From positions 1 through 64,000 of the forward strand of contig CALMYG010000081.1 of NCBI GenBank assembly GCA_937873455.1: a stretch of DNA of 64,000 nt, read 5' to 3'. Position numbers and translations under genes: made by a program. This document shows positions 1 through 64,000 of this stretch, in pieces. Every line of letters starts with the position of its first letter. Position 1 is the first letter of the stretch. Under the pieces are notes generated by a model that did not search any database, was not told the DNA's origin, and saw nothing but the letters and a program-made list of their open reading frames with translations. The DNA comes from an uncultured Verrucomicrobiota bacterium (GTDB lineage Bacteria; Verrucomicrobiota; Kiritimatiellia; CAIVKH01).

Positions 1-12
1 CGGTTAAGCGGA

Positions 13-3000
13 TCAGGTTGCGGTTTCTGCCGGTTCCTGGGCGGCTTTGGCCGCGGCGCGGGTGGGGGCCGGTTCGGCTTCTTTTTCGTAGTCGGCGAAC
101 TTGACCGAGATGATCTTGGAGATTCCCTGTTTTTCCATGGTGACGCCGTAGATGGCGGCGGACGCGGCGATGGTCTGGCGGTTGTGGGTGATGACCACGA
201 ACTGGGATTTCTCCAGGAACCCTTTGACGGTCTGGACGAAGCGCCCGATGTTGGCATCGTCCAGGGCGGCATCGAGTTCGTCGAGTACGCAGAAGGGGCT
301 GGGCTTGACCATGTAGAGCGAAAAGAGCAAGGCGACGGCGGTCATGGTGCGTTCGCCACCGGATAGCAGGGATACCGTCTGCAGTTTTTTGCCGGGCGGA
401 CGGGCGATGATTTCAATGCCGGATTCAAGGATGTCGCCTTCGTCGATCAAGACGAGTTTGGCCGAGCCGCCGCCGAACAACTGGTTGAACATCTGCTGGA
501 AGTTCTCGTTTACCTGGTTGAAGGTCGCGGAGAACAACTCGGTGGTGGTGGCGTTGATCTGCTTGATCATGTCCACCAACTGGGTCTTGGCGTTGACGAG
601 GTCGGTTTGCTGGGCGGTGAGGAAGGCGAAGCGTTCTTCGAGTTCGGCATGTTCCTCGATGGCGACTAGGTTGACCGGTCCCATGGCTTCGATCTTGGCG
701 TGCATTTCCGCGATCATGGTTTCGAGGGCTTCAGCTTCGGGCCGGGCGCCGTTTTCCCAGTCCGGTTCGCCGGCCTGATAGACCTCGGCGGCGGTGATGC
801 GGTATTCGCCGGTGATACGCTCGGTGAGGTTTTGCCGCCGCATTTTCTGCTGGGCGAGTTCGATGTCGCCCTGGTTGCGTCGGCGCTGGATATCTTCAAG
901 TTGGCTGCGCTTTTGTTTGAGGTTTTGTTCGAGGGCGGCGAATTCGCGGTGCAGGGTTTCCTTGTCCCGGCGGGCGTTGTCGAGGGCGGCGGCATGGCGG
1001 CTGATCTCTTCCTCCACCGGTTCGAGTTGGCGCTGGGCGGATTCGATCCCGGCGGAAAGGTTTCCGATACGTTCCTGGTAGGAGGTGACGCCCCGGGTGC
1101 GTTCGTCGATGATGCTTTCAAGTTCCTTGATCCGGATGTTGAGCTGTTCGACCCGGGCGGCGAGGTGATCGGCGTTTTGCTTGAGTTCGGAAAAGCGGAC
1201 CCGGCGTTCGGTGGTCTCGGCCTGGCTGGCATTGCGGGCTTGTTCGAGTTCGCGCAGTTGTTCGGTGAGGGCGGCGAGGGAGGTCCGGATATCGGCCTGC
1301 CGGTTGCGGTTTTGGTCGAGGGTGTCTTGAATGCCGGAACGGCGGTCATCACCGCCGAGTTGGCGGGACTGCAGGGACTCCAGCTCAAAGGAAATGGTTT
1401 CGATGCGCTGGGTGACCTGGCGGTGTTCCTGGTCGATGATCTGGCTTTCGCCCTGGGCGAGGGCGAGAGCCCGGCGGTGCTGGTCGAGTTCGTTGCGCCG
1501 AGCCTCGAGGGCGGCATCCATATCCGACTCTTCGCGTTGCAGGAGGTTAAGGTCCTGTTGTCGCCGGGCGATCTGTTCCTGGACGCGGAGGAGTTCCTCT
1601 TTCCAGGAGGTGAGCAGGTGGTGGCGGGCGAGCGGCGTGGTGGCCTGGTCGGTCGGGTTCCAGTATTCGCCGTGTCCGGGGGCGAGCAGGGAACCGGAAC
1701 GGGTGAGGTAGATGACGCCCGGCTCGACGGATGGCGGCAAGGCGGCGGCGTTTTCAAGCACGACCACCCGGCCGAATAGACGGCGCAAGAGCGGCTGAAG
1801 GTCGTCGTTTGCCGTGAGGTGCTGAATCAACAGGTCACCGGAAGCGGGGGGCGTGGGCGCCGGGTCGTCGCCGCGCAGGGATACTAGGCGCACGGAGCCG
1901 AACCCCTGGCGTTCGATTTCCGCCAACAGGTAGATCATGGTTTCATCGTGGCGGACCACGAGGGCATCGAGTAGTGGACGCAAGATGGCTTCGAGGGCGC
2001 GTTCGTATCCGGCCTCGGCGCGGACCAACTCGGCCAGGGGGCCGAGGACATCCTGGGGATGGTAGGGCAGGGCGGGGTCGCGGTTGAGTATCCGGCGGGC
2101 GCCTTCGGGAAAGCCCTCCTGATCGGCGCGGCTGGCGGCGAGCAGGTTGATTTTGGCTTCGATGCCGGCGGCTTCGGGTTGCAGTTTGGTCAGGTCGGAC
2201 CGGCAGGCGGTGATCGCGCCGGCTTTGTCGGCTTTGCCGGATTTAGCGGTTTCGAGTTCGGCGGCGGCACGGTCGACCTGTTGTTGCAAGTCGGCCAGGC
2301 GCTGGGCCATGCCGGCGCGACGGGTTTCGAATACGCCGCCCGCGCGACGCGATTCGCCGAGTTCGGCGGCCAGCCGCTCGCGCCGCAAATCGTTTTGCCG
2401 TTCTTCGGCATCGATCTCCGTCAGCTCGTTTTGCAGGCGGGCCTGGCGGGCTTCGAGGTCGATCTGTTCGGTGCGGAGTTGGTTGATCTGGCGGGCGGCC
2501 TCCTGCACGCGGCGGTCGTCATCCTGGAGGCGTTGGACCTGCGCGGCCAATTCTTTTTCCATGGCGTCGCGGGCGTTGACGGTGGCGGCGCGACGGGTCT
2601 CCTCTTCATCGCGGTTGGCGCGGTGTTCGGTCAGCCGCTGGCGGGCATCGTCGGCGTTGCGGGTGTCCCGCTCGGACAGTTGCTGCAATTCCTGGATACG
2701 TTCCTGATTGGTGCGGATCAGTTCCTGGAGGCGGCTGAGTTCCGACTTGGCCTGGAGACCTTGTTCCATGAGGCGGCTGATGTCCGCCTCGATCGCTTCC
2801 AGGGCTTCGCGTTTGGCGGCGGCGAGGGTTTCTTCGCGTTCGATATCCAGCCGGACCGCTTCTTCCTGTTCTTGAATGGAGGTCAAGCGGGCTTCCAGCC
2901 CGTGGATCTCGCCGTCCAGGGCGACGAGGCGTTCGCGGGTGAAATACAATTCGATGCCGCGCAATTGATCGCGAATTTCCTGGTAGCGGCGGGCTTTACC

Positions 3001-3627
3001 GGCCTGGCGTTGCAGGGAAATGATTTGCCGCTTCACTTCGCGGATGATGTCGTCGAGGCGGATCAGGTTGGCCTCGGTTTGCTCGAGCTTGCGCAGGGCC
3101 TCGCGTTTGTCGGCTTTGAATTTGGTAATGCCGCTGGCTTCTTCAAATACGGCCCGGCGGTCTTCCGGGTGGGAGCTGAGGATGCGGTCGATCTTGCCCT
3201 GTTCCATGATGGAGTAGGAATTGGTGCCGACGCCGGTGTCCATGAACAGGCGCTGGATGTCTTTTAGGCGGCAGGGCGCTTTATTAATGAAGTATTGGCC
3301 TTCCCCGGAGCGGAAAACCCGGCGGGGGACGGTCACTTCGTTGTATTCCAGGCCGAGGACGGCTTCGCAATCGGCGAGGGTCAGGCTGACTTCGGCCATG
3401 CCGAGCGGTTTGGAGTTGTCCGTGCCGCTGAAAATCACGTCTTCCATTTTGCCGCCGCGGAGGGCTTTGGCGCTTTGTTCGCCGAGCACCCACCGGATGG
3501 CGTCGCTGACGTTGCTTTTCCCGCAGCCGTTCGGGCCTACGATGGACGTCATGCCCGGTTCAAATTCCAGGCGGGTTTTTTCGGCGAAACTCTTGAAACC
3601 GACAATTTCGAGGCGCTTTAAATACAT
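13..3627 (-). CDS. smc: Chromosome segregation ATPase SMC
   Basis: Full-length SMC protein (1204 aa, typical for the family), which organises and segregates chromosomal DNA as a ring-shaped ATPase. The N-terminal head has the Walker A motif GPNGCGKS near residue 32. Two long Gln/Glu/Arg-rich coiled-coil arms flank a hinge at roughly residues 500-660. The C-terminal head has the signature LLSGGER near 1087 and Walker B with the SMC D-loop (VLDELDAALDDAN) near 1114. A low-complexity Ala/Glu/Pro tail follows the ATPase. The ATG has an AGGGAAG ribosome site just upstream. The gene is divergent from the large secreted protein at 3941, and no scpA/scpB lies next to it in the window. Confidence 0.97.
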   Translation of the reverse strand: MYLKRLEIVGFKSFAEKTRLEFEPGMTSIVGPNGCGKSNVSDAIRWVLGEQSAKALRGGKMEDVIFSGTDNSKPLGMAEVSLTLADCEAVLGLEYNEVTVPRRVFRSGEGQYFINKAPCRLKDIQRLFMDTGVGTNSYSIMEQGKIDRILSSHPEDRRAVFEEASGITKFKADKREALRKLEQTEANLIRLDDIIREVKRQIISLQRQAGKARRYQEIRDQLRGIELYFTRERLVALDGEIHGLEARLTSIQEQEEAVRLDIEREETLAAAKREALEAIEADISRLMEQGLQAKSELSRLQELIRTNQERIQELQQLSERDTRNADDARQRLTEHRANRDEEETRRAATVNARDAMEKELAAQVQRLQDDDRRVQEAARQINQLRTEQIDLEARQARLQNELTEIDAEERQNDLRRERLAAELGESRRAGGVFETRRAGMAQRLADLQQQVDRAAAELETAKSGKADKAGAITACRSDLTKLQPEAAGIEAKINLLAASRADQEGFPEGARRILNRDPALPYHPQDVLGPLAELVRAEAGYERALEAILRPLLDALVVRHDETMIYLLAEIERQGFGSVRLVSLRGDDPAPTPPASGDLLIQHLTANDDLQPLLRRLFGRVVVLENAAALPPSVEPGVIYLTRSGSLLAPGHGEYWNPTDQATTPLARHHLLTSWKEELLRVQEQIARRQQDLNLLQREESDMDAALEARRNELDQHRRALALAQGESQIIDQEHRQVTQRIETISFELESLQSRQLGGDDRRSGIQDTLDQNRNRQADIRTSLAALTEQLRELEQARNASQAETTERRVRFSELKQNADHLAARVEQLNIRIKELESIIDERTRGVTSYQERIGNLSAGIESAQRQLEPVEEEISRHAAALDNARRDKETLHREFAALEQNLKQKRSQLEDIQRRRNQGDIELAQQKMRRQNLTERITGEYRITAAEVYQAGEPDWENGARPEAEALETMIAEMHAKIEAMGPVNLVAIEEHAELEERFAFLTAQQTDLVNAKTQLVDMIKQINATTTELFSATFNQVNENFQQMFNQLFGGGSAKLVLIDEGDILESGIEIIARPPGKKLQTVSLLSGGERTMTAVALLFSLYMVKPSPFCVLDELDAALDDANIGRFVQTVKGFLEKSQFVVITHNRQTIAASAAIYGVTMEKQGISKIISVKFADYEKEAEPAPTRAAAKAAQEPAETAT

Positions 3628-3889
3628 GCAACTTCCCTGTCTACCCGGTGTGTCATCACGGTGAATTTACTAACCGGTAACGGTACCATGTGGTGTCTAC
3701 GCCAATCAATCACTATTCAAGATATTCTCAAATCCAATACGGACTTCGCCGGGGTTCTCATTCATGCAAGTGTCGGCTTGGTGCAAAGATGTACGAAATA
3801 GTTCAACCCGTTTCGTTTAACGTTTTATTTATACGAGTTGGGTTAGGATTTACTGCTAATCTGTTTATCAAATGGCGGTTAGGATGATC
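3628..3889. other. Intergenic region upstream of smc and the giant secreted protein
   Basis: About 310 bases separate the divergent starts. No gene, tRNA or repeat-family element was recognised. The region is more AT-rich than its surroundings. The sequence GGTTAGGAT occurs twice in direct orientation (3841-3849 and 3877-3885), the second copy only four bases before the sigma-54-like promoter. These could be protein-binding sites, but two copies alone are weak evidence. Confidence 0.5.
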
Positions 3890-3905
3890 TGGCATACCTC
3901 CTGCT
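3890..3905 (+). promoter_or_regulatory. Sigma-54-type (-24/-12) promoter
   Basis: TGGCATA, four bases, then CTGCT. The GG at 3891-3892 and the GC at 3903-3904 have the exact 12-base register of the RpoN consensus (TGGCACG-N4-TTGCW). A transcript would begin near 3916, followed by a purine-rich ribosome site (AAGGGG) and the ATG at 3941. This gives a short leader and supports that start codon. An NtrC-type activator with an intact sigma-54 contact loop is encoded at 20690, but a link between the two is only inference. Confidence 0.65.
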
Positions 3906-3940
3906 TAATTGATGGCCGTTACTAACTAAGGGGAAAACGT

Positions 3941-6900
3941 ATGAAAGTATCAGACCGCATCGCCAGGGGGAGTCATCCGGTTGGTTTGCCGGAATCAGGT
4001 TTTAACGTCATCAAGCGCGCCGCACGGTTTTTGGGGGTCGCGCTTTTTTCGTGCGCGGTGAGTGCACACGCGGCCGATCCGGCTTGGGATGATGCGTCAC
4101 AAGCGGCGTATTCCGGGGGCGGCAACTTTCATAACCTGAACGGTGGCGACGGTTTTGCCCCCTGGGAAACCAGTCCGCAGGTTAACGATGACGAAGCCGG
4201 TCTCTATACAGGCGATTCCAATGTGAATGGATTCGGAGACGGTCCGGGCATTAATACCGGTGAGGGCACGGCATTCGGTTTTTATGCGCGCTTGGGCGCG
4301 TCGGCGTCGGCTTCCCGCAAATTTAACGGTCCGCTCCTTGAAGGCGAGCGGTTTTCAATCGACTTCGACAACGGGGTAATTATTGGCGACGATTCCGTTC
4401 AGGGATTCGCCTTGTTGGATGCCGGCGGGGAGGCGCGATTCGCCTTTGAGGCCCGTTCCGGCGAGGATTTTTACGTAATTGAAGACGCAGAAGGCGGGTT
4501 TTCCACCGGCATTCCCCTGACCGATGGCGGCCTGCGCATCGTTCTTACGGTAGTCACCGATGATCTGTACACCCTTGCGATCACCGACTTGGCCGGCGGG
4601 ATGACGACCACCTTTTCTGAACGCGAATTCGGCGGCGAGCCGGGCGAGTTTGTTGAGGAAATGCGCGTTTATCATGTCAACACGTTTGAAGGCGGTCCGG
4701 ACAGTGATTTGTTCATCAACCAGCTCGCTTTGCTTCCTCCGGCGGAAGATGATGAATCCTCGCCCTGTCTGGTGGAGCTTATCGAAGGCGCCGTGCCGGC
4801 CTGTCCGGCGTCGATCAACTCGTTTGGCGCCCCCGAGGGCGGCGATGCCTATGCGTGGCGTTTGGCCAATAACAGCAGCGGGGCGTCCCTGTTGGGCGCT
4901 GCCGACCAGATGTTCGTCCTGGTGAGCAGTGGCATGGAGGCCGGTTCGTTTGATCTGGTTTTGAATATGACGGTCGGGGAAGCCGTCTACACCTGTTCGC
5001 TCACGGTTCCGGTACTGACGACGCCCACGCCCGAAGCGGGCAACAATAGCCCCATTTGCGAAGGGGAAGACCTCGTGTTGACCGCGACGCCGATTCCCGA
5101 CGCAACCTATACGTGGGTCGGACCCAATTTCTTCCTCGCCAGCGAACAAAATCCCATCGTGATCAGCGCGGGACTCGCCGCCGCTGGTGAATACAGCGTG
5201 TCGGCTTCTCGAAACGGTTGCCCTTCCGGTATCAGCACAACCTTGGTGACTATCCATGCCCGCCCGGATTGCCTGATTGAAGGCGACGCGGTTCTGTGTC
5301 CCGGCACGGAAGAGGTAGTATTCTACGCGCCCAACGATTTGATCTCCTATACCTGGGAGCTGGAAGGCGACGCCACCCTGATCAACGATCCGTTTGAGGG
5401 CTTTGTGCGCATTATCCCCGATGAATCGGGCAGCTTTATCCTGACCCTGACCGTGATCGATAACAACGGCTGCGCGGTAACCTGCACGCGTTCGGTGGTC
5501 ATCGGCGATGTCGAGCCGCCCGAGCTGGAGTGCCCGGCTGACGTGGTATTGTCGCCCGGAAGCGACACCAGCATTGAAGCGCTGGGCGAGGCGACGGCCA
5601 CGGATGCCTGCGATGGTAATCCTGCGGTTTCGTATGAGGACGAAGTGCTTCCCGGCGATTGTGATGGTTCGGTGGTGATCCTCCGAACTTGGACGGCGGT
5701 TGATGCTTCCGGCAATGCGGTATCCTGCGTGCAGACCATTGTGCTGGCCGATGTCGAGCCTCCGGTCTTAACCGTTCCGGACAGCGTTCAGTTGTCGTGC
5801 GGCGCTGACACCAGTCCGGAAGCATTGGGTTTCGCTACGGCGTTCGATTTAGTCGATCCGGCCCCGACGATCACTTTTTATGACGAAGTTTACTCCATCG
5901 ACTGCGCTGACTACGTCATTATAGAGCGCCTGTGGGTGGCGGAAGATGCTTGTGGCAATATCGCCGAGGAATTCCAAATCATCGTTGTGGAAGACAGCCA
6001 GGCCCCGGTCATGACGGTTCCGGCGGATACCACGGTAGGCCTCAACGATGATTACAGTCCCGAGGCCCTGGGTTTCGCCACCGCGGAAGATGATTGCGAC
6101 GCGGAACCCGCCATCGGGTATTTCGATCAGATCGCCGAAGGCGCCTGTGCGTCCCAGTTCACCGTTGTCCGGGTCTGGTTTGCCGAAGATGCCTGTGGAA
6201 ACCTTGCCGAAGCGGTGCAAATTATCCAGGTTGGCGGCGGCGAGGTCACCTTGGTCATTCCGGCGGATGCCGTAGTGGAATGCGACGGCGACCTCAGCCC
6301 AGAAGCGCTTGGGTTGGCCAGCGCCACGGATGCGTTGGGCGAGGCCGTCCCGGTGGATTACGCGGACGAAGTCATCGAGAGCGATTGCGACGGACGGTAC
6401 ATCGTCCGGCGCATTTGGTTCGCCGAAGATTCATGCGGTAACGGCTCCGAGGCGACCCAGTTTATTGTGGTGGACGATACCATCGCTCCCGTGCTGGAAA
6501 TTCCCGCGGACGCCGAAGTGGCCTGCGGCAGCGACATCAGCACCTCGGTGCTGGGTGAAGCTACGGCAGTCGATAACTGCGATGGCGAGCCGATGGTTTC
6601 TTTTGAAGACGTCATCACCGATGTGTTGTGCGGCAGCAGCTATACCGTCGAGCGGGTGTGGCGGGCGATTGACCAGTGCGGCAACATCGCCGAAGCGATT
6701 CAACGCATTGTCGTCCGTGACGAGACGGGCCCGGAATTGATGGCGCCGGATGATGTGGAAGTCGCTTGCGGCACGGACCTCAGCCCTGATGTGTTGGGCT
6801 TTGCGTTGGCCGGCGATAACTGCGAACCGGAAGTGTCTGTCAGCTATACCGATCTGGAAGTTGAAGGCGCATGCGGTAGTGATTTTGTCGTGGAGCGCAC

Positions 6901-8347
6901 GTGGCGTGCAACCGATGCCTGCGGCAACATTTCTGAAGCCATTCAGGTCATCACCGTGCGTGATACCACCGCCCCGGTGTTGGTCATTCCGGATGATGTG
7001 GCGTTGGCCTGCGGCGCCGCAACCGATCCGGCGTTCACCGGAATCGCCACGGCCGAAGACGCCTGCGGCGGAACCGTGGACGTTTCCTACGCCGATGCCT
7101 GGGTGGATGATGTGTTGATTCGTACCTGGACCGCGATGGATGCCTGTGGCAATGCCACCAGCGGCGAGCAAGTAATTGCGGCCATCCCCGACGCCGAAGC
7201 CCCGGTCCTTACCGTGCCGGCCGATATGGCGGTCGGATGCTTCGACGACCTCAGCCCCGAAGCGCTCGGAATTGCCACCGCGGAAGATGGTTGCGATCCG
7301 AATCCGGTGGTGACCTATGATGATACCGTCGTACCGGGCGATTGCTCCGGGCGCTATGTCATCGAACGCCGTTGGATGGCGGTGGATGCGCTCGGTAATG
7401 GATCGGAAGCGGTTCAGTTGATTGCCGTGGACGATGCCACCGCGCCGGTGTTGACGGTTCCGGCGGATGTCGCCGTGGGGTGCGGAGAGTCGACCGATCC
7501 GGTGAATACCGGAGCGGCCACCGCAACCGACGGTTGCTCGGGCGTGGCCTCGATCAGCTATGCGGATGATGTGTCCGGCAGCGTGATCACCCGGACGTGG
7601 ACGGCGGTGGATGGTTGCGGGAATTCCGTGAGCGGCGTGCAGATGATCACCGCCTCGGGTGGCGGCCAAACGCCTCCGGTAATCACTTCGCCGGGTAACC
7701 AGGTTGTGGTGGCGGCTTGCGGGCAACCGGTCGCTTTCGCGGTACCCACCGCGACCAGCGATTGCGACCCGAACGTGAGCGTGGTGGTGCAACCTCCTTC
7801 CGGCAGCCTGCTGGGAGCGGGCGCCCATGTCATTACCGCGACCGCGACCGATGCCGCCGGCAACCAGTCGACGGTAACGTATACGGTTACCGTGCTGACC
7901 CCGTTGCGCGTGGTATTTGATTCGCCGTTGAAAGATGACAACCTGCCGAACAACATTGAAACCGACCAGGATGTGGTCAATCTCTTCAAGTCGGGCTCCA
8001 CCATTCCCCACAAGGTCAAGCTCTTGGATTGCAGCGGAAAAGATGTAACCAAGAGCGTGGCGAACCTGGTGAATGTGAAGCTGAATGTCACCCTGCGGAT
8101 GTATCAAACCCCGACTCAAAGCGTTCAGTTGCTCAATATGTGGCAACTTCCGAAGGGCGTGGGGGATTTGGGCGGTAACATGAAGCTGACCGGCAACCAC
8201 TTCCAATACAACTTGTGGACCTTGTTGTATCCCCCGAATACCGCCAACATGCCGTGGTTTTTCCGCTCCCATGTGACGGTGGAATACAAGGCGGCGCCGG
8301 GCATCGTGGTGGGCGAAGAAGATGCCCTGCTGGAGAGCCGACTCTAA
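3941..8347 (+). CDS. Giant secreted protein with nine ~80-aa Cys-containing repeats and an HYR domain
   Basis: A 1468-aa exported protein of unknown function. A signal peptide ends in the hydrophobic stretch FLGVALFSCAVSAHA with cleavage expected near residue 44. Residues ~50-275 look like a beta-sandwich. Ig/PKD-like modules with paired Cys follow to ~520. Residues ~524-1242 are nine tandem repeats of about 80 aa, each with a 'PVLTVPADV..CG.D.SPEALG.ATA.D.CD' core and ending 'W.A.DACGN..EA.Q.I'. An HYR-like domain (~1243-1317) and a C-terminal domain containing GSTIPHKVKL follow. It is probably a surface adhesin or structural protein; no catalytic motif is visible. A sigma-54-type promoter precedes it and an intrinsic terminator closes it as a single-gene unit. 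Confidence 0.85.
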   Translation: MKVSDRIARGSHPVGLPESGFNVIKRAARFLGVALFSCAVSAHAADPAWDDASQAAYSGGGNFHNLNGGDGFAPWETSPQVNDDEAGLYTGDSNVNGFGDGPGINTGEGTAFGFYARLGASASASRKFNGPLLEGERFSIDFDNGVIIGDDSVQGFALLDAGGEARFAFEARSGEDFYVIEDAEGGFSTGIPLTDGGLRIVLTVVTDDLYTLAITDLAGGMTTTFSEREFGGEPGEFVEEMRVYHVNTFEGGPDSDLFINQLALLPPAEDDESSPCLVELIEGAVPACPASINSFGAPEGGDAYAWRLANNSSGASLLGAADQMFVLVSSGMEAGSFDLVLNMTVGEAVYTCSLTVPVLTTPTPEAGNNSPICEGEDLVLTATPIPDATYTWVGPNFFLASEQNPIVISAGLAAAGEYSVSASRNGCPSGISTTLVTIHARPDCLIEGDAVLCPGTEEVVFYAPNDLISYTWELEGDATLINDPFEGFVRIIPDESGSFILTLTVIDNNGCAVTCTRSVVIGDVEPPELECPADVVLSPGSDTSIEALGEATATDACDGNPAVSYEDEVLPGDCDGSVVILRTWTAVDASGNAVSCVQTIVLADVEPPVLTVPDSVQLSCGADTSPEALGFATAFDLVDPAPTITFYDEVYSIDCADYVIIERLWVAEDACGNIAEEFQIIVVEDSQAPVMTVPADTTVGLNDDYSPEALGFATAEDDCDAEPAIGYFDQIAEGACASQFTVVRVWFAEDACGNLAEAVQIIQVGGGEVTLVIPADAVVECDGDLSPEALGLASATDALGEAVPVDYADEVIESDCDGRYIVRRIWFAEDSCGNGSEATQFIVVDDTIAPVLEIPADAEVACGSDISTSVLGEATAVDNCDGEPMVSFEDVITDVLCGSSYTVERVWRAIDQCGNIAEAIQRIVVRDETGPELMAPDDVEVACGTDLSPDVLGFALAGDNCEPEVSVSYTDLEVEGACGSDFVVERTWRATDACGNISEAIQVITVRDTTAPVLVIPDDVALACGAATDPAFTGIATAEDACGGTVDVSYADAWVDDVLIRTWTAMDACGNATSGEQVIAAIPDAEAPVLTVPADMAVGCFDDLSPEALGIATAEDGCDPNPVVTYDDTVVPGDCSGRYVIERRWMAVDALGNGSEAVQLIAVDDATAPVLTVPADVAVGCGESTDPVNTGAATATDGCSGVASISYADDVSGSVITRTWTAVDGCGNSVSGVQMITASGGGQTPPVITSPGNQVVVAACGQPVAFAVPTATSDCDPNVSVVVQPPSGSLLGAGAHVITATATDAAGNQSTVTYTVTVLTPLRVVFDSPLKDDNLPNNIETDQDVVNLFKSGSTIPHKVKLLDCSGKDVTKSVANLVNVKLNVTLRMYQTPTQSVQLLNMWQLPKGVGDLGGNMKLTGNHFQYNLWTLLYPPNTANMPWFFRSHVTVEYKAAPGIVVGEEDALLESRL

Positions 8348-8381
8348 TCACTGGGATATAAACCGTTCAGGTTCTAAAAAG

Positions 8382-8407
8382 CGCGCCGGTCACCGGCGCG
8401 TTTTTTT
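8382..8407. terminator. Bidirectional intrinsic terminator
   Basis: An 8-bp GC-only stem (CGCGCCGG / CCGGCGCG, three-base loop) is followed by seven T on the plus strand and preceded by a run of A. It can therefore serve both the secreted protein gene and the convergent DUF1365-cyclopropane synthase gene. Confidence 0.9.
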
Positions 8408-8436
8408 GTGCCGTGCGCGTATCGATGCGGTCGCAA

Positions 8437-10398
8437 TCAGCCCCGGTCGCCTTGGTGGTTTCGTTCGAGCACAAGGTGCATGTTGCCGAGGGTTTGAGTG
8501 GCGAAGGCTGCTTCACAATAGTGGAAGTAGTACTGCCAGGTCCGGTAAAAGGTGTCGTCATAGCCCATGGCGAACAGGTCTTCGCGCCTGGCGGTCAGAT
8601 TTTCACGCCACGCGCGGAGGGTGGTGGCGTAATGCGTCCCGATATCTTCCATTTCGCGAATCATCAGCTTGGAGCAGCGCGACATGGAGGCCCTGAGCGC
8701 TTCGACCGACGGGAGATGGCCGCCGGGGAAAATGTGTTTTTGAATCCAGTCCACGCTTTTCCGGTAGGCATCGTACCGTTCGTGGGCGATGGTGATGGTC
8801 TGCAGCACGGCTTTCCCGCCGGCGGCCATGACCCGGTCGATGGTACGGAAGAAGGTGTCGAAATGCTCATGGCCAACCGCTTCCAGCATTTCCACGGATA
8901 CCACGCGGTCGTAGACCCCGGCGATGTCGCGGTAATCGCAAAACTCGATGGTGACGCGGTCGGCGAGACCGGCGGCGGCGACCCGTTCCCGGGCCAGCGC
9001 CAACTGCTCCCGGGAAATGGTGATGCTGGTTACGCGGCAACCGGTGGCGCGGGCCATCTCGATGGCGAACCCGCCCCAGCCGGAACCGATTTCGAGGACA
9101 TGGTGATCCGCGGTGATTCCGGCCTTCTCAATCAGTTTTCGCATTTTGTTCCGCTGCGCTTGTTCGAGGGTATCGCCGGGTGTTTCGTGATAGGCGGCGG
9201 AATACATCATGGTGGGATCCAGAAAGAGCCGGAAGAAGTCGTTGCTGAGGTCGTAATGCGCACTGATGTTTTTTCGGCTGCCCTGTTTGGTGTTCGGGCG
9301 AAACAGGTGACGCAGGCGGTGGATCACCCACTTCAGGCGGGCTGAAGCGAGTTCGCCATTTTCCAGGGCATCGCGGTTGGCGATCAGAAACGCCAGCAAG
9401 CCGGTGGGGTCGGGCGAGGTCCATTGCCCATACATGAACGCCTCGCCCAAGCCGATGTCGCCATCGAGCAGAATACGGCGGAAGAAGGTGTAGTCGGTCA
9501 CGGTGATTTCCGCGTGGGGATTCCCGCCCGGTCCATAAGACGTGGTGGAGCCGTCCGGCAACCGAAGCATAAGGCTGCCGGTGGCGATGCGGTTGAGCAG
9601 GCCCAAAAACACTTTTTCCCCTAATTTTTCAATAGCCGTGGGCGGCGCGGTTTTAATCGTCATCATACTGTCTGGTCCAGGTTTCGGGAAATATCGCATC
9701 TTTTTTCCGAAATACAAACGGGCGGCCTGCACATGAATCCGCGGCAAGGTCAGCAGGTTTTGCGCGGGGAAGCGGATCAGCGCCTTGGCCAGCGAGCGGT
9801 CGGCCAGCGTTTCGACGGAACGGCCGATCAGGCCGCTCTGGAAAACGACGGCGCCATCGCGTTCAATGTCGACGTGCACCTCCAGGTTATCCGCGTCAAG
9901 GCGAACGCGAAAAAGGTAGTCGCCCCGCCGGTCATTAAACGGGGAAACGTGAAAGGCCTTGGATTGGTGAAACCGGATCCAGCCTTCCGCGTCGCGCTCC
10001 GGGTCGCGAAGCACATACAGGTGACGCTCGTGAAAGGTGTTGTTCACCTCGGCGAGGGCGGCGACGAGATGACCATCGTGCCGGAGTCCGAGGTAAAATG
10101 AGACCGGATTAAAGGCATAGCCGAATAAACGGGGCGCGGTGATCAGTTCCACGCGGTCGATACCGGCGGGGAAGTGATCGCGCGCGCGATCGCGGAGGGG
10201 TCGTTCCGATCCATCGAGATAATCCCGGTCATGCAGGGTCGCGATACCGCGCCGGTTATAGCGGAACAGGCGCAGGGATGGCGGAGCGGTGCGCAATGCG
10301 TCGAGGTCGAACCGGCAGAAAAAGACCGGATATTGAAAGGCGTGTTTCACCGGAGCGCGCCGGTGGTGGTAAACGGAACCTTGATACAACCGGTGCAC
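8437..10398 (-). CDS. DUF1365 / cyclopropane-fatty-acid synthase fusion protein
   Basis: A 653-aa protein joining two parts that are usually separate neighbouring genes. Residues 1-~235 are a DUF1365 domain (start MHRLYQGSVYHHR; FGYAFNPVSFY near 92). Residues ~246-653 are a cyclopropane-fatty-acid synthase with the SAM-binding motif VLEIGSGWGGFAIEMA near 434 and the family segment QKHIFPGGHLPS. The synthase half would methylenate membrane phospholipid unsaturated acyl chains using SAM. It starts with GTG three bases after the stop of the FAD oxidoreductase gene, with GGAG upstream, so the two are translationally linked. Met-Met at ~245 marks where an ancestral synthase gene may have begun. 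The role of DUF1365 is not established. Confidence 0.9.
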   Translation of the reverse strand: MHRLYQGSVYHHRRAPVKHAFQYPVFFCRFDLDALRTAPPSLRLFRYNRRGIATLHDRDYLDGSERPLRDRARDHFPAGIDRVELITAPRLFGYAFNPVSFYLGLRHDGHLVAALAEVNNTFHERHLYVLRDPERDAEGWIRFHQSKAFHVSPFNDRRGDYLFRVRLDADNLEVHVDIERDGAVVFQSGLIGRSVETLADRSLAKALIRFPAQNLLTLPRIHVQAARLYFGKKMRYFPKPGPDSMMTIKTAPPTAIEKLGEKVFLGLLNRIATGSLMLRLPDGSTTSYGPGGNPHAEITVTDYTFFRRILLDGDIGLGEAFMYGQWTSPDPTGLLAFLIANRDALENGELASARLKWVIHRLRHLFRPNTKQGSRKNISAHYDLSNDFFRLFLDPTMMYSAAYHETPGDTLEQAQRNKMRKLIEKAGITADHHVLEIGSGWGGFAIEMARATGCRVTSITISREQLALARERVAAAGLADRVTIEFCDYRDIAGVYDRVVSVEMLEAVGHEHFDTFFRTIDRVMAAGGKAVLQTITIAHERYDAYRKSVDWIQKHIFPGGHLPSVEALRASMSRCSKLMIREMEDIGTHYATTLRAWRENLTARREDLFAMGYDDTFYRTWQYYFHYCEAAFATQTLGNMHLVLERNHQGDRG

Positions 10399-10401
10399 GA
10401 T

Positions 10402-11676
10402 TCAAGCTCCAGGGAAGGTGATGCCGTGGGTTTCCGCCATGGCCACGGCGGAGCGCACGGCGTCTTCGTGAAATCCGTTGCCAAAATAACTTCCGCAGTA
10501 CCAGGTCTGGTTTCGGCCTTGCAGGGCAGGCAGCGCGGATTGAGTAGCGACGGCTTGGGTATCAAATACCGGATGGTGGTAGTGGATGTCCCGAATCAGG
10601 GCGCCCGGCGCGGGCTCCCGGTCCGGATTCAAGGTAACCAGGTAGTCGCGTTCCGTTTTCAAGCCCTGCAGGAGATTCATCCAGTAGGTCACCGGCACGG
10701 GTTCGTCGGGACGGGCATCCCGGCGATCGAAGTAATTCCACGAGGCCCATGCCCGGCGGTTGGGCGGCAGGAACGAGGTGTCGGTATGCAGCAAGGTGCG
10801 GTTGGACTGATACCGCCAGGCGCCGAGCAGGCGGCGTTCTTCCTCCGTTGGTTCCTCCAGCAGGGCGAGCGATTCATCGGCATGGGCGGCCAGCACTACG
10901 CCGGAAAAGGTCTGGCTTGCGCCGTCGGCATACAGGATTTCCACGTGGTCGGCGTGCCGACGAACCGCGCGGATGGCGCTGCCCCACGTGATCGTCCCTG
11001 TGAAGGTGCGGACAAAGGATTGCACGTAGGCATGGCTGCCTCCGACCACGGTTTGCCAGCGCGGGCGGTCCTTTAGGGAGAGCAGTCCGTGATTCCGCCA
11101 AAAGCGAAGCAGCGTAATGGCGGGAAAGTTAAGGATGTCACGTTGCGTTGCCGACCAAATAGCCGCTGCCATGGGGATGATGTAGGCGCGCACGGTTTCC
11201 GGATGAAGATTCCGAACATACGTACCGAGGGTTTCATCTCCGACCCGACCGGCATCAAGGTCCTCAATGGCATTACGTCCGAAGCGAAGGATGTCGGCGA
11301 GAAGTCGGTAAAATCCCGGTCGGAGGGCGTTTCGGCGTTGGGCGAAAAGGCCGGACAAACTGGTGCCGGCGTAATAAAAGCCGTTTTCTTCGGCGAAATA
11401 GCCGAACGACATGTCGCTAAATCGAACCGGGCATTTCCATTCTTCCAACAGCCGGTGTAGCAGGGGGTAGGTACGGTCGTTCAGGACAATAAAACCGGTA
11501 TCCACGGCGGCGCCGGCATCAGGTCCTTCCTCCAGCACAATGGTGTTGGTATGACCACCCAGCCGTTTGTTTTTTTCAAACAGCGTGACGTGGTATTTGC
11601 GTTGGAGCAGGTGCGCGGCGGTGATGCCGGCCACGCCGGATCCAATAACCGCGATGTTAGGCTTCAAGGAGGACAT
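10402..11676 (-). CDS. FAD-dependent amine oxidase-like oxidoreductase
   Basis: A 424-aa flavoprotein with an N-terminal dinucleotide-binding motif (VIGSGVAGITAAHLL), the following acidic ERK-like segment, and the amine oxidase/desaturase fold. In many bacteria this family is encoded directly before DUF1365 and a cyclopropane synthase, exactly as here, so a role in modifying membrane acyl chains is likely, though its reaction is not known. I use the ATG at 11676. A TTG 33 bases upstream would add eleven residues and lengthen the overlap with the Nudix gene. The gene already overlaps the Nudix 3' end by 20 bases, so this is probably one transcript. Confidence 0.85.
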   Translation of the reverse strand: MSSLKPNIAVIGSGVAGITAAHLLQRKYHVTLFEKNKRLGGHTNTIVLEEGPDAGAAVDTGFIVLNDRTYPLLHRLLEEWKCPVRFSDMSFGYFAEENGFYYAGTSLSGLFAQRRNALRPGFYRLLADILRFGRNAIEDLDAGRVGDETLGTYVRNLHPETVRAYIIPMAAAIWSATQRDILNFPAITLLRFWRNHGLLSLKDRPRWQTVVGGSHAYVQSFVRTFTGTITWGSAIRAVRRHADHVEILYADGASQTFSGVVLAAHADESLALLEEPTEEERRLLGAWRYQSNRTLLHTDTSFLPPNRRAWASWNYFDRRDARPDEPVPVTYWMNLLQGLKTERDYLVTLNPDREPAPGALIRDIHYHHPVFDTQAVATQSALPALQGRNQTWYCGSYFGNGFHEDAVRSAVAMAETHGITFPGA

Positions 11677-12175
11677 GACATTCTCGAATGCGATAATATT
11701 CCCGTTCAAATTGCGGCGTAAATATACCCGAAGTCAGCCGTTCTTCAATTTCCGTCGGCGACCAAAAACGCCCCTCGTCGATTTCCCCCGGATCGAGATG
11801 GAACGGTCCTTCATGCCTGGTGTAAAACGCGGTGATCAGTTCGGTTTCGATTTCAGAGCGCCACATGTACCGGTAGGCCGGGGTCAGCGCGAGCGGTGGC
11901 ACGCCAAGTTCTTCGAGCATTTCCCGTTGCGCGCCGGCAAGAGGCGATTCGCCTGGATGCAGGTGCCCTCCAACCGAAGTATCCCACTTCCCCGGTTGCA
12001 CATCCTTGGCCGGTGATCGTTTCTGTAAAAACAACCGCCCCATGCGATCGAACACCAGCACGTGCACCGCTTGGTGCATCAGGCCGGGATGGCCATGACA
12101 CACATTTCGCGGGGCCTTGCCGATCACCGTGCCGTTTATATTCACAAGATCAAACCATTCCATAACACGCGCCAT
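11657..12175 (-). CDS. Nudix hydrolase (IPP isomerase-like subgroup)
   Basis: A 172-aa Nudix protein. The Nudix box GGHLHPGESPLAGAQREMLEELG (residues ~69-91, broken here as GX5EX7REXXEEXG) is intact, so metal-dependent hydrolysis of a nucleoside diphosphate-linked substrate is expected. The opening 'WFDLVNINGTVIG..PR..CHG.PGL.H.AVHV' resembles isopentenyl-diphosphate isomerase-like Nudix proteins such as YfcD, whose substrates are poorly defined. A second ATG at 12163 is possible. It is the first gene of the minus-strand set that continues with the FAD oxidoreductase and the DUF1365 fusion. Confidence 0.88.
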   Translation of the reverse strand: MARVMEWFDLVNINGTVIGKAPRNVCHGHPGLMHQAVHVLVFDRMGRLFLQKRSPAKDVQPGKWDTSVGGHLHPGESPLAGAQREMLEELGVPPLALTPAYRYMWRSEIETELITAFYTRHEGPFHLDPGEIDEGRFWSPTEIEERLTSGIFTPQFEREYYRIRECHVLLEA

Positions 12176-12250
12176 GTTAATGCGAGTTCACGTTAAAAAC
12201 TAGAAGCAAACACGCTGGAATTTGGGGGCATACCGGGTTATGGTCCCGCC

Positions 12251-13306
12251 ATGCACATGGAAACGAAGCAAGACCGGTATCACGGCGTGCGTTTGTGGTT
12301 GGGCGTGGTACTCGGTCTGATTTTATTGATGGTGGCGGTAGGCGGGATTACCCGCTTGACCGAGTCCGGGCTGTCGATGGTCACCTGGGAGCCGATCATG
12401 GGGACGTTACCGCCGCTAACCGAGGCCGACTGGCAATTCCGCTTTGATCAGTACCGGGCATTTCCGGAGTACCAGCAGCTTCGCCGGGGCATGACCCTGG
12501 ACGAGTTCAAAGTGATTTTTTTCTGGGAATACTTTCATCGTTTACTGGGCCGGCTTCTGGGGGTGGCTTATGCCTTTCCGCTCGCGGTATTCTGGATGCG
12601 GAAGCGGTTGTCGCGACCGTTGAAAGTCAAGTTGTTGGTCGGGCTCGCGCTCGGCGGTGGGCAGGGGCTAATGGGCTGGTACATGGTGAAGAGCGGCCTG
12701 GTGGACGATCCGTTCGTTAGTCATTACCGGTTGGCCGCCCATTTGGGGTTGGCGTTTGTGTTGTTCGCTTATCTCCTATGGGTGTTCCTGTCGTTGTTTC
12801 CGTTTTCGCCACCGCAGCGGGCGGCGTCTCGCTCAACCCGGGTGGCGGTCTGGGGATTGGCGGCGCTGTTGGTTATGCAAATTGTTTGGGGTGCGTTTGT
12901 CGCCGGATTGAATGCGGGTTTCATTTACAATACGTATCCGAAAATGCAGGGTTATTGGCTGGCCCCGTTCTGGAACCATTTGGAACCGCTCTGGATCAAT
13001 GCGTTCGACAATCCCATCCTGGTCCAGTTTATCCATCGGACCCTGGGGGTGATTCTCGTTCTCTACACCTTGGTGACATGGTGGTTCGTGCGTCGTGATG
13101 CCGAAGCTTCGGGCTATGCCCGCGGCGCAATGGCGTTCATGGTCGTAGGGATGGCGGTCCAGTTTGGGCTGGGTGTGTTAACCCTGCTATGGATGGTCCC
13201 GCTGGCGCTGGGCGTGATGCACCAGGTAATGGCATGTGTGCTGGTCGGCGGTCTAACCTGGCTGTTGGTTGCCGTGTACGGAAGGAATGACTGGCTTCAT
13301 GCGTGA
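12251..13306 (+). CDS. ctaA: Heme A synthase (CtaA/COX15 type)
   Basis: A 351-aa polytopic membrane protein with about eight hydrophobic segments. It has the family signature GGITRLTESGLSMVTWEPI near the N-terminus and the four His-containing helices of heme-binding CtaA/COX15 (EYFHRLLGR, RLAAHLGLA, QFIHRTLGV, GVMHQVMAC). It oxidises heme O to heme A for aa3-type cytochrome oxidases, so the organism probably respires oxygen. The long loop after helix 1 places it in the COX15-like class. Neither ctaB nor oxidase genes are in the window. The rhomboid gene begins inside its last codons. Confidence 0.93.
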   Translation: MHMETKQDRYHGVRLWLGVVLGLILLMVAVGGITRLTESGLSMVTWEPIMGTLPPLTEADWQFRFDQYRAFPEYQQLRRGMTLDEFKVIFFWEYFHRLLGRLLGVAYAFPLAVFWMRKRLSRPLKVKLLVGLALGGGQGLMGWYMVKSGLVDDPFVSHYRLAAHLGLAFVLFAYLLWVFLSLFPFSPPQRAASRSTRVAVWGLAALLVMQIVWGAFVAGLNAGFIYNTYPKMQGYWLAPFWNHLEPLWINAFDNPILVQFIHRTLGVILVLYTLVTWWFVRRDAEASGYARGAMAFMVVGMAVQFGLGVLTLLWMVPLALGVMHQVMACVLVGGLTWLLVAVYGRNDWLHA

Positions 13307-14204
13307 AATCGGAAAAATTGATAACGAGTTGGATGCGTCCACCTTTCGGGACTATCTGTTTAACCAGGGGATTGATGCGGAAATCGAGGCAACCCGTTCC
13401 GGTGCCTGGAGCATCTGGGTGCATGACGAGGATCGCCTTGAGGAGACCGCCGGACTGTTCGCGCGTTTCCAGCAAAACCCCCAGGATCAGGCGTTTGTTG
13501 CCGGCGCCGAAGGAGCCGAGCAGCGGCGTGCCGAGCGCGAAAAAGAGGAGCGCAAAGCCGCCCGAAACCTTCGCGGACGCGACGAGTTGTTTCGCGCCTA
13601 CGGGTGGATGGGAATTGGTCATGCAACACTGGTCCTTATGGTAATGAGTGTGCTGGCGACCTTGTTGATTCGCTTTGGTGAACAGCAGGAAATCGTCCAG
13701 AAGCTGGCCATTGCCGAGACGTTTTCCATGCCGGGCCGGGGGTCGGTGTACTACACCCATTTGGCCGAGGTGCGTGCCGGTCAGATTTGGCGGTTGATTA
13801 CTCCTGCGTTTATGCATTTTGGCCTGTTGCACATCGTCTTTAACATGCTGTGGCTGCGGGATCTCGGCAGCATGATGGAGCGGGTTCGCGGCTTGCGGTT
13901 CTTTCTCGTATTTTTCCTGCTGAGCGCGGCGGTTTCGAATGTCGGTCAATTCTACGTGTCCGGCCCCTATTTTGGCGGCATGTCCGGGGTGGTTTACGGG
14001 TTGCTTGGTTATGCCTGGATGCAAAGCCGGTATCATCCCGGTTCGGGTTTTCTATTGCATCCGTTTACGGTGCAGATGATGCTGATCTGGTTCGTGGTCT
14101 GTTTATCCGGCTTGATCGGCCAGGTTGCCAATACCGCCCATGCCGTCGGTCTGGCCATCGGAGTGGCCTGGGGTTACCTCGACGCCCGTCGGCATGTGCC
14201 GTAG
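13299..14204 (+). CDS. Rhomboid intramembrane serine protease (GlpG-like)
   Basis: A 301-aa rhomboid protease with an N-terminal cytoplasmic domain of about 110 aa (DNELDASTFRDYLFNQGIDAEIE) resembling the GlpG N-domain, followed by a charged linker and six hydrophobic segments. The catalytic pair is visible: Ser in GMSGVVYG (~229) and His in NTAHAVGL (~281). The HxxxN-type helix HFGLLHIVFNMLWL is also present. I chose the ATG at 13299 because GGAAGG lies about a dozen bases upstream; an ATG at 13287 abuts that site and is less likely. It overlaps the ctaA stop by 8 bases. Its substrate is unknown. Confidence 0.92.
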   Translation: MREIGKIDNELDASTFRDYLFNQGIDAEIEATRSGAWSIWVHDEDRLEETAGLFARFQQNPQDQAFVAGAEGAEQRRAEREKEERKAARNLRGRDELFRAYGWMGIGHATLVLMVMSVLATLLIRFGEQQEIVQKLAIAETFSMPGRGSVYYTHLAEVRAGQIWRLITPAFMHFGLLHIVFNMLWLRDLGSMMERVRGLRFFLVFFLLSAAVSNVGQFYVSGPYFGGMSGVVYGLLGYAWMQSRYHPGSGFLLHPFTVQMMLIWFVVCLSGLIGQVANTAHAVGLAIGVAWGYLDARRHVP

Positions 14205-14271
14205 TTTCCTTTTTTCCTTTATGCCCCGGCGTTTTGGGGTATGATTACCCGATATCGAAAGGATCAATTTC

Positions 14272-15519
14272 ATGCATGCCTTCTCCCGCCTTTTTTTGTG
14301 TTTGGTGCTGATCGGTTCCGCCGCCCGCGCGGAGGAAAATCCTTCGCAACCGGCATCGGTAATTCAAACATTGATTGATGCCGCCTCTCCCGGTGATGAA
14401 GTGCTGGTTCCCGCCGGCCGTTTTACCGGCGTGTTGACGCTGAAGGATGGGGTGATCGTGCGCGGCGCGGGTGACGCGTTGACCGTGTTGGACGGGGAAG
14501 GCGCGGCGGAAGTCGTGGCCTTCGGTAAAGAATCCGCTTTGATCGGCTTTACCATTCGCAACGGTGCGGTGCTGGTCTCGGGTAAAGGTTATTTCATTGG
14601 TTTGTTTGAATGCACGCTGGAAGATTACCGCGGGTTTGGCATCCAGTTGAATGGCGGCTCCGGGGTTATCGCCCACAACATATTGCGCGGCAACCGGCAC
14701 AACACCGGGTTGCTCTGCGCCGCGGCCAACCCGCTGATCGTCAATAACCTGATCGAGGACCATCATATTGGTGTTCAACTCCTGCCGCACTTGATTCCTT
14801 CCCTTGTCGGCAATCTGTTTCGCAGCAACCATATCGCCATCGCCGGAACCGCCGAGGCTCAGGCGATTATTGAACGAAACCTCTTTGACGGCAACGGCAC
14901 GGCCAGCGCGCTCGGCGAATTGCCGCCGGGCAATGAAGTCCGCGCCGTGGCCGCGGATGAGTTTGTCCTGCAGCGCGGGGTGTCCACCGAGGCCTACCGG
15001 GCCCTGATGATGGAGGTCTATCATGCCGCGGTGAAAGACCATCCGATCATTGTATATGACCTCCATCCCGCCCCCGGCTCTTTTGATGCCATCGGCCTGT
15101 TTCCCTGGGCGAATTTCACGCTTAGCGCATCGGCCATCGATACCCGGATTGAACACCACGAAGCGTACGATGTGGTGGCCGACCGCCGGTTAAACTCCGA
15201 ATATTTCGTTCAAGGCGATAACCGCCCCTCGGTGCGGGTTCACAATCCGGAATTAATCGAGAAAATGCGCGAACGCTATGTGTTGGAAAATATCTATATC
15301 CACGCACCTTCGTATTTCGAGGAGCCCGATGGACGGCGCATTTTCCGGCGCATGACCAACGTATCGCAAATTGAAGTGGTAATTCCCGCTGGTTACCGCG
15401 TGGTATCGGCGACGCCCGCGGCGGTGGTACATGCCGGCGGCGATCGCACCTACCTGACGATGGAGGACATTGGCGTTACCCACGTTGAAGTGATCATGGA
15501 GCGCGCCACGCTCCGGTAA
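14272..15519 (+). CDS. Secreted right-handed beta-helix protein
   Basis: A 415-aa protein with a clear signal peptide (FLCLVLIGSAARA, cleavage near residue 20). Residues ~25-230 follow the pattern of short repeated beta strands (TLKDGVIVRGAGDALTVLDG, GVIAHNILRGNRHNTGLL, NPLIVNNLIEDHHIGVQLLP) typical of pectate-lyase-like parallel beta helices. The C-terminal ~180 residues have no family I recognise. Beta helices of this kind often bind or cleave polysaccharides, but no catalytic residues can be named. An AAAGGA ribosome site lies before the ATG. It sits 28 bases before the TIM-barrel gene and is probably co-transcribed with it. Confidence 0.75.
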   Translation: MHAFSRLFLCLVLIGSAARAEENPSQPASVIQTLIDAASPGDEVLVPAGRFTGVLTLKDGVIVRGAGDALTVLDGEGAAEVVAFGKESALIGFTIRNGAVLVSGKGYFIGLFECTLEDYRGFGIQLNGGSGVIAHNILRGNRHNTGLLCAAANPLIVNNLIEDHHIGVQLLPHLIPSLVGNLFRSNHIAIAGTAEAQAIIERNLFDGNGTASALGELPPGNEVRAVAADEFVLQRGVSTEAYRALMMEVYHAAVKDHPIIVYDLHPAPGSFDAIGLFPWANFTLSASAIDTRIEHHEAYDVVADRRLNSEYFVQGDNRPSVRVHNPELIEKMRERYVLENIYIHAPSYFEEPDGRRIFRRMTNVSQIEVVIPAGYRVVSATPAAVVHAGGDRTYLTMEDIGVTHVEVIMERATLR

Positions 15520-15547
15520 CATTCGGGAGACACGCCTCGGCGGACCG

Positions 15548-17266
15548 GTGAAGCATACCATCATCGACGGCATCGGCCCGTTTTTCCGTCGCCATCCGGA
15601 GGGCCGGATCAACTGGTCGAAGATTCCCTTCGCGGCGCTTCAGCGGGCGGGCGGCCTTTGCCCGGATATCCGGCGCGAGTTACCGGAGGATTTCGACCGT
15701 TTTTGCCGCCGCGCTGCTGCGTGGGGATTTAACACGATCACGTTGGATGACCTCGCGCACCTCTATCTGTCGCCGCATTATCCGGCGCCGCTTCGTTCGT
15801 TGTTGATGGATTATGCCGGGTTGTATCACGAACTGGTCGCCATCGCCCGCCGGCACGGGCTTGCGGTGTGGTTCACCACGGACATCATGTTTTATCCGCG
15901 GGATGAGGCGCAGAAGCTTGAGCGCCCACCCTTAAAGCGGGCGATCGCCGAACTCGAAAAGGCCCTGCATTATGTCTTTGAGCGTTATCCGGATATCGGT
16001 GGCATTATCTTCCGGATCGGCGAGTCCGACGCGCACGATGTCACCGGGGATTTCCTCAGCCGCCTGGTCATCCGTTCACCTCGGCAAGGGCGTCATTTGG
16101 TCGAACGGTTGCTGCCGGTATTTGAACGGTACCAGCGTTTATTGATCTTCCGGACCTGGTCGGTGGGGGCGTTTAGCGTTGGCGATCTGCTTTGGAACCG
16201 CGACACCTATGACCGGCTGTTCCGTGACATTCGAAGTCCGAACCTGCTGGTATCCATCAAATACGGGGAGTCCGATTTCTTTCGTTACCTTCCACTCAAC
16301 CCTCGTTTTTCCCGGAGCGGTCAACGCAAGATCATCGAGCTGCAGGCCCGGCGGGAATATGAAGGTTTCGGGGAGTTTCCGTCCTTTATCGGTTCGGATT
16401 ACCAGGCCTATCGGGACGCCATCAAGGAGTTGCCGGAGGTGGTGGGCATGTCAGTCTGGGGCCAAACCGGCGGGTGGTCGCATTATCGCCGCCTGACCCT
16501 GCTTCAACCGGAGGCGGTCTGGAACGACATCAATGTCTGGACCTGCATCCGGTTGTTTCGCGATGGCGTGACCGTCGAGGGAGCGGTACGTTCGTATTTC
16601 CAGCAGCACGCCATGACTGGGCGGTGGGACCGCTTGCTGGAGATGCTGGAGTGTTCCGAGCGGGTCATCAAGACATTGCTCTATACCGATGATTTTGCCA
16701 ATCGGCGCATTTATTTCCGTCGCTTGCGGGTTCCGCCTTTGCTGGCGGTGTATTGGGATCACATCTTTATCAACGGCGCCTTGCGCAAAATTCACCGGTG
16801 TTTTGTCTTCGATGGCGAGGCAAAAATCCGGCAGGCGCGCGAGGCGATCCACGATCTGCGGCGCATGGGCGAACTCGCCCGGGAAGTGGGACTTTCCGGG
16901 AGCGATATCGTGTTCATGACCGATACACTCACCCTGCTCGCGCTTGCGCGCGTGTATTACTTTCGCGACGTCGAGTCGGCGGCCTTGCAGGAGCTGGAAG
17001 CGGCGGTGACGCGGTACCGGGAAACGCACGGGAAGCGCGCGTACCAGGTGCATGTCGATACCCGGCCCTGGAGGATCAGTCGCCGCCGGTTAAAGCGGCT
17101 GTTCGCGATTCTCCTGCGAGAGCGACGGGGGTATCGACGGTTTGACCGCCTGTTTGTCTTGCGCGGCCTGGCGTTGGTTTATTCGGTGGTCCGGGTGTTT
17201 CATCGCCGCCTGGTGCCGGAATTCGCCCGCCAACAGGCGATGGGCATCGATACGATTTTCAAGTAG
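15548..17266 (+). CDS. Putative TIM-barrel glycoside hydrolase (alpha-glucuronidase-like)
   Basis: A 572-aa protein beginning at GTG. The first ~330 residues alternate strands and helices like a TIM barrel (AAAWGFNTITLDD, ARRHGLAVWFTTDI, GGIIFRIGESD, LLIFRTWSVG, LLVSIKYGESDF), followed by an Arg-rich helical C-terminus. The 'RIGE.D' and 'SIKYG..DF' segments recall barrel domains of GH67-type alpha-glucuronidases, but I cannot match it to a defined family. No signal peptide is seen, so it is probably cytoplasmic. It pairs with the upstream beta-helix gene, suggesting a carbohydrate role. Its 3' end overlaps a convergent small gene by 8 bases. Confidence 0.6.
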   Translation: MKHTIIDGIGPFFRRHPEGRINWSKIPFAALQRAGGLCPDIRRELPEDFDRFCRRAAAWGFNTITLDDLAHLYLSPHYPAPLRSLLMDYAGLYHELVAIARRHGLAVWFTTDIMFYPRDEAQKLERPPLKRAIAELEKALHYVFERYPDIGGIIFRIGESDAHDVTGDFLSRLVIRSPRQGRHLVERLLPVFERYQRLLIFRTWSVGAFSVGDLLWNRDTYDRLFRDIRSPNLLVSIKYGESDFFRYLPLNPRFSRSGQRKIIELQARREYEGFGEFPSFIGSDYQAYRDAIKELPEVVGMSVWGQTGGWSHYRRLTLLQPEAVWNDINVWTCIRLFRDGVTVEGAVRSYFQQHAMTGRWDRLLEMLECSERVIKTLLYTDDFANRRIYFRRLRVPPLLAVYWDHIFINGALRKIHRCFVFDGEAKIRQAREAIHDLRRMGELAREVGLSGSDIVFMTDTLTLLALARVYYFRDVESAALQELEAAVTRYRETHGKRAYQVHVDTRPWRISRRRLKRLFAILLRERRGYRRFDRLFVLRGLALVYSVVRVFHRRLVPEFARQQAMGIDTIFK

Positions 17267-17627
17267 TCGGGGCGGCGGCGCGAATCAGTTGCAGGCGTCC
17301 GCGCAGCACGTCGATCACATTGCCGATGTAGACGAAAAGTACCGCGCCGAAGGGTTGAACAATCGCGCGAAGCGGGGGGATTTCGCGCCCTTCCAAGGGC
17401 AGGCCCTGGAGGGCATCACGAAGAATGGGAACCACGTGCAGCAAGTACGTGATGAGTATCCAGGTGAAGAAAAAAGCCAGCACGGTGAATACCGCGGCAT
17501 AAAACGTGCCGGCATTGCGACGGTTTTGCATCCACTGGCCGATGCCGGGATAGACCACGATCGACCAGAACACCGGAACCCAGGAGGGATCTCCCGGTTT
17601 GCGCTTGGAGCCGGGGGTGTTGCTCAT
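17259..17627 (-). CDS. Small membrane protein of unknown function
   Basis: A 122-aa protein with a basic N-terminus (MSNTPGSKRKPGDPSW) and two or three hydrophobic segments (VPVFWSIVVYPGIGQWM, FYAAVFTVLAFFFTWILITYLL, FGAVLFVYIGNVIDVL). The motif 'YPGIGQ..N.R...G' resembles short TM2/DUF5683-like membrane proteins, but no function can be assigned. The start is chosen at the ATG that overlaps the miaB stop by four bases, which indicates translational coupling to miaB. Confidence 0.75.
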   Translation of the reverse strand: MSNTPGSKRKPGDPSWVPVFWSIVVYPGIGQWMQNRRNAGTFYAAVFTVLAFFFTWILITYLLHVVPILRDALQGLPLEGREIPPLRAIVQPFGAVLFVYIGNVIDVLRGRLQLIRAAAPTT

Positions 17628-19018
17628 GCCACCTCGACGATTTCCAGCGTGCGACCGCGACGGAGGGTGTCGGCCGGGCGACCAATCAGGGTGAAGGGCC
17701 CGGTCCAATCCAGGTGGACCGGGACGATTTGGCCCCGTCGATCCTGGTCATCTTCAATATATACCGCCTTGCCCTGGCGGGTGCGTCCGTACGAGCGCGT
17801 GCCGTCGCGGGTTTCCACCAGCACCTCCACGGTCTGACCGCGCCATGCCGCATTTTTCCGGGTGAGGATGTCTTTTTGCAGGGCCTCCAGCATTGCCCAG
17901 CGATCGCGTTTTTCCTCGTGGGAGACATCGTCCGGCATGTGCCGGGCGGCGATGGTCTTGGGGCGAACCGAATACTTGGAGAGGTGGGCCTTGTCCAGTT
18001 CAAGGTCTTTCAGCAGGTGATAGGTGTCCATGAATTGTTCATGGGTTTCGCCGGGAAACCCGACGATGATGTCGGTATGAATGGCGACCTCGGGGATGAT
18101 TTCCCGAATCCGGGCGATTAACGTCCGGTATTGCTGGTTGGTGTATCCGCGCCGCATGTTCTCCAGCACCTGATCGTTGCCGGCCTGAACCGGAACTTCA
18201 ATTTGCGGGCAGACCTTGTCCACCGAAGCGACGGTCTCCAGCAACTCGTCGGTCATATAATTCGGGTGACTGGTCAGGAAGCGGATACGTTCGATCCCGT
18301 CAATTTCGGCGACGCGCCGCAGCAGCAGGCTCAGGGTCGATCCGTCGCCGAAATCGATGCCGTAGCGGTCGACGATCTGGCCCAGCAGCATCACCTCGCG
18401 GATGCCTTGCCCGGCCAGCCCGCGGATTTCGGTCAAAATGTCGTTCATCGGGCGGCTGCGTTCCGCGCCGCGCCGGTAAGGAATGACGCAGAATGTGCAG
18501 GCGTGGGAACAGCCGAGGACCACCGGCACATTGGCGGTGTAAGTTTCCCCTCGAATGGGGGCCGGTAGCGGGAGGTCTTCGTCTTGAATGGCTTCCCGCA
18601 GGGTGCGTTGACGCGTCTCCACCTCGCGGGGGTCCTCCAGCCAGCCGAGCTGTTCCAGGTGATCGAGCATGGGCGCGGTTTCCGATGGCGGCATAAAAAC
18701 ATCCACATACGGAAAACGTTTGCTAAGGGCCGGGGCTTCGCGAATGCCGACCATGCAGCCCATCAAGCCGATGACCAGGTCGGGGCGTTGTTCCTTGATC
18801 GCCTGAATGGCGCCCAACTTGCCGACCGCCTTGTTTTCCGCTTGCTGGCGAACGACGCAGGTGTTGAGGATCACCACGTCCGCGTCTTCCGGGGTGGGGG
18901 ACGGGACCAGGCCGGCAAATTCCAGTTGCTGGGCCATGCGGCGGGAGTCCGCTTCGTTCATCTGGCACCCGACGGTCCAGATGTTGTAGCGGCGTTGTTG
19001 AAAGGTGGTTGCTTGCAT
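17624..19018 (-). CDS. miaB: tRNA-2-methylthio-N6-dimethylallyladenosine synthase MiaB
   Basis: A 464-aa methylthiotransferase that adds the 2-methylthio group to i6A37 of tRNAs reading UNN codons. The N-terminal UPF0004 domain has three cluster-binding Cys (C18, C54, C88). The radical SAM domain has CSHACTFC (C170, C174, C177). A C-terminal TRAM domain is present (RGQIVPVHLDWTGPFTLIG). The pattern and length match MiaB rather than RimO or MtaB; the window does not show whether a paralogue exists. The ATG at 19018 faces argH across a 126-base promoter region. Confidence 0.93.
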   Translation of the reverse strand: MQATTFQQRRYNIWTVGCQMNEADSRRMAQQLEFAGLVPSPTPEDADVVILNTCVVRQQAENKAVGKLGAIQAIKEQRPDLVIGLMGCMVGIREAPALSKRFPYVDVFMPPSETAPMLDHLEQLGWLEDPREVETRQRTLREAIQDEDLPLPAPIRGETYTANVPVVLGCSHACTFCVIPYRRGAERSRPMNDILTEIRGLAGQGIREVMLLGQIVDRYGIDFGDGSTLSLLLRRVAEIDGIERIRFLTSHPNYMTDELLETVASVDKVCPQIEVPVQAGNDQVLENMRRGYTNQQYRTLIARIREIIPEVAIHTDIIVGFPGETHEQFMDTYHLLKDLELDKAHLSKYSVRPKTIAARHMPDDVSHEEKRDRWAMLEALQKDILTRKNAAWRGQTVEVLVETRDGTRSYGRTRQGKAVYIEDDQDRRGQIVPVHLDWTGPFTLIGRPADTLRRGRTLEIVEVA

Positions 19019-19144
19019 GTCGGTGGGAGAGGGTACACCAGGAGGGTCTCTTCGTTCAACCTCTATGCAGCGGAAGCAGGCCGAACAAATTCCGTCGATT
19101 TTTCCGGGCGTACGGTTTATAGAAGTTCAAAACGCAGGGGATCT

Positions 19145-20530
19145 ATGAGCAAATCAACGCGAAAACGTACGACGGTCGGAGTGATTGATCAGGAAGTGCT
19201 GGCCTTCACGGCGGGTAAGGATGTGGTGTTGGATCTGGCCTTGGTTCAGGCCGATTGCCTGGGGTCCGCCGCGCACGCGACGATGTTGTCCCGGATGCCG
19301 ATTCGCCCGCCCTTGTTTAATTCCCGGGAGGTCAAACGGATCGTGGACGCGCTGTGCGACATCATGCGCCGGGCCGATCGCGGCGGTTTTGCGATCACCC
19401 TGGAGGATCAGGACGTACATCTGGCCGTCGAGCGGACGCTCACCGAAACGCTGGGGGATCTCGGCAAGAAAATCCACACCGGACGAAGCCGCAACGATCA
19501 GGTGGCCCTTGATCTACGCCTCTACGGTCGCGACCAATTGCTGGGCGCCATTCAGGAGGCGACCGATTTGGCGACGGAGCTCCGTCGCTTTGGCGAAAAA
19601 CATGTTGCTGTACCCATGGTGGGGCGCACCCACATGCAGCCCGGCATGCCCAGTTCGGTGGGTTTGTGGGCCACCGCGTTTTCCGAAAGCCTGTTGGATG
19701 ATATCGCGCTCTTGATGCAGGCTTATGAAATCAACGACAAGAGCCCGCTTGGTTCAGCGGCCAGCTACGGGGTGCCGCTTCCGATCGACCGCGCCTTGGT
19801 CGCCGATCTGCTGGGCTTTAGCGGCCCCTGCCACAATGTTCTGTACGCCAATAACAGCCGGGGCAAAGTGGAGTCGGTGATTCTGATGGCCATGAGCCAG
19901 GTCATGCTGACGTTGTCCCGATTGGCTCAGGACCTCATGTTGTTTACCATGCCGGAGTTCGGCTATTTCGAATTGCCGGCGGCGTTTTGCACCGGCAGCA
20001 GCATCATGCCGCAGAAGAAAAACCCGGATGTGTTGGAATTGGTGCGGGCCAAAGCGACCCGGGTTTTTGCCGGTATGACCGCGGCTTATGACTTGGTCAA
20101 AGCCTCGCCGACCGGATACAACCGCGATTTGCAGGAGGCCAAGGAGGTCTTCATGGAAGGAATCCATACCACCCGTTCCAGTTTGCGCATTGTGACCGCG
20201 ATGATGACGGATACATCGGTGAATGCCGCACGGCTGATCCAAGGCTTTACACCCGATGTTTTTGCCACGGACCGTGCGCTGGAGTTGGTTTCAGCCGGTA
20301 TGCCGTTCCGCGATGCCTATCATTACGTCAAAGAGAACCTCCATGAGTTGGAAAGCGTCGATCCCCACGAAGCCATAGCCCGGAAAAAACATCTCGGCGC
20401 CACCGCTGGTTTGGATTTCGCCCAATACGACCAACGCCTGGCTTCCGCACGTGCCTTTGTCGAAAATGAACAAGAAGAAATTCGCAAAGTCTACACAAAG
20501 CTGCTCGGTCGTAAATTTCCGCTCACGTAA
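19145..20530 (+). CDS. argH: Argininosuccinate lyase
   Basis: A 461-aa enzyme splitting argininosuccinate into arginine and fumarate, the last step of arginine synthesis. The superfamily signature GSSIMPQKKNP (~284-294, with the catalytic loop Ser) is present, as are the substrate-binding segments TGRSRNDQVALDLRL and VGRTHMQPGMPSS. The start is the ATG at 19145 preceded by CAGGGGATCT; an open frame runs about 560 bases further upstream but antisense to miaB and is not coding. No other arg biosynthesis gene lies in the window. Confidence 0.96.
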   Translation: MSKSTRKRTTVGVIDQEVLAFTAGKDVVLDLALVQADCLGSAAHATMLSRMPIRPPLFNSREVKRIVDALCDIMRRADRGGFAITLEDQDVHLAVERTLTETLGDLGKKIHTGRSRNDQVALDLRLYGRDQLLGAIQEATDLATELRRFGEKHVAVPMVGRTHMQPGMPSSVGLWATAFSESLLDDIALLMQAYEINDKSPLGSAASYGVPLPIDRALVADLLGFSGPCHNVLYANNSRGKVESVILMAMSQVMLTLSRLAQDLMLFTMPEFGYFELPAAFCTGSSIMPQKKNPDVLELVRAKATRVFAGMTAAYDLVKASPTGYNRDLQEAKEVFMEGIHTTRSSLRIVTAMMTDTSVNAARLIQGFTPDVFATDRALELVSAGMPFRDAYHYVKENLHELESVDPHEAIARKKHLGATAGLDFAQYDQRLASARAFVENEQEEIRKVYTKLLGRKFPLT

Positions 20531-20551
20531 AGCGGTTTATAATTAATTGCT

Positions 20552-20578
20552 AATCAATTTCTTATAAATAAATTGATT
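20552..20578 (+). terminator. Possible AT-rich terminator after argH
   Basis: A perfect 9-bp inverted repeat (AATCAATTT / AAATTGATT) with a 9-base loop lies 21 bases after the argH stop. It is followed only by CTTTG, so if it terminates at all it is weak; it could instead be a protein-binding site ahead of the response regulator. Confidence 0.35.
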
Positions 20579-20590
20579 CTTTGTTCGGGT

Positions 20591-20606
20591 TGGCACGGTT
20601 TTTTCG
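20591..20606 (+). promoter_or_regulatory. Candidate sigma-54 promoter of the NtrC-type regulator
   Basis: TGGCACG matches the -24 element perfectly. In the -12 position the sequence reads TTTCG instead of TTGCW, with the expected spacing to TC at 20604-20605. The near match upstream of a sigma-54 activator suggests autoregulation, but the imperfect -12 element keeps confidence low. Confidence 0.35.
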
Positions 20607-20689
20607 AGGCGTTTTCATCATTTTTGAAATTGGTAATTGCAATATTGGGGCACTTGGTGTATTTTTTTCAAAAATGACACAGGTGGTTT

Positions 20690-22054
20690 ATGTCCCGTAT
20701 TCTAATTGTTGATGATGAACCGAGCATCTTGAATGTGCTTTCGACGCTATTACGCAGTCAGGGACATGATTGCGTTCCGGCCAAAGGCGGGGAACCCGCC
20801 CGTGATTTGATCCGAGCCGAGCAATTTGACCTGATGATTAGCGACATCCGCATGGCGCCGATCGACGGTCTGGAATTGTTGAAAATGGCCAAAAGCTCCC
20901 GGCCGGACATGGCGGTAATCATGTTGACCGGATACGGGTCGGTCGAGACCGCGGTGGCGGCCATGAAGGAAGGCGCTTTTGATTACGTGACCAAACCCTT
21001 CAAGGTGGATGAGTTGCTGATTACCGTTCAGCGCGCCTTGCAGTACCGGGCCGTTGTGGCGGAGAATGCCCAGCTTCGGGCGGAGTTGGATTCCCGCTAC
21101 CGCTTCGAGAATATCGTGGCGGAAAGCCCGCCGATGCGCAAAATTTGCGATATGATTCAGCGGGTGGCTCCCACCGACAGCACCATCCTGGTGTTGGGGG
21201 AAAGCGGCACCGGCAAGGAATTGGTGGCCAAAGCCATTCATGCGTACAGCACCCGTTCCCAAGAACGGTTTGTGCCGATTAATTGCGCCGCGTTGCCCGA
21301 ACCGTTGCTCGAATCCGAATTGTTCGGCCATGTCAAAGGCGCGTTTACCGGCGCGGTCAGCAACAAGGATGGTTTATTTGAAGTCGCCGATGGCGGCACT
21401 ATATTTCTCGATGAAATCGGCAGCATGCCGCTCAGCATTCAGGCGAAGCTGTTGCGCGTGCTTCAGGATCGCCAGATTCGCAAGGTCGGCGGCACCGATG
21501 CCGTGACCGTCAACGTGCGGGTGGTGGCCGCCACCAATGACCGGCTGGAAACCTTGATCGAGAAGGGGCGTTTCCGGGAAGACCTTTACTACCGGTTGAG
21601 CGTCATTCCCATTGAAATTCCACCCCTGCGGGAGCGGCGCGAAGACATCATGCCGCTGGTTCATCACATGATTCGCAAAGAGTTGGGGCCGAACCGCGCG
21701 GCGCCCACGCTGGATCCCGACGTACAAGTGGCGATGGAGCGTTATCCCTGGCCGGGCAATGTGCGTGAGTTGGAAAATGCGGTCCGTCATGCCCTGACCT
21801 TTTTTGCCGAAGGCAAAATTTCGATGGAAGTCTTGCCGGCCAAAATCACCCGTCAAGCGTCCCGGGACACCCTGGTGGAGTTGGCCGGTGAAAAAGACCC
21901 GGAGAACTTGAAGTCGCTTAAATCCTACGTGCGCACCCGCGAAATGGAGTACATCAGTCATGTGCTCAAGCAGGTGGATGACGACAAGGAAAAAGCCGCA
22001 AAAATTCTCAAGGTCAGCCTGGCCACCCTGTACCGGAAAATTCCGAGCGCGTGA
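20690..22054 (+). CDS. NtrC-family sigma-54-dependent response regulator
   Basis: A 454-aa activator in the standard three-domain order. A receiver domain carries the phospho-acceptor D52 (in ISDIRMAP) and conserved TGYGS and TKPF segments. The AAA+ domain has Walker A GESGTGKE near 169, the sigma-54 contact loop GAFTGA near 217 and Walker [12 protein letters not shown] Fis-type helix-turn-helix closes the protein ([17 protein letters not shown]). It should activate RpoN promoters when phosphorylated. No histidine kinase is adjacent, so its signal is unknown. The next gene starts within its stop codon (GTGA). Confidence 0.94.
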
Positions 22055-22383
22055 GGGATGGCCCGGTGACCCATTCACGGGCCCTGCGCATTCTTGTGGC
22101 GGCCATAGCCGTCTTTTTGGTGTTCCTGATTTTTGCCGGCATGCGCTCGCGGGATGAAGCCCGCAGGCGGGCTTGCGAAAGTACGCTGCGCGATCTCGAA
22201 GGCGCCAAAGAACAGTATGCACTAGAGCATGACGGCGTTGCGCCGCCGGTTCTGGATAGTCTTGTTCCCCGTTACTTGCCGGAAATACCCCGTTGTCCGG
22301 CGGGGGGGCGCTATACCTTGGGGGATCTGCAAACCCCGGCATCCTGTTCCTTGCCCGACCATACGGTCGCCTGGGATGAGTAG
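22051..22383 (+). CDS. Membrane-anchored pseudopilin-like protein
   Basis: A 110-aa protein: a short basic N-terminus, one hydrophobic helix (ALRILVAAIAVFLVFLIFAG) and a soluble part with the 'C...LRDLEGAKEQYALE' and 'CPAGGRYTLGD......CS...H' pattern. Pseudopilins of Verrucomicrobiota and relatives often carry this pattern. Unlike those, it lacks a GFTLIE-type prepilin cleavage site, so it may be a fixed membrane protein rather than a processed pilin. It overlaps the stop of the response regulator by four bases (GTG start; a GTG at 22066 is an alternative), implying co-expression. Confidence 0.7.
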   Translation: MRDGPVTHSRALRILVAAIAVFLVFLIFAGMRSRDEARRRACESTLRDLEGAKEQYALEHDGVAPPVLDSLVPRYLPEIPRCPAGGRYTLGDLQTPASCSLPDHTVAWDE

Positions 22384-22398
22384 GCGGGAAGAATCGGC

Positions 22399-24237
22399 CT
22401 AGCTTGATGCACGCATGGTCTTCATGAGTTCCAGCATCGGGCCGGCTTTGGCCCAGCCCGAACGCAGGGTGTGTTGGTTCAAGGTGATTTCCATGATTTC
22501 CATATCCAGCCGTTTGGCTTCCTCCCCGACCGCTTGGCGGCGGCGCTGGTCCAGATTGCGCCGCTCGAGTTCCAGGATGCGTTTGTACATGGCGACGACC
22601 AGGTCCTGGGCCGCTTTTTCCGATTGCATGTCCTCGGCGAGAAAACGTTCCTCGGTCAGCAGCATGGCCGCGACACGTCGCGCCTCTTCCGGCGCGGCAA
22701 GCAAATCCGCCATGAGGTCGAAATGTTCGTCGTAGGCATGTGCGAGCAAGCGCTCGTACAAGTCCCGGCAAATGCCGCTCTGAAAATGGCCCGGTTCCAG
22801 ATACCGCGCGAACAGTTCGGCGCTGTGTGGATGTTGCATCAACAACCGGACGATTTCCAATTCCTCCCGGGGATACGCGGGCATATCGGGAAGCGGGGCG
22901 GCGGGTTCTTCCGGGGTATCACGACGGGGCGTGCGGCGCATCTGTTGTCGCAATTCCGATGCCAGCAGGTCGGGACGAATCCCGAGCCGCGCCCCGGCGC
23001 GTTGAAGCAGATTTTCCCGCTCCAGTTCCGAGGGCGAGCGGGCTATGGAATCGAGGACGGCCCGCGCGGTGCGGCGAATCGCGGCGTCGTCCATCGTTGC
23101 TTCGCGGCTCATCAACGTGTCGATTTGAAATTCCAGGGCGGGCTGGGCGGCGTCCAGAACGGATAGAAAAGCCGTCGCGCCGTCGCGGCGAATCAGGGTG
23201 TCGGGATCGTCGCCGGAAGGAAGGCGGGCCACCCGCACGTTCAGGCCGGCTTCGATCAAGGTGTCGGTGGAACGGAGGGCGGCATTTTGTCCGGCCTCGT
23301 CGGAATCAAGCGCGAGCCGCACGGCGTCGGTGAAGCGTTTGAGAATGCGGGCATGTTGGTCGGTGATGGCGGTGCCCTGCGCGGCCACGGCATGCCGGAA
23401 GCCGGCCATGTGGCAGCGGATGACGTCGATCTGCCCTTCGCAAATCAAGGCTTCCTTTTTGTCGAGGATTTCCCGCTTGGCGAGGTGGAGTGCGTAGATC
23501 ACCTTGCTTTTGGTGAACAGCGGGGTTTCCGGGCTGTTCACATACTTGGCCGGTCGCGTGTCGCCGGGGAGGATGCGCCCGCTGAACCCGATGACCCGTC
23601 CGGTTTCATCGTGAATGGGGAACATCAGCCGGTCGGCGAAGCGGTCATACCAGCCGCCTTCCTCCTTGGCGACGAGGATGCCGGCTTGGACGAGCCCTTC
23701 CATTGCATAGTCCCGTTTCCGGGCCCAGGCCGTCCAATTCATGTCCCGCGCCGGCGCATATCCGATGCCGAAGGTCTCGACCGTCGTATCGTCAAGCCCG
23801 CGATCCTTCAGGTAGGTGCGGGCGGTTTCCGCCTGCCCGCTTTCCCGCAGGCAACGCTGGTACCACACGGCCAGTTGCGCGTGCAGCGCGAGCAGTGCGT
23901 CTTTTTGGGATTTCGGCATTCCGGTCGACGCGCCCGGGTCGATGTCAAACGCCAATCCAGCCCGTTCCGCAAGCCGTCGGGCCGCCTGCATGAAGTCGAG
24001 GCTTTCGTAGCGCATGATGAAGTTGAACACGTCGCCGCCGGCTCCGCACCCGAAACAATGAAAGGTCTGGCGGGTGGGGTTGACATGAAAGGACGGGGTT
24101 TTCTCCTTATGGAACGGGCAGCATGCCTTGAATGAGCTTCCCGCCCGTTTGAGCTGCACGTAGGAGCCGATCACCTCGGTGATTTCGTTGTGATCCCTAA
24201 TGGTTTCGATCGTGGTTTTGAAGTCAGGGCCGGGCAT
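22399..24237 (-). CDS. dnaG: DNA primase
   Basis: A 612-aa primase that makes RNA primers at the replication fork. An N-terminal CHC2 zinc finger is present (C40, H43, C61, C64 in CPFHKEKTPSFHV and HCFGCGAGGD). The catalytic core includes the Toprim segments ICEGQIDVI and LDSDEAG. A C-terminal helicase-binding region ends the protein. I place the start at the ATG at 24237, nine bases after GGAGA; an upstream GTG at 24246 would directly touch that ribosome site. The gene start overlaps the cvpA 3' region, indicating a cvpA-dnaG unit. No rpoD follows. Confidence 0.95.
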   Translation of the reverse strand: MPGPDFKTTIETIRDHNEITEVIGSYVQLKRAGSSFKACCPFHKEKTPSFHVNPTRQTFHCFGCGAGGDVFNFIMRYESLDFMQAARRLAERAGLAFDIDPGASTGMPKSQKDALLALHAQLAVWYQRCLRESGQAETARTYLKDRGLDDTTVETFGIGYAPARDMNWTAWARKRDYAMEGLVQAGILVAKEEGGWYDRFADRLMFPIHDETGRVIGFSGRILPGDTRPAKYVNSPETPLFTKSKVIYALHLAKREILDKKEALICEGQIDVIRCHMAGFRHAVAAQGTAITDQHARILKRFTDAVRLALDSDEAGQNAALRSTDTLIEAGLNVRVARLPSGDDPDTLIRRDGATAFLSVLDAAQPALEFQIDTLMSREATMDDAAIRRTARAVLDSIARSPSELERENLLQRAGARLGIRPDLLASELRQQMRRTPRRDTPEEPAAPLPDMPAYPREELEIVRLLMQHPHSAELFARYLEPGHFQSGICRDLYERLLAHAYDEHFDLMADLLAAPEEARRVAAMLLTEERFLAEDMQSEKAAQDLVVAMYKRILELERRNLDQRRRQAVGEEAKRLDMEIMEITLNQHTLRSGWAKAGPMLELMKTMRASS

Positions 24238-24242
24238 GGCGG

Positions 24243-24851
24243 TCACTCTCCGCCGTGGTCATCCCGGTCGATCAGGGGGCCGAGAAAGTTTTCCCAAGCC
24301 GGAGTGTCCAGGCGTCCGGCTTCGTCGCGTTTCAGGGCCGGCAGTTTAAATTCCGGATTTTGTTCGGCCCAGGCATCGTATCGGGGGCGGACCTGTTCCA
24401 AAACCCATTGTCCGCTTGCGGATTGCCGGAGGGTTTCCTGAACCGGTTCGGACGGCATTAGCGAGGCCCCGAGCAGGACCACCACGGAAAACAGCGCGGC
24501 GCGCAGCACGCCGATGACCGCTCCGCCCAGCCATTCCAGCACGCCTTTGAAGGAAAAGTCGAGAAACAGGCGGAGCGCGACCCGGAAGATGCCCATAACC
24601 AGATACGCCGCAATAATGATCCCGAAAAAGGCGATGGGTCGCAGCTCGGTCGGTTCCCAGTCGGTGCGGGCGGCCAACCAGGCCGCGCCCGGGTCGGCGC
24701 CCTTCCAGCCGGCGATGATGGCCAGTATGATCGTCACAACGCGCAGAAGCTCCCCGGAAAGCCCGCGACGAATGCCGCCCAGCAAACCGAGAACCAGCAC
24801 GATCACCACCGCGGCATCGGGTATATTCAGGTGGGAAAGTAGCGTTTCCAT
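24243..24851 (-). CDS. CvpA family membrane protein
   Basis: A 202-aa protein with four hydrophobic segments. The CvpA pattern is clear (IPDAAVVIVLVLGLLGGIRRGLSGELLRVV at the N-terminus, then GVLEWLGGAVIGVLRAALFSVVVLL), followed by a polar C-terminal tail of about 70 aa. In enterobacteria CvpA is needed for colicin V production and envelope stress resistance; its biochemical role remains unclear. It lies directly upstream of dnaG, and its stop codon is within the dnaG ribosome-site region. Confidence 0.85.
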   Translation of the reverse strand: METLLSHLNIPDAAVVIVLVLGLLGGIRRGLSGELLRVVTIILAIIAGWKGADPGAAWLAARTDWEPTELRPIAFFGIIIAAYLVMGIFRVALRLFLDFSFKGVLEWLGGAVIGVLRAALFSVVVLLGASLMPSEPVQETLRQSASGQWVLEQVRPRYDAWAEQNPEFKLPALKRDEAGRLDTPAWENFLGPLIDRDDHGGE

Positions 24852-24932
24852 GCAGAATCCTTGTCACACTTTCCGCGAAGTATCCACATTGCCGGCAAAG
24901 CCAACAAGATTGTTTTTGATCCGGCAACAAAA

Positions 24933-24960
24933 AAGGGCATGCCGAAGCATGCCCTTTTTC
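24933..24960. terminator. Bidirectional intrinsic terminator with UUCG loop
   Basis: An 8-bp stem GGGCATGC / GCATGCCC with a four-base loop (CGAA on plus, TTCG on minus) is flanked by A and T runs on both sides. It lies 19 bases past the stop of the DUF2934 gene and ends that minus-strand transcript before cvpA. Confidence 0.92.
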
Positions 24961-24978
24961 TACATCGTATACGTTCGA

Positions 24979-25335
24979 TCAGCCGACTTTGATGTTGTGT
25001 TTGGCCATCAGTTCGTCGATTTCTTTTTCCGCGGCGATCCAGTTTTCATGCGGATCGACCTGGAAGCCGCTCTTTTCCGCCCGGTAGTACGCCGCTTCGT
25101 CGATCATGTGGTACCGCTCCTGGGCGGAAATAAATTTCGAAGCCGCCTTGGCGGGGGCTTTCGCGGTGGGCGCCGCGACGGGCTTGACCGGCGCGGGGGG
25201 CGACACCGGTTTTACCGGCGCGGGAGCCGCAACCGCCGCCTTGGCCTTGGGCGCGGCTTTGGGTTTAGCCGTTTTGGGAGCGGCCGACTTTACGGATTCT
25301 TTTTTCGTTGTTTTAGCTGCCGTTGACTTTGCCAT
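24979..25335 (-). CDS. Histone H1-like Lys/Ala/Pro-rich protein with DUF2934 domain
   Basis: A 118-aa protein. Residues 1-~70 are a low-complexity tail of Lys, Ala, Pro and Val (KTAKPKAAPKAKAA) resembling bacterial histone H1-like DNA-binding tails. Residues ~72-118 form a DUF2934 domain (ERYHMIDEAAYYRAEKSGF then a Trp and AEKEIDELMA). DUF2934 is widespread with unknown function. Nucleoid association is a reasonable inference from the tail. It is a single-gene unit, with an AGGAG ribosome site and a strong terminator. Confidence 0.8.
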   Translation of the reverse strand: MAKSTAAKTTKKESVKSAAPKTAKPKAAPKAKAAVAAPAPVKPVSPPAPVKPVAAPTAKAPAKAASKFISAQERYHMIDEAAYYRAEKSGFQVDPHENWIAAEKEIDELMAKHNIKVG

Positions 25336-25524
25336 GTTAAATACTCCTGTTATTTCGTTCGCCTTGGACTGTATAGTACCAAGAAATAAAAACGCGATGG
25401 TACACGCCTGCTTGATGATTTCAAGCCTTTATCCTAGCATAAATTCGCGGAATGGAAGCGTTAAAAGCATTAGAAATCCGTGTCGATAGCGTTTATAACA
25501 CGGTAAGGGATTGTGGGTTACATC

Positions 25525-27246
25525 ATGAATTATAGCGTCGAGCAACAGTTGAGCACGTGGGCCCGGGAGGCCTTTGCCGCCTTGTTCCCCGAACTGCCCA
25601 AGGAGGCCGCGGTGGAGGTGGTCGCCGCGACGGACGATGCGTTCGGCGACTATCAATGCAACGCCCCGATGGGATTGGCCAAAGCGTTGCGCCGGGCGCC
25701 GCGGGCGATCGCCGAGGAGGTGGTGGCGAAGGCGGACTTGCCTCCCGCCATTGCCCGGCTGGAAGTCGCGGGGCCGGGATTCCTGAATATCCGTTTGCAC
25801 GACGCATGGTTGGTTCGTCATCTGGAGGCGATTGACCAGGATGATCGCCTCGGCGTTCCGTTGACCGGACATCCGGAAACCATCGTGTTGGATTATTCAA
25901 GTCCCAACATCGCCAAGCCGATGCATATTGGGCACATTCGTTCCACGGTGATCGGCAATGCACTCGACCGGATGCTGCGTCATCTCGGTCATCGGGTGAT
26001 TTCGGACAACCACCTCGGTGATTGGGGAACGCAATTCGGCATCCTCATCATGGGGTACCGGCATTTTTGCAACGAAGAGGCGCTGGCCGCGGATCCCATT
26101 GCCGAACTAGAGCGCTTGTACGTGCGCAGCAACGAGGAGGCGGACAAGGACGAGGCCTGGCGGGAACAAGCCCGCCGCGAATTGGTGAAGTTACAACAAG
26201 GCGACAAGGAAAACCGGTCGCTCTGGCGGACGTTCGTCGAGTTGAGCCTGCACGAATTTAACCGCATGTACGAACGGTTGGGCGTGTCGTTTGATCTGGT
26301 GCGGGGCGAAAGTTATTACCACGATCGGTTGACCCCGGTGCTCGAGCAACTGGACGCACATGGCCTGTTGGAACAAAGTGAAGGCGCCTGGGTGGTGAAT
26401 TTGGAGGCGGAGAAGCTTCCGATCTGTCTGGTGCGAAAATCGGATGGAGGGTTTAACTACGCCACCACGGATATCGCCACCGTAATCAGCCGGGTGGAGG
26501 AATTTCAGCCCGACCGTATTTTGTATATCACCGACGAACGCCAGCAGTTGCATTTCAAACAATTTTTTGCGGTGTGCCGACGCCTTGGGATTAACACGTC
26601 GCTCATCCATATCTGGTTTGGTTTGATGCGGCTTCCCGAAGCGACCTTTTCCACCCGCCAGGGCAATGTCATCAAGCTGGAGCGCCTGTTGGATGAGGCG
26701 GAGGCGCGCGCGCTCGAATTGGTTCGGCAATCCAGCCCGGATATGCCGGAGTCCCAGCAGCGGGAGGTGGCCCGGGCGGTGGGGATCGGGGCGGTGAAAT
26801 ATGCCGATCTCAGTCAAAACCCGCAAAGTTTGGTCACCTTTACCTGGGAGAAGGCGATGGCGTTGGAAGGGAACTCCGCGCCGTACCTGCAATACGCGGT
26901 GGCCCGTGTGGCCAGCGTGCAGGATAAATACCGGGAGCGTCACCCGGATTCCGATCTACGCATGTTCCCGTACGGTTTGCCCGAACCGGTGGAGCGGCTG
27001 CTCGCGATCCGTTTGATCCGTTTTCCGGATGTGCTGGCCCGCGCCGCCAATCAGTACCGGCCCAATTTGCTGGCGGATTACTTGTTCGAACTCGCGCAGT
27101 TGTACAGCCGGTTTTACCAGAATGTTCCTTTTCTAAAGGCGGAGGAAGGCACCCGGGAGAGTCGTGTCCGGTTGTGCGGGCTGGTGTGCCGAACCTTGCG
27201 AACCGGGTTGCATTTGCTGGGGATCGATACCCCGAACCGGATTTGA
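25525..27246 (+). CDS. argS: Arginine--tRNA ligase
   Basis: A 573-aa class I synthetase charging tRNA-Arg. The HIGH motif lies in SSPNIAKPMHIGHIRSTVIGN, the KMSK-loop equivalent is FSTRQGNVIKL (the variant form found in many ArgRS), and the C-terminal anticodon-binding domain (DALR type) ends the protein. The start is uncertain: GTG at 25513 lies close after AAGGGA, while the ATG at 25525 gives a typical N-terminus (MNYSVEQQL). I use the ATG. The secreted RCC1 protein gene begins 31 bases downstream on the same strand. Confidence 0.95.
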   Translation: MNYSVEQQLSTWAREAFAALFPELPKEAAVEVVAATDDAFGDYQCNAPMGLAKALRRAPRAIAEEVVAKADLPPAIARLEVAGPGFLNIRLHDAWLVRHLEAIDQDDRLGVPLTGHPETIVLDYSSPNIAKPMHIGHIRSTVIGNALDRMLRHLGHRVISDNHLGDWGTQFGILIMGYRHFCNEEALAADPIAELERLYVRSNEEADKDEAWREQARRELVKLQQGDKENRSLWRTFVELSLHEFNRMYERLGVSFDLVRGESYYHDRLTPVLEQLDAHGLLEQSEGAWVVNLEAEKLPICLVRKSDGGFNYATTDIATVISRVEEFQPDRILYITDERQQLHFKQFFAVCRRLGINTSLIHIWFGLMRLPEATFSTRQGNVIKLERLLDEAEARALELVRQSSPDMPESQQREVARAVGIGAVKYADLSQNPQSLVTFTWEKAMALEGNSAPYLQYAVARVASVQDKYRERHPDSDLRMFPYGLPEPVERLLAIRLIRFPDVLARAANQYRPNLLADYLFELAQLYSRFYQNVPFLKAEEGTRESRVRLCGLVCRTLRTGLHLLGIDTPNRI

Positions 27247-27277
27247 CGTGCAACGAATCGTTGTCCCGGGGTATGTT

Positions 27278-30253
27278 ATGCAGGTGCGACGATTACTTGA
27301 GTGTTCGATACTTTTTGCCTGCGCCGTCTACCAGATCAACGCTGGAGCCGCGTCGACGCCGGTGTTGCGTAACCCCTATCGGGATGGCGTGATTGGTGCG
27401 GGCGGATATCATTCCCTGGTTGTTCGTTCCTCGACATCCGTGGCGGCCTGGGGAGGCAATGGTTTTGGTCAGCGAATCGTGCCGGAGCCCAATTCTGATT
27501 TTGTCGCCGTTTCGGGTGGCGAGCTTCACTCCCTTGGGTTAAAGCAGGATGGCGTCATTGCCGCTTGGGGCCGCAACCTCGAAAACCAGCTTGCCGTGCC
27601 GACTCCCAATGCGGACTTTTCCGCGATTGCCGCCGGCGGTTATCATTCCATGGGCTTGAAGGCGGATGGCGTGGTCGTCGTTTGGGGCCGCAACACCTCC
27701 GGCCAGACCAACGTGCCCGCGCCCAACGTCAACTTCATTGCGGTGGCGGCCGGACGCAACCACTCGCTCGGCTTAAAGGCGGATGGGCGGATTATTGCCT
27801 GGGGCGCGAACACCTACGGGCAGTCCTCGGTTCCCGCACCCAACACCAACTTTGTCGCGATGGCCGGCGGCGATTGGCATACGTTGGGATTGAAATCGGA
27901 TGGAAGCATCGTGGCGTGGGGGCGTAACAACCTTGGCCAATGCAGCATTCCGGAACCCAACACGAATTTCGTTGCCGTGGCCGCCGGATTCGTTCACAGC
28001 CTGGCCTTGAAGCGCGATGGCAGCTTGGTGGCTTGGGGTGATCATGCATTCGATCAACTGGAGATCCCCGAGCCGAATCAGGACTTCGTGGCCATCGCCG
28101 CCAATGGGTTTCATTCGTTGGCCCTGCGCGCCGACGGTACCGTAGTGGCGTGGGGAAGAAATTTCGAGGGTCAAACGAACGTTGCCCCGCCAAATGCCGA
28201 CATGGGGTTGGCTGAATCGGGGGTGTCGCCCGGGCAAGGTTCTACGACGGGCGGGTATCCCGTGGTGGTGCGCGGTTATTTCCTCGGCGGTGACATCACC
28301 AACGTTTCGTTGGCCGGCATTGAGGTTGAGGCCATTCTGGGCCAAACTGACCGCGAGATTGTGGTGTTGGCCGGCGCCGCGCCGGGGCCGACCGGTGGCG
28401 CGGTGCGTGCCCTATCCGCTAGCGCCGGGGAATTGATCCACGAAGTGGGGTTCCAGTATATCGGCGAGCAGGTCATTGCGTTTGATGCCATTCCAGATCA
28501 AATCGCCACCAATCATGTGGAATTGACCGCCACCGCATCTTCGGGGCTTCCGGTCTCGTTCAGCGTGATTGAGGGTCCGGCCATATTATCCGGCGGCGCC
28601 AACCTGAGTTTCACCGGCGCCGGAACGGTGGCGATCGCCGCCAACCAGGCGGGCGATGCCGAATGGTACCCGGCGGCGACGGTCACCCAGTGGTTTGCCG
28701 TGGCGAAGGCGGGTGCGAACATCTTCTTTGCTGATGCGGAACAGGTGTACAATGGCGCTCCGCGCCCGATCACCGTTTCGACCATGCCCACCGGCCTTGC
28801 GGTTTCCGTCACGTATGATGGCCAACCGGTTGCTCCGGTTTTCGCGGGTAGTTATGTGGTGGATGCCGTGATTGACGATCTCGTGTATGCCGGAGAGGAC
28901 ACGACGACGCTGGTCATTCGGCCGGCCGTTCCCGTGATCACCATTTTGGCCGCCAACACCACCTACGATGGCAACCTGCATCCCGCCACCGTGTTAACCG
29001 ATCCTGAAGGCTTGACCGTTTTCATCACCTACGAGGGCCAGACCAATGTACCGGTGAATGCCGGCCTTTACGAGGTGATCGCCTCGGTGAACGAACCCAA
29101 CTATGTCGGCGCGGCAACCGCGACATTCAGCATTGCCAAGGCGGACCAGTCGGTTGATTTCGACGCCCTTCCGGATCAAATCACCACCAATCGACTGGGC
29201 TTGGCCGCCACCGCCTCGTCCGGGTTGCCGGTTGGTTTCAATGTGGCGGTGGGGCCGGGCCTGATCACGGAGGCGACCAACTTGAGTTTCACGGCCGCCG
29301 GATTGGTCGGCGTTTCGGCCAGTCAGCCCGGGAATTCCAATTTCAACGCCGGTGGGGTTACCGTGTTCTTCCAGGTTTCCAAGGCCAACCAAGTCATCGA
29401 CTTCCCGTTGCTGGATTCGCAATCCGTTACCGCTTCGGTCGCGTTGGGCGCGACCGCCTCGTCGGGCCTGCCGGTCTCATATGCCGTGGCAAGCGGTCCC
29501 GGCGTGCTTACCAACGGCAATGTGCTGACGTTTAGCGGAACCGGCGAAGTTTTCGTCGCAGCCAACCAGGCCGGCGATGCGATTTGGAATGCCGCGATGC
29601 CGGTAACGAATTGGATCGAGGTGACGGGTGACGCCTTCTTCAAGCTCGATGTATGGGCCGGCCCGAACGGGTCCACGGATCCGGCCGGTGAGAGTCTCCG
29701 AGCCGCTGGCGCGACGGTTACGATCACCGCCATTCCCGAGTCGTATTACGTGTTCACCAATTGGTCCGGTGATGTCGCCGTCGGCGATATTTTTGAAAAT
29801 CCCGTGGTGATTACCATGACCGGTCCCAAATCGATTACCGCTCATTTTACCGCCCAGACCACCTCGGGCGGGATCCCGCTGCCGTGGTTGGTCGGGTATG
29901 GCATCACCAACGACTTTGAGGCCGCCGTCTTACTGGATCACGATGGCGACGGTGTCCCAACCGGCGAAGAATACGTTGCCGACACCGATCCCACCGATGG
30001 CAGTTCCTACCTGGCGCTCGATCGGATCCGGGTATCGGCCACAACGAATGGCATACGCGTGGTTTTGACCGCACCGGTATCCACCAACCGGCTTTATGAT
30101 GTGCAGCATCGCGCGGTGTCGCCACCGGGCGAATGGATCGATGTGGCGGAACTGCTTTCAATAGCGCCGGTGTCTTCGGAATTGATACTGACCAATGAAC
30201 CGGCGATCGATGGTGTTCCCTGGTACCGGTTGCGGGTGCGGCTGGCGCCTTGA
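27278..30253 (+). CDS. Secreted RCC1-repeat / TIG / MBG multidomain protein
   Basis: A 991-aa exported protein. After a signal peptide (CSILFACAVYQINAGAAS) come seven RCC1-like blade repeats (~41-305; 'AVAAGxxHSLGLKxDGxIVAWGxN' followed by 'VPxPN'). An IPT/TIG-like domain and several MBG/Ig-like modules follow ('QVIDF..L..Q...........ATASSGLPVSY'). Next is an InlB-type repeat (VTITAIPESYYVFTNWSGD), then an EF-hand-like Asp-rich loop (DHDGDGVPTGEEYVADTDP) and a terminal ~90-aa domain. The same last two modules end the GH31 protein at 50042. It is probably a surface protein; its ligand is unknown. Met at 27278 is chosen because it directly precedes the signal peptide. Confidence 0.85.
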   Translation: MQVRRLLECSILFACAVYQINAGAASTPVLRNPYRDGVIGAGGYHSLVVRSSTSVAAWGGNGFGQRIVPEPNSDFVAVSGGELHSLGLKQDGVIAAWGRNLENQLAVPTPNADFSAIAAGGYHSMGLKADGVVVVWGRNTSGQTNVPAPNVNFIAVAAGRNHSLGLKADGRIIAWGANTYGQSSVPAPNTNFVAMAGGDWHTLGLKSDGSIVAWGRNNLGQCSIPEPNTNFVAVAAGFVHSLALKRDGSLVAWGDHAFDQLEIPEPNQDFVAIAANGFHSLALRADGTVVAWGRNFEGQTNVAPPNADMGLAESGVSPGQGSTTGGYPVVVRGYFLGGDITNVSLAGIEVEAILGQTDREIVVLAGAAPGPTGGAVRALSASAGELIHEVGFQYIGEQVIAFDAIPDQIATNHVELTATASSGLPVSFSVIEGPAILSGGANLSFTGAGTVAIAANQAGDAEWYPAATVTQWFAVAKAGANIFFADAEQVYNGAPRPITVSTMPTGLAVSVTYDGQPVAPVFAGSYVVDAVIDDLVYAGEDTTTLVIRPAVPVITILAANTTYDGNLHPATVLTDPEGLTVFITYEGQTNVPVNAGLYEVIASVNEPNYVGAATATFSIAKADQSVDFDALPDQITTNRLGLAATASSGLPVGFNVAVGPGLITEATNLSFTAAGLVGVSASQPGNSNFNAGGVTVFFQVSKANQVIDFPLLDSQSVTASVALGATASSGLPVSYAVASGPGVLTNGNVLTFSGTGEVFVAANQAGDAIWNAAMPVTNWIEVTGDAFFKLDVWAGPNGSTDPAGESLRAAGATVTITAIPESYYVFTNWSGDVAVGDIFENPVVITMTGPKSITAHFTAQTTSGGIPLPWLVGYGITNDFEAAVLLDHDGDGVPTGEEYVADTDPTDGSSYLALDRIRVSATTNGIRVVLTAPVSTNRLYDVQHRAVSPPGEWIDVAELLSIAPVSSELILTNEPAIDGVPWYRLRVRLAP

Positions 30254-30263
30254 TCGGGTCGGT

Positions 30264-31805
30264 TCAGCCGGCGTGACGGGCTTGTCGTTTCAGGCGCTCG
30301 GCGGCGGTTCGCGGAGCGCGTGATCTCCGGGTGATCGTGGCCGGAACGTGGGGCCGCAGGAACGGTGGCACATCGCGATTGGCATCGCGGAGAAGATCTT
30401 CGACCAAGGCTCCGGCAATGCGGTCCGCTTTCAGGCCGCCGGCATCCTGGAGGTATTGCCATAACCTTTCGGCGAGAAATTCCAGCGCCAACTTGTGGGT
30501 GCGGCCTTCCCGCGCGTGAAACCAGGAAAAAAACGCGGACAATGCCGCGTACGGGGAGGCTTGATCCTGCCATAGCAGCGGAAGGGTTTTGATGAAGCGA
30601 CCGCTGTTGCCGTAAAGATTCCAGAACCGGGCAAAACGACGAAGGGATTGCATGGCCTCAAAGTCGATCAGTCGGGTCCGCAGAATTTCGTAGGGCGGCT
30701 CCGGGCTGAATACCAAGCCCCATTCTTTTTCGTGCCGGATGATCGGGGTCCCGCGCAGGCGTTTCAGCGGGTTAACTTGAATTTCCTGGGGGCCCAGCGC
30801 CAACAGGCGATCGAAGCCGCGCCCGATGCTTTCAGTATCCTCGCCGGGAAGTCCGACGATCAGGTCGGCATGAATGTGTGCGCCGGTTTCGGCCAGCAGC
30901 CAGCGGATGTTTTCTTCCGTGCGCAGGTAATGCTGCTTGCGGCTGATCAATTCCGCCACCTGTTCGTTGAAGGTTTGAATGCCGACCTCGAACTGAAGCG
31001 CGCCCCGGGGAAAGCATCGCAAAATTTCCTTAAGCGGCTCGGGAAGCCGGTCGGGAATCATTTCGAAATGCAGAAACAACCCGGGCCGGTAACGCTCCAG
31101 AAAAAACTCGAGGATTTTCAAGCTGTACGGGACGCTCAAATTAAAGGTGCGATCGACAAACTTGAATTCCTGAACGCCGCGATCCAGCAGGTCCTGAAAC
31201 GCCGGGAGGAGTGTTTCCAGCGGGAAGCGATTCAAGTGCTGGTCAAGGGAGGAAAGGCAGAATTCGCAGGTGAACGGACAACCGCGTGACGCTTCGACAT
31301 AGATGACCCGGTTGCGGACATCTTCCTCGGTGTAGAGATGATAGGGCAGGGCGAGGCGGCGGGTGTCGGGTGGCGGGCTAACTACCAGTTTGTCGACGGG
31401 ACGCTCGCCGTTCCAAATGCGTCGGCACAATGCGGGAAACGTCTCGTCGGCTTCCCCGGTAACCACGTAATCGGCGAGGGCGCACAGCGGTTGTTCCTCC
31501 CATTCGTGGCTGACTTCCGGTCCGCCGACGACGAGAATCAGATCGGGCCGCAAACGCTTGAGCATGGCCGCGATTTCGGTAAGGGGGCGCACATTCCAGA
31601 TATATACGCCGAAACCCACCATGCGCGGCTGTTTACGGAGAATCGCCTCGATGACATCCATCGGCGGGGTTTGCAGATCGAATTCCAGCATCGCGGCCTT
31701 CTCGGCCAGTTCGCCGAGATTGGCCGTCAGGTAACGCAGGCCGAACGCGGCATGGCTGTAACGCGCGTTCAGGGTGGCGAGAACGAGTTCCGCCGTGTTC
31801 AACAA
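30264..31805 (-). CDS. B12-binding radical SAM protein with DUF4080-type C-terminus
   Basis: A 513-aa protein. An N-terminal cobalamin-binding fold (LATLNARYSHAAFGLRYL; VVGGPEVSHEW) is followed by a radical SAM domain with the CxxxCxxC cluster motif in GCPFTCEFCLSS, then 'EVGIQTFNEQV' and 'DLIVGLPGED'. The C-terminal ~170 residues resemble DUF4080. It is likely a methyltransferase or rearranging enzyme of unknown substrate. It starts with TTG at 31805, preceded by GGTGGAA and overlapping the nadA stop, so it is translated from the nadA transcript. Its stop lies 10 bases from the convergent RCC1 gene. Confidence 0.85.
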   Translation of the reverse strand: MLNTAELVLATLNARYSHAAFGLRYLTANLGELAEKAAMLEFDLQTPPMDVIEAILRKQPRMVGFGVYIWNVRPLTEIAAMLKRLRPDLILVVGGPEVSHEWEEQPLCALADYVVTGEADETFPALCRRIWNGERPVDKLVVSPPPDTRRLALPYHLYTEEDVRNRVIYVEASRGCPFTCEFCLSSLDQHLNRFPLETLLPAFQDLLDRGVQEFKFVDRTFNLSVPYSLKILEFFLERYRPGLFLHFEMIPDRLPEPLKEILRCFPRGALQFEVGIQTFNEQVAELISRKQHYLRTEENIRWLLAETGAHIHADLIVGLPGEDTESIGRGFDRLLALGPQEIQVNPLKRLRGTPIIRHEKEWGLVFSPEPPYEILRTRLIDFEAMQSLRRFARFWNLYGNSGRFIKTLPLLWQDQASPYAALSAFFSWFHAREGRTHKLALEFLAERLWQYLQDAGGLKADRIAGALVEDLLRDANRDVPPFLRPHVPATITRRSRAPRTAAERLKRQARHAG

Positions 31806-32740
31806 ATTTCCACCATGCGTTGAATGGCTTTCCGCGCGCGGTCGGCGGTTTCCCGGGGCACCTTGACTTCAAAGACCTCCTCGCGCAGGGCCCGGAGCAC
31901 CTTTTCCAGGGTAATCATCTTCATGAACTGGCAGACCGCCCGCTCGTTCACGGGTATGAACGTTTTGCCGGGATTAAATTTTCGCATCCGGTGCAGGATG
32001 CCGGTTTCGGTGGCGACAAGAAACTCGCGCCGGTTGGACTCCTGGGCTCGCCGCACCATGCCTTCGGTGGACAGGATGTAGGTGTCCGGATATGCGGCGG
32101 GATTGCAGGACATGTTGAACATGGCCGCGGAGGCGCATCCGCATTCCGGGTGAATCAGGAATTCCGCATCCCGGTGCTCGGCCCGTTTTGCTTCCATGTC
32201 TTCAGGGCGGATGCCGGCATGGACGTGGCATTCGCCGGCCCATATTTTGATGTTGTCGCGTCCGGTTTCGCGTTTCACGTAGGCGCCGAGAAACATGTCG
32301 GGACAGAATAGAATGTCGCGTTCCGGGGGAATGGCGTTGACGACCTTGACGGCATTGGAGGACGTGCAGCAGTAATCGGTTTCCGCCTTCACGTCGGCGG
32401 TGGTGTTGACGTAACTAACCACCACCGCGCCGGGGTTCTCCGCCTTCCATTTGACCAATTGGTCGGCGGTGATGGTCGCGGCGAGGGAGCAACCGGCGTT
32501 CAGGTCGGGGATCAGGACTTTTTTGTCCGGGGCGAGGATGGAGGCGGTTTCCGCCATGAAATGCACGCCGCAAAAAACGATGATATCCGCATCGGTGGCC
32601 GCCGCCTTCTGGGAAAGGCCGAGTGAATCGCCGACAAAATCGGCGATGTCCTGTACCTCCGGTCGCTCGTAATTGTGGGCGATGATAAAGGCGTTTTTTT
32701 GTTTTTTTAACGCCAGGATTTCTTCTGCCAATTCACTCAT
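31799..32740 (-). CDS. nadA: Quinolinate synthase
   Basis: A 313-aa NadA condensing iminoaspartate and dihydroxyacetone phosphate to quinolinate in NAD synthesis. The family segments are all present: AHNYERPEVQDIADFVGDS, YVNTTADVKAETDYCCTSSNA, IHPECGC and ATETGILHRM. Conserved Cys residues are positioned to bind the 4Fe-4S cluster. nadB and nadC are not in the window. It forms an overlapping pair with the radical SAM gene. Confidence 0.96.
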   Translation of the reverse strand: MSELAEEILALKKQKNAFIIAHNYERPEVQDIADFVGDSLGLSQKAAATDADIIVFCGVHFMAETASILAPDKKVLIPDLNAGCSLAATITADQLVKWKAENPGAVVVSYVNTTADVKAETDYCCTSSNAVKVVNAIPPERDILFCPDMFLGAYVKRETGRDNIKIWAGECHVHAGIRPEDMEAKRAEHRDAEFLIHPECGCASAAMFNMSCNPAAYPDTYILSTEGMVRRAQESNRREFLVATETGILHRMRKFNPGKTFIPVNERAVCQFMKMITLEKVLRALREEVFEVKVPRETADRARKAIQRMVEIC

Positions 32741-32817
32741 ACCCTTACGCTAGCCCGGTTTTGGCCATGAATCAATGCCGGAAGCGACCGCTTGCCCCGG
32801 GCGGTGATTCCCGGTAG

Positions 32818-32843
32818 ACTCCGCGTTTTAACGTAAACGGAGT
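32818..32843. promoter_or_regulatory. Inverted repeat in the nadA-folD divergent promoter region
   Basis: ACTCCG and CGGAGT arms, with GTTT/AAAC pairing inside them, form an imperfect dyad 10 bases before folD and about 80 bases before nadA. It could be a regulator binding site or a leader hairpin; no known motif is recognised. Confidence 0.3.
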
Positions 32844-32853
32844 ACCCGGCGTT

Positions 32854-33747
32854 ATGGCGATGATTTTGGACGGCAAGGAAATGTCCGCGCACATGCGGGC
32901 GGAAATGATGGACGACGTGCGCACCCTCGTGGCCTCCGGGGTTACCCCGGGATTGGGCGTGGTGCTGGTCGGCGACAATCCCGCCTCGCGTTCCTACGTT
33001 ACGGCCAAGGAAAAGGCCTGCGCGGAAACCGGCCTGTACTCCCGGGAAATCTCCCTGCCCGCCGGCGCCAGCCGGGCGGAGATTTTGGACGCGGTTGCGG
33101 GGTTGAACCGCGATCCCGCCATCCATGGCATTCTTGTGCAATTGCCGCTTCCGGATGCTTCGATGGAGCAGGCGGTGATCCAGGCCATTGACCCGGACAA
33201 GGATGTCGACGGATTCCACCCGGTTAATGTCGGCCGGATGTTGCTCGGGTTGCCGGCGTTTATTCCCTGCACGCCGCACGGCGTGTTGCATATGCTCAAA
33301 CGCAGTGGAAACCTGCCGGCCGGGAAACATGTCGTCGTGGTAGGGCGTAGTAACATCGTGGGCCGACCGCTGGTGAATCTGCTTTCCCTCAAAAATCATT
33401 TGGGTAACGCCACGGTCACGATGTGTCATACCGGGACGCCGGATGTCGGACGTTTCACCCGTGAGGCGGATATCGTGATCGCCGCGGCGGGTCGGCCCGG
33501 AACCATTACCGCCGACATGGTGCGCGAAGGCGCCGTGGTCATTGATGTCGGGGTGAACCGTGTGCCCGACCCGTCAAAAAAGTCAGGGTTCCGCCTGGTC
33601 GGCGATGTCGATTACGACGCGGTGGCGTCGAAAGCCTCCGCGATCACCCCGGTGCCGGGCGGCGTCGGCCCGATGACCATCACCATGCTGTTGTTCAATA
33701 CCATTCAATCGGCGCGGCAAGCGTTGGCGCGCGCCTCGGAGCCTTGA
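32854..33747 (+). CDS. folD: Bifunctional methylenetetrahydrofolate dehydrogenase/cyclohydrolase
   Basis: A 297-aa FolD interconverting 5,10-methylene-, methenyl- and 10-formyl-tetrahydrofolate with NADP, supplying one-carbon units for purines, formyl-Met and methionine. The signatures are clear: VLVGDNPASRSYVTAKEKACAE with the catalytic Lys, GILVQLPLP, VGRSNIVGRPLVNLL (dinucleotide loop) and TPVPGGVGPMTITML. It is four bases ahead of the LptF/G gene and probably co-transcribed with it. Confidence 0.96.
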   Translation: MAMILDGKEMSAHMRAEMMDDVRTLVASGVTPGLGVVLVGDNPASRSYVTAKEKACAETGLYSREISLPAGASRAEILDAVAGLNRDPAIHGILVQLPLPDASMEQAVIQAIDPDKDVDGFHPVNVGRMLLGLPAFIPCTPHGVLHMLKRSGNLPAGKHVVVVGRSNIVGRPLVNLLSLKNHLGNATVTMCHTGTPDVGRFTREADIVIAAAGRPGTITADMVREGAVVIDVGVNRVPDPSKKSGFRLVGDVDYDAVASKASAITPVPGGVGPMTITMLLFNTIQSARQALARASEP

Positions 33748-33751
33748 CCCC

Positions 33752-34870
33752 GTGCGCGTGTTGCAGCGATACATTCTTGCCGATTTTCTTGTCTCGTTTT
33801 TCATGACGTTGAGCGTGATCACGTTTGTCATGTGCCTCGGCGTGGTCATCCGGGCGATTGACATCGCCGCCCGCGGCGTCTCCGGCGAGCTGATCGCCAA
33901 GCTGTTCCTTCTCAACATCCCGTACATGATGACATTCTCCATCCCGATGGGGGTGTTGACCGCCAGCCTGCTTTTATTCGGGCGGTTATCGTTCGACGGG
34001 GAACTTACGGCGATGCGGGCCTGCGGCCTGAGCATCTGGCAGATTATTTCCCCCATCGTGATTGCCTCGGTGTTGTTTACCGGAATATGCACCTATATCA
34101 ACACCACGGTGGCGCCTCAAGCCAAGGAAATGTCCCGCGAATTGCTACGCGATATCGGCATGGAGCAACCGATCAACCTGCTTGAAGTCGGCCGCTTCGT
34201 GCAGGACTTTCCGGGGTTGATGATCTACATCGGCTCGCGTGACGGGAACAACGTCACCGATGTGGTGGTATACGAACGCGACGAGTCCGGACCGGTGCGC
34301 AACGTGCGGGCTCAACGCGGGGTGTTGCGGACGGAAGAAGGTGAAAAAGCCCTGTTCATCGACTTGTACGGCGTGCGGATTGACCAGCGCGAATCAGGCG
34401 CCGTGGACGATCCCACGAAGTCCCATTACATCAATGCCGAATTTTATCCGGTGAAGTTGGATTTTTCCTCGTTCACCCCGCAAAACCGCCGGAAAAAGCC
34501 GTCCGACATGACGTTGGGCGAGCTGATAACCAAGGTGCGGGATGTTCGCAAATCATTTCCGGACCTGACCCCGCGGGACCTGTACCGGCAGCGAACCTTT
34601 CTGATTGTGGAGGTGAACAAGCGGTTTGCCATGGCCATGTCGTGTTTTGCCTTTGCCTTGATCGGGATTCCCCTCGGCATGAAGAGCCGCCGCAAGGAGT
34701 CGTCGATTGGCGTGGGTATCGCCCTGGCCCTGGTTTTTTTCTTCTACCTGTTCCTCATCATCGCCAACTCTCTGGTGGGTCGGCCGGAGCTTCGTCCCGA
34801 TCTGGTGGTATGGCTTCCGGTGATCCTGTGCGAAGTCATCGGTTTTGTGCTGATATGGCGGATGAAATAA
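33752..34870 (+). CDS. LptF/LptG family lipopolysaccharide export permease
   Basis: A 372-aa YjgP/YjgQ-type permease. Three N-terminal transmembrane helices (ILADFLVSFFMTLSVITFVMCLG; IPYMMTFSIPMGVLTASLLLFGRL; ISPIVIASVLFTGICTYI), a periplasmic jellyroll of ~150 residues and three C-terminal helices match LptF/LptG. These pair with LptB to extract LPS from the inner membrane, consistent with lpxD at 58692. It starts at GTG. Its partner permease and lptB are not in the window, and sequence alone does not tell LptF from LptG. Confidence 0.88.
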   Translation: MRVLQRYILADFLVSFFMTLSVITFVMCLGVVIRAIDIAARGVSGELIAKLFLLNIPYMMTFSIPMGVLTASLLLFGRLSFDGELTAMRACGLSIWQIISPIVIASVLFTGICTYINTTVAPQAKEMSRELLRDIGMEQPINLLEVGRFVQDFPGLMIYIGSRDGNNVTDVVVYERDESGPVRNVRAQRGVLRTEEGEKALFIDLYGVRIDQRESGAVDDPTKSHYINAEFYPVKLDFSSFTPQNRRKKPSDMTLGELITKVRDVRKSFPDLTPRDLYRQRTFLIVEVNKRFAMAMSCFAFALIGIPLGMKSRRKESSIGVGIALALVFFFYLFLIIANSLVGRPELRPDLVVWLPVILCEVIGFVLIWRMK

Positions 34871-34879
34871 GCGGCCGGT

Positions 34880-35770
34880 TTACGGCATCCGCGGCGTGAA
34901 TTCCGGTGCGGCCCGGATTAGTTCCTCCAGCGGCGCATCGGCATCAGGAAAGGGTTTGGCGATCCAGGCCTTGGCGACATAGAGGCGTCCATCCCGGTGT
35001 TCGATCCACGCGGTGGCACGCACGTTTCCCCGGCGCAGATGCAGGCGGCGCGGTTTGAAGGTTCCCTCGGCGTGCAGGTGGTCATCGCCCCGTGTGGCGC
35101 GATGGAAAATGCGGAGATCGCCGACATCCCGGCCCAGCGAGGTGCGCAACCAGCTTTCCAGGTCGCCTTTAAACCAGGACCCGACCATGCCCAGCCGCCC
35201 GAATTGCCAACTATTGCCGGTGGCCGGGTGGGTAAACGTGAATTCCGCGCGCGCGGGTTGGGCGATGCAGCCTTCGAATGCCGCCGTCGCGGGAACCTGA
35301 AGATCCAATCCAAACGCCCGCCACGGCTGGCGGTTGCCCTCCACCCGCGGCATGCCGCTGATGGCGGGAAGCACGGCATTCTCCAGCTCAATGTCCCGGG
35401 CTTCCGGCCAGAGAAAGACCACTTCGACGAGGCAGCCGATTTCCGGCAAATATTTTCCAAAGCGGGAGGTACGCTCCCGGTTGACCACGCCGGAAAATCC
35501 ATGCCAGCCCGCCTTGCGGGCGCGTTCGGCCTCCGTTAGTTTTTTCTCGTGCTCGAGCCGGTTCATGTAATCCGTGACCATCCGGTCGTAGTCCGGTTCG
35601 CCTTTTACGGTTTTCCAGCTCAATTCGAAGCGAAACTGATACCGGTCGGCAAAGGCGCATCGCCCCCGGTTAAATTCCGAGGAAAATTGGAGCATTTCCC
35701 AGGTGGCCGGGAGCCGGACGGCAATATGCCGCCAAATCCAGGTGACCATGTACGGTGTCGGGTTGCTCAT
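34880..35770 (-). CDS. Hypothetical protein, 296 aa
   Basis: A 296-aa soluble protein without signal peptide or membrane segment. It opens MSNPTPYMVTWIWRHIAVRLPATWEMLQFSSE and contains two similar beta-rich blocks with many Trp and Arg residues (FADRYQFRFELSW; GSWFKGDLESWL; HAEGTFKPRRLHLRRGNVRA). I do not recognise a family and see no catalytic motif. It is convergent with the LptF/G gene (9-base gap) and divergent from the SahR-like regulator. Length and codon use look like a genuine gene. Confidence 0.7.
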   Translation of the reverse strand: MSNPTPYMVTWIWRHIAVRLPATWEMLQFSSEFNRGRCAFADRYQFRFELSWKTVKGEPDYDRMVTDYMNRLEHEKKLTEAERARKAGWHGFSGVVNRERTSRFGKYLPEIGCLVEVVFLWPEARDIELENAVLPAISGMPRVEGNRQPWRAFGLDLQVPATAAFEGCIAQPARAEFTFTHPATGNSWQFGRLGMVGSWFKGDLESWLRTSLGRDVGDLRIFHRATRGDDHLHAEGTFKPRRLHLRRGNVRATAWIEHRDGRLYVAKAWIAKPFPDADAPLEELIRAAPEFTPRMP

Positions 35771-35819
35771 GAACAGGCGACGGTACGAGGCGATACGTGA
35801 TTAAGCAATACACTATTAA

Positions 35820-35836
35820 CTTGCAATAGGCGCAAG
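35820..35836. promoter_or_regulatory. Short dyad upstream of the SahR-like regulator
   Basis: CTTGC and GCAAG arms spaced by seven bases lie 34 bases before the regulator start. ArsR-type repressors bind dyads near their own promoters, so this is a candidate operator, though arms of five bases are common by chance. Confidence 0.25.
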
Positions 35837-35869
35837 GTGTAATATCCTTTTATCCGAAAGTACGCATAT

Positions 35870-36796
35870 ATGGCGGTCCCGCATACCATTGAACTGTTTA
35901 AAGCGCTGGCGGACGATGTCCGGCTGCGGTTGATTCGCGCAGTGATGACGGCGGAATTGTCGGTGGCGGAACTGGTTCAGGTTCTTGGGCTTCCGCAGTC
36001 CACGGTCAGTCGGCACCTCAAGCCGCTGCGGGATGGCGCCTTGGTCGAGACCCGCCGGGATGGCACTTCGATTTATTACCGCAAAGGTCCGGCCTTGACC
36101 GATGCGGCTTTGACGTCGGTTTTGGAGCGGGAGTTGGCTCGCTTGCCGACCGCCAAGTCGGACGCGGCGGCGATTAAAAAGGTGTTGGAGCTGCGTCGGC
36201 AGCGCAGTCACGATTTTTTTGAGAAGATGGCCGGTAAGTACGGGGAGTTGACCCAGCCCGGTGGCGGGTGGGCGGCCCTTGCGGCCGGCTTGGCCGCGGG
36301 ATTTTCCGGTCGCGATGTCGTGGACCTCGGCGCGGGAGAAGGGGAGTTGGCGCTGTTACTGGCCCGGTTTGCCGGTTCGGTGACCGCGGTCGACCAGTCC
36401 AAGGCGATGTTGCGTCAAGTCGCGGCGCGCGCCGAGGAGGCCGGATTGAGCGCGGTGGTGCGGGTGTGCCGCGCCGACTTGGAAGCTCTGCCGTTGGAAG
36501 ACGGCAGCGCGGATGTCGCCCTGCTCAGCCAGGCGTTGCATCATGCCGCGCAGCCGGAGAAGGCGGTCCGCGAGGCGGGACGTATTCTACGGAGCGGGGG
36601 TCAGTTAATTGTCCTCGATTTGATGAAGCACGATCAGGATTGGGTGCGCGAACAGTGGGCTGATCAGTGGCTGGGTTTTGAAGAAGCGGATGTTCGCGGT
36701 TGGATGAAGGCGGCGGGACTGCGGGAAATCCGCACCGACCGGCTGCCCGCCGCCGCGCCGGAATTTTCAGTGTTGTTGGCAAGTGCGAAAAAATAA
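35870..36796 (+). CDS. SahR-like ArsR-family regulator with methyltransferase domain
   Basis: A 308-aa fusion. Residues ~5-90 are an ArsR winged helix ([42 protein letters not shown]). Residues ~105-308 are a class I SAM-dependent methyltransferase-like domain with motif [16 protein letters not shown] near 149. This architecture next to ahcY matches SahR, described in proteobacteria as a repressor of methionine-cycle genes that responds to S-adenosylhomocysteine. Here ahcY follows after 14 bases, so sensing SAH or SAM to control ahcY is a well-supported inference. Methyltransferase activity is not implied. Confidence 0.85.
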
Positions 36797-36810
36797 AACA
36801 GGAGAGCATC

Positions 36811-38244
<1,434 letters not shown>

Positions 38245-38292
38245 TCGCCGGTTAGAACCGCAACGCCCGGGTCCTAAGGTCCGGGTAATCGA

Positions 38293-38320
38293 CGCGCCCC
38301 GGAAACGGGGCGCGTTTTTT
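38293..38320. terminator. Intrinsic terminator of ahcY, ancestrally shared with metX
   Basis: A 9-bp stem CGCGCCCCG / CGGGGCGCG closed by a GAAA loop is followed by six T. Immediately after it lies a 23-bp copy of the metX 3' end (38320-38342), in which the T-run complement supplies a TAA stop. This suggests that metX once ended here, convergent with ahcY, before the toxin-antitoxin segment intervened. Confidence 0.93.
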
Positions 38321-38342
38321 ATTCCCGGTCGAGTTCGTAGGC
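38320..38342. repeat. Direct repeat of metX 3' end, left copy
   Basis: 23 bp identical to 39117-39139 (begins TATTCCCGGTCG, ends TTCGTAGGC). On the minus strand it encodes AYELDRE, the last seven residues of MetX. The two copies bracket the toxin-antitoxin cassette with a period of 797 bp. Confidence 0.9.
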
Positions 38343-38444
38343 AAGTGTCAGGCAGTGGTAACGATGGGATCGCAACGGGCAGTCCGTCACGGAATCGGGG
38401 ATACGCACGATGGCGAATTCGATGCAGATTCTCCCTTGTCCTTT

Positions 38445-38460
38445 GTACAATATATTGTAC
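38445..38460. promoter_or_regulatory. Palindromic operator of the toxin-antitoxin operon
   Basis: GTACAATATATTGTAC is a perfect 16-bp palindrome ending 29 bases before the antitoxin start, where a Phd/YefM-type antitoxin would bind to repress its own operon. The AT-rich centre could overlap the promoter. Confidence 0.65.
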
Positions 38461-38489
38461 TATATTGGGTACGCAATGGAGTCCATGAC

Positions 38490-38771
38490 ATGACGCGAAT
38501 CATTCTTGATGAAGATATAAAGCCCCTTTCCGAGTTTCGCACCAACGTGACGTCCTGTATTGAACAGGCCAGGACAACGCGACGTCCCCTGGTTATTACC
38601 CACCACGGCAAGTCGGCCGCCGTCTTGCTGGGGGTTGCCGAATATGAATGGTTGATGCAAAAAATGGAAATTCTGGAAGATATACGCCTGGCGGAAACGC
38701 AACTCGCCGATGGCAAGGGCATTCGCCATGATGCGGCCCTGAAAATGGTCATGAGCAAGGCCACCCGATGA
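38490..38771 (+). CDS. Phd/YefM (RelB-like) family antitoxin
   Basis: A 93-aa antitoxin. The N-terminal DNA-binding fold has the family pattern 'IKPLSEFRTNVTSCIEQARTTRRPLVITHHGKSAAVLLGVAEYEWL'; the C-terminal helix that neutralises the toxin follows. The start ATG lies eight bases after GGAG. The gene overlaps the toxin start by four bases (ATGA), as expected for a type II pair. The region appears more AT-rich than its neighbours, in line with horizontal acquisition. Confidence 0.88.
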   Translation: MTRIILDEDIKPLSEFRTNVTSCIEQARTTRRPLVITHHGKSAAVLLGVAEYEWLMQKMEILEDIRLAETQLADGKGIRHDAALKMVMSKATR

Positions 38772-39061
38772 AGTTAATTTGGTCGCCCCTGGCCATCGAT
38801 CGCATTGCCGAAATCGCTTCCTACATCGCCCGCGACAATCCTATGGCGGCGGAAAAATGGATTTATGATGCATTTAATCGGGTCGGGCAATTGGCGCGTT
38901 TTCCCCGTAGTGGTCGACAGGTGCCGGAAGCATCCCGGGTGGATATTCGTGAGTTGATTTGGAAGAACTATCGAATCATTTACCGCGTAAATGCCGAAGA
39001 GGTGGCCCTTTTGACGGTAAGGCACACCAAAGAGGTTTTACCCCTCGAAGATTTAACGTGA
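38768..39061 (+). CDS. ParE/RelE superfamily toxin
   Basis: A 97-aa toxin with the ParE-like pattern 'WSPLAIDRIAEIASYIARDNPMAAEKWIYDAF', 'GRQVPEA....IRELIWKNYRIIYRV' and a terminal 'VRHTKE'. It would inhibit gyrase (ParE) or cleave mRNA on the ribosome (RelE); the sequence leans to ParE but does not decide. Together with the upstream antitoxin it forms a cassette inserted between ahcY and metX. Confidence 0.88.
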   Translation: MKLIWSPLAIDRIAEIASYIARDNPMAAEKWIYDAFNRVGQLARFPRSGRQVPEASRVDIRELIWKNYRIIYRVNAEEVALLTVRHTKEVLPLEDLT

Positions 39062-39115
39062 GCCCAACGTATACTGTCTCCCTGACGCGTCATCGGTGCG
39101 GATCGAGTTGTGTTT

Positions 39116-40318
39116 CTATTCCCGGTCGAGTTCGTAGGCGATGTGCGGGGCGTAGAGGTCCGGTTCGAGCAGGAAGGAGTCGTGCCCTTTCTCGGAATGG
39201 GCGGTGATATGCTGGAAGGGAACATCCGCGCTCTTCAGGGCGTCACAGAGCTGATCCTGTTGCTCCGGATAAAAGCAGGCGTCGTTTTCGATGCTGAAGA
39301 CCAGGTAGCGCTGGTGGCGGCACGGGGTGAAGACCGAGCGGTAATTCGACTTGCCGGTATCCTTGAGCAGGTCGAAGCGCTGCCAGGCGTCGATGATCCG
39401 CAGGTAGGTGTTGGCGTCAAATCGCTTCACGAATTTGAAGCCTTGTCCGCGCATGTAGGACTCGACGGGATGGCTTAACCAGTACCACTTGTCGCGATCC
39501 TCTTCGGGCCGTACCACTTCGCGCCGGGCCCGGTGTTCCATCATTTCCAGCGAGACAAAGGTTTTATGGCTGATCATCCGGGCCAGGGCGAGGCCCCGGT
39601 CGGGCCGGCGCTTTCCGCCGTAATAATGCCCGCCATTGAAATATTTGTCCTCCTCGATCGCGCAAATTTGTTCGTAGTTGTAAATGCGTTGCAGGATGGA
39701 CGTGGTCATGCCCGAGGCGATGGGAATCACCTTGCGCACCCGGTCCGGATACCGCACCGCATAGTTGATCGCGCACATGCCGCCCAGCGAACCGCCGATG
39801 ACCGCATGAAGCCGGCGAATGCCCAGGGAGTCGAGCAGCCGGACCTGGGAGTCGACGATATCGCCAATCATCACCGTGGGAAACGCCCTCCCGTAGGGCC
39901 GCCCGGTCCGGGGATTCCTGGTGACCGGTCCGGAGGAACCGTAGCAGCCGCCGAGATAGTTGGCGCAGACGACGAAATATCGGCGGGTGTCGATGGCTTT
40001 GCCGGGTCCGATAAAGTCATCCCACCAGCCCGCTGCCAGCTCTTCGGTCCATAACGAACCGGCCGCCGGTACGGAGGGGTTGATGCCGGCGGCGTGCTGG
40101 CTTCCGCTCAAGGCATGGAAGACCAGCACGGCGTTGTTACCCTCGGGATTGAGTTCCCCGTAGGTTTCGTAGGCGAGGGTGACCTGGTTCAGCTTCTCTC
40201 CGGTTCGGAAAACGAACGGATTTTTCCGGTCGCCGAAAGTGAAGAGCTTGGTCTTCACCTCGCCGAGGCTGGAGGAGTGCGCCTTCTTCCCCGTCGTTTG
40301 TTGTCGCTTGGCGCTCAA
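39116..40318 (-). CDS. metX: Homoserine O-acetyltransferase
   Basis: A 400-aa alpha/beta hydrolase-fold enzyme making O-acetylhomoserine, the substrate of MetY. The nucleophile Ser sits in VIGGSLGGMCAINYA, and the terminal His in HSEKGHDSFLLE. It starts at TTG overlapping the metY stop (TTGA), so translation is coupled to metY. Its last seven codons form the right copy of the 23-bp direct repeat. No terminator is visible downstream; the ancestral one appears to be that beside ahcY, 0.8 kb away. Serine versus homoserine specificity within this family cannot be settled by eye. Confidence 0.94.
   Translation of the reverse strand: MSAKRQQTTGKKAHSSSLGEVKTKLFTFGDRKNPFVFRTGEKLNQVTLAYETYGELNPEGNNAVLVFHALSGSQHAAGINPSVPAAGSLWTEELAAGWWDDFIGPGKAIDTRRYFVVCANYLGGCYGSSGPVTRNPRTGRPYGRAFPTVMIGDIVDSQVRLLDSLGIRRLHAVIGGSLGGMCAINYAVRYPDRVRKVIPIASGMTTSILQRIYNYEQICAIEEDKYFNGGHYYGGKRRPDRGLALARMISHKTFVSLEMMEHRARREVVRPEEDRDKWYWLSHPVESYMRGQGFKFVKRFDANTYLRIIDAWQRFDLLKDTGKSNYRSVFTPCRHQRYLVFSIENDACFYPEQQDQLCDALKSADVPFQHITAHSEKGHDSFLLEPDLYAPHIAYELDRE
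39117..39139. repeat. Direct repeat of metX 3' end, right copy
   Basis: The functional 3' end of metX, identical over 23 bp to 38320-38342. The stop codon here is TAG, whereas the left copy would read TAA from the terminator run. Confidence 0.9.
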
Positions 40319-41604
40319 GTTTGGCTTGCGGTCAAGGCTTGATCAAGGTCGGCGAGGATATCGTCGATGTGTTCAATGCCTACCGAGAGGCGCACGAGCT
40401 CCGGGGTGATGCCGCCGGCGCGCTGCTGTTCCTCGTTAAGTTGTGAGTGGGTCGTCGTCGCGGGATGAATGGCCAGGCTCTTGGCATCGCCCACGTTGGC
40501 GACGTGGGAATGAAGCTTGAGCGCGTTGATGAACTTGGCACCGGCGTCCTTGCCGCCTTTGATGCCGAACACCACCATCGAGCCGCCCTTGCCGCGCAGG
40601 TATTTCTGGTTGCGGGCATATTCCGGATCGTCAGAAAGGCCGGGAAACCGGACCCATTCCACCAGCTTGTGTTGCTTGAGGTGCTGGGCGACCGCCAGGG
40701 CATTCTGGCAGTGGCGTTCCATGCGCAGCGGCAAGGTCTCAATGCCTTGCAGGAACATCCAGGAGTTGTCGGGGGCAATGCAGGCCCCGAGGTTGCGCAG
40801 GGGGACCGTGCGCATGCGGAGAATATACGCCAACGGCGCCAGCGGCGCGGGCAGGTCATGTCCCCAGCGCAAGCCGTGATACGAGGTGTCCGGGCGATCA
40901 AACAACGGGTGCTTGCCGGCGCCCCAGTTAAAGCGACCGGAATCCACGACGACGCCGCCGATGCCGGTGCCATGGCCGCCGAACCATTTGGTCAGCGAGT
41001 GCACAACGATGTCGGCTCCGTGGTCGAGCGGGCGCGTGAGGTAGGGGGTGCTGAAGGTGGCGTCCACGATCAGCGGGATGCCGTTCTTTTTGGCGATGGC
41101 GGCGACGGCTTCAAGGTCGGTCACTTCCAGTGCCGGGTTGGAAACGGTTTCGCAGAACAGCGCGCGCGTTTTCCCGTCGATGGCCTTGGCGAAGTTTTCC
41201 GGATGGGTCGAATCGACGAATTTCACCGTGATGCCGAGCGCGGGGAGGATGTCATTGAACTGGGTATACGTTCCGCCGTACAGGTTGCGGGCGGATACGA
41301 TGTTGTCGCCGGCCTCCGCCAGGTTGATGATGGCGTAGAAAATGCCGGAGGTTCCCGAGGCGACGCCCAGGCCAGCCATCTCGTGTGCGCCTTCCAGCAG
41401 GGCCACGCGTTTTTCCAGGATGTCGGTGGTCGGGTTCATCAGTCGGGTGTAGATATTGCCCAGTTCTTTCAGGGCGAACAGATTGGCGGCATGTTCGGTG
41501 TCGCGGAACTGGTAAGCGGTCGTGCGGTAGACCGGAACGGCGCGGGCCGAGGTGGTGGGGTCGGGTTGTTGGCCGCCGTGCAGGCAGATGGTTTCGAGTT
41601 TCAT
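40315..41604 (-). CDS. metY: O-acetylhomoserine sulfhydrylase
   Basis: A 429-aa PLP enzyme of the Cys/Met metabolism family converting O-acetylhomoserine and sulfide (or methanethiol) to homocysteine (or methionine). The PLP Lys lies in [18 protein letters not shown]. The opening [31 protein letters not shown]-like segment (here [11 protein letters not shown]) is typical. The start is the ATG at 41604 with AAAGGGA upstream. The SAM-I riboswitch in the leader and the metX overlap make metYX a SAM-repressed operon for direct sulfhydrylation. The PLP lysine and length leave little doubt. Confidence 0.95.
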
Positions 41605-41697
41605 GCTGATCCCTTTCCTATGGTTCGCTATCGGTTGTACACCCAGAGCATCCGGAGCGGAGCGGGACCCGGCCAGTCGATTTCCCCGCCATGGGGG

Positions 41698-41820
41698 ACC
41701 CATCGTTTCCCCGGCCTGCGCCGGGGCTGGCTTTGGCACCTTTTCCCCGCAAAGGGACAGGTTGCTGGGCGGTCCAAGGGCCAGATCCCTCGCGCCACTC
41801 TGGATGCATTATCACACGTA
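41698..41820 (-). promoter_or_regulatory. SAM-I (S-box) riboswitch upstream of metYX
   Basis: On the minus strand the leader contains the conserved S-box core in order: CAGAGTGGCGCGAGGGATC, TGGCCC, CAGCAACC, AAGGTGCCAAAGCC, a GC-rich P4-like hairpin (GCCCCGGC ... GCCGGGG) and a closing AAACGATG that pairs with the CATC near 41815. S-adenosylmethionine binding should switch off metY and metX. I see no stem with a U-run between the aptamer and the ATG; a short ATGGG/CCCAT hairpin follows, so control may be translational or through a less obvious terminator. Confidence 0.92.
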
Positions 41821-41956
41821 ATGACATCGTTTCCGACTTAACGGAAACAAGCTATACCATATTCACCACGGTGAAATCGTCAACCGAAAAGGAGGCGCGG
41901 AGTGGCCAAGACTCGCGCTTGCCTCCCGGCGCTTAACCCATTATAAGCGTCGCTCT
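41821..41956. other. Divergent promoter region metYX / gatCAB
   Basis: Between the SAM riboswitch and gatC lies about 135 bases of AT-richer sequence containing the start points of both divergent transcripts. A short dyad CACGGTG occurs near 41868. Nothing else is recognised. Confidence 0.5.
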
Positions 41957-42268
41957 ATGGAAAACGTTCCCTCCGCAGCCGCTTCGGCGGAAAAAATCGA
42001 TGTTGCGTACGTCGCCCATCTGGCCCGGATCGCATTGAACCCGGGCGAGCAGGCGCTGTTTCAGGAACAACTGGAGCACATCCTGGATCATGTGCGCAAA
42101 CTAAACGAATTAAACGTCGATGGCATTGAACCCATGGCGCACGCCATTCCGGTCAAAAACCGTTTTCGGGACGATGTGCCGACGCCCGGGCTGGATCACG
42201 ACGACGTGATGGCCAATGCGCCGGAGAGCCGCCACGAACAGTTTTTTGTCCCTCGAATTCTGGAGTAA
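41957..42268 (+). CDS. gatC: Asp/Glu-tRNA amidotransferase subunit C
   Basis: A 103-aa GatC with the family pattern 'VAYVAHLARIALNPGEQALFQEQLEHILDHVRKLNELNVDGIEPMAHA' and 'FRDDVPTPGLDHDDVMANAPE...FFVPRIL'. GatC wraps around GatA and GatB and stabilises the complex that converts Glu-tRNA-Gln (and perhaps Asp-tRNA-Asn) to the amidated forms. It is the first gene of gatC-gatA-gatB, with one base between its stop and the gatA start. Confidence 0.94.
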   Translation: MENVPSAAASAEKIDVAYVAHLARIALNPGEQALFQEQLEHILDHVRKLNELNVDGIEPMAHAIPVKNRFRDDVPTPGLDHDDVMANAPESRHEQFFVPRILE

Positions 42269-42269
42269 T

Positions 42270-43757
42270 ATGGCCGAATTGCATCAATTGACCTTGGTGG
42301 AAACGCTGGACGCGTTGGCGCGGGGCGACTGTTCCGCCGAAGACGTGGCGCGTCGTTATCTGGAACGGATCGCCGCCACCGATTCGGCTATCGGGGCGTT
42401 TCTGGAGCTTGACCCGGAACAGGTGCTTGCCGATGCGCGCGCGGCCGATGCAAAGCGCCGGCGCGGCGAGGGGGGGCGTTTGCTGGGCGCACCGATCGCC
42501 ATGAAGGACGTGCTGAACGTGAAAGGCGCCTCCTGTACCTGCGGGTCGAAGATTTTGCGGGGCTACCGCGCCCCGTACGACGCCACCGCGGTGGCGCGCT
42601 TGCGCGCGGAAGGCGCGGTGATCATGGGCCGCCTGAACATGGACGAATTCGCCATGGGGTCCAGCAACGAAAACTCCGCCTACCATCCGGTGCGCAACCC
42701 GTATGACTTGTCCAAGGTTCCCGGCGGTTCCAGCGGCGGTTCGGCTGCCTCGGTCGCCGCCGATCAGATCGCGGCTTCGCTGGGCACCGACACCGGCGGG
42801 TCGATTCGCCAGCCGGCTTCTTTTTGCGGATGCGTCGGGGTGAAGCCGTCCTATGGGCGGGTCTCCCGCTACGGATTAACCGCATTCGCCTCGTCGCTGG
42901 ACCAGATCGGACCGCTGACCAAGGATGTCGCCGACGCCGCACTGCTGACCGAGATTCTTTCCGGGTTTGATCCGGCGGATTCCACTTCGGTGCCCGCCCC
43001 GGCCCCGGAGTTGCGTGCTAATCGGGATCAGGGGTTGGCGGGAATGACGCTGGGGTTGCCCCGGGAGTATTTCCAGGGCGGGATGGATCCCGAGGTGGAG
43101 CAGCGGGTGCGTGAGGCGGTCGAGGTATGCCGTTCCCTGGGTGCGGAAATCATGGAAATTTCCCTGCCGCACACCGAGTACGCCATTGCGACGTATTACA
43201 TCATCGCCACCGCCGAAGCGTCGGCGAATCTGGCCCGGTTTGACGGCGTGCGCTACGGTGCGCGTCAGCCCGGCGCCGATCCGATCGCGATGTACGAAGC
43301 GACCCGTTCGGCCGGATTCGGGAACGAGGTGAAGCGCCGGATCATTCTCGGCACCTATGTGTTGAGCAGCGGTTATTACGATGCGTATTATCTCCGCGCG
43401 CAAAAGGTGCGCGCGCTCATCCGCCGCGACTTTGATCAGGCCTTCCAGCACTGCCAGGCCATTCTGACGCCGGCTACGCCCAGCGCCGCGTTCGGCTTCG
43501 GCGAGAAGACCGGTGACCCGCTGCAAATGTATTTGAGCGATATTTATACGGTCACCACCAACCTGGCCGGCATCTGCGGGATGTCGCTTCCGTGCGGATT
43601 TACCGCCGGAAACCTGCCGGTGGGCTTGCAGATTTTGGGCCCGGCGTTTCGCGAGGAGCACATTTTCCGGGTGGCCTACGCCTACGAGCAGGCAACCCGG
43701 TGGCGGGCCAAGCGCCCTCCGCTGGCGGTTGCCGAGGCGGGGAGGGCCGCGTCATGA
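42270..43757 (+). CDS. gatA: Asp/Glu-tRNA amidotransferase subunit A
   Basis: A 495-aa amidase-signature protein releasing ammonia from glutamine for GatB. The Ser-cisSer-Lys triad is visible (Lys in APIAMKDVLN; Ser residues in KVPGGSSGGSAASVAAD and GTDTGGSIRQPASFCG). The start ATG follows the gatC stop with GGAG upstream. The last codons overlap the gatB ATG. Its presence with gatB and gatC suggests indirect formation of Gln-tRNA or Asn-tRNA in this organism. Confidence 0.97.
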   Translation: MAELHQLTLVETLDALARGDCSAEDVARRYLERIAATDSAIGAFLELDPEQVLADARAADAKRRRGEGGRLLGAPIAMKDVLNVKGASCTCGSKILRGYRAPYDATAVARLRAEGAVIMGRLNMDEFAMGSSNENSAYHPVRNPYDLSKVPGGSSGGSAASVAADQIAASLGTDTGGSIRQPASFCGCVGVKPSYGRVSRYGLTAFASSLDQIGPLTKDVADAALLTEILSGFDPADSTSVPAPAPELRANRDQGLAGMTLGLPREYFQGGMDPEVEQRVREAVEVCRSLGAEIMEISLPHTEYAIATYYIIATAEASANLARFDGVRYGARQPGADPIAMYEATRSAGFGNEVKRRIILGTYVLSSGYYDAYYLRAQKVRALIRRDFDQAFQHCQAILTPATPSAAFGFGEKTGDPLQMYLSDIYTVTTNLAGICGMSLPCGFTAGNLPVGLQILGPAFREEHIFRVAYAYEQATRWRAKRPPLAVAEAGRAAS

Positions 43758-45175
43758 TTGCGTCCATCGGGCTTGAAGTTCATGTGCAGTTGAAAACCCG
43801 CACGAAAATGTTTTGCGGTTGCCCCAATCAATTCGGGGTTGAGCCGAATCGCCTGGTGTGCCCGGTTTGCCTCGGTTACCCGGGAGCCCTTCCGGTGATG
43901 AATGCGGAGGCGATCCGTCTGACCGTCATGACCGGCATGCTGCTGGGATGCCGGATCAATCTCACCAACAAGTTCGACCGGAAAAATTATTTTTATCCCG
44001 ACCAGGCCAAAAACTACCAGATTTCCCAATACGACCAGCCGCTTTGCCTGGGCGGTCAGTTGGAAATCACCTTGAAGGACCGGGTCAAGACGGTCCGGAT
44101 CACCCGGATTCACCTCGAAGAGGATGTGGCCAAAAACACCCATTTCGCGGACGGCAGCGGGATCGATTTCAACCGGGCGGGGACGCCCCTGATGGAAATT
44201 GTGACCGAGCCGGACATGGACAATGAAGACGAAGCGTTTGCGTTTCTCACCGCGCTTAAACAGGTGCTCGCCTATGGCGGCATCAGCGATTGCAACCTTG
44301 AGCAGGGCAATATCCGGTGTGATATCAACGTTTCCGTCCGCCCGACCCGGGAAAGCCCGCTGGGCAGCAAGGTGGAAATCAAAAACATGAACACCTTCCG
44401 GGGCGCCCACCGCGCCTTGGCGCACGAAATTCACCGGCAAATTCGCGAGGTGCAGCGGGGAACGGTTATTCCGCAGGAGACGCGACGGTGGGACGACGAC
44501 GCGGGCGTGACTTCCTCCATGCGCAGCAAGGAGTACGCCCACGATTACCGTTATTTCCCCGAGCCCGACCTTTTGCCGGTTTCGTTGACGCAGGAGCAGG
44601 TGGATGGTTGGCGGGCGATGCTGCCGGAAATGCCGGCGGCCCGGCGCGAGCGCATGGTCCGCGAATACGGCATTCCGGAATACGACGCCGGGGTGCTGGC
44701 GGCGGATCGCGCGGTCGCCGATTTCTTTGAACAGGCGGCGCGGCAGTGCGGCAAGGGCAAGGCGGTATCCAACTGGATGATGACGGAAATGCTGCGCCTG
44801 CTTGCCGAGGTCGATGGCGATATCGGCAATGCCCGCATTACCCCGACCGCATTGGCCGAGTTGGTAAACCTGGTCGATGCCAAAACCATCAACCAACCGG
44901 CGGCCAAGGAGGTTTTTGCCTTGTTGTTTGCTTCCGGAGGCGATCCCAAAGCCATTGTTCAGGAAAAAGGGTTGGCTCAGGTCAGCGATAGCTCCGCCCT
45001 GCAAGGGCTGGTGGATCAAGTGGTTGCTGAAAATGCCCGCTCGGTGGAAGACTACCGCAAGGGGAAAGAGGCCGCCTTACAATTTCTAATCGGTCAGGTC
45101 ATGAAACTCAGCCGGGGCAAAGCCAATCCGCAAGTGGCCCGGGAATTGCTGGTCGCGACGATCGGCGCCCCGTAA
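43754..45175 (+). CDS. gatB: Asp/Glu-tRNA amidotransferase subunit B
   Basis: A 473-aa GatB carrying the kinase/transamidase site and the tRNA-binding tail. The start MIASIGLEVHVQLKTRTKMFCGCPN matches the family and has the zinc-binding Cys pattern (CGC ... CPVCLGYPGALPV). Other signatures are DLEEDVAKNT-like HLEEDVAKNTH, DFNRAGTPLMEIV and the YqeY-like C-terminal helical domain. It overlaps gatA by four bases (ATGA). Confidence 0.97.
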   Translation: MIASIGLEVHVQLKTRTKMFCGCPNQFGVEPNRLVCPVCLGYPGALPVMNAEAIRLTVMTGMLLGCRINLTNKFDRKNYFYPDQAKNYQISQYDQPLCLGGQLEITLKDRVKTVRITRIHLEEDVAKNTHFADGSGIDFNRAGTPLMEIVTEPDMDNEDEAFAFLTALKQVLAYGGISDCNLEQGNIRCDINVSVRPTRESPLGSKVEIKNMNTFRGAHRALAHEIHRQIREVQRGTVIPQETRRWDDDAGVTSSMRSKEYAHDYRYFPEPDLLPVSLTQEQVDGWRAMLPEMPAARRERMVREYGIPEYDAGVLAADRAVADFFEQAARQCGKGKAVSNWMMTEMLRLLAEVDGDIGNARITPTALAELVNLVDAKTINQPAAKEVFALLFASGGDPKAIVQEKGLAQVSDSSALQGLVDQVVAENARSVEDYRKGKEAALQFLIGQVMKLSRGKANPQVARELLVATIGAP

Positions 45176-45284
45176 TTCGCAAGACCTCAAAAAGTAAATA
45201 AAACGATTGACTTGGTTCAGAAAAAATTTACGTTTGATTGAAGAAGGCTTGCAAATCGCTGCGGATAGAGGACGATAATGTGTC

Positions 45285-46556
45285 ATGCCTAAATTCTCGT
45301 ATGTAGCTTTGGACGCGCGCGGAGCGGAGACCCGCGGTGAAATCGATGCCGACAGCCAAACCATGGCTTTATCCAAGATACGGGAAAAAGGTTTATTTCC
45401 GACCAGTGTGAATGAGGCAACGGCCGCGGCCAAGCCCGGCAAATCCCCGAGTCGGAGCAAATCCAACTCGGGCAGCGGGCTAAAGAAGGAAATCAAGCTC
45501 CCGGTTTTGTTTACCCGGGTTAAAACCAAGGAATTGATGGTGTTCACCCGCCAGTTGGCGACCCTGGTGGACGCCGGTCTTCCGCTGGTGCGCAGTTTGC
45601 AGGTGCTGGAAAAACAGGAAAAAAATCCCGGTTTGAAGAAAGCGCTCGGCGAGATGGCCGATTCCATTCAATCCGGCAGCACCTTCGCCGAGGCGCTTGC
45701 CCAACATCCGAAAATCTACAACAAGCTTTACGTGAACATGGCCAAAGCCGGTGAAGTGGGCGGTGTCTTGGACCAGGTGTTGCTCCGCCTCGCCGAGTTC
45801 ATGGAGAAGGCGCAGAAAATCAAGAACAAGGTCGTCGGTGCGATGGTGTATCCGATGGTCGTTCTGTTCATGGCCCTCGGTATCTTGACATTCCTGATGA
45901 TTGTCATCATTCCCAAGTTCAAGGAAATCTTCTCGGAATTGCTGGAGGGCCAGGCGCTGCCCGGGCTGACTCAGGTGGTCATGAGCGCCAGCGAATTGAT
46001 GACCAGCCGTCTGCCGTTCTTGATTGTGGGCATTATTGCCATCGTGTTTTTACTCAAACTCGCGGCTAAAACGAAGCAGGGGTCCCTCTTGCTGGATCGT
46101 GTCAAATTGGTCATGCCGGTATTCGGCAACCTGATCCGCAAAACCGTGGTCGGGCGTTTCACCCGCACGCTCGGCACGTTGATGGCCTCCGGCGTTCCGG
46201 TGCTGCAGGCGCTCAACATCGTGCGCGACACCGCGGGCAATGAAGTGGTGGCCAAAGCGGTCTCCCAGATTCACGACGCGGTGAAAGAGGGTGAAAACAT
46301 GGCCCCGCCGATTGAAGCTTCCGGCGTGTTTCCGCCCATGGTCGTCAGCATGGTCCAGGTCGGCGAAGAAACCGGCGAGTTACCGGAAATGTTGATGAAA
46401 ATCGCCGATAGCTACGACGATGAAGTGGACAATGCCGTTGCCGGATTGACCTCGGTCATTGAGCCGTTGTTGATTGTTTTTCTGGCGTTGATCGTGGGTA
46501 CCATTGTCATTGCGCTCTTCCTGCCTTTGATTTCCATTATCGGCAACTTGAGCTGA
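45285..46556 (+). CDS. Type II secretion / type IV pilus inner-membrane protein, GspF/PilC family
   Basis: A 423-aa polytopic platform protein. The N-terminus MPKFSYVALDARGAETRGEIDADS and the twin GspF domains (LVDAGLPLVRSLQVLEKQ...; LMASGVPVLQALNIVRDTAGN) are typical, with three transmembrane helices including the C-terminal VIEPLLIVFLALIVGTIVIALFLPL. It recruits the assembly ATPase for pseudopilus or pilus growth. The only related gene beside it is the pseudopilin at 46575; the ATPase and secretin are elsewhere. A Lys/Ser-rich linker of ~35 aa after the first domain is longer than usual. Confidence 0.92.
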   Translation: MPKFSYVALDARGAETRGEIDADSQTMALSKIREKGLFPTSVNEATAAAKPGKSPSRSKSNSGSGLKKEIKLPVLFTRVKTKELMVFTRQLATLVDAGLPLVRSLQVLEKQEKNPGLKKALGEMADSIQSGSTFAEALAQHPKIYNKLYVNMAKAGEVGGVLDQVLLRLAEFMEKAQKIKNKVVGAMVYPMVVLFMALGILTFLMIVIIPKFKEIFSELLEGQALPGLTQVVMSASELMTSRLPFLIVGIIAIVFLLKLAAKTKQGSLLLDRVKLVMPVFGNLIRKTVVGRFTRTLGTLMASGVPVLQALNIVRDTAGNEVVAKAVSQIHDAVKEGENMAPPIEASGVFPPMVVSMVQVGEETGELPEMLMKIADSYDDEVDNAVAGLTSVIEPLLIVFLALIVGTIVIALFLPLISIIGNLS

Positions 46557-46574
46557 TCCGGGCAGCGCGGCGTC

Positions 46575-47144
46575 ATGAACGCGAGGCATCACCGACGCTC
46601 CGGCCTGTCCCGGCCGGAAGTCATGGTCTTGATGGCTCCGCTCATTATCATCATTTCCTTGGTGGTCCCGACGTGGCTGGAGTGGCGGGAACATCAGCGC
46701 ATCCGAACCGCCTACTCGGAAATCCGTATGTTGGTTACCGCGGCCGATCTCTATAACCGCGAATACCGTTTATGGCCCGCGCCCGATGCCTCGGCCCGGG
46801 GTGATATCCGTTTCGGGAGCGTCCGCCCCAATCGCGAAGTCATGAATGTTCTGGCCGCCCGGGTCGGACCGGGCAACGAAGACCACCGTACCAATCCTCG
46901 ACAAGTGGATTTTATCGCCTTGGCGACCGGGGAGCTGAGCCTTTCGCGGTGGAGCGCGGAGGGTGATATCCTCGACCCGTGGGGGAGGCCCTATCAACTG
47001 GTGTTCGACGCCAATTACGACAACATTTGCACCATTCCGGAAAGCAGTTACCGCCCGGTGGTCGGGGAGGGCGTGGTGGTGTGGTCGATGGGCCGCGATG
47101 GCCGATCTGACACCGATGACGACCTCACGTCCTGGCGGCGGTGA
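46575..47144 (+). CDS. GspG-like major pseudopilin with degenerate prepilin motif
   Basis: A 189-aa pseudopilin. The N-terminus is basic (MNARHHRRSG) followed by LSRPEV and a hydrophobic helix (VLMAPLIIIISLVVPTWL). Gly before cleavage and Glu at mature position 5 are kept, but the usual FTLIE is LSRPE. The soluble part has the GspG pattern with 'AADLYNREYRLWPAPD' and 'DILDPWGRPYQLVFD', ending 'VVWSMGRDGRSDTDDDL', which matches the calcium-site region of GspG. It follows gspF by 18 bases, so the two act in one secretion machine. Confidence 0.82.
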   Translation: MNARHHRRSGLSRPEVMVLMAPLIIIISLVVPTWLEWREHQRIRTAYSEIRMLVTAADLYNREYRLWPAPDASARGDIRFGSVRPNREVMNVLAARVGPGNEDHRTNPRQVDFIALATGELSLSRWSAEGDILDPWGRPYQLVFDANYDNICTIPESSYRPVVGEGVVVWSMGRDGRSDTDDDLTSWRR

Positions 47145-47565
47145 GCCGTTTCCGCCCGTTGTTTGATCAGGCCGGGTGGGACGGCGGCCTCGCCGTCCGG
47201 CAAATTTGTTCGTGAACCCGGACGGGGGGTGGTGTGAGCCAGGTTCTTCCCATCTCAGGCTTCGTCCGCACCTCCCTCTTTGTCGCAAGCTTCTTCGCGA
47301 GCTTTGTCGAAAAAGTTCCCGACAAAGCTCGCGATAAGGATGTGATTCAAATACAAACCATCGCGTATATACTTAGCATCATCTACGGTGTTTGAATCAT
47401 CATTGCCGAAATTTGCTCATGTTCTGGATGGGTGGATTAAAAAGAATTTCCGGAGGTCCGTGAATCAGGGATGCACCCGGGACCTACCGCCGCCCGTCTT
47501 TTTTCATGGCAAGAAACGGGGCCGCTTGTTTAGTATGCGCACGCCATGAAGTACGCGGTAGCCCC
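47145..47565. other. 421-base intergenic region with three palindromes
   Basis: No gene is recognised. It contains (i) an 8-bp GC hairpin GGACGGCG / CGCCGTCC at 47179-47198, 35 bases after the pseudopilin stop, without a T-run; (ii) a perfect 15-bp inverted repeat, TCGCGAGCTTTGTCG at 47295-47309 and its complement at 47320-47334, with a partial third copy (TTTGTCGCAAGCTT) just upstream; (iii) an 11-bp dyad GATTCAAATAC / GTGTTTGAATC at 47344-47354 and 47398-47408. The first resembles REP hairpins; the others are unexplained. Confidence 0.6.
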
Positions 47566-48798
47566 ATGACAGTTGATTTCACCATCGCCGTAGCCGGAGG
47601 CGGCGCCGCCGGCTTTTTTGCCGCCATTACCTGCGCGGAAAGCATTCCGGATTGCAAGGTAGTGCTGCTGGAAAAAAGCCCGGAGCCGCTGGCCAAAGTC
47701 ATGATTTCCGGCGGCGGGCGTTGCAACGTCACCCACGCCTGTTTTGATCCGGGGAAGTTGGTAACGCATTATCCCCGGGGAAACCGCGAATTGATTGGTC
47801 CGTTTCACCGCTTCCAACCGCGCGATACCGTGCGCTGGTTTGAAGAGCGCGGCGTAAAGCTCAAGGTGGAGCCGGATGGACGTATGTTCCCCACCACGGA
47901 TCAATCCACCACCGTAACCCAATGCCTGATACGCGAAGCGCGTGAGGCCGGCGTCACGATGATGACCAATCGCGGGCTGGTTTCGGTCGCACCCCAGAGC
48001 CGGGGATTTCTGCTGGGGTTGTCCGATGGCAGCCACCTCGCCTGCGACCGGTTGTTGATTGCGACCGGCGGGAATCAAAACTCGCCCGTTTTCCGGGTGG
48101 TGGAGGAGCTGGGACATACCATCAAGCCTTTGCTGCCTTCGCTATTTAGTTTTGATTGCAACGATGCGCGGTTGAAGGATTTGGCGGGCATCAGCGTGCC
48201 CGATGTTGAGGTGTCGGCGCCGGGTACCCGGTTGTCACAACGCGGTCCGCTGCTGGTTACGCATTGGGGATTGAGCGGTCCGGCGATTCTCAAACTTTCA
48301 GCGTGGGGCGCCCCGCAATTTGCCGATCTCGATTATCGCTTTATCCTGCGGGTGTGCTGGACGCCGGATCTGGACGAATCCAGCTTGCGCGAGCAAATCG
48401 CCCGGGCCCGCGTCGACTTTGCCAGGAAATCCGTATTCACATCAAATTTCTGGTCGATTCCCCAGCGTTTGTGGCAGTCGATCATCGGACACCTCGATAT
48501 TCGGCGCGATGCCATCTGGAACCAGTTTCCGCGCGGGGCGGTTGAACCGTTGATCGAGACGCTGATGCAAACGGAATTCACCATTACCGGCAAAAGCATG
48601 AACAAGGATGAATTCGTGACCTGCGGCGGGGTCAGTTTGGACGAAGTGGACTTCAAGACCATGCAGAGCAAGAAATGTCGCGGCCTCTATTTTGCCGGAG
48701 AAATCCTTGATATTGACGGGGTCACCGGCGGATTTAATTTCCAGTCCGCCTGGACCACCGGCTGGATCGCCGGCAAGTCGATCGGCCAGGAAATATGA
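47566..48798 (+). CDS. BaiN/HI0933 family FAD-dependent oxidoreductase
   Basis: A 410-aa flavoprotein with N-terminal FAD-binding motif IAVAGGGAAGFFAAI, the family-defining MISGGGRCNVTHAC and the C-terminal 'GLYFAGEILDIDGVTGGFNFQSAWTTGWIAG' segment. Members (HI0933, YhiN, BaiN) are widespread; BaiN is linked to reduction of bile acid intermediates in clostridia, but most have no known substrate. I start at the ATG at 47566, directly before the first strand of the FAD fold; the ribosome site is weak. It overlaps the following carrier gene by four bases. Confidence 0.88.
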   Translation: MTVDFTIAVAGGGAAGFFAAITCAESIPDCKVVLLEKSPEPLAKVMISGGGRCNVTHACFDPGKLVTHYPRGNRELIGPFHRFQPRDTVRWFEERGVKLKVEPDGRMFPTTDQSTTVTQCLIREAREAGVTMMTNRGLVSVAPQSRGFLLGLSDGSHLACDRLLIATGGNQNSPVFRVVEELGHTIKPLLPSLFSFDCNDARLKDLAGISVPDVEVSAPGTRLSQRGPLLVTHWGLSGPAILKLSAWGAPQFADLDYRFILRVCWTPDLDESSLREQIARARVDFARKSVFTSNFWSIPQRLWQSIIGHLDIRRDAIWNQFPRGAVEPLIETLMQTEFTITGKSMNKDEFVTCGGVSLDEVDFKTMQSKKCRGLYFAGEILDIDGVTGGFNFQSAWTTGWIAGKSIGQEI

Positions 48799-49790
48799 AC
48801 GAACTTTCCCGCGCGCTGTTTACTTCGATTGTTCCGATCTTCGTGCTGGTCATGATGGGCTATGCGATCCGCCGTCTTGGTGCGGTAGGCTCGCGTGGAA
48901 CGGACGGCTTAAGCAAGATCGTCTTGCTGATCCTGTTTCCCATCCTCGTGTTTCATCGTCTGGCGGTCACCGACGACGCGCAAACGATGTTGACCGACTG
49001 GCCGATCCTGGTCTGGCCGTTTGTGGTCTTGATCGGGTCTGGCCTCATCGGTTGGCTTTGGCACCGGGTTAACCGGCTGCGCGCGGACCTCCGGACCTTT
49101 GTGTTCCTGGTCGGCATGCCGAACTGGATTTATATCCCGCTGGCCTTGGCCGGTCCGATCTGGGGCGATGAGGCGGTGCGGTTGATCATCTTGTTTAACA
49201 TTCCCACCCAATTGCTGTTGTGGACGGTGGGCATCTGGTTACTTAAGGGCGATCTGCGCGGCGTGCATGCGCTGCGTTACCTGTGCACCAGCCCCGGTTT
49301 GCTGGCGGCGGTCGGCGGGGTGTTGGTGGCCTTTCAGGTGATCCCCATTTCATTTTCTCCGGATCATCCCGGATTTTCACTGGCTCGACTTAATCCGGTG
49401 TTACACGTCCTGGGCGGGTTGACCATTCCGCTTTCGTTGTTCGCGCTGGGTTTGTATGTGGGGGAGCGCGCGGAAACTCCGGGCGAAGTGTTTGTAAATG
49501 TTATCTGGGTGGGAATCGGGCGGTTGATCATCGCGCCGTTGGCGATGATTTTCCTGGTGGTTGGACTGGCCAAACTCGGGTACGGGGCCAACCCGATGAT
49601 CCGGTGGGTGGTCTATCTCATTGCCACCATGCCGGTAGCGGTTTCCGTACCCCTCTTTGCCGCAATGTTTGGACGGGATCGATTCCTGGCGTCCCGCAGC
49701 GTAGTTGTGACGACCATGGTCGGCTTCTTGACCGCTCCTTTACTGGTGCTGTTCGCGCTAAAGCTGGAAACGTGGCTGGGCATTCCATAA
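48795..49790 (+). CDS. AEC family transporter
   Basis: A 331-aa membrane protein with about ten hydrophobic helices in the auxin efflux carrier fold (IVPIFVLVMMGYAIRRLGAV at the N-terminus; GGLTIPLSLFALGLYVGE in the middle; ATMPVAVSVPLFAAMFGRD near the end). Bacterial members export or import small organic anions such as malate; the substrate here is unknown. It is coupled to the flavoprotein gene through an ATGA overlap, suggesting that the two act on related metabolites. Confidence 0.85.
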   Translation: MNELSRALFTSIVPIFVLVMMGYAIRRLGAVGSRGTDGLSKIVLLILFPILVFHRLAVTDDAQTMLTDWPILVWPFVVLIGSGLIGWLWHRVNRLRADLRTFVFLVGMPNWIYIPLALAGPIWGDEAVRLIILFNIPTQLLLWTVGIWLLKGDLRGVHALRYLCTSPGLLAAVGGVLVAFQVIPISFSPDHPGFSLARLNPVLHVLGGLTIPLSLFALGLYVGERAETPGEVFVNVIWVGIGRLIIAPLAMIFLVVGLAKLGYGANPMIRWVVYLIATMPVAVSVPLFAAMFGRDRFLASRSVVVTTMVGFLTAPLLVLFALKLETWLGIP

Positions 49791-49911
49791 AGGGCGCATC
49801 TCCGAGTTTTGACAAGTAGGCCGACCCTCTGCGGTCGGCGGAGAGGCGCCGGGGACAGAGCCCCGGCCTACAAGGAACCTTTGCACAAACTCGGAGATGC
49901 GCCCTTCCATA
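49791..49911. repeat. Nested palindromic intergenic element (REP/MITE-like)
   Basis: Outer arms of 20 bp are perfectly complementary (AAGGGCGCATCTCCGAGTTT at 49791 and its complement ending at 49911). Inside them GTAGGCCG and CGGCCTAC form a second pair. Within that are two hairpins, CCGACC/GGTCGG and GCCGGGG/CCCCGGC. The whole element could fold as a cruciform directly after the AEC gene stop. Its layout is that of an interspersed palindromic repeat or a small non-autonomous transposon; only one copy is in the window. Confidence 0.75.
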
Positions 49912-49920
49912 AAAAACCCC

Positions 49921-49937
49921 TGTTAAAACGTTTAACA
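49921..49937. promoter_or_regulatory. LacI-type operator candidate upstream of secreted GH31
   Basis: TGTTAAAACGTTTAACA has perfect 7-base arms around a three-base centre and resembles LacI/GalR-family operators, which favour TTAAACGTTTAA-like dyads. It lies 104 bases before the GH31 ATG. A looser version, GTTAAACGTAAAAC, lies just upstream of the second GH31 gene at 58417-58430. No LacI-type gene is in the window. Confidence 0.5.
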
Positions 49938-50041
49938 AGAAGGCTTGGTTTGGATATGATTAGCCGACTGTCCATGAGGGGAGCCGCGTTGGCGCTAATC
50001 ATGGTCGGTAGTTTAACGGCCGGATTCGGCGTGGAGTTTCT

Positions 50042-53000
50042 ATGACAAGGATGGGTTGCGGGCGGTGGTTGCGGGCAACGGCGTGTGGGTGGATCATAAC
50101 GGTTTCTTCGGGGTGGGGCGCCGTAATCAATGCCGGGAACATTACCGGCGTGACCATCACCACCAATTCGGCCAACGGAATTTGGACCGCTTCCTTCGCC
50201 CTGCACAATGGCGGCTCCGCGGAAATTACGCCCTACGCTCCCGATCTGATCCGCGTGAACTATCACTGGGTTGGCCCGTTTAATGTCGAACAACCGATGA
50301 TTGCCAAGCCGCTGGGCGAATGGTCCGCGCATACCGCCTCCATCACCGATCAGGGCAGCCGGTACGTGATCCAAACCGCGCAGCTCGATGTCGAAGTCGA
50401 GAAGTCCCCCTTCAAGGTCCATTTTAAATCAAAGGCCGGATATTTCCTTTCCCAGGATGATTTCACCGAGCGCGACTCGGATTACAACTTCACCGGACAA
50501 CGCGGCACCGGCTCCTCCAAGTTGAAGAACCGCCGGTTTATGCCGACCGGCCAGGCCATCTTCGGTCTCGGCGAATACGGCGGGCCGATGAATCGCCGTA
50601 ACCGCGAGATGGATATCTGGAACACCGCCACCTACAACTGGGGGGAATTCACCAATCCGACCTACTTGCATATCCCGTTCTTCTACGGCGTGCAGCCGGC
50701 CGGCGGCGGCAATCCGGCCTTCACCTACGGCATTTTTCTCAACAATCCCTGCCGCGCACTCTTCAAATTCGGCACGGAAAGCGGCGACCGCTTGTCCTAT
50801 CAGGCCGGCGACGGACGCATGGACTATTTCTTTTTTGGCGGCGGCGGACAACACGCCTTTGCCACGGTCATGGACCGGTTCTCCGAACTCACGGGCCGAC
50901 CGACCTTCCTGCCCAAATGGGGGCTAGGCCACCACCTTTCCCGGTTCAGCTACGACAACCAGGACTGGGTTCAGTACATCGCCGACGAGGCTGGCAAGCA
51001 GGATATCCCCCTGGATGCCGTATACATGGATATTGACTACATGGACGCCGACGGCGATGGCGATATCGGCGATGGCCAGCTCCGCCAGTTGACCACGAAT
51101 TTCAAGTTCCCCAATCCAGCCGGCTTGATCAGTTTCTGCGAAGCCCGCGGGGTCAAGGTGGTTCCGCTGATTGAGCCCTGGCTGATTCCCGGCGACCCGT
51201 TGCACACCGAAGCCAACGCTTCCTTCCACTTCATCAAGGACAACGGCGGGAACACCGTTACCCGCAACATCTATGTCGGACCGGTTTCCTTCTTCGACTA
51301 CACCAGCACGCCGATGAACGATTGGTGGCGCGGCAAAATCCTCAACTGGATGAACAGTTTCAATTTCCACGGCATCTGGAACGACCTCACCGAGCCGGAG
51401 GGCGGCGATCAGATTCCCCACAACGGATTGTTGTGGCTGGACGGCAAGTACGGGGACAACAACGACTCCCGCCGTTTCTGGTCCAACGAGCGAAATTACT
51501 TCGGCCTGCGCGCGGCCAAGCAAAGTTTCGACACCATGATGGCCAAGAATCCGAACAAGCGACCCTTTGTGCTCAGCCGGTCCGGTACCGCCGGCCTTCA
51601 GCGTTATGGCGTAAGCTGGAGCGGCGATACCCGCGCGGATTGGTTCTACCATCGCGCCACCATTCGGTTCGGCGCGGGCGCGATGATTGCCGGCGCGGCC
51701 TGGTTCGGCAATGACGTCGGCGGTTTTGCCGGCACCGCCAGCGATGAATTGATGGTGCGCTCCACCGAGGCCAACGCCCTCACCCCGTTTTTCCGGAACC
51801 ACTGCGATAAAAGCGCAGCCAACCGCGAACCGTGGCGCTTTAATGATCCGTTCAAAAGCATGCAGCGCGAGCTGATCAAGTTCCGCTATAAACTCATGCC
51901 GTACTTCTACACCCTCGCTTACGAATCCGCCGTGATCAACGGCCGCCCGCTGAACGTGCCGCCGGTGTTCGACTATTACAACGACGCCAATACCTATACC
52001 GAGGCATCCGACTACGATTACCTGGTCGGTGAATTCCTGCTCGCCGCCCCGGTGTATGCCCAAGGCGCCAACAGCCGGCAAGTTTACCTGCCGTACCGCG
52101 ATGGCATCCACTGGTACAACTACCATAGCGGCTCGCGTCACAATGGCGGCCAGACCATCAACGTCAGCGCCCCGCTTGGAACCTTGCCCCTGTTTGTGCG
52201 CTCCGGTGCGATTATCCCCATGGGTCCATCCATGCAGTACGCCAATCAATTCCAGTCTCCGTGGATGGACATCAACTGCTGGCCGGATGGACAAAGCGAG
52301 TTCACCTTGTTCGAGGACGACGGCGAGTCCTGGAATTATCAAGCGAACGGCTATTCCAAGCGCCGGATGGTCAGCCATCGTACCGCCGCGTATTGGGACT
52401 TCACCATCGAAGCCAAACAAGGCAGCTATAACACCGGCAGCCGCGATTTTTATGTGTATGGGTACAACATCGGCACCAACGAGGTCACCGGCGTGCGGGT
52501 CAACGGGGCGGCGATTCCGCAGGTGACTAACTTCGATGACGCTCCGCAAGGCTGGCGCATGGCCGCGCCGGGCCGCGTGGGTGTGAAAGTTCCCGACAAC
52601 GGCGCTCACACCGCGATCCGCGTCAGTTTTGGCGATGTTGAGGATTCGATACAACTGGCGGCGGGCGCCTATTCGGTGTCGGAGACCAGCGGTGTAGCGC
52701 GGGTGTTTGTCTCGCGTACCGGCTCGGCCACCGGTACGGTGAGCGTGGCCTTCAATACGGCTAATGGCACCGCCATCGCCGGGGTGAATTATGCCAATAC
52801 CAGCGGTTCGCTGGTCTGGAATCCCGGCGACACCGCCAATAAATTCGTGGATGTGACCATCGTGGATGACCAGATTTACCAGGGCAACCTTACCTTCACG
52901 CTGAATCTGAGCAGTTCCATCGGGGCCAGCCTCGGCGCGCCCTCTTCAGCCGCCATCACCATTCTGGAAAATGATCCAGTGCCGCCGACGCTGGTGATCA

Positions 53001-54274
53001 CCAATCCCGCCGGGCCGATCGTGGTGAACGATGCCGTGACGAACATCGCGGTGCAAGGCGTCGCCAATGCATTGGAATGGTCGGGCTTGCGCTGGAGCAA
53101 CAGCCTGACCGGGGCCAGTGGATTGTCGCCGATCGCCTTTTACTGGACCATCCCCTCGGTGGGCCTCGGTGTCGGGACCAACCTCATCACTGTGACCGTC
53201 ACGAACGTCGGTGGTACGGTGGCGTCGGACAGTGCGGCGAGCCCGGTCTATGCCGACGGCTGGGCCACCAACGACAACGGCGGTTTTGGCTGGGGTCCAT
53301 GGGCGATTTATACAAGTTCCGCCGACGGCAACCAAAATGGGCGTTTCGTGGCGGATAACGATTCGGTCAATATCGGCCGCCCGGCCTGGGGACTTTATGC
53401 CAACAGCGGCAACTTGTCCGAGGCCAAGCGCCTCATGACCAATGCGCTTTCCGTTGGGCAGACGGTGAGTGTCAGTATGGACAATGGGTTTCTAGATCCC
53501 GGAGCGGGGACCGGGGTGGCCCTGCAAAATGCCGACGGTGTCACCCTCTGGGAATTTTTCTTCAACGGCGGCGATACGTATTACAGCATCAGCGGTGGAA
53601 CGACGGATGTAGGTTGGACCGACGGCGGAATCCAGGTGAGCTTCACGCTGACCGGACCGACCACGTACCGGGCCCTGATTACCCCGAATGGCGGGAATAC
53701 CCGGACGAACACCGGTAGCCTGATTTCCGCGGCCAACGGGGCCATTACGGTGTTCCGGGCCTGGAACTACAACGCCGGCGCCGGTTCCAGTTACGACTTC
53801 TTTTTCAATAACCTCACAATCACCGGAGGCGGCGGCGCGACCACCAACGCCACGGTCCAGGTCATTCGACCGGCCGCTTCGGAAAGCCTCATCCCCTCAG
53901 ACTGGCGCGCCCGCCATAACTTGACCGGGCCGAATTCCGGGGATCACGACGACAAGGACGGCGATGGCCGGACCAACTATGAGGAATACCTCGCCGATAC
54001 CGATCCCAACGATCCCGCCTCGGTGTTCAGCCGCATTGAAGGCCCGGTGTCGGCGGTCGAAGCGACCGGCGTCGTCTCGCTGTTGATTCCCGCGCCCACC
54101 ACCAACAGCCGCCTCTACGATCTGGCCTATACGACCAACTTGTTGCCGGATGGCATCTGGACCCCCGTCGGTTTGAATGTCACCGGTGCGCCGCTCGGTG
54201 GAAGCGTTACCCTCACCGTGACCAACCCGCCGGGCCCGGGCACATATTTCCGTGGCCGGGTTTTCCTGCCCTGA
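50042..54274 (+). CDS. Secreted GH31 glycosidase with Calx-beta and C-terminal EF-hand/TDP module
   Basis: A 1410-aa exported enzyme. A modest signal peptide (ATACGWIITVSSGWGA) is followed by a GH31 N-terminal beta domain and the catalytic barrel, with nucleophile D448 in GIWNDLTEP and acid/base D529 in SWSGDTRADW. Both match GH31 alpha-glucosidases/alpha-xylosidases. After the C-terminal beta domains come a Calx-beta domain (~864-979), Ig-like and jellyroll-like regions, then the Asp-rich loop DHDDKDGDGRTNYEEYLADTDP (written in part; ~1298-1320) and an ~85-aa terminal domain also found in the RCC1 protein. It probably degrades alpha-linked glycans at the cell surface. Confidence 0.92.
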   Translation: MTRMGCGRWLRATACGWIITVSSGWGAVINAGNITGVTITTNSANGIWTASFALHNGGSAEITPYAPDLIRVNYHWVGPFNVEQPMIAKPLGEWSAHTASITDQGSRYVIQTAQLDVEVEKSPFKVHFKSKAGYFLSQDDFTERDSDYNFTGQRGTGSSKLKNRRFMPTGQAIFGLGEYGGPMNRRNREMDIWNTATYNWGEFTNPTYLHIPFFYGVQPAGGGNPAFTYGIFLNNPCRALFKFGTESGDRLSYQAGDGRMDYFFFGGGGQHAFATVMDRFSELTGRPTFLPKWGLGHHLSRFSYDNQDWVQYIADEAGKQDIPLDAVYMDIDYMDADGDGDIGDGQLRQLTTNFKFPNPAGLISFCEARGVKVVPLIEPWLIPGDPLHTEANASFHFIKDNGGNTVTRNIYVGPVSFFDYTSTPMNDWWRGKILNWMNSFNFHGIWNDLTEPEGGDQIPHNGLLWLDGKYGDNNDSRRFWSNERNYFGLRAAKQSFDTMMAKNPNKRPFVLSRSGTAGLQRYGVSWSGDTRADWFYHRATIRFGAGAMIAGAAWFGNDVGGFAGTASDELMVRSTEANALTPFFRNHCDKSAANREPWRFNDPFKSMQRELIKFRYKLMPYFYTLAYESAVINGRPLNVPPVFDYYNDANTYTEASDYDYLVGEFLLAAPVYAQGANSRQVYLPYRDGIHWYNYHSGSRHNGGQTINVSAPLGTLPLFVRSGAIIPMGPSMQYANQFQSPWMDINCWPDGQSEFTLFEDDGESWNYQANGYSKRRMVSHRTAAYWDFTIEAKQGSYNTGSRDFYVYGYNIGTNEVTGVRVNGAAIPQVTNFDDAPQGWRMAAPGRVGVKVPDNGAHTAIRVSFGDVEDSIQLAAGAYSVSETSGVARVFVSRTGSATGTVSVAFNTANGTAIAGVNYANTSGSLVWNPGDTANKFVDVTIVDDQIYQGNLTFTLNLSSSIGASLGAPSSAAITILENDPVPPTLVITNPAGPIVVNDAVTNIAVQGVANALEWSGLRWSNSLTGASGLSPIAFYWTIPSVGLGVGTNLITVTVTNVGGTVASDSAASPVYADGWATNDNGGFGWGPWAIYTSSADGNQNGRFVADNDSVNIGRPAWGLYANSGNLSEAKRLMTNALSVGQTVSVSMDNGFLDPGAGTGVALQNADGVTLWEFFFNGGDTYYSISGGTTDVGWTDGGIQVSFTLTGPTTYRALITPNGGNTRTNTGSLISAANGAITVFRAWNYNAGAGSSYDFFFNNLTITGGGGATTNATVQVIRPAASESLIPSDWRARHNLTGPNSGDHDDKDGDGRTNYEEYLADTDPNDPASVFSRIEGPVSAVEATGVVSLLIPAPTTNSRLYDLAYTTNLLPDGIWTPVGLNVTGAPLGGSVTLTVTNPPGPGTYFRGRVFLP

Positions 54275-54280
54275 TCGGCC

Positions 54281-54727
54281 ATGAAGCGACGCAACATCGT
54301 GATGGCGTTCGGTGTGCTGCTGCTTGCTGCCGTGGCGATGGTGGCGGCACGCCTGCCGCGCGGTGTGATGCCGCTGGATGGCGCGACGCTTGAGCGCTAC
54401 CAGGAAGCCAACAGCAAGGCCACCCGCGCGCTCATGGCGAAACACCCGGACATGCCCTACGCCTTGCGCGCGGCGACCGCGTTGCGCCGGGCCATTCGCG
54501 AGACCGGATACAACCCGGATGAAACCGTCGCGGCCTGGTTGTCGCCGGAGTTCCGCCGTGACCTTTTTGCCGAAGACCCGGCCGGCGCGGTTGGTGCTAT
54601 TCGGTTTGCCGAGGCGCAATGCGCGGTGGCGTTGGGTACGGGCGCGGACGAAGAAACCGCCGCGCGGATCGCCGCGCTGTGGTCAAAAGACGTGATCAAA
54701 AAAGTTCCAAACCTTGGAACTTTTTGA
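54281..54727 (+). CDS. Small membrane-anchored hypothetical protein
   Basis: A 148-aa protein with an N-terminal hydrophobic anchor or signal (MKRRNIVMAFGVLLLAAVAMVAARL) and an Ala/Arg-rich helical remainder. No family is recognised. Its last nine codons (KKVPNLGTF) and stop are encoded by a palindromic repeat unit, so the C-terminus may have been rewritten by insertion of that repeat. It follows the GH31 stop by six bases and is probably co-transcribed with it. Confidence 0.65.
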   Translation: MKRRNIVMAFGVLLLAAVAMVAARLPRGVMPLDGATLERYQEANSKATRALMAKHPDMPYALRAATALRRAIRETGYNPDETVAAWLSPEFRRDLFAEDPAGAVGAIRFAEAQCAVALGTGADEETAARIAALWSKDVIKKVPNLGTF

Positions 54728-54757
54728 TACACGATTTTCCAAACCTTGGAACTTTTT
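54699..54757. repeat. Tandem copies of a TTCCAAACCTTGGAA palindrome
   Basis: The first unit is a perfect 12-bp stem (AAAAAGTTCCAA / TTGGAACTTTTT) with loop ACC at 54699-54725. The 21 bases at 54705-54725 recur exactly at 54737-54757, 32 bases later. The first unit forms the 3' end of the small anchored protein gene including its stop. The stem followed by T could act as a weak terminator; the exact tandem copy suggests a mobile or recombining repeat. Confidence 0.8.
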
Positions 54758-54820
54758 CGGACGATCACCGCGAAGCGCGCGTGGGTGTCCGGCCCTGAAC
54801 CGGGTGAAGGAATGGATTGT

Positions 54821-56020
54821 ATGAGCATACCCTTGTTGGATTTAAAGCCGCAGTACCAGGCGCTGAAGGACGAATTGAAGGCCGTGGTCGAGCGCGTCAT
54901 GGAGTCCCAGTATTTTATTCTCGGGCCGGAAGTGGAGGGCCTGGAACGGGAGGTCGCCGACTACTCACATTGCCAATTCGGTATTGGCGCATCTTCGGGG
55001 ACGGATGCGTTGTTGATGGCGTTAATGGCCGCCGGCATTCAGGCGGGCGATGAGGTGATCACGTCGCCCTTCACGTTCTTCGCCACGGCCGGCTGCATCG
55101 CGCGGTTGGGCGCGCGGCCGGTATTTGTCGATATCGATCCGGTGACCTTCAACCTCGATCCGGCGCGAATCGAAGCGGCGGTCACCCCGCGTACCAAGGC
55201 GATCATGCCGGTGCATCTGTACGGGCAAATGGCCGAGATGGAGCCGATCATGTCGGTCGCCGAACGCCATGGCCTGATCGTGATTGAAGACGCCGCGCAG
55301 GCGATCGGCGCGGAATACCGGGGCCGGCGCGCCGGGTCGATTGGCCATATGGGTTGTTTCAGTTTCTTTCCCTCCAAGAATCTCGGCGGGTTTGGCGATG
55401 GCGGCATGGTGACCACGAACGATCCGGTGTTGGCCGAGAAGCTGAAGTTGCTGCGCAATCATGGCATGAACCCCAAGTATTATTATCAGGTGATTGGCGG
55501 CAACTTCCGGTTGGACGCATTGCAGGCCGCCGTGTTGCGGGTCAAGCTCAAGCACCTTGACGCCTGGAGCGAGCAGCGCCAACAAAATGCGGCGTGGTAC
55601 GGGGATGCCTTCGCCGCTACCGGGATTACCGTGGAGGCGACGGCGGTGGACTGCCTGAGTCGGGAGGCTTGCCGTCCGGCCGGAGGCGGGGGTTGCCGGT
55701 TACAGGCGGCGGGTCGGCGGGTGATCTTGCCGACGGCCTTGCCGGATCGACGGCACATTTACAACCAATATGTCATTCGCACGGCGCAACGTGATGCGGT
55801 GATCGCCCATCTGGTCCGGGAGAAAATCGGACATGAAATCTACTACCCGGTTCCCTTGCATCAGCAGGAATGCTTCCAGTACCTCGGCTACCGCGAAGGC
55901 GATTTCCCGGTGAGCGAATGCGCGGCGAAGACCACCCTCGCGCTCCCGATTTATCCGGAAGCCGGCGAGGCGAATATCCGTGCGGTAGCCGCGGCGGTCG
56001 CCGCCGCGGTGCGCGGGTAG
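54821..56020 (+). CDS. DegT/DnrJ/EryC1/StrS family aminotransferase
   Basis: A 399-aa PLP enzyme of the sugar aminotransferase family. Signatures: SGTDALLMALMA, DEVITSPFTFFATAG, VIEDAAQAIGAEYRGRRAG, FSFFPSKNLGGFGDGGMV (PLP Lys) and NFRLDALQAAVL. It transfers an amino group to a nucleotide-linked ketosugar for surface polysaccharide. The start ATG lies nine bases after GAAGGA. Residues after ~276 contain an atypical Gly/Arg/Cys-rich stretch (LSREACRPAGGGGCRLQAA, positions about 280-300) interrupting the usual link to the VILP segment; it is in frame and may be a repeat-derived insertion. Confidence 0.92.
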   Translation: MSIPLLDLKPQYQALKDELKAVVERVMESQYFILGPEVEGLEREVADYSHCQFGIGASSGTDALLMALMAAGIQAGDEVITSPFTFFATAGCIARLGARPVFVDIDPVTFNLDPARIEAAVTPRTKAIMPVHLYGQMAEMEPIMSVAERHGLIVIEDAAQAIGAEYRGRRAGSIGHMGCFSFFPSKNLGGFGDGGMVTTNDPVLAEKLKLLRNHGMNPKYYYQVIGGNFRLDALQAAVLRVKLKHLDAWSEQRQQNAAWYGDAFAATGITVEATAVDCLSREACRPAGGGGCRLQAAGRRVILPTALPDRRHIYNQYVIRTAQRDAVIAHLVREKIGHEIYYPVPLHQQECFQYLGYREGDFPVSECAAKTTLALPIYPEAGEANIRAVAAAVAAAVRG

Positions 56021-56039
56021 CGCCAACCATGGCGCGGCT

Positions 56040-58397
56040 CTAACCGTTCGCCGTCCAGGTGGCAAGGTCGGTTCCGGCCAAGAAGCTCTTGGTGGCTTCG
56101 AGCGCCGCTTCGCGTCCGTTGATGATCACGGTGGAAAACCGGTCGTGGAGCACAAAGGTCGGGCGGCACGCGCCGTAGCCTTTTTGCGTGTACTGCGTAT
56201 CCATGTGCAATACGCCGTTTTTTACCGAGGCGGTTATGGCCAGGCGGCTGCGTTTGCCGTCGCGGTACTTTTCGGTAATGCCGTCGTCGAAGGCGTAGGT
56301 GGTGGCGGCAGTTCCGGTGCTGTCGTTTTTCAGGAAGACATGAAACGCGACCGCGCGTCCGTCGAACCCATTGGTTTCCGGCAACTTCGGGGTCATCGGC
56401 ACGATCGCGTTTTCCCGGAAATACAAGGGCGTTTGCAGCGCGCCGGGGGTCACCGATCGTTTCTGACCGCCTTCGAGCCATTGATCCTCCATGGTGGAGA
56501 ACCATCGCCCGGGTCCGGGAAGAATCACCTCACGGGTTCGCTCGTGTTCGGAAAGAATGGGCGCCTGGAGAATGTCCGGGCCGGCCAGGAACGCATCGTC
56601 GATCCGGCCGAGCGGCAGCGCCTCGGTGTCCTCAAAGTCATGGAAGAGGGGACGCAGGATGGCTTCGCCTTCTTCTTCCTGCCGGATAAACAGGTTGTAG
56701 AGGTAAGGCCGCAGGGCGTAACGCAGTTGAATGTAGTGTTTCATGACCCGGAGGGTCTGATCATCAAACGCCCAAGGTTCCTGATGGCGCGTGCCAATCA
56801 TGGAGTGGTTGCGGCAGAAGGGGAAGAGGAAGCAGGTCTTGACCCAATCCTGGATCAACTGCGGGGTGGCGTCACCGGCGAAGCCGCCGATGTCCGGGCC
56901 ATTGAACGGAACGCCGGAAAGCGCGAGGTTGAGCGATACGGCGATGCAGTTGCGCAGGTAGTGATAACTGGACATGTTGTCGCCGGTCCAGAGCGCGGCG
57001 TTTTTGCCGATGCCGAGATAGCCGGAGCGGCTGATGACAAACGGACGTTCGCCCGGGTGCGCGGCGGCGAAGCCGGCCCGCGTCGCCTCGGCCATGCCGG
57101 ATGCGTATTGGTTGTGGTAGGCATCGTGCGGTTGTTTGCCGCGGTTAAACAACATATCTTCATTGAGTACGCTGCCGGTGGAGGGATCGTTCATGTCGAT
57201 CCAGCAGCCGTGAAAGCCGTGCGCGGCGAAGTCCCGCACCCACTTGGCCCACCAGCGGCGGGTTTCGGGTAGGGAAAAATCCGGGAATACGGTTTCGCCT
57301 GGCCAAACCAGTCCGACAAAATCATCGCCCTGGGGATTTTTACAGAAAACATCGGCTTTTTTGCCGGAGTCGTAGACCGGATATTTTTTCTCTTTCTTCA
57401 CCCCGGGATCGATGATCGGCACCACCTTGCGGCCCTTGGCGGCGAGGCGTTTCAACGTGCGGTCGATGGAGGGAAAATAGTCCTTGTTGAAGGTGAAAAC
57501 CTTGAACGAGTCCATGTAATCGATATCGACCCACAGGCCATCGCAGGGAATGCCGTGTTTGGTGAAGTTTTCGTCGAGTTCATTCAGGCAGACTTCAGAC
57601 TTGTAACCCCAGCGGCATTGATGATAACCGAGCGCCCAGGCCGGCGGGAGGGGCGTCACCCCGACCAGCTTCTGCATTTTACGGGTGAGTTCGGCGAGGC
57701 TGGGACCGACGATGATGTAGAGGTCGGGCATGCCGTTTTCCGCGCCGAAGGTTATGAATTTTTTCTCGGAACCGCCCAGGTTCATTTGGCCGCCGCCGAT
57801 CTTGATGGTGGCGCCGGTCGAGGCGAAGGCCGCGTGCGGATTGTCCAGCAGCAGCCCGAGATAGGTGTTGCCGCGCTTCACGATGATGTAGGGCATGCTG
57901 GCGTACATCGGATCGGGGCGGTCGTGGGCGATTTCATTCCAGTGGAAGTCGGCGAAAATGTCGGTATTCCAGAACTTGGTTTGAATGCCGGAGAGTTCGA
58001 GACCCCGCATTTTTTCGCCCATGCCGTAGAATTGCATGTCCGGCGTTTGTTCCAGCACGAAAACCGAGCGCTTGCCGCAGATGCCGAAGGTCATGCCTTT
58101 CGGGGTGGTTAGCAGGGGTTCACGCCCAGGTCCGGAAACGGTCAGACCAAAGGGTTCGGACAGGGTAAGGCGGTAAGGCGCGGCAGACGGTTTACGCGAC
58201 ATCGGGGGCGGACGCAACCCGGCCTGCGAAGCGCTCTTCTTCCAGAACGGTGACGAAGCGGTCAGCCGGAAGATTCCGTCCTGATGAGAGGTCACCGACA
58301 TCTTCAGGGGCGTAGACCCAATTTTAACGGTTTGGTTCGGTCGAACCGAGCGGGCAAAGGTGAAGTTGGCGACGTGAGGAATTTTTCTAAAATACAT
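56040..58397 (-). CDS. GH31 alpha-glycosidase, cytoplasmic
   Basis: A 785-aa GH31 enzyme without signal peptide. Nucleophile D401 lies in GCWIDMNDPS and acid/base D473 in ALWTGDNMSS. The sequence also has the GH31 N-terminal segments (MQFYGMGEKMRGLELSG) and PPAWALGYHQCRWGY. It would hydrolyse alpha-glucosides or alpha-xylosides taken up after extracellular digestion; substrate cannot be fixed by eye. It is convergent with the aminotransferase gene (19-base gap holding a 6-bp GCGCCA/TGGCGC stem). A degenerate LacI-type dyad lies 20 bases upstream, so it may share regulation with the secreted GH31. Confidence 0.94.
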   Translation of the reverse strand: MYFRKIPHVANFTFARSVRPNQTVKIGSTPLKMSVTSHQDGIFRLTASSPFWKKSASQAGLRPPPMSRKPSAAPYRLTLSEPFGLTVSGPGREPLLTTPKGMTFGICGKRSVFVLEQTPDMQFYGMGEKMRGLELSGIQTKFWNTDIFADFHWNEIAHDRPDPMYASMPYIIVKRGNTYLGLLLDNPHAAFASTGATIKIGGGQMNLGGSEKKFITFGAENGMPDLYIIVGPSLAELTRKMQKLVGVTPLPPAWALGYHQCRWGYKSEVCLNELDENFTKHGIPCDGLWVDIDYMDSFKVFTFNKDYFPSIDRTLKRLAAKGRKVVPIIDPGVKKEKKYPVYDSGKKADVFCKNPQGDDFVGLVWPGETVFPDFSLPETRRWWAKWVRDFAAHGFHGCWIDMNDPSTGSVLNEDMLFNRGKQPHDAYHNQYASGMAEATRAGFAAAHPGERPFVISRSGYLGIGKNAALWTGDNMSSYHYLRNCIAVSLNLALSGVPFNGPDIGGFAGDATPQLIQDWVKTCFLFPFCRNHSMIGTRHQEPWAFDDQTLRVMKHYIQLRYALRPYLYNLFIRQEEEGEAILRPLFHDFEDTEALPLGRIDDAFLAGPDILQAPILSEHERTREVILPGPGRWFSTMEDQWLEGGQKRSVTPGALQTPLYFRENAIVPMTPKLPETNGFDGRAVAFHVFLKNDSTGTAATTYAFDDGITEKYRDGKRSRLAITASVKNGVLHMDTQYTQKGYGACRPTFVLHDRFSTVIINGREAALEATKSFLAGTDLATWTANG

Positions 58398-58416
58398 GGA
58401 GAACTGCCTGTTTTTG

Positions 58417-58430
58417 GTTAAACGTAAAAC
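58417..58430. promoter_or_regulatory. Degenerate LacI-like dyad upstream of cytoplasmic GH31
   Basis: GTTAAACGTAAAAC is an imperfect palindrome (10 of 14 positions symmetric) centred on CG, similar to the perfect dyad upstream of the secreted GH31 gene. The placement 20 bases before the start fits a repressor site, but the match is loose. Confidence 0.3.
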
Positions 58431-58479
58431 GATTTATCACGAGAGCCGTTGGGCGTCAATGGTTAGTTGGATATTCGGC

Positions 58480-58680
58480 TCACAGGAAGCGCACCAGCCG
58501 CGCGCTGAGGAAGGCGATCAGGAGAACGACGGCGACGATCCAGATCACGGCCCGGCGGGCCGGGTGAGCGGCCGGAAATTCGTAGCCGCAGACCGGGCAC
58601 CGGTTATGGTTGGCCTCGACCTCGACACCGCAGGACGGGCATTCGCGGGTGCCGAAATGTTTGTCGATGTGAATCGCCAT
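58480..58680 (-). CDS. Small zinc-ribbon membrane protein
   Basis: A 66-aa protein with two CxxC pairs (CPSCGVEVEANHNRCPVCGY) forming a zinc ribbon, followed by one transmembrane helix (AVIWIVAVVLLIAFLSARLV). Such tiny ribbon-helix proteins are common and uncharacterised. The Met at 58680 is chosen because the ribbon begins a few residues later; the frame upstream lies within lpxD. It follows lpxD by 11 bases on the same strand. Confidence 0.75.
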   Translation of the reverse strand: MAIHIDKHFGTRECPSCGVEVEANHNRCPVCGYEFPAAHPARRAVIWIVAVVLLIAFLSARLVRFL

Positions 58681-58691
58681 GACCGGGGATT

Positions 58692-59717
58692 TTACCCCGG
58701 TGTGGCTGCGCGCTTCAAGTCCCGCATGAAGTCGGGAAGTTTTTTCAGGGCCGCCCATTGGCGTAGGGTTTGCTGGTGGGGTTCGGCCGGATAACCGACC
58801 ACGGTTTGTCCGGGGGCGATGTCGCCGGTGATGCCGGAGCCGCCGCCGATTCTCACGCCCGATCCGATGGTGACATGGTCCTTGATGGCCACGCAACCGC
58901 CGCACATCACCCCGTCGCCCATGGTCACGGACCCGGCGACGCCGGTGCAGGCGGCGATCACGCAGCAGCGGCCGATGCGGCAGTTGTGGCCGATCTGTAC
59001 GAGGTTATCGATTTTGGTTCCCGCTCCGATGACGGTGGCGCTGAATTTGCCCCGGTCGACGGTACTGTTGGCCCCGATTTCCACGCCGTCTTCGATGACG
59101 ACATTGCCGATGTGGGGGATTTTCACCAGACTTCGTCGATCGGGGGAGGGGCGATAACCAAAACCGTCGCCGCCGATGGCAACGTTGGGCTGAAGAATGA
59201 CACCGTTGCCGAGTACGCAGCGCTCGCGAATGATGACTCCTGGCCACAACACGCATTGCGCGCCGATGACGGTTTCATCGAGCACGGTGACGTTGGGATA
59301 CAATTTAGCGCCCGGACCGATGCGCACGGAAGCGCCGACGTAGCAGCCCGCACCGACGATTACGTTTTCGCCGATCTGGGCGGTGGGGTGGACGGTGGCG
59401 TCGGGGTGAATGCCGGTTTCGGCGACCGGGGCGGGCAGCTCAAAAAGAGCCAGGGCCAAGGCCAGAGCCAGATCGGCGTTTTTAACCCGGATCAGGGCGC
59501 GCCCGGGACCAGGTTCGGCTTCCAGTTCCTCGCTGATCAGAGCGGCACCAGCCCCGGAGGTTTGCCAGCGCGCGAGGTAGCTCCGGCTGCCGATGAAGGT
59601 TAGGTGGGTATCGCCGGCTTTTTCGATGTGTTCGATGCCGGAAAGGATTCGGTCGGGATTGCCGATGAGGGTTCCCTCAACGGTACGGGCAAGGTCGGAA
59701 GCGGTGTAGGTTTTGAT
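58692..59717 (-). CDS. lpxD: UDP-3-O-acylglucosamine N-acyltransferase LpxD, apparent AUC start
   Basis: LpxD adds the second acyl chain in lipid A synthesis. The frame contains a complete N-terminal uridine-binding domain ([42 protein letters not shown]) and a left-handed beta helix of hexapeptide repeats with the catalytic His in [10 protein letters not shown] (about residue 244). Counting from the ATC at 59717 gives 341 aa, the family's usual length. The frame has no ATG, GTG or TTG between an upstream stop near 59780 and a TTG at 59459, which would delete the whole N-terminal domain. An AGGAA ribosome site lies at normal distance before the ATC. Either AUC is used for initiation or a start codon was mutated. 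Confidence 0.88.
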
Positions 59718-59835
59718 GGGAGTTCCTGAAGTAAAACTAACGTATAGTAAAATCGGACGTGAACGTCGAGTGGCGTTTTAGGGGAGGTCAGTACTCGTAC
59801 ACCTACTCGTACACGCGAATCTCTTGCGGTGAAGC

Positions 59836-59921
59836 GGCCACGTCCTAACGGACGCAGCTACGGAAGAGGATGCGGAAGCGTATAAAGTTCGACGTGTAGC
59901 TGCGTTCGTTAGTACGTGGCC
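59836..59921. repeat. Facing pair of GTAG-type REP hairpins
   Basis: 59836-59861 (minus strand) and 59896-59921 (plus strand) are 26-base copies differing at two positions. Each begins GTAGCTG and contains a short stem around a GTTA loop: CGTCC/GGACG in the first, and a CGT/ACG-type stem in the second. The tail-to-tail arrangement resembles a BIME. Confidence 0.85.
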
Positions 59922-60082
59922 GTTACCGTGGCGTGATGCGGGAACTAAGCGGGTCGGTTAAGAGTAGCCGATGAAGGGTTGCGGTTAAGTGAGTAGATTC
60001 ACCCTTACTCGCCACTCTTACCCGGATACTCTTAAACGACTCCCTCCAAACGAAGCCTGCGGGTTACGCTCGCCTCGCCCGT

Positions 60083-60154
60083 CCACCGTCTCACGACGGC
60101 GGCTACGGGGAGGACGCGCGCCGCTGCGTGTAGCTGCGTTCGTTAGAACGTGGC
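60083..60154. repeat. Second pair of GTAG-type REP hairpins
   Basis: 60083-60106 (minus strand): GTAG, then stem CCGCCGTC/GACGGTGG with one G-T pair and loop GTGA. 60130-60154 (plus strand): GTAGCTG, then stem CGTTC/GAACG with loop GTTA. The second ends 9 bases before the hipA stop codon. Confidence 0.85.
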
Positions 60155-60163
60155 GATTTCCGC

Positions 60164-61387
60164 TTATCCCCCGCGTTCGCCCGTCAAAGCGGCCAGCCGG
60201 TCGTTCACCAGCGCGTGATACCGCGCTTTGGCGTCGGGGGAAAGCGCGCTTCCGCTGATGGTGGCTGACCAGTCCACGCGATGCAGCCTTTCCAGCGTGC
60301 GCCGGATGCGGAGCGGCGGCAGCGCGCAGAGCTCGCGGCCAATGCGCTCCACAAGAAGCGAAGGATCGAATCCCTGTTTCATGCCACCAAACGCCAGCGC
60401 GCTCTCCTCCTCGTTATCAATCAGGATCGCGGTGTTCAGGTAATCATACGCCGGAGCCAGTTCGATCAGGGGGCCACGCTCGATGAGCGACCAGTTTTTC
60501 AGATGCATGTCCCCGTTGCCGATGATCCAGTTGAACAGAAACCGGTCAAAAAAGCGGGCCAATTGGAGGGCCGGATTGCTGGTAAAGCGCCGCAGTAGAT
60601 CCGTCAGCGTTTCCACCGTGCCGTGATATTTCCACGAGGACGGGATTTCCAAAAGCTGACAGGCATCCTCCACGCGCAGGCGGATGCGTCCACCCGTGCC
60701 CTGCCGGTCAAACCGCTCGATCCAGAAGACCGGTCGCTGATCCCGGCTCCAGACCAGTCCGCAGGCGGGCACCTCCACCCCCGCCAAACGGGCCAGCTCC
60801 ATGCTCAACGCCTCGTTGCTGGCTGCTTCCGGATAAGCCGTCGGACTCGGCTTCAAGATGTAGGTTCCCCCTTCGGCCATGGCGCGGAAACATCCATCCC
60901 GCCGGGAAAAAATCGCCGAAACCTTGGGCTGCACGCCGGAGATCGACATGCGGGGCGCCTCGCGGGAGTGAAAGGTGATCAACGCGCCCACCTCATACGG
61001 GAGCGCCTCGTCACCCGGTTTAATGCGCGCCCTTTTCTTGCCACTTCTGGCCAGGCGCACAAGCGATGCGCCGTTATCTTGTCCCTCGGGGAGGATCGTC
61101 AACATGCCGGTGACATCGCGGCCTACCGCCAGCAACTGCCCCCATTTGTCTTGGCGATCCAGCTTGGCGGCGGTGAGAAGCTGTTCCAGCAAGACGCCTT
61201 CAGGAAGGAGGCCATCGAACGGCGGCGGAAAGTCATCCCAAACCTTTTCGCCCAGTTTTACCGGCAGATTCAGGAACGCGGGCGGCCCTGCATAGCCCGG
61301 CACATAGGCAAAGCGATAACCGTCCGTCCGGCGTTCAAGCACCCCGGCGCGCGTTCCGCCGACAAAAACATGGAGCCTATCGCTCAA
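60164..61387 (-). CDS. hipA: HipA family serine/threonine kinase toxin
   Basis: A 407-aa HipA. The N-terminal domain (HVFVGGTRAGVL; FDGLLPEG) is followed by the kinase fold with ATP loop SISGVQPKVS, GTYILKP, catalytic Asp in GNGDMHLKNWSL and metal-binding Asp in APAYDYLNT. HipA of E. coli phosphorylates glutamyl-tRNA synthetase and induces dormancy; the target here is unknown. I set the start at TTG 61387, seven bases after AGGAGA and overlapping the hipB stop by 11 bases; a longer upstream frame is antitoxin antisense-frame sequence. It forms an operon with hipB. Confidence 0.9.
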   Translation of the reverse strand: MSDRLHVFVGGTRAGVLERRTDGYRFAYVPGYAGPPAFLNLPVKLGEKVWDDFPPPFDGLLPEGVLLEQLLTAAKLDRQDKWGQLLAVGRDVTGMLTILPEGQDNGASLVRLARSGKKRARIKPGDEALPYEVGALITFHSREAPRMSISGVQPKVSAIFSRRDGCFRAMAEGGTYILKPSPTAYPEAASNEALSMELARLAGVEVPACGLVWSRDQRPVFWIERFDRQGTGGRIRLRVEDACQLLEIPSSWKYHGTVETLTDLLRRFTSNPALQLARFFDRFLFNWIIGNGDMHLKNWSLIERGPLIELAPAYDYLNTAILIDNEEESALAFGGMKQGFDPSLLVERIGRELCALPPLRIRRTLERLHRVDWSATISGSALSPDAKARYHALVNDRLAALTGERGG

Positions 61388-61604
61388 GCCGGATCTCCTC
61401 GCCCAGTGGACTGCGGCCAACCAGCTCAAAGCCCAGCGAGCCCAAGACCGCCACGAAGTTGGACAAGGTGATGTCGGTTCGGCCGGCTTCCAGCTTGTAA
61501 ACCACGGTTTCGCCGACTCCGGCAAGCTCGGCCAGTTCCTTTTGCCGTAACCCCTGCGCCTTGCGCGCCTTCACGATCGCTCCGGAAAGATTGCTTGTTT
61601 TCAT
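61377..61604 (-). CDS. hipB: HipB-like XRE family antitoxin
   Basis: A 75-aa helix-turn-helix protein (IVKARKAQGLRQKELAELAGVGETVVYKLEAG, shown in part) of the Cro/C1 type, followed by TLSNFVAVLGSLGFEL. It should neutralise HipA and repress the operon. It is slightly shorter than E. coli HipB (88 aa). ATG at 61604. No clear operator is seen upstream; a short GGATATCAT dyad-like sequence lies at 61616-61624. Confidence 0.88.
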   Translation of the reverse strand: MKTSNLSGAIVKARKAQGLRQKELAELAGVGETVVYKLEAGRTDITLSNFVAVLGSLGFELVGRSPLGEEIRLER

Positions 61605-61712
61605 TGCATTTACATGGATATCATCGCGCAGGGAATAATCAATCCAAAAAAGTAGGGCAGATGGGAAATTATGCGTGGAAATAAACGGATTATGAGGGCC
61701 TGACCGATGGGT

Positions 61713-61780
61713 GCCACGTCCTAACGGATGCGGGAGAGCGCGGGGTTTGCCGCCGTAGCTGCCGCCGTTAGGCGTTGGCC
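61713..61780. repeat. Third pair of GTAG-type REP hairpins
   Basis: 61755-61780 (plus strand): GTAGCTGC, stem CGCC/GGCG, loop GTTA, then TTGGCC. 61713-61732 (minus strand) has the same GTTAGGACGTGGC half but lacks the GTAG foot. They lie between hipB and the 3' end of the LysR gene, so REP pairs flank hipBA on both sides. Confidence 0.8.
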
Positions 61781-61796
61781 GGAAAGTGTTTGCCGC

Positions 61797-62660
61797 TCAC
61801 AGCAGTTTCTTGAGCAGGGGATTGGGGAAACGTCGCTTGAGGGTCACGGCGTAGAAGGTTTCCTGGATGTCGGGAATTTTGTGGATTTCCTTGAGGAGGC
61901 CTTGCTTCAGTTCGTCCTTGACCACAATCGGTGGAACCACGGCCAACCCGGTTTTCTCGCGCGCGATCAGGCGTAGCATGGTCATGTCGCTGATCTCGGC
62001 GGCAATGTGGGGCCTGATGCCCAGGCGCTCGACGAGGGCATCGAAGGCGATGCGGATATTGCTGTCGCGGGCAGGCAGGACCAGGGGTTCGGAGGAAAGC
62101 AGGTCGTGCAGGCCGCGTTTCCGGCGGGCGAATTTCGGATCGCCCACCAGGCTGACCGGCTGGTCGGATATCCGGTGTGCGATCCAGGAGGTGGCGGCAT
62201 CACGCATAGGGACGTCATCGGTCAGGGCCACGTCGAGGCGATGCGTCTCCAGCTGGAGCAACAGTTCGCTCAAGGAGGCCGACGTAATCATCAGCTCCAC
62301 ATCCTTCATCTTCAAAAGCGGCTGAAGGAATCCGATCTGGAAATTGCGGGAGAGGGTGGTGATGGCGCCGACCCGGAACACCCGCCGCGGCACCTCGCGG
62401 TTGTGGGCCAGTTGATGCAGGAGCTCTTCGCCGGTCCTGAAAATGGAATCCGCATACTCCAGGACCATGCGTCCGGTCTCGGTAAGCAGTAATTGCTTGC
62501 CCCGCCGCTCAAAAAGATCATGTCCCAGTTGGGCCTCCAGGGTCTTGATCTGAACCGAAAGCGCGGACTGGGAAACATGAAGCTCCCGGGCTGCCCGGGT
62601 CAGGCGTCCGTCGCGGGCGACAAACCAGAAATAACGTAAATGGTTGTAATTGATTCTCAT
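61797..62660 (-). CDS. LysR family transcriptional regulator (NhaR-like)
   Basis: A 287-aa LysR regulator. The N-terminal helix-turn-helix (NHLRYFWFVARDGRLTRAARELHVSQSALS, shown in part) and substrate-binding domain are typical, and the opening MRINYNHLRYFWFVA resembles NhaR, the sodium-responsive activator. It is divergent from sbtA with a 153-base gap. LysR regulators usually control the divergent gene, so control of sodium-dependent bicarbonate uptake is likely. CcmR/CmpR-type regulation of sbtA is known in cyanobacteria, although this protein looks closer to NhaR. Confidence 0.88.
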   Translation of the reverse strand: MRINYNHLRYFWFVARDGRLTRAARELHVSQSALSVQIKTLEAQLGHDLFERRGKQLLLTETGRMVLEYADSIFRTGEELLHQLAHNREVPRRVFRVGAITTLSRNFQIGFLQPLLKMKDVELMITSASLSELLLQLETHRLDVALTDDVPMRDAATSWIAHRISDQPVSLVGDPKFARRKRGLHDLLSSEPLVLPARDSNIRIAFDALVERLGIRPHIAAEISDMTMLRLIAREKTGLAVVPPIVVKDELKQGLLKEIHKIPDIQETFYAVTLKRRFPNPLLKKLL

Positions 62661-62813
62661 GACATCATTCTATTTATACGAACGATATAGTTTATACAAT
62701 ATATTATGCATATATAAACAAGCTCCGTATGTTTTCTGCGTTTCCGGCCGGTGGGCCGGGAGCGGAAAATCAAAACATGCCGGGCGAAGGCCCGGGCGAA
62801 ATGGAAAAACCTT

Positions 62814-63821
62814 ATGGATCTTGCGGTAAACTTTATGAGCCAGTTTGTTGGTCAGTTGCAGTCGCCGACCCTGTCGTTCCTGGTCGGGGGTGTTCTGGTG
62901 GCGGCCCTGGGGAGCAAGCTGAACATTCCCGATTCCATCTACCGGTTTGTGGTATTTGTTTTGCTGATGAAGATCGGACTCAAGGGCGGCATCGAGATCC
63001 GGGAGGCGAATTTCGCGGACATGCTGTTGCCGGCCCTGTTCACGATGGTGATTGGACTGGTGATTGTCTTGCTCGGTAACTTCCTGTTCACGAAACTGCC
63101 GGGAATCCGGCGGGAGGATGGCGCCGCGACCGCAGGGCTGTTCGGGGCGGTTAGCGCCTCGACGCTGGCCGCGGGTATGGTCATGCTGGATGCGCAGGGC
63201 ATCGCCTTCGAAGCTTGGGTCCCCGCGTTGTATCCCTTTATGGATATCCCCGCACTGGTGCTGGCGATTGTCTTGGCCAGTCTTCAGCACGCCAGGCAAA
63301 ACAAGGGGGAGGGCCACAAAGTACCCATCTGGGGCATCATCAAGGAAAGCCTGCAGGGAGCGGCCCTTTCGGCGCTGGTCCTTGGCCTGGCGCTGGGTCT
63401 GTTTTCCCGGCCGGATGCCGTGCTCGCGAGTTTCTATGAGCCGCTATTCCGGGGGCTGTTGTCGGTGCTGATGCTCGTGCTGGGCATAGAGGCCTATTCC
63501 CGGTGGCGGGAGCTGAAAAGCGTGGCCCACTGGTTCGGCCTATACGCCTTTATTGCTCCCATCGTGCATGGCGGCATCGGATTTGCGCTGGGTTATCTGG
63601 CGCACATTCTGGTGGGTTTCAGCCCGGGCGGGGTGATCCTGTTGGCGATGATCGCCGCGTCCAATTCGGACATATCCGGTCCGCCGACCATCCGGGCCGG
63701 TATCCCGTGGGCCAATCCATCGGCCTATATCGGCGCCTCGACAAGTGTCGGTACGCCGGTGGCCATTGCCGTCTGCATCCCGCTTTTCACGGCGCTTGGC
63801 AAAATCGTGTTTGACCTTTAA
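62814..63821 (+). CDS. sbtA: Sodium-dependent bicarbonate transporter SbtA
   Basis: A 335-aa membrane protein with about ten hydrophobic helices matching SbtA (DUF897): 'LQSPTLSFLVGGVLVAALGSKLNIPDSIYRFVVFVLLMKIGLKGG', 'GAVSASTLAAGMVML', 'YPFMDIPALVLAIVLA' and 'AASNSDISGPPTIRAGIP', each quoted only in part here. SbtA imports bicarbonate with sodium; outside cyanobacteria it may serve anaplerotic carboxylation or pH balance. The ATG at 62814 gives the usual N-terminus. A PII-like sbtB follows after 23 bases, the standard arrangement. Confidence 0.92.
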   Translation: MDLAVNFMSQFVGQLQSPTLSFLVGGVLVAALGSKLNIPDSIYRFVVFVLLMKIGLKGGIEIREANFADMLLPALFTMVIGLVIVLLGNFLFTKLPGIRREDGAATAGLFGAVSASTLAAGMVMLDAQGIAFEAWVPALYPFMDIPALVLAIVLASLQHARQNKGEGHKVPIWGIIKESLQGAALSALVLGLALGLFSRPDAVLASFYEPLFRGLLSVLMLVLGIEAYSRWRELKSVAHWFGLYAFIAPIVHGGIGFALGYLAHILVGFSPGGVILLAMIAASNSDISGPPTIRAGIPWANPSAYIGASTSVGTPVAIAVCIPLFTALGKIVFDL

Positions 63822-63844
63822 ACCATCAACCCAGGAGAACATCC

Positions 63845-64000
63845 ATGTTTCACCAAGCCACCAAGCTGATCGTGATTACTGAGAACTTCAAGCGCCGGGC
63901 CGTCTGCGATATCATCGAGGCTTGCGGCGGAACGGGCTACACGCTGGTTCCGGCGGGCGGCAAAGGGTTGCACCGCTTCCACGCTACGCCGGAGAAGGCG
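63845..64000 (+). CDS. SbtB-like PII signalling protein, truncated by window edge
   Basis: The first 52 codons of a PII-family protein read MFHQATKLIVITENFKRRA, then ...IIEACGGTGYTLVPAGGKGLHR. This matches SbtB, the trimeric regulator that binds adenyl nucleotides and inhibits SbtA. The ATG is preceded by AGGAG. The reading frame is open to the window end, so the nucleotide-binding T-loop and C-terminus are not visible. Confidence 0.85.
   Translation, partial: MFHQATKLIVITENFKRRAVCDIIEACGGTGYTLVPAGGKGLHRFHATPEKA

Follow-up and report, generated by a model that had tools for sequence, protein, structure and literature searches.

The lpxD2 locus

The window, by which is meant the whole 64,000-nucleotide stretch analysed here, carries on its minus strand at 58692–59717 a gene of 341 codons and a stop codon, counted from an ATC. 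The gene is assigned, by comparison with other genomes, as a second, stand-alone LpxD paralogue and is here called lpxD2. Its product is by sequence a full-domain member of the LpxD family, a predicted N-acyltransferase acting on UDP-3-O-acyl-glucosamine. NCBIfam LpxD profiles match residues 3–336 and 8–330 of the protein, which passes the TIGR01853 equivalog with 339.1 bits against a curated cut-off of 242.5; the Pfam LpxD model matches residues 23–91, and Hexapep is also matched. An alignment to Chlamydia trachomatis LpxD begins at residue 3 and places F41, Y47, H244 and H281 opposite F43, Y49, H247 and H284. In the C. trachomatis enzyme F43 and Y49 are the uracil-stacking residues, and the aligned histidines presumably include the catalytic histidine of the left-handed beta-helix. 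The protein thus has the architecture of an LpxD, with an N-terminal uridine-binding domain and a left-handed beta-helix containing the catalytic histidine.

Between lpxD2 and the gene upstream lie three copies of a REP-like palindromic repeat, GCCACGTNCTAACGNACGCAGCTAC, at 59837–59861, 59896–59920 and 60130–60154; with up to 3 mismatches allowed, the genome holds 23 matches to this repeat and 0 to a reversed control pattern. Directly upstream of lpxD2, at 60164–61604, are a HipA-like kinase of 453 residues and a 75-residue helix-turn-helix partner, likely a pair of the HipBA toxin–antitoxin type. On the other side, and on the strand of lpxD2, a predicted 66-residue protein (58480–58680) begins 11 nt past the lpxD2 stop; it has CxxC motifs and, at its C terminus, a hydrophobic segment. 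Two large glycoside hydrolases are found nearby, one at 56040–58397 assigned to GH31 by Pfam and one at 50042–54274 that looks like GH31 by sequence only.

The reading frame and its leader

The lpxD2 frame is open between a TAA at about 59780 and the TAA at 58694–58692. It contains no ATG, GTG or TTG between the upstream stop and the TTG at 59459–59457 (minus strand), which is the first in-frame standard start and lies 86 codons downstream of the ATC at 59717–59715. Use of this TTG would delete the N-terminal domain, encoded by the 86 codons at 59717–59460 (minus strand) and including F41 and Y47. The original prediction, that this lpxD lacks an AUG, GUG or UUG start and that the 86-codon extension encodes the uridine-binding domain, is therefore borne out, the latter by the NCBIfam, Pfam and C. 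trachomatis alignments and by base composition. GC content at codon position 3 is 0.68 in the stretch from ATC to TTG and 0.76 over the remainder of the gene, but 0.24 in the 21 codons 5′ of the ATC. The disappearance of this bias upstream indicates that coding starts at about the ATC.

From 59717 the gene opens ATC AAA ACC TAC ACC. The in-frame codons preceding it read AAC GCC ACT CGA CGT TCA CGT CCG ATT TTA and then CTA TAC GTT AGT TTT ACT TCA GGA ACT CCC. A start at an upstream or out-of-frame ATG combined with a frameshift was rejected, as ATG is absent from all frames within about 90 nt upstream.

A Shine–Dalgarno-like AGGA at 59727–59724 (minus strand) precedes the ATC by 6 nt, so that the 341-residue product does, as had been proposed, begin at normal spacing from such a motif. 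Motifs of this kind at such a distance occur before 43% of 132 genes in the genome, compared with 12.5% in shuffled sequences, which makes the AGGA a reasonable but modest cue. Its pairing is worth about −4.3 kcal/mol. Little structure is predicted for the 55 nt surrounding it (−0.9 kcal/mol), while a longer leader of 78 nt folds at −13.6 kcal/mol with the AGGA partly paired. The hexamer TACTAT, at 59749–59744, had also been put forward as a hint of a promoter; scoring gave no match to a sigma-70-type site there, leaving that suggestion unsupported. Taken as a whole, the sequence supports the ATC as the sole plausible full-length start of lpxD2.

Start positions in related genes

Start positions were compared across 140 loci (some of them duplicates) by a script that moved upstream from each LpxD match and recorded standard starts up to residue 25. 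Only two loci lacked one, L001 and L035, and both are the window locus; the roughly 135 other lpxD genes compared all have a standard start 5′ of the N-terminal domain. Within its paralogue clade, the ATC aligns with starts that are ATG or TTG. ATG occupies the column in about 25 Bacteroidota and in one relative from the same class as the window genome (G035), the carriers including, besides G035, Lutibacter, Algibacter, Winogradskyella, Tenacibaculum and Polaribacter. TTG occupies it in two copies, from Krumholzibacteriia and Desulfobacterales. In the three closest relatives, G145 (69% identity) and G073 and G074 (67%), the ATG is displaced from this position by one codon inward or four outward.

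With relatives starting at or near the same column, the full-length reading of lpxD2 and its start position are well supported. The alignment that the original prediction had called for thus returns ATG in the relatives, or TTG in two, and the accompanying search for a relative whose start lies elsewhere and still yields the full domain leaves the ATC standing. No standard start in lpxD2 yields the conserved N-terminus; the ATC itself is found in the window genome only, shared by none of the relatives compared, which have ATG or TTG. The ancestral codon would most simply have been ATG, from which ATC differs by a single base change.

A second lpxD paralogue

The genome contains another lpxD, at C169:26269–27246, which starts with ATG and is 36% identical to the window protein. 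It adjoins genes that, named from their sequence, are ompH- and bamA-like, forming a bamA–ompH–lpxD cluster, and in a tree it groups with genes of the same family and class. In the same tree the window protein falls within a clade of 34 rows, with a support of 99, composed mostly of Bacteroidota with single members of other phyla. Among the 346 genomes of the class, matches at the level of the clade (53% identity or more) were found in five: the window genome, G145, G073, G074 and G035. G145 and G035 likewise carry both copies, whereas the same-genus genome G001 has the canonical lpxD and no lpxD2. No conserved gene neighbourhood of lpxD2 was seen in ten loci. The clade (L082–L109, L005 and L056–L058) takes in Flavobacteriaceae, a few genomes of the window's class (one of them titled Lentisphaerae), Krumholzibacteriia and Desulfobacterales.

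The window gene was accordingly rejected as the canonical lpxD of its genome, a role filled by the C169 gene. Tree and distribution identify it as an orphan, patchily distributed and horizontally scattered second paralogue, for which the name 'LpxD2' is coined here. It shares with canonical LpxD (TIGR01853; C. trachomatis 2iu8, E. coli 3eh0) the same domains at full length and a score above the family cut-off, but differs in its orphan locus, its separate and well-supported clade of mostly Bacteroidota and its ATC in place of ATG. The description of the window gene as an essential lipid A gene is thus not upheld. As a scattered second paralogue, lpxD2 need not be lethal when lost, and its translation can presumably cease without killing the cell.

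Non-canonical initiation in the genome

Another gene of this genome with no standard start is infC (L181, G000:C176:67363–67854), whose conserved N-terminus begins at an ATT after a Shine–Dalgarno-like motif. Of the eight genomes of the family (L181 and L262–L268), seven have ATT as the infC start and one has ATA, and non-canonical initiation is therefore native to this lineage. In E. coli the odd start of infC is known to autoregulate IF3. The infC genes of the family serve as a positive control, in that a conserved non-canonical start is detectable by this kind of comparison; lpxD2 is not such a case. The two genes are alike in having an AUH start behind a Shine–Dalgarno-like motif, seen for infC in the window genome and seven relatives. 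They differ in that the infC start is conserved across the family, while the ATC of lpxD2 occurs in one genome and has no evident feedback. Standard gene callers would probably mis-start infC in this family.

A scan of 857 kb of the window genome against 1.08 Mb of the same-genus G001, with overlapping frames removed, found no other gene convincingly lacking a standard start among 187 whose start could be tested. The single candidate, a 133-codon frame with 39% identity, aligns with the central part of its partner and was set aside as an apparent shadow frame. On the same grounds, the idea that ATC starts are in general use here was rejected.

Weak non-canonical starts are documented in other bacteria. 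AUU and AUA starts work there at reduced yield (PMC13009471). In S. aureus, cvfC1 (AUU) and ccpN (AUA) have weak starts that lower protein yield, as may be the case for lpxD2; theirs are conserved in relatives and have extended Shine–Dalgarno pairing, whereas lpxD2 has only the four-base AGGA (PMC13009471). E. coli pcnB (AUU; Binns & Masters 2002, as cited in PMC13009471) is likewise a chromosomal gene, kept low by its weak start codon; in that case the effect was established by experiment, and for AUU. In a reconstituted system, according to PMC10158994, IF3 acts against weak third-base pairs, and initiation at AUU read by the CAU anticodon falls as IF3 rises. Poor initiation would, by analogy, be expected when AUC is read by the initiator CAU.

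Explanations for the ATC codon

The original prediction had offered three explanations, namely weak AUC initiation, a mutated ATG and a base-call error. This was the right set, but the first two are not mutually exclusive. Most broadly, lpxD2 is a spare copy and not the main lpxD of the cell, and it is probably either weakly translated or starting to decay. The preferred specific reading, in which we place about even confidence, is that ATG really did change to ATC, in a paralogue the cell can dispense with, and that some weak initiation persists at AUC. In this scheme, lpxD2 is a second, orphan LpxD paralogue that has spread between phyla by horizontal transfer, and its ancestral start, most simply ATG, would have turned into ATC at 59717–59715. 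Ribosomes would still begin there with fMet, at a rate that is a small fraction of that at AUG. The protein would accordingly be made at a low level, which the cell would tolerate because the essential function is supplied by the canonical gene. The ATG or TTG of relatives at the start column, the AGGA 6 nt upstream with little structure in the short stretch around it, the intact frame with its conserved positions largely kept, the native AUU and AUA starts of infC and the presence of a canonical lpxD all speak for it. Against it are the restriction of the ATC to one genome, unlike the infC start, a somewhat faster rate of change than in the sister sequence, and the poor initiation expected of AUC given the action of IF3.

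The same rate bears on a rather less probable explanation, that a recent mutation destroyed the start codon and left lpxD2 an early pseudogene without meaningful translation, as yet bearing no other lesion and tolerated through the canonical lpxD. The window protein has 45 unique changes compared with 23 in its sister G145 (Tajima chi-square about 7.1, calculated by hand), consistent with faster change on the window branch, which could reflect relaxed constraint; against G073 the counts are 45 and 31, not clearly faster. Early decay would also suit a gene that is dispensable by its distribution, missing from G001 of the same genus and from most of the class, and an ATC conserved in no relative. 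It fits less well with a frame free of stops and frameshifts, presumed catalytic and uracil-contact residues that are retained, and an intact Shine–Dalgarno-like motif. Nor did conserved positions indicate decay, since at 56 positions that do not vary in the rest of the clade the window protein departs twice, where other members depart 0–4 times. Rate and conservation together are compatible with weak use as well as with incipient decay.

That the organism has ATG, and that the ATC is a base-call, assembly or strain-mixture error, we regard as unlikely. The sequence comes from a draft, metagenome-type assembly of 197 contigs, estimated to be 92.6% complete, and a single substitution would turn the likely ancestral codon into ATC. 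However, lpxD2 has no other sign of error, and the finding that none of the 187 testable genes convincingly lacks a standard start suggests that start-codon errors are infrequent in this assembly.

It is very unlikely that the AUC is a selected, regulatory weak start, holding a second acyltransferase at trace level in an IF3-responsive manner for alternative lipid A acylation under some conditions. Least probable of all is translation of an extended or truncated protein from the ATT at 59753–59751 or the TTG at 59459, since, although both are in frame, the upstream stretch lacks coding bias, relatives begin at the ATC column and the TTG would remove the uridine-binding domain that relatives keep.

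Implications

A standard gene caller would begin lpxD2 at TTG 59459 and so lose a whole domain. To our knowledge, natural AUC starts in bacteria have rarely been documented, and a literature search for bacterial AUC or ATC starts yielded almost only mitochondrial papers. If real, the ATC of lpxD2 would add one more case to the known weak starts, here in a paralogue that is dispensable. Of more lasting value is the group of paralogues itself, predicted by sequence to be LpxD and moving between phyla.
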